Positions 1 through 35,473 of a stretch of DNA of 35,473 nt are shown here, in pieces. Position numbers and translations under genes: made by a program. Every line of letters begins with the position of its first letter. Within the stretch, counting starts at the first letter, position 1. The notes under the pieces are model-generated. The model did not search any database and was not told the DNA's origin. It saw only the letters and a program-made list of their open reading frames with translations. Location: NCBI GenBank assembly GCA_027310665.1, contig DAIDAJ010000026.1, positions 1 through 35,473 of the forward strand, read 5' to 3'. The stretch is from Sideroxydans sp. (GTDB lineage: Bacteria > Pseudomonadota > Gammaproteobacteria > Burkholderiales > Gallionellaceae).

Positions 1-1158
1 GTTCAGCGTCTCGCCGATCGCATACAGGGCAGTGATGGAAGACAGGATGGCGAGCGGAATGGATACGGCGATGATGACGGTTGAACGCCAGCTTCCCAGG
101 AACAGGAGGATCATCAGGCTGGTCAGCAAAGCCGCGATGACCGCTTCTTTCGCCACCCCCGTCACCGCGGCCTTCACGAATATCGACTGGTCGCCAATCG
201 CATCTATATGCACCGACGACGGCAGGGTTTCGGAAATGATGGGCAGCATCTTCTTGACGTTGGCGACGATATCCAGTGTCGATGCCGCACCGCTCTTCAG
301 GATCGTCATCAGGACAGCGCGACTGCCGTTGACGCGCACAATATTGGTCTGCGGCGGATTGCCGTCGCGCACATTGGCGACGTCGCGCATATAAACGATC
401 GTGCCGTTGACATACTTGACCGGCATGTTGTTGATTTCAAGGAACGCATCCGGGCTGTTGTTCAGTTTCACGCTGTATTCGAAGCGGCCGATCTTCTGCG
501 TTCCAACCGGGATGATCTGGTTTTGCGCAGCAAGCGCGTTCTCCACATCCTGCGCCGAGAGATGCTTGGCCTGAAGCGCGACCGGATTCACGTCAATCTG
601 GATTTGCCTGACCTTGCCGCCGTAAGGAGAGGGAATTGCGGTACCCGGAACCGTGGCGAGCTGCGGGCGGATGAAGTTCTGACCGAAGTCGAACAGCTTC
701 TGCTCCGACTCCTTGATGCTCGACAACGCCAATTGCAGGATAGGCACCGTGGACGCGTTGTAGTTCAGGATCAGCGGTGGCGTGATGCCGGGCGGCATCT
801 GTTTCAGAACCGTCTGCGAGATCGACGTGACCTGGGCCGTCGCCGTGCGTATGTCGACGTTCGGCTGGAAGAAAATCTTGACGACGCCGAAGCCCATCAG
901 GGATTGCGATTCGATATGGTCGATATCGTTGACGGTCGAGCTCAATGCCCGCTCGTAGTAGTAAACGACACGGCCGGACATGTCTTCCGGAGAAAGGCCT
1001 GTATATGTCCAGACTGCGCTGATCACCGGGATCTTGATGTCGGGGAAGATATCCGTCGGCGCTTTCAGTGCCGCCAGAGGGCCGATAAGCAGGATCAGCA
1101 AAGCCAGCACGACAAACGTGTAGGGGCGGCTCAGTGCAACTCGGACAAACCAGATCAT
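1..1158 (-). CDS. RND efflux transporter permease (HAE1/AcrB-like), 3'-truncated by window edge
   Basis: The first 386 codons of an inner-membrane RND pump are present; the gene runs off the window at base 1. The protein starts MIWFVRVALSRPYTFVV, with TM1 at about residues 11-28. The periplasmic porter domain follows, including PTDIFPDIKIPVIS and the conserved MPPGITPP segment. A second membrane segment begins near residue 335 (LLTSLMILLFLGSWRST). The ATG at 1158 has a GGAG ribosome site a few bases upstream. RND permeases use proton-motive force to export drugs, solvents or metals together with a membrane-fusion protein and an outer-membrane channel. Neither partner gene is visible, so they may lie beyond the edge. 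It is 180 bases downstream of a two-component kinase on the same strand, which suggests but does not prove regulation by that system. The substrate cannot be read from this part. The family call is firm. Confidence 0.9.
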   Translation of the reverse strand, partial: MIWFVRVALSRPYTFVVLALLILLIGPLAALKAPTDIFPDIKIPVISAVWTYTGLSPEDMSGRVVYYYERALSSTVNDIDHIESQSLMGFGVVKIFFQPNVDIRTATAQVTSISQTVLKQMPPGITPPLILNYNASTVPILQLALSSIKESEQKLFDFGQNFIRPQLATVPGTAIPSPYGGKVRQIQIDVNPVALQAKHLSAQDVENALAAQNQIIPVGTQKIGRFEYSVKLNNSPDAFLEINNMPVKYVNGTIVYMRDVANVRDGNPPQTNIVRVNGSRAVLMTILKSGAASTLDIVANVKKMLPIISETLPSSVHIDAIGDQSIFVKAAVTGVAKEAVIAALLTSLMILLFLGSWRSTVIIAVSIPLAILSSITALYAIGETLN

Positions 1159-1338
1159 TCGTATACTCCGTCAGAAGGGAACGTCGAAATCGGGCCCGCG
1201 CGCCGGGCTATTGCCACCAAGTGCGCGTGAGCCGATTTCAAAACTTCGCGATTGTACCCAAAAGGCAACAGCCGGCCTTATCATAAAAATAAATTAATTA
1301 GATATTGTCTGGCCTGAAAAAGACATACCCGCAACGGG

Positions 1339-2700
1339 TTACACACCTTGGGGCCAACAATAGATGGTGGCACGGGTACCCGGATCGGCATCCTCCAGCC
1401 GGAACCCGAAATCGTGCAGCCGGATGATCGCCATGACGATGCTCAACCCCAAGCCAAAGCCGGGTGCCTGCAGGTCGTTCTCGCCGCGGTAGAAGCGGTT
1501 CAGCACTGCCGATTTTTCGTTCTCCCTGATGCCGGCTCCGCTATCGACAATATCGACCTGCGCCCCCTTGGGGCCGCTCGAAAGATGCACTTTGACCCGG
1601 CCGCCCTCGGGAGTGAACTTGATCGCATTGTCCAGCACGTTGACGAAGACCTCGAACAGCAATTCGCCGTCGCCATTGATGGGGTCGACCGATTCGGCAA
1701 CCATCGACAGCTTGATCGATTTGTTTTCCGCCAGCGGTTCCAGAAAATTGACCGCTTGCGCCAGAATCTCCGGCAACTGTATCAACTTGAAACCGGCGCG
1801 CCGCTGCTTGTTTTCGATTTCGGAGATGCGCAACAGGGCGCGAAAACGCAACAACAGGGAATCCACCTCGGCGATCACCTGCCCCATCATGGCATGATGC
1901 GGCGAATCGCCCAGTTGTTGCTGCATGCGATACAGCAGCGCGCGCAGCCTGGTCAGCGGGGTGCGCAGGTCGTGCGCGATATTGTCGCCGACGCTCTTGA
2001 CCTCCGACATCAGCCGGTCGACCTCGTCGAGCACCTTGTTCACAATGACGGCCAGCATGTCGAGTTCGTCATGGCGGCCGCTGACCGGCAAACGCTGCTT
2101 CATGTTGCCGTGCATGATCAGTTCGCACACCTGCTGAATCTGTTCGACGCGGCGCAGCGGGCCAAAACTCAGGAGCAGACCGAACACGAGCCCGAGCAGA
2201 ATGGTCAGCGAACCGCCCCAGAAAAACGCACTGCGCATGACTTCACCGAACTCGGTGAACTGCTGCACATCGTGCCCTATCAGCAGGATGCTTCCCGAAC
2301 CCTGGCGGATGGCTAGCGCACGGGCAGGCATGGACTGCGATGCCAGATTGGTTGCGGACAGCGTGGTTCCGTGGATATGGCCATCCACCGGCATGCCTGG
2401 TGGCAGCCGGGGAATATTCCCTGCGATCAGGCGCCCGTCCGAAGAGAAAAGCCCGTAAAAGTACACATGGCGGTGGTCGCGCTGAACGCTTTTGTCGATC
2501 TCATCGGACAGGGTGTCCGGACTCACCTGGTTGAAGCGCGTTTCTTCGAGCGTCAGGATCAAATCGACGCGGCGGGTCATTTCCGTCGCCGTCTGCCAAT
2601 AGATGAAGCCCAGCAGCATGACCACGCACGCCGCGAAAAACAGGCTGTATAACAGGGTCAGCCGAAAGGCGACCGTTCTCGATAGTTCAGACAGGCTCAC
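1339..2700 (-). CDS. Two-component sensor histidine kinase (HAMP-HisKA-HATPase_c)
   Basis: This is a membrane sensor kinase of about 453 aa. TM1 lies near residues 14-36, a short periplasmic sensor of about 115 residues follows, and TM2 is near 160-180. Then come a HAMP linker, the H-box AHDLRTPLTRL (phospho-His about residue 243), the N-box NVLDNAIKFTPEGG, the G1 box VDSGAGI and the G2 box GFGLGLSIV. The best start is the GTG at 2700, which overlaps the end of the upstream response regulator by 14 bases. A longer reading with an ATG at 2790 would add 30 residues made from the regulator's own coding sequence and is unlikely. The overlap implies translational coupling. The signal it senses is unknown. 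The RND pump gene downstream makes envelope stress, a metal or a toxic compound plausible. Confidence 0.9.
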   Translation of the reverse strand: MSLSELSRTVAFRLTLLYSLFFAACVVMLLGFIYWQTATEMTRRVDLILTLEETRFNQVSPDTLSDEIDKSVQRDHRHVYFYGLFSSDGRLIAGNIPRLPPGMPVDGHIHGTTLSATNLASQSMPARALAIRQGSGSILLIGHDVQQFTEFGEVMRSAFFWGGSLTILLGLVFGLLLSFGPLRRVEQIQQVCELIMHGNMKQRLPVSGRHDELDMLAVIVNKVLDEVDRLMSEVKSVGDNIAHDLRTPLTRLRALLYRMQQQLGDSPHHAMMGQVIAEVDSLLLRFRALLRISEIENKQRRAGFKLIQLPEILAQAVNFLEPLAENKSIKLSMVAESVDPINGDGELLFEVFVNVLDNAIKFTPEGGRVKVHLSSGPKGAQVDIVDSGAGIRENEKSAVLNRFYRGENDLQAPGFGLGLSIVMAIIRLHDFGFRLEDADPGTRATIYCWPQGV

Positions 2701-3367
2701 TAAGCATGTACCCCACACCGCGCACCGTGTGGATAAGCGGCGATAACGAAGGAATATCGACCTTGCGCCGCAGGCGGCCGATGTGCACATCGATGATATT
2801 GGTGCCCGGATCGAAATGATAGCCCCAAACCGACTCGAACAGCATGTTGCGCGTCAGCGTCTGGCCTGAATTGCGCATCAGATATTCCAGCAGCCGGAAT
2901 TCGGTGGGCAACAGATCCAGGTCCCGCTCGGCACGGCGCACCTGCCGCGTCACCAGATCGAGTTCAAGATCAGCCACGCGCAGCTTGGTCTGGCGCTCCG
3001 TCCGGTTCTGCCGCCGCAACAAGACCTCCACTCGCGCCGCCATTTCTTCCGACGCGAACGGCTTGACCAGATAGTCGTCCCCGCCCGCACGCAGTCCGTC
3101 CACCCGTTCGTCCACATCGCTCAGCGCGCTGATCATCAGCACGGGCGTGTCGATGTTCTGTTCCCGCATGGCGGTCACGATGGTCAATCCGTCGACAAAC
3201 GGCAGCATGCGATCCAGCGTGATCAGGTCGTACTGTCCGCTCAGCGCGCGATCCAGCCCTTCCTGGCCGTTGCCCGCCCATTCCACTTCAAACCCATGGT
3301 TGCCGAGCTCGTCCATGATCTCCCTGGCCGTCGTCTCGTCATCCTCTATTGCCAAAATCCTTGTCAT
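2687..3367 (-). CDS. OmpR/PhoB-family response regulator
   Basis: The 226-aa protein has a receiver domain (residues 1-120) and a C-terminal winged-helix DNA-binding domain (about 130-224). The acidic pair is D9/D10, the phosphoacceptor is D52 in LITLDRMLP, and the conserved lysine is K102 in YLVKPF. The C-terminus carries the typical TLLRRKV-like recognition region (DVHIGRLRRKVD) and ends VRGVGYMLSEPV. It is the first gene of a regulator-kinase pair that may continue into the RND gene. The subfamily resembles QseB/CzcR-type regulators, but no specific target can be named from sequence alone. Confidence 0.92.
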   Translation of the reverse strand: MTRILAIEDDETTAREIMDELGNHGFEVEWAGNGQEGLDRALSGQYDLITLDRMLPFVDGLTIVTAMREQNIDTPVLMISALSDVDERVDGLRAGGDDYLVKPFASEEMAARVEVLLRRQNRTERQTKLRVADLELDLVTRQVRRAERDLDLLPTEFRLLEYLMRNSGQTLTRNMLFESVWGYHFDPGTNIIDVHIGRLRRKVDIPSLSPLIHTVRGVGYMLSEPV

Positions 3368-3582
3368 TCGCGCAACCTCCCTTTACCCGTCCGAATCAGT
3401 CGCATATAAGCGTTCACTTGAAACACAAAATAGCACAGACGGACAAGACGCAAGATGAACAAGATTTTATGATCAGAAGGTCAGTCATCGCAGATACGGG
3501 TTCGCATCGGCGTGCTGAGCGAGGGCCCACTGTACCTCATTTCATTCCCGATCACTTGTTTGCCACTCCAAAAATGGTTCAA

Positions 3583-3615
3583 GAAAAAACCCACTGTGTC
3601 GCCACAGCGGGTTTT
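3583..3615 (-). terminator. Rho-independent terminator of the porin gene
   Basis: A 13-bp stem (3586-3598 with 3603-3615, one A-C mismatch) encloses a 4-base loop. Read on the minus strand it is followed by a run of six T residues (complement of 3584-3589). It lies about 40 bases past the porin stop, exactly where a terminator is expected, and separates the porin from the downstream regulator-kinase genes. Confidence 0.85.
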
Positions 3616-3653
3616 AAGGTTTCCAAACTCAAACTGGCTAAGCCAGCAAGCGA

Positions 3654-4970
3654 TTAGAACTTGACGCGCAGACCAGCACCGTAGGTGTTGAAGGAGGTGA
3701 TGCTACCAACACCAGTTGCTGCAACCAGCAGGCCACCTGATTTTACGTCGTGCATCGCGGCAGCATACAGATTGGTCTTCTTGCTCAGATTGTACTCAAC
3801 CATGGCCGAGTAGTACTTGTCGCTACCATCAGCACCCGCGACAGAGCCCGTTCCAGTAAAGGCGGGTGTTTTCGCATCATAGAATCCAACTGAGACTTTG
3901 GTTGCGGGAGCAACTTGCCAATTCGCACCCAGCCAGTACACGTTGATATTCTTCTGGCCTGAAAATTGTGTAGCTGCTGAAGAAAGGTTATAGCCGTAGA
4001 TCTGCTGAAGACCTTGATCCGCACCGAAGTTGCTTGGAGCGGAAATTTGCATGCGCTCGTAGCCCGCCTTCAGAGTCAAAGGCTCGGCCACTTGCCAGCG
4101 ACCAGCCAGCATGTAAGAAGTCAGGTCTGCAAACATTGCGGTCACTGTATTCGCAGTTGTACCTGCCCCCAAGGCTGTCGTATCGTTAGCATATTGCACG
4201 GCTGCCTGTACACCAAAGGTGTCCGCTTCGTAGCCAGCGTTAGCCTGGAAGTTGGTGCGAGCCGAAGTTGCTCCGGCCATGCCGCCCATGCCGTACATGG
4301 CATTCACGTTGAAGTTGCCAATCTTCTTGGCATACTTGATCGCATTGTCCACGCGCGAGTTGTCAGTGAAACCACCGCCACCATAAGCACCGGAGAAGTT
4401 GATCGGCGAGAACATCTGTGCGTTCACCGGATCATAGCCACCACCGACGGAGCCGATGATGTCCAGTTGCAGGCTGTACTGACGACCGAACGTCACGGTG
4501 CCCAGGTCGGCGTTGGAAAGACCGATCAAAGCCATGCGGTTGAACAGCTGGCCGTTCAGTGCCGTGTCGGCGATCATCTCGCGGTTGTTGATACCGCCGA
4601 CATTTGCGGCGCCGCCAGCCAGGCCGGAAGTTGCGAGTTGGCCGGTGCCCAGGCTGAATGCCGATTCCAACTGGAAGAATGCGCTGCTGCCGTCACCGAG
4701 GTCTTCGCTGCCCTTGATACCCCAGCGAGATTGCGATTCGCCGCCGTTCATCATGCCGCGAACCGTACCAATCTTCGCTGCAGGAGGTTGAGCGCCGATA
4801 GGCACCGCACCAGTTACGAAATTGGAGCTGAAGTCGCCGGCATTGGTCATCTGGGCAACGCCCAAGTCCAACACGCCGTACAGGGAAACGCTGCTTGCGC
4901 CTGTGTCGGCGAAAGCCGCAGGTGCTGTCAATGCCGCAGCAACTGCCAACGCGATCATTTTCTTTTGCAT
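3654..4970 (-). CDS. Gram-negative general porin (betaproteobacterial Porin_4 type)
   Basis: This 438-aa outer-membrane protein has a clear signal peptide (MQKKMIALAVAAALTAPAAFA, cleavage after A-F-A). The mature start SSVSLYGVLDLGV is diagnostic of trimeric betaproteobacterial porins, as are the GSEDLGDG motif and the VTFGRQYSLQLD strand. The chain ends in ...GLRVKF, the terminal phenylalanine used by the BAM assembly machinery. The ATG at 4970 is preceded by AGGAG eight bases upstream. These porins form 16-strand barrels for passive diffusion of small, usually anionic, solutes. The gene stands alone, with a long AT-rich leader upstream and its own terminator downstream. Codon use is more AT-rich and regular than in its neighbours, as often seen for an abundant protein. 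Confidence 0.93.
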   Translation of the reverse strand: MQKKMIALAVAAALTAPAAFADTGASSVSLYGVLDLGVAQMTNAGDFSSNFVTGAVPIGAQPPAAKIGTVRGMMNGGESQSRWGIKGSEDLGDGSSAFFQLESAFSLGTGQLATSGLAGGAANVGGINNREMIADTALNGQLFNRMALIGLSNADLGTVTFGRQYSLQLDIIGSVGGGYDPVNAQMFSPINFSGAYGGGGFTDNSRVDNAIKYAKKIGNFNVNAMYGMGGMAGATSARTNFQANAGYEADTFGVQAAVQYANDTTALGAGTTANTVTAMFADLTSYMLAGRWQVAEPLTLKAGYERMQISAPSNFGADQGLQQIYGYNLSSAATQFSGQKNINVYWLGANWQVAPATKVSVGFYDAKTPAFTGTGSVAGADGSDKYYSAMVEYNLSKKTNLYAAAMHDVKSGGLLVAATGVGSITSFNTYGAGLRVKF

Positions 4971-5348
4971 ATTTATTAACTCCTAAGTTTTATTGGCCCA
5001 ATCGGCAAGTATGCTTGCCGATGCATTCTTTGAAATCCTCCTGAGTGAGAATTCGGGGTGCATTATGCCGAAATAAATATGCAAAGTGCGACTTGTCATA
5101 TTTTTTTCACATAACCGTCTCTATTGCGCAACAGCTTTTCCATGTTCATAAAACTGCAATCAAACTGGGTTAGGTGAAAGCCTTAAACCCTATATTTGGC
5201 GCGGCTATTAAGCCTGCCTGTTATTTTTATTTTTCAAATTTATGAATGTAAGTTTGCAGTAAGTTTCGAATGTAAGATTGGAGTAAGAAATCGATTTGCG
5301 CAGTACTGAAAGTTGGAAATAGGCGGAGTCCAAATCTATAAAAAAGAA

Positions 5349-5384
5349 CCCCTCCCCCAAAGGGGAGAGTGGGATGGGGAGGGG
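5349..5384. repeat. C/G-rich palindromic repeat unit
   Basis: CCCCTCCCC at 5349-5357 pairs with GGGGAGGGG at 5376-5384. Between them lies a short inner AGGGGAGAG segment. Such units resemble the small intergenic palindromes common in beta- and gammaproteobacteria. It could form a stable RNA hairpin downstream of ppsA. Confidence 0.55.
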
Positions 5385-5512
5385 CAGGGAAAGCGCTTGG
5401 TGGTGATACCGGACAAGTTGCTTGTCCAGCTGGTGGTTGTGGAAGTCGGATTCACCTTGATTCGACTGCCGTGGTTGCCGAATTTTCAGTCCAGAAGAGG
5501 CATTCATTTATT

Positions 5513-5604
5513 CCGTTCGTGGTGAGCCTGTCGAACCATGATCGGAATAAATGTATAACGATCTTTTGTCACTTCCTGCCCTTCGACAAGCTCAGGGCGA
5601 ACGG
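5513..5604. repeat. Inverted pair of REP-like units downstream of ppsA
   Basis: A unit at 5513-5538 beginning CCGTTCGTGGTGAG is matched by an inverted relative at 5579-5604, whose complement begins CCGTTCGCCCTGAG. About 40 bases of spacer separate them. The pair starts 20 bases after the ppsA stop, the usual place for REP elements, which can stabilise or terminate the upstream mRNA. A related unit lies at 26284-26325. Confidence 0.7.
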
Positions 5605-5624
5605 CTTATTTGATCTGCGTTCCT

Positions 5625-8000
5625 TTAAGTTTGGGCGTTACCTTTCTCGGCCAACTTGCGCCATGTCTCCAGCAGCGTATCGGGATTGAGCGACATGGTC
5701 TGGATACCGATCTGCACCAGCCACTGCGCGAAGTCGAAATGATCGGAAGGTCCCTGTCCGCAGATGCCGACGTATTTGTTCAGGCGGTTGCAGGTGGTGA
5801 TCGCCATCTCCAGCAATACCTTCACCGCCGCATCGCGTTCGTCGAAACGGTCCGCCACCAGACTGGAATCGCGGTCCAGGCCCAGCGTCAGTTGCGTCAG
5901 GTCGTTGGAGCCGATGGAGAATCCGTCGAAGTATTGCAGGAACTCTTCGGCCAGCAGCGCGTTGGAAGGTATCTCGCACATCATGATGAGGCGTAATCCC
6001 TTGTCGCCGCGTTTCAGGCCGTGCTTCTCCAGCGTGGCGACCACGTCGCGCGCTTCCTGCACGGTGCGCACGAACGGCACCATCAGTTCGACATTGGTAT
6101 AGCCGAGCGTCTCGCGCACCTTTTTCATGGCGCGGCATTCCAGCTCGAAGCAGTCGCTGAAGTTCGCCGCCACATAGCGACCCGCACCGCGGAAACCGAT
6201 CATCGGATTCTCTTCCATCGGCTCGTAGATCTCGCCGCCCAGCAGTTTGCGGTATTCGTTGGATTTGAAGTCGGACAGGCGGACGATCACCGGCTTGGGC
6301 CAGAACGCGGCCGCAAGCGTGGAGACGCCTTCGGCGATCTTCTCCACGTAGAACTCGACCGGACTGGCGTAACCCGCGGAACGCTGCAGCACGGCGTCAT
6401 GCAATTTGCCGGGCAACTTGTTATGTTCCAGTACCGCCTTTGGGTGGATACCGATCAGGTTGTTGATGATGAATTCGAGACGCGCCAGGCCGACACCGGC
6501 GGAGGGCAGCTGCGCGAATTCGAACGCCAGAGTGGGGTTGCCAACGTTGAGCATCAGCTTGACCGGAATGGCAGGTAGTTCGGCTTCGCTGTGCACGACG
6601 ACCTCGAACTGCAGTTTGCCGTGATACACGAATCCGGTATCGCCTTCGGCGCAGGAAGCGGTGACGATCTCGCCCTCCTGCAATGCCGTGGTGGCGTGGC
6701 CGCAGCCGACGATGGCCGGGATGCCCAGCTCGCGCGCGATGATCGCAGCGTGGCAGGTGCGTCCGCCGCGATTCGTAATGATGGCGGAAGCCTTCTTCAT
6801 CACCGGCTCCCAGTTCGGGTCGGTCATGTCGGTGACCAGCACGTCGCCCGCCTGCACCTTGTCCATCTCGGCCGTGCTGGCGACGATGCGCACGCGGCCC
6901 GTGCCGATCTTCTGCCCGATCGCGCGGCCTTCGACCAGCACGTCGCCGCGTTGCTGCAGACGGTACTTTTCGGTGCCGCCGCTGCCAGCGTTCGACTTCA
7001 CTGTCTCGGGACGCGCCTGCAGGATGTACAACTTGCCGTCGATACCGTCCTTGCCCCATTCGATATCCATCGGGCGACCGTAGTGTTTCTCAATGGAGAC
7101 GGCGTAACGCGCCAGCTGCAACACGTCCGCATCGCTCAGGGAAAAACGCTGCTGGTCGGCCACGGGCACCGGCTCGATGCGGGTGGAGCGTCCGGCGGAA
7201 CGTTGCTCGTCGAACACCATGCGTTGTTGTTTGGAACCCAGGCTGCGGCGGATGACGGCAGGGAAACCCGCTGCCAGCTGGGGCTTGTGCACATAGAACT
7301 CGTCCGGATTGACCGCGCCCTGCACCACCATCTCGCCCAGACCGAAGGATGAGGTGACGAACACCGCATCGCGGAAACCGGATTCGGTATCCAGCGTGAA
7401 CAGCACGCCGGACGCCCCCAGATCGGAACGCACCATGCGCTGCACGCCGGCCGACAGGGCGACATCGGCGTGCGTGAAATCCTTGTGCACGCGATAGGAG
7501 ATGGCACGGTCGTTATACAGCGAGGCGAACACTTCGCGTATCGCGTGCAGGATGTTGTCTATGCCCTGGATGTTCAGGAAAGTCTCCTGCTGGCCCGCGA
7601 ACGACGCGTCGGGCAAGTCTTCCGCCGTGGCCGAGGAGCGCACCGCGAAACTGCCTTCGCCTTCGGCGGAGAGTTTTGCATAGTGCGTACGAATCTCGTC
7701 TTCCAGGCGCTTCGGCAACGGCGCCTCGACGATCCAGCTGCGTATCAGGCGCCCGGCTTCCGCCAGTGCCGTGACATCTTCCACGTTCAGCGTGACCAGC
7801 GCCTGCTCGATACGCTTGTCCAGTCCGTCATTCGCCAGGAAATCGCGATACGCCTGCGCCGTGGTGGCAAACCCGCCGGGCACATTCACGCCGGACGAAC
7901 TCAGGTTGGAAATCATTTCGCCAAGCGACGCGTTCTTTCCTCCCACCTCCGGGATATCAGCAAGGCCCAGAGACTGGAAGGGAATGACGTAGGGGTGCAT
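5625..8000 (-). CDS. ppsA: Phosphoenolpyruvate synthase (pyruvate, water dikinase)
   Basis: The 791-aa cytoplasmic enzyme converts pyruvate + ATP + water to PEP + AMP + phosphate, the entry to gluconeogenesis from C2/C3 compounds. The N-terminal ATP-grasp domain (about 1-335) contains [29 protein letters not shown] and the DIEWGKDG segment. The swivelling phospho-histidine domain carries [11 protein letters not shown], with catalytic H417 and regulatory T415 two residues before it. The C-terminal TIM barrel binds pyruvate ([12 protein letters not shown], then [10 protein letters not shown]). Length and order match the family. The ATG at 8000 has AGGAG upstream. The gene follows the rnf operon on the same strand after an 81-base gap, so it could be cotranscribed or have its own promoter. 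The T-x-H arrangement is the known target of PpsR, whose gene lies at 19755-20570. Confidence 0.97.
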
Positions 8001-8081
8001 GAACTACTCCTGTTGTTTTGACTTCGGTTGGTAGGCGCCGGATTTTGCGGCAGGGATTATATTATGAGACATACTCACATG

Positions 8082-8261
8082 TTAGTGATTCTTGTTGTTT
8101 TCGCACGTGTCGCCGGAACATTTGCCGCAGCACCCCTCGCCCATTCTGCGCGCCGCGCCGAATTCCGGATGGCGATGTGCAAACCAGTTGGCGGCGGACT
8201 GCACCAGCACGAACGCCAGCATGACAAAGAGCAACAAACCGATCGTGTACAGATAGATCAT
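8082..8261 (-). CDS. Small membrane protein with four C-terminal cysteines, last gene of the rnf operon (NqrM-like)
   Basis: This short frame encodes 59 aa. Its ATG at 8261 overlaps the rnfA stop in an ATGA, the same coupling used at the four preceding rnf junctions, which argues strongly that it is real. Residues 2-21 (MIYLYTIGLLLFVMLAFVLV) form one membrane helix. The short tail is polar and ends with the cysteine cluster GEGCCGKCSGDTC (C44, C45, C48, C53). The layout resembles NqrM (DUF539), the small membrane protein with four cysteines that is needed to insert iron into the NqrD/NqrE site of Na+-NQR. RnfA and RnfE are the homologues of NqrE and NqrD. A role in maturing the Rnf iron site is therefore my inference. 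I cannot show homology by alignment here, and it could instead be an accessory subunit. Confidence 0.8.
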   Translation of the reverse strand: MIYLYTIGLLLFVMLAFVLVQSAANWFAHRHPEFGAARRMGEGCCGKCSGDTCENNKNH

Positions 8262-8845
8262 TCCCCACCCCCGATGCCGGAAAAGCCCATGAACGACAGG
8301 GACAATAAGCCGCCTATCACGACGCTGAGCGCTGCGCCCTGCACCAGCGTCGGCACATTGGAGAGTTGCATGCGTTCGCGCACCCCTGCCATCAGGATCA
8401 GCGCCAGCGTGAAACCCATGCCGCCTCCGATGCTATAGGCCAGCGACTGGGCGAAGTTGTAGTGGCGGGCGGTCTGGAACAGGGCGACACCGAGCACCGC
8501 ACAGTTGGTGGTGATCAGCGGAAGATAGATGCCCAGTTGCCGGAACAGTTCGGGAAACGTCTTTTTCACGAACATCTCGACCAGCTGCACGGCGCAGGCG
8601 ATGACCGTGATGAAGGTGATCACGCTGAGGAACTCGAGATGGAAATGCACCAGCACCATGTTCAGAAAGTAGGCGGAGACCGAGGCCACCAGGATCACGA
8701 AAGCGGTCGCGATGCCCATCGGCACGGCAGTGCTGAGTTTCTGCGAGACGCCGAGGAACGGACACATGCCCAGGAACATCGCCAGCACGAAATTGCCCGG
8801 CAGGATGGTGGTCAGCAGGATATTGGCAACGGAATCGTTGTTCAT
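8258..8845 (-). CDS. rnfA: Rnf complex membrane subunit RnfA
   Basis: This 195-aa integral membrane subunit has about six helices and belongs to the RnfA/NqrE family. Diagnostic motifs are NFVLAMFLGMCPFLGVS (C28) and LPLITTNCAVLGVAL (C115). These two cysteines, together with the matching pair in RnfE, hold an iron or [2Fe-2S] centre within the membrane. The C-terminus ends LSFMGFSGIGGGE. The start at 8845 overlaps the rnfE stop by 4 bases; an upstream in-frame start at 9034 would only translate rnfE sequence in another frame. RnfA helps carry electrons across the membrane between ferredoxin/RnfB and the RnfG/RnfC side while ions are moved. Confidence 0.96.
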   Translation of the reverse strand: MNNDSVANILLTTILPGNFVLAMFLGMCPFLGVSQKLSTAVPMGIATAFVILVASVSAYFLNMVLVHFHLEFLSVITFITVIACAVQLVEMFVKKTFPELFRQLGIYLPLITTNCAVLGVALFQTARHYNFAQSLAYSIGGGMGFTLALILMAGVRERMQLSNVPTLVQGAALSVVIGGLLSLSFMGFSGIGGGE

Positions 8846-9477
8846 GGCTGGGCTCCTTGCAGTTGTGCGTTGCGTTTCTTGTTGATGTGGCGGAACGCGG
8901 CGATGGTGATGAGCCAGAAACCCAGCACGAAGAAGCCGCCGGGCGGCAACACCATCACCACCCAGGGCTGGAAGTGATCGCCGAACAAAGCCACGCCGAA
9001 CAGCTTGCCTGCGCCGAGGATCTCGCGCACGCAACCGATCAGGAACAGGCCCAGCGTGAACCCCAGCCCCATGCCGATCGCGTTGGTCGTGGCAGGCAAC
9101 GGCGGATTCTTCGCGGCGTGCGCTTCGGCCCGGCCGAGCAGGATGCAGTTGGCCACGATCAGCTTGATGTAGGCGCCGAGCGCCTGGTAAAGGTCAAGGC
9201 TGATGGCTTGGATCGCGTAGTCGACCACGGTGACGAACGTGGCGATGATGACGATATAACTGGCGATGCGCACCTGCTTGGGGATGGCATGGCGCAGCAG
9301 CGACACCAGCAGGCACGAGGTCCCCAGCACAAAGGTGGTGGCCAGCCCCATGGAGATGGCATTCACCGCCGACACCGTGACTGCAAGCGTCGGGCACATG
9401 CCCAGCACCATGACAAAGATCGGATTCTGTTTCCAGAGTCCGTCCAGGAATTCGTCGAAACTGGAAGGCGTGCTCAT
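8842..9477 (-). CDS. rnfE: Rnf complex membrane subunit RnfE
   Basis: The 211-aa polytopic membrane protein belongs to the RnfE/NqrD family. It has the paired cysteine motifs VLGMCPTLAVT (C28) and IVANCILLGRAEA (C111), plus the conserved NAIGMGLGFTLGL and REILGAGKLFG segments. It is the partner of RnfA in forming the intramembrane iron site. The C-terminal tail is short and basic (INKKRNAQLQGAQP). An AGGAG lies eight bases before the ATG at 9477, just past the end of a palindromic repeat that occupies the 3' end of rnfG. Both ends overlap neighbours by 4 bases. Confidence 0.96.
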   Translation of the reverse strand: MSTPSSFDEFLDGLWKQNPIFVMVLGMCPTLAVTVSAVNAISMGLATTFVLGTSCLLVSLLRHAIPKQVRIASYIVIIATFVTVVDYAIQAISLDLYQALGAYIKLIVANCILLGRAEAHAAKNPPLPATTNAIGMGLGFTLGLFLIGCVREILGAGKLFGVALFGDHFQPWVVMVLPPGGFFVLGFWLITIAAFRHINKKRNAQLQGAQP

Positions 9478-10298
9478 GCGTGTGCTCCTTTACTGGAGAA
9501 GGGAGAAGAGTTAAGTGCCATTTGAGAAGAGTGAAGAGGGAAGGGGGATGTCCACCCCGCGCCATCGGCGCGACCCTCCCTGCCGGGAGGGTTACCCTTA
9601 ACCCTTCCCTCCTCCCCCTTCTCATTGATTCTTAATTGATCAAGATGCGGAACCAGTTTTGGCAACAGGTTCTGCGCGGATTCGTTGATACCCCGGCCCA
9701 CCGCCTTCGACGTCACCGTCGCACCGGCGATGGCATCGATCTGCCAGGGGTTTGCCTTGGTGCCGTGCTTGACCGTCTTCACCGCGTTGGCAAGGCTTTG
9801 CAGGTCGGTCGACAGGCGCACATCCAGCGCCTCGAAGTTCTGCAGGAATGCCTTGTCGGTGAGTATCTTGTCTCCGATGCCCGGGGTTTCGCGCATGGAG
9901 ATCACCCCGATGCCGGTGATGGCCTGCTTGTCCACGTCGTAGGCATAGAGTATGCGCACCTGGTCGGCGTAACCGGAGGAAGAGGCTTCCGCGGCGATGC
10001 CGGTCAGTTTGTCCGCGACATCGTACACCGCATAAAAGACCACCGCTCCGGCGGGTGCCTTGTCTATATCCTCGGCAACGGCGATCCCGCTGCCAGTCGC
10101 AAAATACGGCACCACTTTCTTGGCGTTCGGCAGCACCTTGAACACCTGCCTTTCCAGGGCCAGTTTCTTGTTGGCATTCACTGCCGGCAGCGTGAACTGG
10201 TAGACGCCGACGATGATGATGCCGCAGATGACTGACACCAGGCCCAGCGTGCGCACCATCGCAAAGCTCGGCGTATTGATCTCTTGGGTGTCGCTCAT
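9474..10298 (-). CDS. rnfG: Rnf complex FMN-binding subunit RnfG, with repeat-derived C-terminal tail
   Basis: This 274-aa protein has one N-terminal membrane anchor (about residues 15-36) and a periplasmic FMN-binding domain with a covalent flavin site. The attachment motif is DAIAGATVTSKAV, with T194 as expected FMN-bearing threonine; the usual Ser/Thr three residues before it is Ala191. ETPGIGDKI is another conserved RnfG/NqrC segment. The conserved domain ends near residue 225 (LVPHLDQLRINEK). The remaining 49 residues, rich in Gly, Pro, Arg and Ser, are encoded by a palindromic repeat (9495-9625) and have no counterpart in typical RnfG. The frame stays open through the repeat and ends at an ATGA overlap with rnfE. 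Flavinylation would need an ApbE enzyme, not seen in this window. Confidence 0.93.
   Translation of the reverse strand: MSDTQEINTPSFAMVRTLGLVSVICGIIIVGVYQFTLPAVNANKKLALERQVFKVLPNAKKVVPYFATGSGIAVAEDIDKAPAGAVVFYAVYDVADKLTGIAAEASSSGYADQVRILYAYDVDKQAITGIGVISMRETPGIGDKILTDKAFLQNFEALDVRLSTDLQSLANAVKTVKHGTKANPWQIDAIAGATVTSKAVGRGINESAQNLLPKLVPHLDQLRINEKGEEGRVKGNPPGREGRADGAGWTSPFPLHSSQMALNSSPFSSKGAHA
9495..9625. repeat. Palindromic repeat element, copy in the 3' end of rnfG
   Basis: The element has GA-rich outer arms (about 9495-9545 and the complement of about 9601-9623) around two hairpins: CGCGCC-ATC-GGCGCG (9558-9572) and ACCCTCCC-TGCC-GGGAGGGT (9573-9592). A copy in the opposite orientation at 12645-12750 is nearly identical over about 60 bases, differing in the 3-base loop and a few other sites. 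It forms part of the rnfG reading frame. Confidence 0.85.
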
Positions 10299-11329
10299 GA
10301 TTTACCCTTTTTCCCGCCGAGTATGCGGGGCTGATTGAACTGGTCCAGCAACGATCCTGTCGCATTGGCGATCAGGATGGCGTACATCACACCTTCGGTC
10401 AGACCTCCAAAGTAACGGATCACCACGGTCAGGATGCCGATCAGCGCGCCGTACAGCCAGATGCCGCGCGGGGTAACGGGCGAAGTTGCCATGTCGGTCG
10501 CCATGAACCACGCACCCAGCATCAGCCCGCCGGAAAGCAGCACAAAGGTCGGCGTGGGATAGCGTGCCGGTTGCGCCAAATGAAAGGCCCAGGCCAGCAG
10601 CATCGCGCTGCCCAGCACCGCGACCGGGATGCGCCAATCAAGGAACTTCCGGTACGCCAGATACAGGCCGCACAGCAGGATCAGGATGGCCGAAGTTTCG
10701 CCCGCGCTGGCGGTGATATTCCCGGTCAGGAAATCCATGGAAGAGGCGGTGATGTTTTCAAATTTCCAGCGTGCCAACGGCGTCGCGCCGGTAAACGCGT
10801 CCATGCCCTGCTGCTTGACCCAGAGCGCGATTTCCGGCGGCACCATGAACGGCGCAGTCAGCGACGACGGAATGAATTCGCTGAAGCGGTGCGGCATATA
10901 GGCGGGCACCCAGGTGCTGATCGCCGTCGGGAATGCGGCCTGCACGAAGGCGCGGCCGATCAGCGCCGGGTTGAACGGGTTCTGTCCCAAGCCGCCGAAC
11001 AGCGACTTGCCCAGCCAGACTGCCGCAAAGCCGGCCACGGCGCCCATCCATAACGGAAAGGAGGGTGGCAAGGTCAGCGCCAGCAGCACGCCGGTGATGA
11101 CCGCGCTCCAGTCGGACAACGAATTCCCGTTGTCCCTGATCATATTGTTGATACGCTCCGCCGCCAGGCAGGCCAGCGTAACGACCAGGATCAACGCCGC
11201 GGCCGACAGTCCGTATTGCCAGATGGAAAACGCGCAGATCGGCAACAGCGAATACACCACGTTGCGCATGATCACGGGGACATCGCGCCCGCTGTGCTGG
11301 TGGGGCGAGGTACGTAACTCTATGCTCAT
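10295..11329 (-). CDS. rnfD: Rnf complex membrane FMN subunit RnfD
   Basis: The 344-aa protein is an integral membrane subunit of the RnfD/NqrB family with around nine helices. The covalent flavin motif is perfect: DAFTGATPL, with T183 the FMN-linked threonine. Other signatures are SAVITGVLLALTLPP and FGGLGQNPFNPALIG. RnfD works with RnfG to pass electrons through two covalently bound flavins while ions cross the membrane. It overlaps rnfC by 4 bases upstream and rnfG by 4 bases downstream. The length is normal for the family, and nothing in the sequence looks broken. Confidence 0.96.
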   Translation of the reverse strand: MSIELRTSPHQHSGRDVPVIMRNVVYSLLPICAFSIWQYGLSAAALILVVTLACLAAERINNMIRDNGNSLSDWSAVITGVLLALTLPPSFPLWMGAVAGFAAVWLGKSLFGGLGQNPFNPALIGRAFVQAAFPTAISTWVPAYMPHRFSEFIPSSLTAPFMVPPEIALWVKQQGMDAFTGATPLARWKFENITASSMDFLTGNITASAGETSAILILLCGLYLAYRKFLDWRIPVAVLGSAMLLAWAFHLAQPARYPTPTFVLLSGGLMLGAWFMATDMATSPVTPRGIWLYGALIGILTVVIRYFGGLTEGVMYAILIANATGSLLDQFNQPRILGGKKGKS

Positions 11330-12771
11330 ACGGTGGCCTTTTTACGGTTGAGCGCCTTGGCGATGCGGAACTGCTGCACCAATGGAATATGCGAGGGACA
11401 GACATAACTGCAGCAACCGCACTCGAAGCAGCGGTCTAGGTTGTAGCGCTCGGCCATCAGCTCGTATTCGCGTTTGGCAGCCAGCAACCCCAGTTGCGAC
11501 GGGTTGAGGAACTTCGGACAGACCTTGAGGCATTCGCCGCATTTGATGCAGGAATAGCTGCGCTGCGTTTCCGCCGGCAGCTGCCCTTTGCCGAACGCGA
11601 GCACGCCGGAAGTCCCTTTGGTGACGGGTACATCCAGCGACGAGATGGTCATGCCCATCATCGGCCCGCCGAGGATGACCTCGCTTGCGCTGCTGCGCGC
11701 GCCGACCTGCTCCAGCAGGAAGCGCAGCGGCGTGCCGATCGGCACGACATAATTGCCGGGGCGTTCCACCGCCGGGCCGGCCACGGTGAGGACGCGCTCG
11801 ACCAGCCCTTCTCCGGACGGCAGCAAGCGTCCGAGATAGGCCAGTGTCATCACGTTGTTGACCAGCACACCAATCGAAGCGGGGCGCTCCCCTGCCGGTA
11901 TCTCGCGCCCGAGCAGCGCGTAGATGATGGTGTCTTCGGCACCCTGCGGATACTTGGTCTCCAGCGCCTTCACCGTGATGCTGCCGTCTGCAGGCAACGC
12001 AGCCTCAATGGCGGCGATGGCATCCGGCTTGTTGTCCTCGACGCCGATCACGGTGCGCGGCGCACCGCTGGCCTTCATGGCGATGCGGATGCCGCGCATC
12101 AGGTCCTGCGTGCGCTCCACCATGACGCGATGGTCGCAGGTGAGGAAAGGTTCGCATTCCGCGCCGTTCACCACCATGGTGTCGATCACGGTATCCGGCG
12201 GCACGCTGAGTTTCACGTGCGCGGGGAACGTCGCGCCGCCCAGGCCGGAGATACCCGTATGCTGGATCGCCTCCAGCAATCCTTTCTGGTCCAGCGAGTC
12301 GACATCGAGCGGCGCGCGCACCTGTACTTCCTGGCCGTCGGCCTCGTAGACACGGATGGTGATGGAATCCACCATCTTGCCGTTGGCGGCGGGCATCAGG
12401 CCGATGGCTTCCACCACACCGGTGGCCGGTGCATGGACCGGCAGGGACACGAATCCGTCCGCGGTGGCGATGACCTGGCCGCGCAATACCTCCTGCCCCA
12501 CACGCACGCAACAGATTGCCGCTTTGCCAATATGCTGCGACAGCGGCACGACCAGCCGCGGCGCGAACGCCAGGCGGCGTATCGGCAGGTTGCCGGTCTC
12601 CTTGTGGTAGTCCGGATGGATGCCGTGCTCGAAGGTCGCGTTACGAGAGAAGAGGGAAGAGAGAAGAGAGAAGGGAAAGAACCCTCCCGGCAGGGAGGGT
12701 CGCGCCAAAGGCGCGGGGTGGGCATCCCCCTTCCCTCTTCCCTCTTCTCCGATATGCACGCTCGTGGCCAT
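11326..12771 (-). CDS. rnfC: Rnf complex NADH-binding Fe-S subunit RnfC, with repeat-derived N-terminal insert
   Basis: The 481-aa membrane-associated subunit contains the flavin/NADH-binding fold (GISGLGGATFPAHVK, VNGAECEP) and two [4Fe-4S] motifs at its C-terminus: C408/C411/C414/C418 and C448/C451/C454/C458. In Rnf it exchanges electrons with NAD(H). The ATG at 12771 has a strong GAGGAGG ribosome site and lies 10 bases after the oxidoreductase gene. Conserved sequence only begins at about residue 47 (FEHGIHPDYHKETGNLPIRR). Residues 8-44 are encoded by a palindromic repeat, the same family as in rnfG but inverted. The frame passes through it intact. The C-terminal extension of the E. coli RsxC type is absent. 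Confidence 0.95.
   Translation of the reverse strand: MATSVHIGEEGRGKGDAHPAPLARPSLPGGFFPFSLLSSLFSRNATFEHGIHPDYHKETGNLPIRRLAFAPRLVVPLSQHIGKAAICCVRVGQEVLRGQVIATADGFVSLPVHAPATGVVEAIGLMPAANGKMVDSITIRVYEADGQEVQVRAPLDVDSLDQKGLLEAIQHTGISGLGGATFPAHVKLSVPPDTVIDTMVVNGAECEPFLTCDHRVMVERTQDLMRGIRIAMKASGAPRTVIGVEDNKPDAIAAIEAALPADGSITVKALETKYPQGAEDTIIYALLGREIPAGERPASIGVLVNNVMTLAYLGRLLPSGEGLVERVLTVAGPAVERPGNYVVPIGTPLRFLLEQVGARSSASEVILGGPMMGMTISSLDVPVTKGTSGVLAFGKGQLPAETQRSYSCIKCGECLKVCPKFLNPSQLGLLAAKREYELMAERYNLDRCFECGCCSYVCPSHIPLVQQFRIAKALNRKKATV
12645..12750. repeat. Palindromic repeat element, copy in the 5' end of rnfC
   Basis: GA-rich outer arms (12645-12678 and the complement of 12727-12750) flank ACCCTCCC-GGCA-GGGAGGGT (12681-12700) and CGCGCC-AAA-GGCGCG (12701-12715). 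It is the inverted relative of the copy in rnfG. No clear target duplication is seen. It lies wholly inside the rnfC frame, between the start codon and the conserved domain. Confidence 0.85.
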
Positions 12772-12781
12772 CTCGTCCTCC

Positions 12782-17704
<4,923 letters not shown>

Positions 17705-17712
17705 GATTTCCC

Positions 17713-18594
17713 CTATGCCTCAACAGCGGCTGGTAATGGTTGGATACGAATGATTTTTTTGGCGGATTTGCCCTTGATGATCCGATCACCCTCGAGCCAG
17801 ACGATGGCTCCGGTGGGACAGCGGTCGATCGCGCGAGGACTCGCGCTGCCGTTCGAGGCATAGTCGATCACGGCGAGGTTGTTCTCCAGATGGATCAGTC
17901 CGGGCGCGGCGTCGACCACACAGCGTCCGCAAGCCGTGCACGCCACTTCGCAGGATGCTTCGGCAGCATCGCCATCTGCCTCGTTGCGGCAAGCCATCCA
18001 CAGTTTGTGAGATACGCCGTGTATCGAGAACAGGTTCTTGGGGCAGATATCGACACAGTCTCCGCACGCCGTGCATTTGGCCAGATCGACCACCGGCAAT
18101 CCCTGGCCATCCATATGGATGGCATCGAATTCGCACACGTCGGCACAATCGCCCAGGCCCAGGCAACCCCAGGCACAACTCTTGCCACCCCCGCCCGCCA
18201 CTGCTGCGGCACGGCAGGAAGAAAGCCCCGCGTAATGGGCACGCATTTTGGCGACATGCTTGCCGCCGGCACAGGCCAGGCGCGCCACGCGTTTTTCGAC
18301 ATTGCCCATGGCAACGCCCAGCATGGCGGCGATCTTCTTGTTTTGATCCGGCGTATTGACCGAGCAGGAAGCCGGTTCGATCAGGCCCGCAACGACTCGC
18401 TCGGCAAAGTTGCGGCAACCCGCCGTGCCGCAGGCGCCGCAATTGGAATGGGGGAGCATCTCTTCAACCAGACTGATGCGGGGGTCTTCGTACACATAGA
18501 GCCGCCTGTCTGCGATGGCCAGAAAAAATGCCAGCAGACCGCCCAAGACGGCCATGAACGCTCCCGTGACAAGCACGCTGTTTACGATTTCCAT
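17713..18594 (-). CDS. rnfB: Rnf complex ferredoxin-type subunit RnfB, long multi-cluster form
   Basis: This 293-aa protein has one N-terminal membrane helix (about 5-27) and a cytoplasmic Fe-S region. The first cluster motif C52/C55/C60/C77 (NCGACGTAGC) is the RnfB/ApbC-type Fe4S domain. It is followed by three further cysteine groups: C140/C144/C150/C154, C174/C177/C180/C184, and C215/C219/C222/C225 with C259. This resembles the long RnfB of clostridia and Bacteroides rather than the roughly 190-aa enterobacterial RsxB. RnfB is the entry or exit point for ferredoxin electrons. It is the first gene of the operon, divergent from a LysR gene, with a GGGGAGAG ribosome site before the ATG at 18594. 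The next gene encodes a ferredoxin-dependent oxidoreductase, which fits direct electron exchange. Confidence 0.94.
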   Translation of the reverse strand: MEIVNSVLVTGAFMAVLGGLLAFFLAIADRRLYVYEDPRISLVEEMLPHSNCGACGTAGCRNFAERVVAGLIEPASCSVNTPDQNKKIAAMLGVAMGNVEKRVARLACAGGKHVAKMRAHYAGLSSCRAAAVAGGGGKSCAWGCLGLGDCADVCEFDAIHMDGQGLPVVDLAKCTACGDCVDICPKNLFSIHGVSHKLWMACRNEADGDAAEASCEVACTACGRCVVDAAPGLIHLENNLAVIDYASNGSASPRAIDRCPTGAIVWLEGDRIIKGKSAKKIIRIQPLPAAVEA

Positions 18595-18774
18595 GTCTCT
18601 CCCCGCTTCAATAAATCCGCCGCGAGAGCTAGCACTCTGCTCTCTTCAGCTATACTTATCAACGCCCCACAAAGCGTATCTGGCAAACAAAAAAGATTTA
18701 AATCCCTACTTTTTTTATTGTTAAGGGAAGATTAATCCAAGCTACAATCATTCCGCGAATCAATTCTTTCAATC

Positions 18775-18797
18775 ATAATTATAAAAATTTGAATTAT
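18775..18797. promoter_or_regulatory. Candidate LysR-type operator (T-N11-A dyad)
   Basis: ATAATT at 18775-18780 and AATTAT at 18792-18797 form a perfect 6-base inverted repeat separated by exactly 11 bases, the T-N11-A geometry of LysR-type operators. It sits in the rnfB-lysR divergent region, 27 bases before the lysR start. The AT-rich context makes chance occurrence possible. Confidence 0.45.
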
Positions 18798-18823
18798 TGT
18801 GTGATCAGCCAGGGGAGGCGGAG

Positions 18824-19771
18824 ATGGACACCGATAAAAAGAGTTATTACAAAAATAATCGTCTTAAGCAGATGCGCGCATTTTGCGAGGTCGTTCGAAC
18901 CGGAAGCGTTACTTTAGCCGCACAAAGACTATTCCTGAGCCAACCCTCGGTGACTTTGCAGATCCAGGCAATGGAACGGGAAATGGGCGTGACAGTATTT
19001 GAGCGCCGCGGTCCAGTACTCAAGCTGACACCTGATGGAGAGGCGCTGCACGCGCTGGCAAAACCGCTGGTGCTTGGCATAGACAGCCTGCAGGAAAATT
19101 TTGCCGCGCAGCACGGCAAGCTGGATTCGGGGGTGCTGAACATCGGTGCTGGCGAGTCCACTATTCTCTATATCCTGCCGGAAGCGGTCAGTCGTTTCGT
19201 TACCGCGCACCCTCGCATCCAGCTCAAGATAGACAATGTGACCGGACGCGATGGACTGAAGATGCTGCGGGCTGACGAAATCGATTTTGCCGTTGGTTCC
19301 ATGCTGGACGTGCCCGACGACATCACCTATCAACCCGTGGCGACCTTCGACCCCGCACTCATCGTCCCGCTGAACCATCCGCTGGCCAGCCATCCCTCGG
19401 TCACGCTGGAAGAGATCAGCCAGTACGGGCTGATCCTGCCGCCCCGCCATCTTTCGACCTGGCGCATGGTCAAATACGTGTTCCAGCAGCACAACCTGAC
19501 CTTTACCGTGACACTGGAAGCCGGAGGCTGGGAAGTCATCAAGAAATACGTGGAATTGGGCATGGGCATCTCCATCGTGACCGACATCTGCCTGACAGGC
19601 ACCGAAAAACTCGTGAGCATCCCGCTCAACCAGTACTTCCCACAGCGTGGCTACGGTCTGGTGTTGCGCAAAGGCCGCTTCCTGTCGCCGCAAGCCAGAC
19701 GCTTCGTCGAGATACTGCAGGAAGTTTACGGTCTGGAAGCCACGCCGACCCAGCTTAGCGTTCGAGATTGA
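18824..19771 (+). CDS. LysR-family transcriptional regulator (CysB-like)
   Basis: The 315-aa regulator has an N-terminal winged helix-turn-helix (about residues 10-70: MRAFCEVVRTGSVTLAAQRL, then QPSVTLQIQAMEREMG) and a periplasmic-binding-like effector domain to the C-terminus. The ATG at 18824 has GGGGAGG just upstream; a TTG at 18797 would also keep the frame but lacks a ribosome site. LysR regulators are normally transcribed divergently from their targets. The divergent partner is rnfB and the rnf/oxidoreductase operon, so control of that operon is likely. The effector is unknown; acetyl-CoA metabolites or redox signals would make sense. Its 3' end overlaps the convergent ppsR gene by 17 bases. 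Confidence 0.9.
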   Translation: MDTDKKSYYKNNRLKQMRAFCEVVRTGSVTLAAQRLFLSQPSVTLQIQAMEREMGVTVFERRGPVLKLTPDGEALHALAKPLVLGIDSLQENFAAQHGKLDSGVLNIGAGESTILYILPEAVSRFVTAHPRIQLKIDNVTGRDGLKMLRADEIDFAVGSMLDVPDDITYQPVATFDPALIVPLNHPLASHPSVTLEEISQYGLILPPRHLSTWRMVKYVFQQHNLTFTVTLEAGGWEVIKKYVELGMGISIVTDICLTGTEKLVSIPLNQYFPQRGYGLVLRKGRFLSPQARRFVEILQEVYGLEATPTQLSVRD

Positions 19772-20570
19772 GCGCCTGCATCAGTTGCACGGCCAGTTCC
19801 TCGATCGAACGTGAAGTGGTGTCAAACCATTTGATGCCTTCGCGCCGCATCATCTTTTCCGCCGCCGCCACTTCATAGCGGCAGTTCTCCAGAGAGGAAT
19901 ATTTGCTGTTCGGACGGCGTTCGAAGCGTATGCGCTGCAACTGATCGGGTGCGATGGTCAGGCCGTACAGCTTGCCGCGGTATGGCTGCAATCTCGACGG
20001 CAGGACATCCCGCTCGAAATCTTCGGGGATCAGCGGATAGTTCGCGGCCTTCAGCGAGAACTGCAAGGAAAGATACAGGCTCGTGGGCGTCTTGCCGACG
20101 CGCGACACGCCCACCAGTATGATGTCGGCGCTCTTCAGGTCGGAATCCGAAACGCCGTCATCATGCGCCAGTGCAAAATTCATGGCCGCGATGCGCGCGT
20201 TGTATTCCGGATTGGCCTGCCCGTGCGAACGCCCCATCGCGCGCGTGTACTTGCAGCCCAGTTCCTGTTCCAGCGGCGCGATGAAAGCGTCGAACAAGTC
20301 GATGAAGAACGCTTCGGCCTGGTGCAGGATCGCGCCGAACTCAGGGTTCGTCTGCGTCAGGATCACGATGGGACGTACACCTTCGCGCCGGCTCAATTCA
20401 TTGATGCGCGCCAGGCAATCCCTGACCTTGTCTTCGCTGTCCACAAAAGGGTATCGCACCGGGCGGAATTCGATCCCCTCGAACTGCGCGAGCAAACCGT
20501 GCCCCAAAGTCTCTGCGGTGATACCGGTGCCATCCGACACATAGATGACGGTTCGCTTCTGGGTCGTCAT
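19755..20570 (-). CDS. ppsR: PEP synthase regulatory protein (bifunctional kinase/pyrophosphorylase)
   Basis: This 271-aa protein of the DUF299/PSRP family begins VIYVSDGTGITAETLGH and has the nucleotide-binding loop GVSRVGKTPTS and the conserved AMGRSHG and LTQTNPEFG segments. In E. coli and plants the family phosphorylates a threonine next to the catalytic histidine of PEP synthase or PPDK using ADP, and removes it with phosphate. The PpsA in this window has exactly that T-x-H site (T415, H417). The gene is convergent with lysR and lies 81 bases downstream of the large symporter gene on the same strand, so it could be cotranscribed with the transporter. A GGAG ribosome site precedes the ATG. 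Confidence 0.95.
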   Translation of the reverse strand: MTTQKRTVIYVSDGTGITAETLGHGLLAQFEGIEFRPVRYPFVDSEDKVRDCLARINELSRREGVRPIVILTQTNPEFGAILHQAEAFFIDLFDAFIAPLEQELGCKYTRAMGRSHGQANPEYNARIAAMNFALAHDDGVSDSDLKSADIILVGVSRVGKTPTSLYLSLQFSLKAANYPLIPEDFERDVLPSRLQPYRGKLYGLTIAPDQLQRIRFERRPNSKYSSLENCRYEVAAAEKMMRREGIKWFDTTSRSIEELAVQLMQALNLER

Positions 20571-20651
20571 GGCTCCACTATCCTGAATAATTTGACTTGG
20601 TGCAGCAGTATACGCCCGCGGCTTTCTCCCCCGCTCGCCAGGAGCGGTTCG

Positions 20652-22739
20652 TCAATAATCTTTGGGCTTGAAATCGCTATCCAGACTCGGATAGCGCACT
20701 TGATCGACCAGATTCTGCAGGTCCTTGCCCGGCGCGGCGGTCAGCAGGCTGCCTGCGATCACGCCGACGAACCCGACCAGTATGCCGAATATCCCCGCGG
20801 AGATCGGATCGATATCCCACCATAGCGGCGCGTTCACGCCGAAGAACGGATAGGTGATGTACATGTAGAACATGCAGGTAAACAACCCGCCCAGCATGCC
20901 GAGGACCGCCCCGGTCTTGTTGGCGCGCTTCCAGAATATGCCCAGCGCCAGCGCCGGGAAGAACGCGGATGCCGCCAGCGAGAATGCCGCGCCGACCAGG
21001 AACAGGATGTGACCGGGCTTGAGTGAAGTGATATAGGCCGCAAACACCGCCACACCCAGCAGCAATGCCTTGGCAATGAACAGGCGGCGGCCGGTTGGGG
21101 CTTTGGGGTCGATCATTTTGTAGTACACGTCGTGCGACAGCGAATTGGAGATGGTCAGCATCAGTCCATCGGCTGTCGAGAGCGCGGCGGCAAGTCCGCC
21201 GGCCGCGACCAGTGCCGTGATCACATAAGGCAGGCCCGCGATCTCCGGCGTCGCCAGCACGATCAGGTCGCCGCCGATGGTGACTTCGGCAAGTTGCACG
21301 ATGCCGTCATGGTTGATGTCGGTGACATTCATCAGCGTCTTGTCCACCGAAGCCCAGGCCGAAACCCAGCTAGGCAGTTCGGAAAAACTGGAGCCCACCA
21401 GCAAGGTATAAACGTCGTACTTGGCCAGCACCGCCAATGCGGGAGCGGTGAGGTAAAGCAAAGAGATAAAGAACAGGGACCAGAACACCGAGTGGCGTGC
21501 TTCCCTCACCGAAGTGGTGGTATAGAAACGCATCAGGATATGCGGCAACGCCGCAGTACCGACCATCAGGCACAGCACCAGCGCCATGAAGTTCTTGCGC
21601 TTGTTGTCGCGCGTCGCTTCATCCGGACCTGCAAACGGTTCGGCATGCGCCATGACCGGGCCGGATTTTTCCCTGTCGGCCTCCGCCTCGCGCCGCCATT
21701 TTTTGCGAGCAGTGGCGGCGTCGGCGGGAAAATCGGCGACTGCGCGGTTAGCCGCGGCAAGCACCTTGGGGTCTGTATCGTGCCTGCTCTGCAGATCGGC
21801 GACGGTCTTGACCAGCCTTGCTTTCTCACTGGCCAGATAACTCTCGCCTTCGGCGTCCAGCGCTTTCAAGTGATCCCGGACTGTTTTCTCGCGCTGCCTG
21901 AAGATGGAACGCACCTCCGCCTCGCGCGCGCCTTCCGGCGTGGACGGGTCATTCAGCACCTGCTCGCGCGCCGTCACTTTTTCCAGCACATAGCCGTACG
22001 CGATTTGCGGGATCGGATTGCCGGTGTGTTTCACCGACAACCAGATCACCGGGATCATGTAAGCCAGGATCAGGATGACGTACTGCGCCACCTGCGTCCA
22101 GGTCACGGCCCGCATCCCGCCCAGGAAGGAGCACACCAGAATGCTCCCCAGGCCAACGAACACGCCTGTCCCGAAATCCAGCCCGGTGAAGCGGCTGGTG
22201 ATCAGACCCACACCGTAGATCTGCGCGATCACATAGGTGAACGAGCACAGGATGGCCGCGAGCACGCCGATGGTCCGCGGAATGTTGCCGCCGTAGCGTG
22301 CACCGAGAAAATCCGGAATGGTGTATTGGCCGAACTTGCGCAGGTATGGAGCCAGCAGCAAGGCCACCAGCACGAAACCGCCGGTCCATCCCAGCACGAA
22401 GGCCAGACCGTCGTAGCCTGACAGGTACAGCGTGCCTGCCAGGCCGATGAAGCTTGCAGCGGACATCCAGTCGGCGCCCACCGCCATGCCATTGAAAAAG
22501 GCCGGGACGCGGCGGCCAGCCACGTAATATTCCGCGACATCCGAGGTTCTCGACAGAATGCCGATACCCGCATACAGCAACACCGTCACCCCCAGGAAGA
22601 TGTAACCCAACATCTTGTTGGGCACCCCCATCTGTTCCAGGATCGACAGCAAAACCACGAACCCGATGAATCCGCCTGTGTAAAGCGCGTAGTAACGTTT
22701 AAGTTGCGAAACGAATCGCGATTGGCCCGGCGCCGCCAT
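20652..22739 (-). CDS. Sodium:solute symporter large subunit (SSS family, VC_2705-type)
   Basis: The protein is about 695 aa with 13 or more membrane helices. SSS-family signatures are EYYVAGRRVPAFFNGMAVGA, DWMSAASFIGLAG and [15 protein letters not shown] long hydrophilic, charged helical insert (about residues 245-370) separates the N- and C-terminal bundles, a hallmark of the VC_2705 subfamily, which pairs with a DUF4212 small subunit. That small subunit is encoded immediately upstream and overlaps by one base (TGATG). The ATG at 22739 is preferred over the GTG three bases before it. Family members import acetate or other small organic anions with Na+ or H+; the substrate here is not certain. 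A divergent two-component system probably regulates it. Confidence 0.92.
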   Translation of the reverse strand: MAAPGQSRFVSQLKRYYALYTGGFIGFVVLLSILEQMGVPNKMLGYIFLGVTVLLYAGIGILSRTSDVAEYYVAGRRVPAFFNGMAVGADWMSAASFIGLAGTLYLSGYDGLAFVLGWTGGFVLVALLLAPYLRKFGQYTIPDFLGARYGGNIPRTIGVLAAILCSFTYVIAQIYGVGLITSRFTGLDFGTGVFVGLGSILVCSFLGGMRAVTWTQVAQYVILILAYMIPVIWLSVKHTGNPIPQIAYGYVLEKVTAREQVLNDPSTPEGAREAEVRSIFRQREKTVRDHLKALDAEGESYLASEKARLVKTVADLQSRHDTDPKVLAAANRAVADFPADAATARKKWRREAEADREKSGPVMAHAEPFAGPDEATRDNKRKNFMALVLCLMVGTAALPHILMRFYTTTSVREARHSVFWSLFFISLLYLTAPALAVLAKYDVYTLLVGSSFSELPSWVSAWASVDKTLMNVTDINHDGIVQLAEVTIGGDLIVLATPEIAGLPYVITALVAAGGLAAALSTADGLMLTISNSLSHDVYYKMIDPKAPTGRRLFIAKALLLGVAVFAAYITSLKPGHILFLVGAAFSLAASAFFPALALGIFWKRANKTGAVLGMLGGLFTCMFYMYITYPFFGVNAPLWWDIDPISAGIFGILVGFVGVIAGSLLTAAPGKDLQNLVDQVRYPSLDSDFKPKDY

Positions 22740-23002
22740 CACTGATCCCTTTCGTGCACTTCGTATTCGCGATCCAGCTTGTCCATGCGGTACGCATAAT
22801 AGCCGACCAGTGCGACATAGATCAGCAACGCGCCCTGCGCGCTCATGTAGAAAGAAAGCGGAAAACCCAGAAAGGTGACGGATTGCAGGTCCCGTGCGAA
22901 CCAGCCGACTACAAAGGTAACCACAAACCAGATGGCCAGCAACACACCGGTCAAGTGGAGATTCTGCCGCCAGTATTGCTTGTGCCTGTCCTTCAGCTGC
23001 AT
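22739..23002 (-). CDS. Symporter small subunit (DUF4212)
   Basis: This 87-aa protein (MQLKDRHKQYWRQNLHLTG) has two membrane helices (about 20-42 and 52-74) and the conserved LSFYMSAQGALLIYVALVGYY-type second helix. DUF4212 proteins are always found with the large SSS subunit encoded next, as here. The start at 23002 gives a normal family length. An in-frame ATG further upstream (MNSLFLTG) would add 10 residues; neither start has a strong ribosome site. Confidence 0.9.
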   Translation of the reverse strand: MQLKDRHKQYWRQNLHLTGVLLAIWFVVTFVVGWFARDLQSVTFLGFPLSFYMSAQGALLIYVALVGYYAYRMDKLDREYEVHERDQ

Positions 23003-23147
23003 GTTTTTCCCGGTTAAAAACAATGAATTCATGGTCCTGCCGGCCCGCGGCTTGGACAATTGACCTCTTCCACTTAGAATAGCTGCATGCAGGACGGATG
23101 TGGAGACAATATTCATCCGGCCCATGGCGGGAACTTAACCTTCAATT

Positions 23148-23164
23148 CTTACACGGCACTTACA
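23148..23164. promoter_or_regulatory. Candidate response-regulator direct repeat
   Basis: Two CTTACA hexamers, at 23148-23153 and 23159-23164, are 11 bases apart, the spacing of OmpR/PhoB-type half-sites. A related CTTAAC lies at 23134. They sit directly before the start of the response regulator gene, in the region divergent from the symporter genes. This would suit autoregulation, but the pair is short and could be chance. Confidence 0.35.
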
Positions 23165-23169
23165 TTCCC

Positions 23170-23844
23170 ATGCGTATCCTGATCGCCGAAGACGATGATG
23201 TATTGGCAGACGGCTTATGCCATTCGATGCGCCATTCCGGTTACGCCGTCGACTGCGTGAAGGACGGATTGGCGGCCAACCTCATCCTCAGCGGCGAACA
23301 GCCTTTCGATCTGGTGATACTGGATCTGGGCCTGCCCAAGGTGGACGGCTTCAACGTATTGCGATCGCTGCGCGAAAAGAACAAGCAGGTCCCCGTGATC
23401 ATCCTCACCGCACGCGATGCCGAAGGCGACCGGGTCAAGGGACTCGACCTCGGCGCGGACGACTATATGATCAAGCCGTTCAGCCTGCCCGAGCTCGAGG
23501 CCCGGGTCCGGGCACTGATACGGCGCGGGCAATGCGGGGTGAACCCGGTTTACAGTTGCGGCATGCTGACCTTCGACAGCGTCGGCCGCCGCGCGACGAT
23601 CAACGGCTCCACACTGGAGCTGACCACCCGCGAATTGAGTGTTCTGGAGGCACTGATGTTGCGCACCGGTTGGGTCGTCAGCAAGGAGCAGTTGCTGGAA
23701 CGGCTCTACAGTTACGCGGAAGAAGCCAGCAATAACGCCATCGAAGTCTACATACACCGGCTTCGCAAGAAGATCGAGCCTGCGGGAGTGACCATCCGCA
23801 CCATCCGCGGTTTGGGGTACGTCATCGACAACCTGCCCGCCTGA
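23170..23844 (+). CDS. OmpR-family response regulator (TctD/QseB-like)
   Basis: The 224-aa regulator has a receiver domain (D8/D9, phosphoacceptor D52 in VILDLGLPK, K102 in MIKPFSLPE) and a C-terminal winged helix (VYIHRLRKKIE, ending IRGLGYVIDNLPA). The start MRILIAEDDD at 23170 matches the family; the longer frame from 23098 adds a non-conserved leader. The kinase follows 5 bases later. The TctD branch commonly controls uptake of carboxylates, and the divergent gene pair here encodes a carboxylate-type symporter, so that is the likely target. Confidence 0.92.
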   Translation: MRILIAEDDDVLADGLCHSMRHSGYAVDCVKDGLAANLILSGEQPFDLVILDLGLPKVDGFNVLRSLREKNKQVPVIILTARDAEGDRVKGLDLGADDYMIKPFSLPELEARVRALIRRGQCGVNPVYSCGMLTFDSVGRRATINGSTLELTTRELSVLEALMLRTGWVVSKEQLLERLYSYAEEASNNAIEVYIHRLRKKIEPAGVTIRTIRGLGYVIDNLPA

Positions 23845-23849
23845 GTTTC

Positions 23850-25250
23850 ATGGGTAACGGCATACGCTCCCTGCGCAGCTACCTCATGCAGAGGTTGCTG
23901 ATCTCGCTCTATCTGCTGTGGATCGTCAGCACCGTCGTCGGCTATTTCGCCACCATCAATTACGCCAACCAGCCCTACGACCTGGTCTTGCTGCAACGCG
24001 CGAACGCAGTGGCAGAACAGCTCAAGCTGGGCAGCGGCCATGAGCAGCTGGACGTAGTGCCCATCCTCCCCGACGGCTCCGAATTGGGCATGCCCGACCG
24101 GGTGCTCTATACCGTGACCGACAGTGAAGGCCGGAAACTCGCCGGCAACGGCAACACCTTGCGCCCGCTCTCATACCGGCGTGACAGGCCGGGGCCTCTC
24201 TTCAGCAACGGCGAACGCGAGGGACAAAAGACGCGCATGGTCAGCCTGACATTCAATTCCAACGGCAGGATACTGCAACTGCATGTCTCCGAAACCACGC
24301 AGCAGCGTCAGGCGCTCATCCGGGGCATTCTGGCCAACATCGTCATCCCGCAATTATTGCTGACCCTGATCGCGCTTGCCGTCGTCTGGTACGGCTTGAA
24401 ACAAGGTTTGCGTCCGCTCGATCGCCTGCGCAACGAAGTGCTGAACCGGCGGCGCGACGACCTGAGCCAGCTCGACGGCAGCAAAGCGCCGGCTGAAGTG
24501 CGGCCATTGATCGACGCCGTGAACAATTTGCTGGAGCGCCTGAAACAGGTGATCGCGGCGCAACAGCGTTTCGTCGCCGACGCAGCACACCAACTGCGCA
24601 CGCCGTTCGCCGGGCTGAAGACGCAGTCCGAACTGGCCCTGCGCACGGATGACCCCGGACGCAAACAGCATGCGCTCGAACACATCCACACCAGCACCGA
24701 GCATGGCATCCGTCTCGTCAACCAGCTTCTGGCGCTGGCGCGCAACGAGCCGGGCGGACAAGGTACCGGCAATTTTTCCTCCATCAACCTCAACCAACTG
24801 GCGCAGGAGTGCACCGTCAACTGGGTGCAGATGGCACTGGACAAGAACATCGATCTTGGCTACGAGGGCACACCGGAACCGCTATCCGTGCAAGGGGATG
24901 CGAACAGCCTGATGGAGATGCTCAACAATCTGATCGACAACGCGATCCGCTATACACCCGTGGGCGGACACATCACCGTCGGCGTGAACTCGACAGCACA
25001 GGGGCCGGAATTGAGCGTGGAGGACAACGGCCCCGGCATCGAACCGCAGCACCGCGAACGCGTGTTCGAACGCTTCTACCGCATATTGGGCAGCGGGCAA
25101 AGCGGCAGCGGACTCGGGCTCTCGATCGTCGCCGAAGTCGCCAAACGCCACGGTGCCGAGCTGACGCTGAATGCGGGCAGCAATGGCATCGGGACCAGGA
25201 TCGCCATGCGCTTTTCGCCGAAGCATTCGCAGGATTTCGAAGCTTATTGA
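23850..25250 (+). CDS. Sensor histidine kinase (TctE/QseC-like)
   Basis: The 466-aa kinase has TM1 at about 14-36, a periplasmic sensor domain of the TctE N-terminal type (about 37-155) and TM2 at about 161-181. The linker is followed by the H-box FVADAAHQLRTPFAGLKTQ (H247), the N-box NNLIDNAIRYTPVGG, the G1 box VEDNGPGI and the G2 box GSGLGLSIVAEVAKRHGA. It is the partner of the regulator just upstream. The AAHQLRTP form of the H-box is typical of the TctE/QseC group. The ligand is not known; an organic acid is plausible from the divergent transporter. Confidence 0.92.
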   Translation: MGNGIRSLRSYLMQRLLISLYLLWIVSTVVGYFATINYANQPYDLVLLQRANAVAEQLKLGSGHEQLDVVPILPDGSELGMPDRVLYTVTDSEGRKLAGNGNTLRPLSYRRDRPGPLFSNGEREGQKTRMVSLTFNSNGRILQLHVSETTQQRQALIRGILANIVIPQLLLTLIALAVVWYGLKQGLRPLDRLRNEVLNRRRDDLSQLDGSKAPAEVRPLIDAVNNLLERLKQVIAAQQRFVADAAHQLRTPFAGLKTQSELALRTDDPGRKQHALEHIHTSTEHGIRLVNQLLALARNEPGGQGTGNFSSINLNQLAQECTVNWVQMALDKNIDLGYEGTPEPLSVQGDANSLMEMLNNLIDNAIRYTPVGGHITVGVNSTAQGPELSVEDNGPGIEPQHRERVFERFYRILGSGQSGSGLGLSIVAEVAKRHGAELTLNAGSNGIGTRIAMRFSPKHSQDFEAY

Positions 25251-25438
25251 GAGCGCGGTGTATTTCCCGCAAGCACGGCAAATATGAAAAAGATATAGAC
25301 CTTTATGTTGATTGCTCAATTGCCAAATTGAATGCATCATGATTATGGTTTTTTCTTGCAGCAATCACATCAACCTATATGGAAGCAGGATGTCGGCTCG
25401 ACCCGGATCATGCGAGTGCAAGCGATATCTTGAGATGA

Positions 25439-26254
25439 ATGGACATGAAAAAAATAACTGCCGTTTTATTGTTTTCAGCAATTTCCTCTAACGCATTTGC
25501 AGACGTGTCAGACATCAAGGCCTCCAACAATCAGTTCGGTATCCAGGTCAGTTCAACGAATGTCGATTACACGGAGACCGGAAACGGACAATTGGGCACA
25601 TCGACGGGAACTCTGGACACCGAGACGGGCCGGTTATCGGGTTATGCCCTGACCATATCTGCGATGCAGGATTTGTGGCTCGGGAACGACTATGTGGCGG
25701 CCGAATACAGCCGTACCAGCGGCAAAACAACCTATACAGGTTCGCTTCAAGGCGGGATATTTGGTTCAGTGGTTTCAACCTCCACGGCAGGGCTGACTGA
25801 TTACAGCCTCCGGTACGGAAAAGGCTTCATTGCCAATAGCAAGCTCATGCTGACACCCTACCTTGAATTCGGCAGTCACGAATGGGACCGGGGTGTCAAT
25901 CAGGGCGAGACCTATAACCACAATTACTATGGGATCGGGGCGCTGGGTCAGTTTTCCCCCGTCCGCAAGCTGGTACTTTCGGCCAATGCCATGATCGGGA
26001 GCACATTCAAATCCAATATCGATGTCGTCGGCTCATTTTCGGGAGCACTGGGCAATTCCAGTCTGTACAAGGCGGGGATAGGCGCGGATTACGCGTTTAC
26101 AAAAGACTTTCATGGCAGCGCGGGCGTTGATTATGTGCATTTCAACTATGGCATCAGCGCCACGTATCCGATCGGCGGCGGTCTCGTCGCATGGGAACCT
26201 GACAGCAAGACAACTTACACCATTGCCAGAGTCGGATTGGGCCTCGCATTCTGA
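25439..26254 (+). CDS. Outer-membrane beta-barrel protein, function unknown
   Basis: This 271-aa secreted protein has a signal peptide (MDMKKITAVLLFSAISSNAFA) followed by alternating amphipathic strands, many Gly, Ser, Thr and Tyr, and a terminal phenylalanine (ARVGLGLAF), the pattern of an 8- to 12-strand barrel assembled by BAM. It does not match general porins and has no OmpA C-domain. Two close in-frame ATGs (25439 and 25445) are possible starts; neither has a clear ribosome site. It lies between a two-component system and the mto cluster, on the opposite strand to mto. No function can be assigned. Confidence 0.75.
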   Translation: MDMKKITAVLLFSAISSNAFADVSDIKASNNQFGIQVSSTNVDYTETGNGQLGTSTGTLDTETGRLSGYALTISAMQDLWLGNDYVAAEYSRTSGKTTYTGSLQGGIFGSVVSTSTAGLTDYSLRYGKGFIANSKLMLTPYLEFGSHEWDRGVNQGETYNHNYYGIGALGQFSPVRKLVLSANAMIGSTFKSNIDVVGSFSGALGNSSLYKAGIGADYAFTKDFHGSAGVDYVHFNYGISATYPIGGGLVAWEPDSKTTYTIARVGLGLAF

Positions 26255-26283
26255 TTCTGATTGATTCTTGAAAACGCGGTTGC

Positions 26284-26325
26284 CCGTTCGCCCTGAGTAG
26301 CCCGCGTGGCGGGCATATCGAAGGG
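26284..26325. repeat. REP-like unit with inner hairpin
   Basis: The ends (CCGTTCGCCCTGAG and TCGAAGGG) match the unit at 5579-5604, but the centre is replaced by a hairpin GCCCGC-GTG-GCGGGC (26300-26314). It lies 30 bases past the barrel-protein stop and may act in mRNA termination or stability. Confidence 0.7.
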
Positions 26326-26397
26326 CCAGTTGCAACGCAACTGCGGAATTTATTGAGTTTTCCGTAATTGGCGACATCACACAAAACCTCCCACCTC

Positions 26398-26527
26398 GTC
26401 ATTCCGGCGAAGGCCGGAATCCAGGCAGTTGACATAATCCCACGCAGTGGGACGACGCCTCCAATATGATTTTGTCCGCTGCGCGGTATTGTTTGACGGG
26501 CTGGATTCCGGCCTTCGCCGGAATGAC
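26398..26527. repeat. Perfect 26-bp inverted repeat pair (REP-type)
   Basis: The 26 bases at 26398-26423 (starting GTCATTCCGGCGAAGG) are the exact reverse complement of 26502-26527. Each arm is itself palindromic (CCGG...CCGG). The 78-base spacer holds two more small dyads (CCCACGCAGTGGG and CCGCTGCGCGG). This is a widespread proteobacterial intergenic repeat type. Confidence 0.85.
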
Positions 26528-26734
26528 GGAGGTTCTCAAAATTTGTGTAATGAATTACGGAGAGGTCAATAGCTTAATGCGGTACAGGTCTGCAAAAAAC
26601 CATAGGTGTCCACCGGGCACTCGGAATCGACCTGTGTATCACGCCGGCAGATCCTGTGATTACATTATAAGTCGCCCCGGGCGTAGTACCAGGATATGGG
26701 GGAGGCTTGGGGCGTAAAGCACAACAAGCCCGAT
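26528..26734. other. Remaining non-coding DNA between the barrel gene and cymA
   Basis: The whole gap between the barrel gene stop and the cymA stop is 26255-26797. Apart from the repeats and the cymA terminator listed separately, nothing recognisable is seen in this part. The open frames that cross it are short and run through the repeats. Confidence 0.6.
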
Positions 26735-26762
26735 AAAAAGCCCTGCCGTTTACGGCAGGGCT
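26735..26762 (-). terminator. Rho-independent terminator of cymA
   Basis: AGCCCTGCCG-TTTA-CGGCAGGGCT is a perfect 10-bp stem with a 4-base loop, followed on the minus strand by TTTTA. It lies 36 bases past the cymA stop and ends the mto cluster transcript. Confidence 0.9.
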
Positions 26763-26797
26763 CGGATTTCGCAATCTCCTTTCAGGTCAGCAGGAAG

Positions 26798-27394
26798 TCA
26801 CTCCTCGTCCGGATCCTTGTACTCCTTGGGCAGATGGTGGGCGATACCCTTGTGGCAATCGATGCAGGTTCCGCCTTCGGCTTTCGCCTTCATGTGCTTG
26901 TTGTAGATCGTCAGCTTTTGTATGTCGCCGCTCATCGCGTCGAAATTGTGGCAGTTACGGCATTCGCGCGAATCCGATGCTTTCATGCGCTCCCATTCAT
27001 GCGTCGCCAGCTCCATCCGGTGAGCTTCGAATTTTTCCGGCGTATCAACGAAGCCGGTGAGCGCACCCCAGACTTCATTGCTCGCCTGGATCTTGCGCAG
27101 CATCTTGTGTCCCCAATCCTTGGGTACATGGCAATCGGAACAAATGGCGCGCACGCCGGTCCGGTTGGCGAAATGGATGGTCTTCTTGTATTCCTGGTAC
27201 ACGTTGTCGCGCATCTCGTGGCAACCGATGCAGAATTCCAGCCGGTTCGTCGCCTCCATGGCGGTGTTGAAGCCCCCCCAGAAAATGATGCCGGAGAAAA
27301 AGCCCACCACGAGCAGTGCCAGCAATGAGTATTTCGCGCTGGGCTGTTTCAGAACGCTCCAGGTGCGTTTCAGGATGCCCGGTTTATTATTCAT
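26798..27394 (-). CDS. cymA: Tetraheme cytochrome c quinol dehydrogenase, NapC/NirT family (CymA-like)
   Basis: The 198-aa inner-membrane cytochrome has one N-terminal anchor (about 22-44) and a periplasmic domain with four CxxCH heme sites: C55, C85, C145 and C177. The first heme motif (EFCIGCHEM) and the WGHKMLRKI and SRECRNCH segments are typical of NapC/NirT. These proteins exchange electrons between the quinone pool and periplasmic partners. Next to mtoDAB it is the expected inner-membrane end of the iron-oxidation chain, passing electrons from the periplasm to quinones, possibly for reverse electron flow. A GGAGA ribosome site precedes the ATG. A terminator-like hairpin separates it from mtoB. 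Confidence 0.94.
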   Translation of the reverse strand: MNNKPGILKRTWSVLKQPSAKYSLLALLVVGFFSGIIFWGGFNTAMEATNRLEFCIGCHEMRDNVYQEYKKTIHFANRTGVRAICSDCHVPKDWGHKMLRKIQASNEVWGALTGFVDTPEKFEAHRMELATHEWERMKASDSRECRNCHNFDAMSGDIQKLTIYNKHMKAKAEGGTCIDCHKGIAHHLPKEYKDPDEE

Positions 27395-27450
27395 GATTCT
27401 CTCCGCTTTAACTTATCGAATCTATTGAGCAAAATTCGCATCGAGGCGGG

Positions 27451-27483
27451 AAAAAAGACGGTGCACAAAATTGCCGTGCACCG
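27451..27483 (-). terminator. Terminator-like hairpin between mtoB and cymA
   Basis: CGGTGCAC (27459-27466) pairs with GTGCACCG (27476-27483) around a 9-base loop. On the minus strand the stem is followed by TCTTTTTT (complement of 27451-27458). The signal is that of an intrinsic terminator or attenuator, placed 32 bases past the mtoB stop and 57 bases before the cymA start. Confidence 0.7.
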
Positions 27484-27514
27484 CTCGCTCGATCGCTTTC
27501 TGGATTCATTATTG

Positions 27515-29950
27515 TCAGAAGGTATAGAAATAACTCGCGCTCACGACGCTGACGGCATAGCTCGGCGATTGTTGGTTGGTCGGCAGCATGCTGGTCGCCG
27601 TATATCCCGTCTGGTAGGCATTGTAATAATAGTCATTTGACCTCAGGTTCTGGTAGAGATAACTGATCCTGACCTTGCTTGCCTTATCCAGCTTGTAGTC
27701 GCCACCGAGATTGAGCTGGATCAGCTCGCTCCTGATGTCGGGAGGAGAGCCGCAGGCGTATCCAGCATTGCTGGGGGTAGTGCAAGCGACGTTAACCCAG
27801 TTATCGGTTGTCGTGTAGCCTGTCTTGCTCAATGAGTACGTCAAGTTTGCAGCCAGGTCGAGTTTTCCTCCCATCAACCCGCCATGTTTGGCGTTGATCC
27901 CAACGGTATTGTCGTCCTGAGTCAGCGAATTGTTCCAGGGCTGCGTGAGGGAACCGTTAGTGATGGCCGTTCCGTATGTTGCCGCTTGATGATTCCATTG
28001 ATCATTCAGGAGGTCGCGCTTCCGGTTCTGTACCGTCACATAGGCTGTGGCGCTTGTATTTTCATCAAAGGTATAACCGACATCCAGGTTTGCACTCCAC
28101 GCGCTGCCGTTTTGCACACCCAGTGCCGCGCCGTAATTGTCATTCACGTAACGACCGTTCAGGCCCACATTCAGTTTTTCCGAAGCCTGCCAGTTGACCC
28201 CGGCCTTCACCATTTGCTCATTCCGCGAAGCATCGAAGTAGGCCGTGTAACCAGGCAGCTCATAGCCCTGATTATTTGCCTGCATCGGATTATAGAAAGC
28301 AGGGTTGACGTCTGCTCTGCGGCGGGAATAGGAGTAGCCGGCATTGAGCTTCACATCTTCGCTGGCCTGCAAATGGTAGTTGGCTGCCAGCTTGTTATCG
28401 GTGCTATCGGGAACCTGGGCACATGAAGTGCCAAGTGCGTAGTAGGCAGCTGCCAACGCCGGCCCTGTCGCACCGCTGCCTATGGCAGGACTTGCAGCGA
28501 GGGCTTGCGCCGCGGTAAGCGATGTGTTGCACCAGCGACGAATCTGTTCATGTTCGAATCCGACATTGAGCTTTTGGCGCTGGCTGACCCGATAATCGGC
28601 ATTCAACTCGAACTGGGTCTTTCTGTTGCTCATGGGCGTGCTTATGGCAGTTTGCGCTGCCCCGCCCAAGTCGAGGAAGGTGTAAGTGCCCGCCGCCGTC
28701 TGGTTGTCGTGATCGTTGAATTTCATGCCGGCAGACAACGACAAGTCCTTGGTCGTCTGGTTGGTCAACTTCAGGTCGACGTGCTTTGTAACCACCAGCC
28801 CGTTCAGGGAAGATTGCGGCAACCCGCCGACCTGCATCTGATCCTGGTTACCGAAAGCCGCATTCTGGGTGGTGCGCCCGTAAGACACGCCTCCCACCAG
28901 TTTTGTGGCTTGCGAGATGTCGTAGCCTCCATTCAGGTTCAACTGCTGGAAATAATTGTCCGGTGCTGTGCTCAACGTATCCACCGGGAAGGCGACTCCG
29001 GGGTCGGTACCAGTCGCGTTGTTGGGAGCAACAGCGCCCAAGGTGGCAAACGGGTTCGAGAAACTCACGCCATTGTAAGTGTCGGTAAACTTCGAAAAGT
29101 AGTAGCTGCCCGTGAAGTGCGCCTTGTCTCCCATCCAGTTCAGCGCCAGATTCATCGTATCGGTCTGGTAGTTGGTGGGGTTCATCAGCATAAGGATGTT
29201 TTCGCCCCGGACTCCCGTGATGCCGTTTGTGATGTTCGCATCGGATGGTGCGGAGATCAGCTTCGCGCCGTCCTGCGTCAGACGGTTATAGTCGAACTGC
29301 ATGCTCCATTGCTGGTCGATATGATAGCCCGCATTGAATTTGGCATTCTTGCGATCCGAATGGCCGTCCTCGGTATGAAAATACGCCAGTTGATTCGGCG
29401 TCAGCGCCTGCGCTCCGTAAGGAGGCACCACCCCGTTTACCAGTGCAGGCTTGGTCCGCGAATCGACGACACCGAAGGCGTTGGGCAGTATGAAGCTGTT
29501 TCCCCCCATGCTTCCTTGCAGGGGCGTCTGGAAGGTGTCGGTGATGTTGTGACGCAACTCGTCGTAACCGATGCCGAAGCTCCACTTGCCCTGCTTGCTC
29601 ATGCCGACACCGAGCTCGCGGGAGGTCGTGCCGAGATCGCTGCCCTTGAATTCCCAGCGATTGAGTCCGTCGCCCCCGTCATGGGAGTCATAGGCATCGC
29701 CGCCTTGTGCCTTGAAGTTGCCGATCAGGTAGGCACCCTTTTTATTCAGGCCATTATATTCACCGAATTTGGCGGAATCCTTGGACACCCCCTCCACACC
29801 GACGTCGACTGAGTTCGTGGGGTGCGTCAAAGCCGCAACGTCTTCGTCTTCGGCTTTGGCCGCCAGAGGCATGGCCAGCATCACCATCAACGCGCCCTGT
29901 ACCGCCAGGGTCAACTTGCTGACTGCAAAAAGCTCTTTATTGGTTTTCAT
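27515..29950 (-). CDS. mtoB: Outer-membrane porin of the iron-oxidation conduit (MtrB/PioB family)
   Basis: This 811-aa outer-membrane protein has a signal peptide (TLAVQGALMVMLAMPLAAKA, about residues 12-32) and the family N-terminus VDVGVEGVSKDSAKFGEYNG. A long series of amphipathic strands follows, ending SYFYTF with the terminal phenylalanine. Size and pattern match the 26-strand barrel of MtrB and PioB, which sheathes a decaheme cytochrome to make an electron conduit across the outer membrane. There is no N-terminal CxxC as in Shewanella MtrB; the few cysteines lie in later loops. The ATG at 29950 with AAGGG upstream is chosen. An earlier ATG at 30040 would add 30 residues read from the mtoA 3' end. 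It starts 23 bases after mtoA. Confidence 0.94.
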   Translation of the reverse strand: MKTNKELFAVSKLTLAVQGALMVMLAMPLAAKAEDEDVAALTHPTNSVDVGVEGVSKDSAKFGEYNGLNKKGAYLIGNFKAQGGDAYDSHDGGDGLNRWEFKGSDLGTTSRELGVGMSKQGKWSFGIGYDELRHNITDTFQTPLQGSMGGNSFILPNAFGVVDSRTKPALVNGVVPPYGAQALTPNQLAYFHTEDGHSDRKNAKFNAGYHIDQQWSMQFDYNRLTQDGAKLISAPSDANITNGITGVRGENILMLMNPTNYQTDTMNLALNWMGDKAHFTGSYYFSKFTDTYNGVSFSNPFATLGAVAPNNATGTDPGVAFPVDTLSTAPDNYFQQLNLNGGYDISQATKLVGGVSYGRTTQNAAFGNQDQMQVGGLPQSSLNGLVVTKHVDLKLTNQTTKDLSLSAGMKFNDHDNQTAAGTYTFLDLGGAAQTAISTPMSNRKTQFELNADYRVSQRQKLNVGFEHEQIRRWCNTSLTAAQALAASPAIGSGATGPALAAAYYALGTSCAQVPDSTDNKLAANYHLQASEDVKLNAGYSYSRRRADVNPAFYNPMQANNQGYELPGYTAYFDASRNEQMVKAGVNWQASEKLNVGLNGRYVNDNYGAALGVQNGSAWSANLDVGYTFDENTSATAYVTVQNRKRDLLNDQWNHQAATYGTAITNGSLTQPWNNSLTQDDNTVGINAKHGGLMGGKLDLAANLTYSLSKTGYTTTDNWVNVACTTPSNAGYACGSPPDIRSELIQLNLGGDYKLDKASKVRISYLYQNLRSNDYYYNAYQTGYTATSMLPTNQQSPSYAVSVVSASYFYTF

Positions 29951-29973
29951 GATAATTGCCCTTTTTCCTGAAA

Positions 29974-31041
29974 TTAGCGATGCAAGTACGCGCCGGCTGG
30001 GCTGTTCGAACCGTGAACCATGACGTGGCAGTTCATGCACGCGCGACCAACAGCATTTGTATTCGGTGTCGCCGGGTTAGTCGCATTTGCGATCAGTCCA
30101 TTTCCGCCCTGGATCCCTGCAACGTTCGCGCCATATGAAGCCTGGCTGTTGTGCGGACCGTCATGGCATTCCTGGCACAGGAACGGAGGACGCGATTTCA
30201 GCAACGGCGTGATGTTGGAACCGTGCGGCGTGTGGCAATTGGTGCAATCCTCGGTCGCCGGCTGGTGCTCCCACAGGAACGGGCCGCGTTTCTCGGCATG
30301 GCAGGTGTAGCAGGTCTCGGTCACCGTCGCCTTCTTCAGCATCTTGGGGCCGGTGGAACCGTGCGGATTGTGGCAATCGGAGCAGACAACCTTGCCGGCA
30401 TCGATCGGGTGTGTCGATATCTTGTGGGTATCGGCACGCTGATCCTTGTGGCAAGTGAAGCAAACTTCGGTCTGCGTCTTTCTGTCGCGCACTTTGTCGA
30501 CGGGCGCATGCACTTTGTGGCAGTCGTTGCATGCGATCTGGTTGTTCTGGTGCTGGCCGCCGTCCCAGTTGGTGCGGTTGGTGCCTTTATGGCAGCTCAG
30601 GCACTGGCTGGCGCGAACCTTGTCGTCAGACACCGCATAGGCGCCTTTCTTGAAAACGACATCGGGCGCAGCGCGCCCCTTGACATTGGGATCCCCCTTC
30701 AGGTGCTTTTCGCTTTCACCATGGCAGGTCTGGCAGTTCGGCGTACGCGAATCACCCCTGACACCGTGCTTGGTCTGGTAGATGGCCAGGATCGGTGTTG
30801 TTTCGCTTTCATCGTGGCAACGTGTGCAGATCGCATCTCTTTTCAGGGACTCTTGGGCGGACTTGGACTTGGCCGCTTCCATGTTGAGATCCGGAAGCTT
30901 GTTCTCCGCCGCAGGCTGATTCTGCTCCGCCGACGGTGCGTCCGTCGCTGTTTGGCCTTCCGCCGCCAGCAGGCTGGTCGCGGTTCCCATGCTGGCGATG
31001 AATGCACACATCACCATCGTTTTTCTTAATGATATTTTCAT
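29974..31041 (-). CDS. mtoA: Periplasm-facing decaheme cytochrome c of the Mto conduit (MtrA/PioA family)
   Basis: The 355-aa secreted cytochrome has ten CxxCH motifs, with first cysteines at 72, 103, 147, 171, 194, 220, 244, 266, 289 and 335. A signal peptide (about 1-27, ending SLLAA) is followed by an Ala/Pro/Glu-rich linker of about 40 residues before the first heme. MtrA/MtoA inserts into the MtrB/MtoB barrel and carries electrons across the outer membrane. In Sideroxydans it oxidises extracellular Fe(II). The repeated CxxCHxPHGS pattern is typical of the family. The ATG at 31041 has AGGGAAG upstream. It lies between mtoD and mtoB on one strand. Confidence 0.96.
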   Translation of the reverse strand: MKISLRKTMVMCAFIASMGTATSLLAAEGQTATDAPSAEQNQPAAENKLPDLNMEAAKSKSAQESLKRDAICTRCHDESETTPILAIYQTKHGVRGDSRTPNCQTCHGESEKHLKGDPNVKGRAAPDVVFKKGAYAVSDDKVRASQCLSCHKGTNRTNWDGGQHQNNQIACNDCHKVHAPVDKVRDRKTQTEVCFTCHKDQRADTHKISTHPIDAGKVVCSDCHNPHGSTGPKMLKKATVTETCYTCHAEKRGPFLWEHQPATEDCTNCHTPHGSNITPLLKSRPPFLCQECHDGPHNSQASYGANVAGIQGGNGLIANATNPATPNTNAVGRACMNCHVMVHGSNSPAGAYLHR

Positions 31042-31089
31042 GGCTCTTCCCTTTTTAAACTTGAATTTCTGCCGTTTGCCTGCGACTGG

Positions 31090-31446
31090 TTAGAGCGAAA
31101 GTATCCAGTCCACGAGATTCTTGATGCTTTCCGGCGATGCCTTGCCACTGATGTTCTTGTGTTCCTCTTCATGTCCATCGGGGAATTTGGCTTTCTCGCC
31201 GGAAGTGACGTGGTGAATCAGCTTTTCTTCGGCGCCGGCTTTGCCGCGGTATTTTTCTGCGACTTTCTTATAGGAAGGGCCGTCCTTTTCCTTGTCCACT
31301 CCGTGGCACTTGAAGCAGTTGTTTTCACGCGCCAAGGCCTTGGCGGCATCGACATCGACTGCGGCGGAAGCATTAAGGGAAAAAGAGAGGGTAAGGGCTG
31401 CGGCGGTAACGCTGATCAGAGTTGAAGTGCGAGCTGAATGTGTCAT
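31090..31446 (-). CDS. mtoD: Periplasmic monoheme cytochrome c (MtoD-like)
   Basis: This is a 118-aa secreted class I-type cytochrome. The signal peptide is about residues 1-28 (ALTLSFSLNASA) and the heme site is C44-F-K-C47-H48. The C-terminal helix (ESIKNLVDWILSL) is typical of the c5/c551 type. The mature chain contains no methionine, so the sixth heme ligand cannot be the usual Met; H92 or H96 in FPDGHEEEHKN, or H78/H79, are candidates. The ATG at 31446 has AGGAG upstream; the longer frame from 31533 is non-coding leader. As first gene of the cluster it should shuttle electrons between MtoA and CymA in the periplasm. Confidence 0.92.
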   Translation of the reverse strand: MTHSARTSTLISVTAAALTLSFSLNASAAVDVDAAKALARENNCFKCHGVDKEKDGPSYKKVAEKYRGKAGAEEKLIHHVTSGEKAKFPDGHEEEHKNISGKASPESIKNLVDWILSL

Positions 31447-31560
31447 TTGTATCTCCTGAATATCAAAACTATTGTCACAAAACGTACAGAGTCTTTTCGT
31501 GTCAGCATTGTCTTCAAACCCGGATTGGGCCACTACGGCCTATCAGCGCAAAATGCGTCG

Positions 31561-31591
31561 GACCATGGTTCCAATTTTTCAGACCTTGGTC
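31561..31591. promoter_or_regulatory. Candidate operator: two GACCWTGGT repeats 21 bp apart
   Basis: GACCATGGT (31561-31569) and GACCTTGGT (31582-31590) recur in the same orientation with a 21-base period, two helical turns. Each is nearly palindromic. They lie in the middle of the divergent region between mtoD and the NarX/NarL-like system, so a regulator dimer could sit on one DNA face and control either side. Confidence 0.5.
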
Positions 31592-31677
31592 TTAGTCCGG
31601 GATAACCATCGCGTGATACCATTAATCGCACAATGACCGTTTAACCAGCGTTCGCAATCACATATCCAAGGCTTACG

Positions 31678-33090
31678 ATGTTCACCGCCTTAAAGCAGGC
31701 TTTCGACCGATTGAGTTTTTCGCGCCAGTTCATGCTGGCGATCATTGCCGTGCTCGCGCTGGGCATGCTGGTCATCGGAACATGGATAGGGCAGCTGATC
31801 GAAAGGAACGCGATAAACCGGACTGCCGCGATCTCTGCGGTTTACCTGGAGAGCATGTCCGCGGCACAACTGCAGAACTGGCCGCGGGCCGGCACGGTTG
31901 ACAGCGATACGCATGAGGATCTGGACCGGATATTCGTGGAAGGGCCGCTGCACCGTGAAGTGCTGCGCTTCAAGCTGTGGGACGTCCACGGGCGCATCGA
32001 TTACAGCAACGACCATGCCCAGATCGGCCATGTCTTCCCGGTGCAGGGTCGTCTTGCCGCCGCGTTCGGAGGAACGATACAGGCCCAGATCAGCAATCTC
32101 AAGGAGATCGACAACCTTCCCGAGCTGGAAAACTGGAATCAGCTGCTCGAGATCTACGTGCCGATCCGTTCGGCCGACGGCAAGGTGTACGCGGTGGCCG
32201 AGTTCTACCTCTCGGTGGATAAACTGAAGCGCGACATCCTCGCAGCACAGCAGCGCAGCTGGGGGCTGGTCGCGCTCTCGACACTCGCTGTCTACCTTCT
32301 CCTGTACAGCCTGGTACGGCGCGCGAACAACACCATCAACGAACAGCAGCGTGACCTGCACCAGCAGCTCCGCCAACTGCACGCCGTGCTCGACGAGAAC
32401 GACCGCATGCGCGAGCAACTGCGCGAGGCCGGCATCAGCACGACCGCACTCAATGAGGAGTTCCTGCTCAGGATCGCCGCCGATCTGCACGACGGGCCGG
32501 CACAAACCATCGCCTTTGCCCTGATGCGCTTCGACGAGTTTGCCGAGACCTGCCATGGCTGCATTTCCTCGCAGGGAGAAGCCCCGCGTGAGCTGGACAG
32601 CATACAAAACGCGCTGCAATGTTCACTGCGCGACGTGCGCAAGATATCTTCCGGACTGTCCATTCCGGGCATGACCGAGTTGACGCTTGCCGACACCGCC
32701 AAACGTGCCGTGCGCGATTTCGAACGCCAGTCCGGGCAGTCGATCAAAACCGAAATCGATGAGACGCTGGGCCAGGCGCCTCTGGCGGTGAAGATCACCG
32801 TCTACCGGTTGCTGCAGGAATCGCTGACCAACTGCCGACGGCATGCGCCCGGAGGTTCGCCGCAGGTGCAGGTGAAAAAGATCGACGGGCATGTGTCGCT
32901 GACGATCACTGATAACGGCGCCGGCTTCGACCCCCAGTCGGCGGCAATCGGCGGAAGGCTGGGGCTGGCATTCATGCGCGAACGCGTCCGCCTGCTGGGG
33001 GGTGTCTTTGAGATCGATTCCGCGCCGGGTCGCGGCACCTGTATCCGTGCCCGCCTTCCCCTATCAACCGAAGAGATGATCCATGTCTAA
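31678..33090 (+). CDS. Sensor histidine kinase, NarX/DegS type (HisKA_3)
   Basis: The 470-aa membrane kinase has TM1 at about 17-40, a periplasmic Cache-like sensor (about 41-190) and TM2 at about 194-213. A coiled-coil linker leads to the HisKA_3 dimerisation domain with IAADLHDGPAQTIAFAL (H271), then a HATPase domain (LQESLTNCRRHA, TDNGAGFD, GRLGLAFMRERVRLLGG). C292-H-G-C295 sits in the dimerisation domain about 20 residues past the phospho-histidine; it lacks the final His of a heme site. The gene is divergent from mtoD and overlaps its response regulator by 8 bases. Control of the mto genes, the symporter downstream, or both is inferred from position. Confidence 0.9.
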   Translation: MFTALKQAFDRLSFSRQFMLAIIAVLALGMLVIGTWIGQLIERNAINRTAAISAVYLESMSAAQLQNWPRAGTVDSDTHEDLDRIFVEGPLHREVLRFKLWDVHGRIDYSNDHAQIGHVFPVQGRLAAAFGGTIQAQISNLKEIDNLPELENWNQLLEIYVPIRSADGKVYAVAEFYLSVDKLKRDILAAQQRSWGLVALSTLAVYLLLYSLVRRANNTINEQQRDLHQQLRQLHAVLDENDRMREQLREAGISTTALNEEFLLRIAADLHDGPAQTIAFALMRFDEFAETCHGCISSQGEAPRELDSIQNALQCSLRDVRKISSGLSIPGMTELTLADTAKRAVRDFERQSGQSIKTEIDETLGQAPLAVKITVYRLLQESLTNCRRHAPGGSPQVQVKKIDGHVSLTITDNGAGFDPQSAAIGGRLGLAFMRERVRLLGGVFEIDSAPGRGTCIRARLPLSTEEMIHV

Positions 33091-33733
33091 TCCGATACGC
33101 ATCCTGCTTGCCGACGACCATCCGCTGTTCCGCGAGGGCGTTGCCCATTCGCTCAGCACGGAACCCGATTTCGAAGTGATCGCCCAGGCTGCAAGCGGAG
33201 AGCAAGCGGTGGAAATGGCGCACAAGCTGCATCCCGACATCGTGTTGCTGGATGTCTCGATGGCAGGAATGGGCGGCATCGCGGCGGCGGCAAAGATCTC
33301 CGCGAGCGCACCTGTCGTGCGCATCATGATGCTCACCGTCTCCGAAAATCGGGAAAATCTGATGGCCGCCCTCAAAGCCGGCGCGCATGGCTACGTATTG
33401 AAGGGTGTTTCCGCCAGCGAGTTGCGCGCCATCACCCGTCGCGTGGCCAGCGGTGAAGCCTATGTCACCCCGGCCCTTGCGGCGGACATGCTGACAGAGT
33501 TCTCCAATCCCCACCCCATCGACTCGTTCTCCGAACTGACACCGCGCGAGACGACCATCCTCCAGCTCCTGAGCCAGGGGCTCACCAATCGCGAGATTGG
33601 CGAGCGCACCTTCCTGGCAGAAAAAACTGTCAAGCATTACATGACCAGCATCCTGCAAAAACTGCATGTGCGCTCGCGCACCGAAGCCGCCCTGATCGCG
33701 ATGCAGCACGGTGTTGCCGGAACCGAGCAGTAA
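33083..33733 (+). CDS. NarL/FixJ-family response regulator
   Basis: The 216-aa regulator has a receiver domain (D11/D12, phosphoacceptor D57 in VLLDVSMAG, K107 in GYVLKGVS) and a C-terminal LuxR-type helix-turn-helix (about 148-205: LTPRETTILQLLSQGLTNREIG, EKTVKHYMTSILQKLHV). It overlaps the kinase gene by 8 bases, so the two are translated together. NarL-type dimers bind pairs of short repeats; the repeat pair at 31561-31591 upstream of this operon is a candidate site. The actP-type gene converges on it from the other side. Confidence 0.93.
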   Translation: MSNPIRILLADDHPLFREGVAHSLSTEPDFEVIAQAASGEQAVEMAHKLHPDIVLLDVSMAGMGGIAAAAKISASAPVVRIMMLTVSENRENLMAALKAGAHGYVLKGVSASELRAITRRVASGEAYVTPALAADMLTEFSNPHPIDSFSELTPRETTILQLLSQGLTNREIGERTFLAEKTVKHYMTSILQKLHVRSRTEAALIAMQHGVAGTEQ

Positions 33734-33756
33734 ACTCCGGCATATTCCGGCTCCAA

Positions 33757-33790
33757 AGAAAAAGGCCGCCGGGGAATCCCCGGCGGCCTT
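33757..33790 (-). terminator. Rho-independent terminator of the actP-type gene
   Basis: AAGGCCGCCGGGG-AAT-CCCCGGCGGCCTT is a perfect 13-bp stem with a 3-base loop. On the minus strand it is followed by a T run (complement of 33757-33763), 24 bases past the actP stop. On the plus strand only two T follow, so it is weaker for the response regulator, though the stem may serve both converging transcripts. Confidence 0.92.
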
Positions 33791-33813
33791 GCTGACTGGA
33801 AGCTGGTTACCTC

Positions 33814-35473
33814 TTAGTGAGAAGCACCCACTTCTGCGCCCAGGCCGGTTTCGGCACGAATCATCTGCGCATCAAATGCAGCCCGTTCTTTCTTGCCGCT
33901 TTCGCTGCTGTCGGTTATCGACGCAATATAGGCAACGATAAGGACTGCCGGCAGGACCACGAAGGTCGGGAAGTCGTACGGGAATATCGCAGGACCCATG
34001 GCGAGCACCTTGGTCCATACGGTCGGGCCGATGATCAGCAGGCCGATGGAACCGAAGACGCCCGTATAGCCACCGAGCACCGCACCCCGTGTGGTCAGTC
34101 CACGCCAGAAGATGGACATGACCAGGATCGGGAAGTTGGTACAGGCCGCGATAGAGAAGGTCAACGCCACAATGTAGGCCACGTTCTGCTTCTCGAAGGC
34201 GATGCCCAGGATCACGGCGAGCACGCCCAATCCGATCACCATCATCTTCGACACCCACACTTCCTGTTTCTCGGTCGCTGTACCCTTCATGATCACGTTC
34301 GCATAGATGTCATGCGACAGCGCCGAAGCACCTGCCAGTGTCAGGCCGGAAACCACGGCCAGGATCGTGGCAAATGCGACCGCGGCGATGAAACCGAGGA
34401 AGAAGTCGCCGCCCAGAGCGTGAGACAGGTAGACCGCCGGCATGCTGCCGCCACCCTTCAGGTTGAGCACGCTCTTGCTGAGGTCGGCCACATACTCGGG
34501 ATTGTTGGCCACGAGGACGATCGCACCGAAACCGATGATGAAGGTCAGGATGTAGAAGAAGCCGATGAAGCATGTTCCATACAACACCGATTTGCGTGCG
34601 GCCTTGGAGTCAGTCACGGTGAAGAAGCGCATCAGGATGTGCGGCAATCCTGCTGTACCGAACATCAGCGTCAAACCCAGTGAAATGGACTCGATCGGAT
34701 TGGCCTTCGCCCCGATCGGCACCACGGATTTCATGATGTCCAGATGTTTTGGGTGAGCGGCGACAGCATCGTTGAACAGCTTCGCAAAGCTGAAGCCTTC
34801 GTGGGCCATCACACCGAAAGCCATCATGGTCGCGCCGCCCAGCAACAGGCCGGCCTTGATGATCTGCACCCAGGTCGTGGCTTTCATGCCGCCAAAGGTC
34901 ACGTAGGTGATGATCAGCACGCCGACGACAACGATCGATTCGCGGTAGGAGATCTGCGGCACCAGTGTGTGCAGCAACTGGCCTGCGCCAACGGCTTGTC
35001 CGATCAGATACCAGATGACGACGATCAGGGAGCTGATCGCGGCCATGGTGCGGACCGGACCCTGCTTGAGGCGGAACGAAACGACGTCGGCGTAGGTGAA
35101 CTTGCCGAGGTTACGCAAACGTTCTGCGATCAGGAACAGGATGATCGGCCAGCCAACGAGCCAGCCCACCGAGAACAGCAGACCGTAGAAACCGTTGAAG
35201 TACACCAGAGCGGCGATACCCAGGAACGAGGCCGCCGACATGTAGTCGCCGGCGATGGCCATGCCGTTCTGAAAGCCGGTGATGCCGCGTCCGGCTGCGT
35301 AGAAGTCGCTTGCCGTCTTGGTCCGGGTCGCAGCCCAGTACGTGATGACCAGCGTGACTGCAACAAACAGCGCGAACATGATGATGGCATGCCAGTTAAG
35401 CGGCACTTCCGCCGGTGCAACGGCGGCTGCAGCGGCTACAGGTGCGACGGCAGAAGCCGGCGCAACAGCAGAG
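33814..35473 (-). CDS. actP: Cation/acetate symporter (ActP type), 5' end outside the window
   Basis: At least 553 codons of an SSS-family transporter are present, with 13 or so membrane helices. Diagnostic stretches are [60 protein letters not shown] and [17 protein letters not shown], close to E. coli ActP. A GTG at 35406 could be read as a start, but the frame stays open upstream with an Ala/Pro/Val-rich segment like the end of the cleaved signal peptide of ActP. The true start is therefore beyond the window. ActP imports acetate and some other short-chain acids. No acs or DUF485 gene is visible because they would lie upstream. The terminator at 33757-33790 ends the transcript. Confidence 0.93.

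Follow-up and report, generated by a model that had tools for sequence, protein, structure and literature searches.

The window analyzed here, a stretch of 35,473 nucleotides from a contig of Sideroxydans sp. (Gallionellaceae), carries an rnf operon in the minus-strand order rnfB-PFOR-rnfCDGEA-orf59. Its last frame, orf59, runs from 8261 to 8082 and encodes 59 amino acids (translation MIYLYTIGLLLFVMLAFVLVQSAANWFAHRHPEFGAARRMGEGCCGKCSGDTCENNKNH*); it is a feature of the minus strand only, as the plus strand at 8082-8261 reads differently. The operon and its flanks comprise the following genes, given in the direction of transcription.

19755..20570, minus strand: PpsR, PEP synthase regulator
17713..18594, minus strand: rnfB, first gene of the operon, 293 aa, with FeS and 4Fe-4S domains
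12782..17704, minus strand: PFOR-like 2-oxoacid:ferredoxin oxidoreductase, 1640 aa, between rnfB and rnfC
11326..12771, minus strand: rnfC, 481 aa, with RnfC_N, Complex1_51K, SLBB and ferredoxin domains and a repeat-encoded N-terminal stretch
10295..11329, minus strand: rnfD, 344 aa
9474..10298, minus strand: rnfG, 274 aa, with an FMN_bind domain and a repeat-encoded C-terminal extension
8842..9477, minus strand: rnfE, 211 aa, two conserved cysteines present (GMCPT, ANCIL)
8258..8845, minus strand: rnfA of the PFOR-linked type, 195 aa, two conserved membrane cysteines present (GMCPF, TTNCA)
8082..8261, minus strand: orf59, 59 aa, with an N-terminal helix (about residues 2-30), HPEFG at 31-35, and cysteines C44, C45, C48 and C53
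5625..8000, minus strand: phosphoenolpyruvate synthase gene (pps), which follows orf59 after 81 nt

The PFOR-like enzyme carries an additional C-terminal ferredoxin-like domain at residues 1564-1617 and scores 418.5 bits against a pyruvate-specific equivalog model of 1167 positions with a cut-off of 911.35 bits, so that pyruvate is a candidate substrate only. RnfA of the window falls narrowly below the TIGR01943 cut-off (227.4 versus 229.3 bits). Together, RnfA and RnfE retain all four conserved membrane cysteines, which we take to be the holders of the intramembrane [2Fe-2S] cluster. An earlier note on this DNA had described an ATGA overlap between orf59 and rnfA as the fifth in a row, and the coordinates bear this out: the ATG of orf59 overlaps the stop of rnfA, following overlaps at rnfC/D, D/G, G/E and E/A. 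Its description of orf59 as closing the operon is less certain: pps lies downstream on the same strand, and a consensus scan detected no minus-strand terminator-like site between the two. A minus-strand promoter-like site is located at 8085-8056 (10/12; 0.4 expected in the scanned region), and pps may be transcribed by read-through from orf59 or from a fresh start.

A separate feature of the operon is a 70-nt element with a palindromic core, present in two inverted copies (94%) at 9524-9593 and 12680-12749. Both are translated in frame, one in the C-terminal extension of rnfG, within which the rnfG/rnfE overlap falls, and the other in the N-terminal stretch of rnfC. A single related copy occurs near the rnfC start of another genome, G069 (6492-6559 of locus L062), where rnfG stops shortly before rnfE and lacks the extension.

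The orf59 protein begins with a strongly hydrophobic stretch (residues 1-19, Kyte-Doolittle mean 2.5), and an AlphaFold2 model built on a 26-row alignment places a single helix at residues 2-30 followed by a tail of low confidence (mean pLDDT 69.5), consistent with the one membrane helix initially claimed; the four cysteines reported at the same time were found at their positions in the translation. All lysines and arginines lie C-terminal to the helix core. Basic residues mark the cytoplasmic side of a membrane protein under the positive-inside rule, and the tail is therefore predicted to be cytoplasmic, giving a probable N-out/C-in topology as judged from charge.

Short frames without a database family invite the objection that they are not genes, and both properties apply to orf59. 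Conservation leaves that reading a practically negligible chance. The protein had matches in 39 of 150 Gallionellaceae genomes at E <= 2.7e-8 (44 matched at E <= 0.01, of which five weak ones, at E 0.002-0.01, were left uncounted), and M1, Y3, V20, A24, A28, P32, E33, F34, G35, G41 and the four cysteines are invariant across 29 aligned members. Cysteine spacing and tail length vary among members: the core of the window protein is C45-x2-C48-x4-C53, and others have C-x(1-2)-C-x(3-5)-C. Two outcomes had been named beforehand as grounds for abandoning the proposal, a lack of conservation beside rnfA and an absence of protein-level selection, and neither occurred. rnfA adjoins orf59 in all 30 retrieved loci (one of them cut by a contig end), every one of which preserves the ATGA overlap and an open rnfA frame, and dN/dS lies between 0.04 and 0.26 in 10 pairs among five close genomes. 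orf59 is a real, conserved protein under purifying selection.

The distribution of orf59 follows one type of Rnf. Of the 150 family genomes, 129 have RnfA/RnfE-type genes and 38 have RnfA of the window type (E <= 1e-60, 65-100% identity); the genome-context survey across rnf operons that had been proposed found orf59 in 38/38 of the latter, with 0-9 nt between its start and the point where the rnfA alignment stops. The 39th genome with orf59 (G091) has an rnfA truncated at a contig end, and 90 Rnf-bearing genomes of the family have no confident orf59. In a sample of 300 genomes from the order, RnfA matched at E <= 1e-60 in 15, all of which carry orf59, 12 by profile and three by inspection. 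In these three, which belong to another family (f51; loci L121, L122 and L123, RnfA at 57-58% identity), the frame directly after rnfA encodes a diverged protein of 55 aa, which the profile did not pick up. It has a single hydrophobic stretch and a cysteine tail, lacks HPEFG and has only the C-x2-C-x4-C core in common with orf59, its remaining cysteines being placed elsewhere, and one of the three operons is visible only from rnfE onward. As the profile searches scored no more than 21 (order) or 15 (phylum) candidates per genome, distant members may escape, as those of f51 did. Among 398 genomes sampled from the phylum, RnfA of at least 65% identity occurred in three, the same three that have orf59, and the remaining RnfAs were at most 55% identical among the matches listed. 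Five weak phylum matches (E 5e-4 to 7e-3; G765, G733, G499, G735 and G638) were rejected, as six-frame reading revealed no small helix-plus-cysteine frame. Coverage beyond the phylum consisted of a peptide-pattern scan of all phyla with a single sequence, which returned nine loci; seven (L031-L037) are relatives, and two, from Alphaproteobacteria and Saccharopolyspora (L038 and L039; E 4e-5 and 7e-5), were taken as chance matches.

The rnfB-PFOR-rnfCDGEA arrangement was found wherever the retrieved stretch was long enough, and a tree of 78 RnfA rows separates the 39 PFOR-linked ones from the rest at a branch supported 100/100. Excluded from these rows were hits below 170 residues, duplicate sequences, additional hits at a place already represented, and four rows repeating PFOR loci. 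Besides this operon, the genome of the window carries two Rnf sets of the ordinary kind (L060 and L061), and it has a single orf59 match. No PFOR gene lies on the retrieved stretches of these two sets; the operon end of L060 shows no small cysteine frame on the operon strand, and L061 reaches its contig border before rnfE. A TIGR01943 search of this genome returned six places, of which five are rnfA and rnfE of the window, rnfA and rnfE on contig C54, and rnfA on contig C62. In the genomes searched, orf59 is found only with the PFOR-linked Rnf type.

The window protein matched no Pfam or NCBIfam family at E <= 10. Weak Pfam matches of the 29 members (DUF6234 in nine, best E 0.045; Mfp-3 in six; ROK in six; SCIFF in three, best E 4.6e-4; FeoB_C in three; and others) and weak NCBIfam matches of 26 members (SCIFF in three, 9.7e-4; Syntroph_Cxxx in two; PP0621 in one, 0.0073; and others) were attributed to composition, and an antibody chain found by a sequence search of the PDB at E 0.65 was rejected.

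NqrM (DUF539, PF04400) was the family initially proposed as kin. It resembles orf59 in size, in its one N-terminal helix and in its cysteine tail, and it serves NqrD/NqrE, the pair homologous to RnfE/RnfA, which holds the intramembrane [2Fe-2S] cluster described in the accessible text of PMC12174285; the same text, citing Kostyrko 2016 and Agarwal 2020, indicates that NqrM seems to be required for insertion of the [2Fe-2S] cluster into Nqr. A true NqrM homologue transferred into an rnf operon would account for the comparable size, N-terminal helix, basic stretch and four cysteines of orf59, but the profile comparisons make such an origin very improbable. PF04400 is absent from the families matched by the 29 orf59 members (hmmscan, E <= 1) and has no match in the genome of the window (E <= 10). 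When aligned by hhalign with 11 NqrM sequences (PF04400 matched 12 of 94 genomes of the class; one locus, L117, was left out), orf59 paired nine helix columns at 33% probability, or six columns at 12% when its profile was restricted to the family, and in neither case was a cysteine aligned. The G-S-C-G-G hallmark of NqrM and the long gap before its next cysteines are missing from the orf59 alignments, whereas HPEFG is orf59's own. Judged by these sequence comparisons, orf59 has no detectable common descent with NqrM. What endures of the proposed Rnf counterpart is a small membrane protein, conserved and specific to Rnf, that bears a cysteine tail and belongs to one Rnf type; the kinship with NqrM, sought both by family profile and by cysteine alignment, does not. 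RnfH of the Azotobacter vinelandii Rnf1 is likewise an additional small protein of one Rnf branch, but is set apart from orf59 by its description in the accessible part of PMC12174285 as a cytoplasmic protein that lacks a redox cofactor.

A closer parallel is offered by RseC (RseC_MucC, PF04246). The earlier note could name no protein of this kind specific to Rnf and thereby passed over RseC, a known Rnf-associated membrane protein with two helices and a C-x2-C-x5-C iron-sulfur motif (available portions of PMC11729352 and PMC9124969), located N-terminally (PMC11729352). RseC and orf59 share membrane attachment, a link to Rnf and a cysteine motif in a glycine-rich stretch, which is cytoplasmic in RseC and predicted from charge to be so in orf59; three relatives of orf59 (L055, L057 and L058) have the C-x2-C-x5-C spacing itself. 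They differ in that RseC is longer (a 130-position profile), with two helices and its motif at the N-terminus, whereas orf59 has 59 residues, the one helix and a C-terminal motif. PF04246 matched neither the window protein nor the 29 members, and an alignment of the two profiles covers the cysteine motif only (16 columns, 60%), a similarity that may be convergence.

The case for RseC comes from genome counts. The genome of the window has two RseC genes versus three Rnf sets, and across 57 family genomes the number of RseC genes over the cut-off equals that of ordinary Rnf sets (sets being counted as half of the RnfA/E hits) in 50: 17 of 18 genomes with PFOR-Rnf, 24 of 30 with ordinary Rnf only and 9 of 9 without Rnf. 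RseC equals the total of Rnf sets in none of the 18 PFOR-Rnf genomes, which are related and not independent (10 are of one genus). The seven departures are G021, G022, G027, G030, G049, G052 and G056. One genome of another family (G169) fits, with two rnfA matches against a single RseC above the cut-off and a further weak RseC hit below it. Among 14 control genomes, RnfA matched in E. coli, B. ihuae, T. maritima and M. acetivorans, and PF04246 matched in these and in C. glutamicum, three of the five exceeding the cut-off. In 10 of 32 RseC loci, seen with flanks of 1.5 kb at most, the gene immediately downstream of RseC is rnfA. The orf59 count is 1:1 with PFOR-type rnfA, and the RseC count follows the ordinary Rnf sets, a pattern that points to RseC over NqrM as the closer functional parallel to orf59. 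A shared RseC could serve the PFOR-linked Rnf too; none of the genomes searched had PFOR-Rnf but lacked an ordinary Rnf. According to the available text of PMC11729352, Rnf can be assembled without RseC in V. cholerae and A. woodii, and that of PMC9124969 interprets RseC as a regulator of rnf genes. As the function of RseC is disputed, the parallel bears limited weight.

We favor, tentatively and at a little under an even chance, the reading that orf59 is a dedicated accessory of the PFOR-linked Rnf, filling the slot of RseC or NqrM, and that it helps to assemble or protect the [2Fe-2S] site by means of iron or a labile Fe-S cluster bound to its tail. Metal binding, contact with RnfA/RnfE and a role in assembly are all putative. 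We propose that (i) orf59 would be made together with RnfA through translational coupling, (ii) its helix would serve as an anchor in N-out/C-in orientation, placing the tail at the cytoplasmic membrane face of RnfA/RnfE, (iii) the tail would hold iron or a labile Fe-S cluster and (iv) would pass it to the [2Fe-2S] site of RnfA/RnfE, or protect that site, so that (v) orf59 would take the place of RseC for this Rnf type. The complete linkage to window-type RnfA (38/38), the invariant cysteines and PEFG motif, the RseC counts and the kept cysteines of RnfA and RnfE argue for an assembly role. Against it stand the departures in RseC number (7/57), the variable cysteine spacing, the relatedness of the genomes, and the two ordinary Rnf sets of the window genome, which do without a second orf59.

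The main rival to an assembly helper is a permanent small subunit, whose tail would carry a metal or cluster, or would dock RnfB or PFOR onto the membrane core, for the passage of electrons between PFOR and Rnf. The PFOR gene between rnfB and rnfC is what distinguishes this Rnf type, and orf59 tracks that operon type wherever the retrieved stretch is long enough; the window genome, with ordinary sets free of PFOR on the retrieved stretches and a single orf59, fits the same idea, and the translational overlap with rnfA suits a fixed stoichiometry. We nonetheless consider a permanent subunit rather unlikely, given that cysteine spacing and tail length are more variable than would be expected of fixed ligands in an electron path (the f51 proteins share the C-x2-C-x4-C core only) and that a subunit role alone leaves the absence of an RseC for PFOR-Rnf unexplained. 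A redox sensor or operon regulator with a cysteine tail, or a metal-handling protein of the FeoB-associated type riding along with rnfA, is less probable again. The interpretation of RseC as a regulator in the accessible part of PMC9124969 lends the sensor some plausibility, but the 1:1 linkage to one Rnf type and the overlap with rnfA favor a role in the complex. FeoB-associated Cys-rich membrane proteins likewise combine one helix with a cysteine-rich tail; their profile (FeoB_associated, PF12669) matched only one of 29 orf59 members, at E 0.46, a chance level.

If orf59 is indeed an assembly accessory, a wider pattern may be envisaged in which each Rnf/Nqr branch has its own small membrane protein, with a cysteine motif on the cytoplasmic side, for loading the [2Fe-2S] site (NqrM, RseC or orf59), with orf59 having replaced RseC in the PFOR-linked Rnf; we hold this generalization to be possible, if doubtful. 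Among the matches listed in a literature search whose scope left most subscription papers outside, neither the orf59 protein nor the rnfB-PFOR-rnfCDGEA operon type was described, and the accessible portions of PMC12174285, PMC11729352, PMC9124969, PMC10734462, PMC5178258 and PMC3534657 contain no description of either.

The surroundings of the operon hint at its physiological setting. Of 14 Gallionellaceae stretches (two of which are the same contig), 12 have pps after orf59; of eight from other families, none does. With PpsR and PEP synthase on either side of the Rnf-PFOR operon, the arrangement suggests a single pyruvate/PEP module, in which PFOR-linked Rnf may power the ferredoxin-dependent formation of pyruvate, or be powered by the opposite reaction, and PEP would be the product. 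Elsewhere in the window, genes at 26798-31041 on the minus strand encode a DmsE-family decaheme cytochrome, an MtrB/PioB outer-membrane protein and a NapC/NirT-type cytochrome, presumably a group that forms an outer-membrane electron conduit of the Mto/Pio kind. For the iron-oxidizing Gallionellaceae, the function of Rnf is called unknown in the available text of a pangenome paper (PMC10734462). orf59 marks an Rnf type that is joined to a PFOR-like enzyme and, in the Gallionellaceae, often to PEP synthase. The role of RseC itself is disputed between regulator, stabilizer and Fe-S protein, and the pattern of RseC counts together with its adjacency to rnfA bears on that role. A stand-in for RseC of 59 residues, tied one-to-one to a single Rnf type, would, if that is what orf59 proves to be, be a small and separable handle on how the membrane cluster is inserted into RnfA/RnfE.
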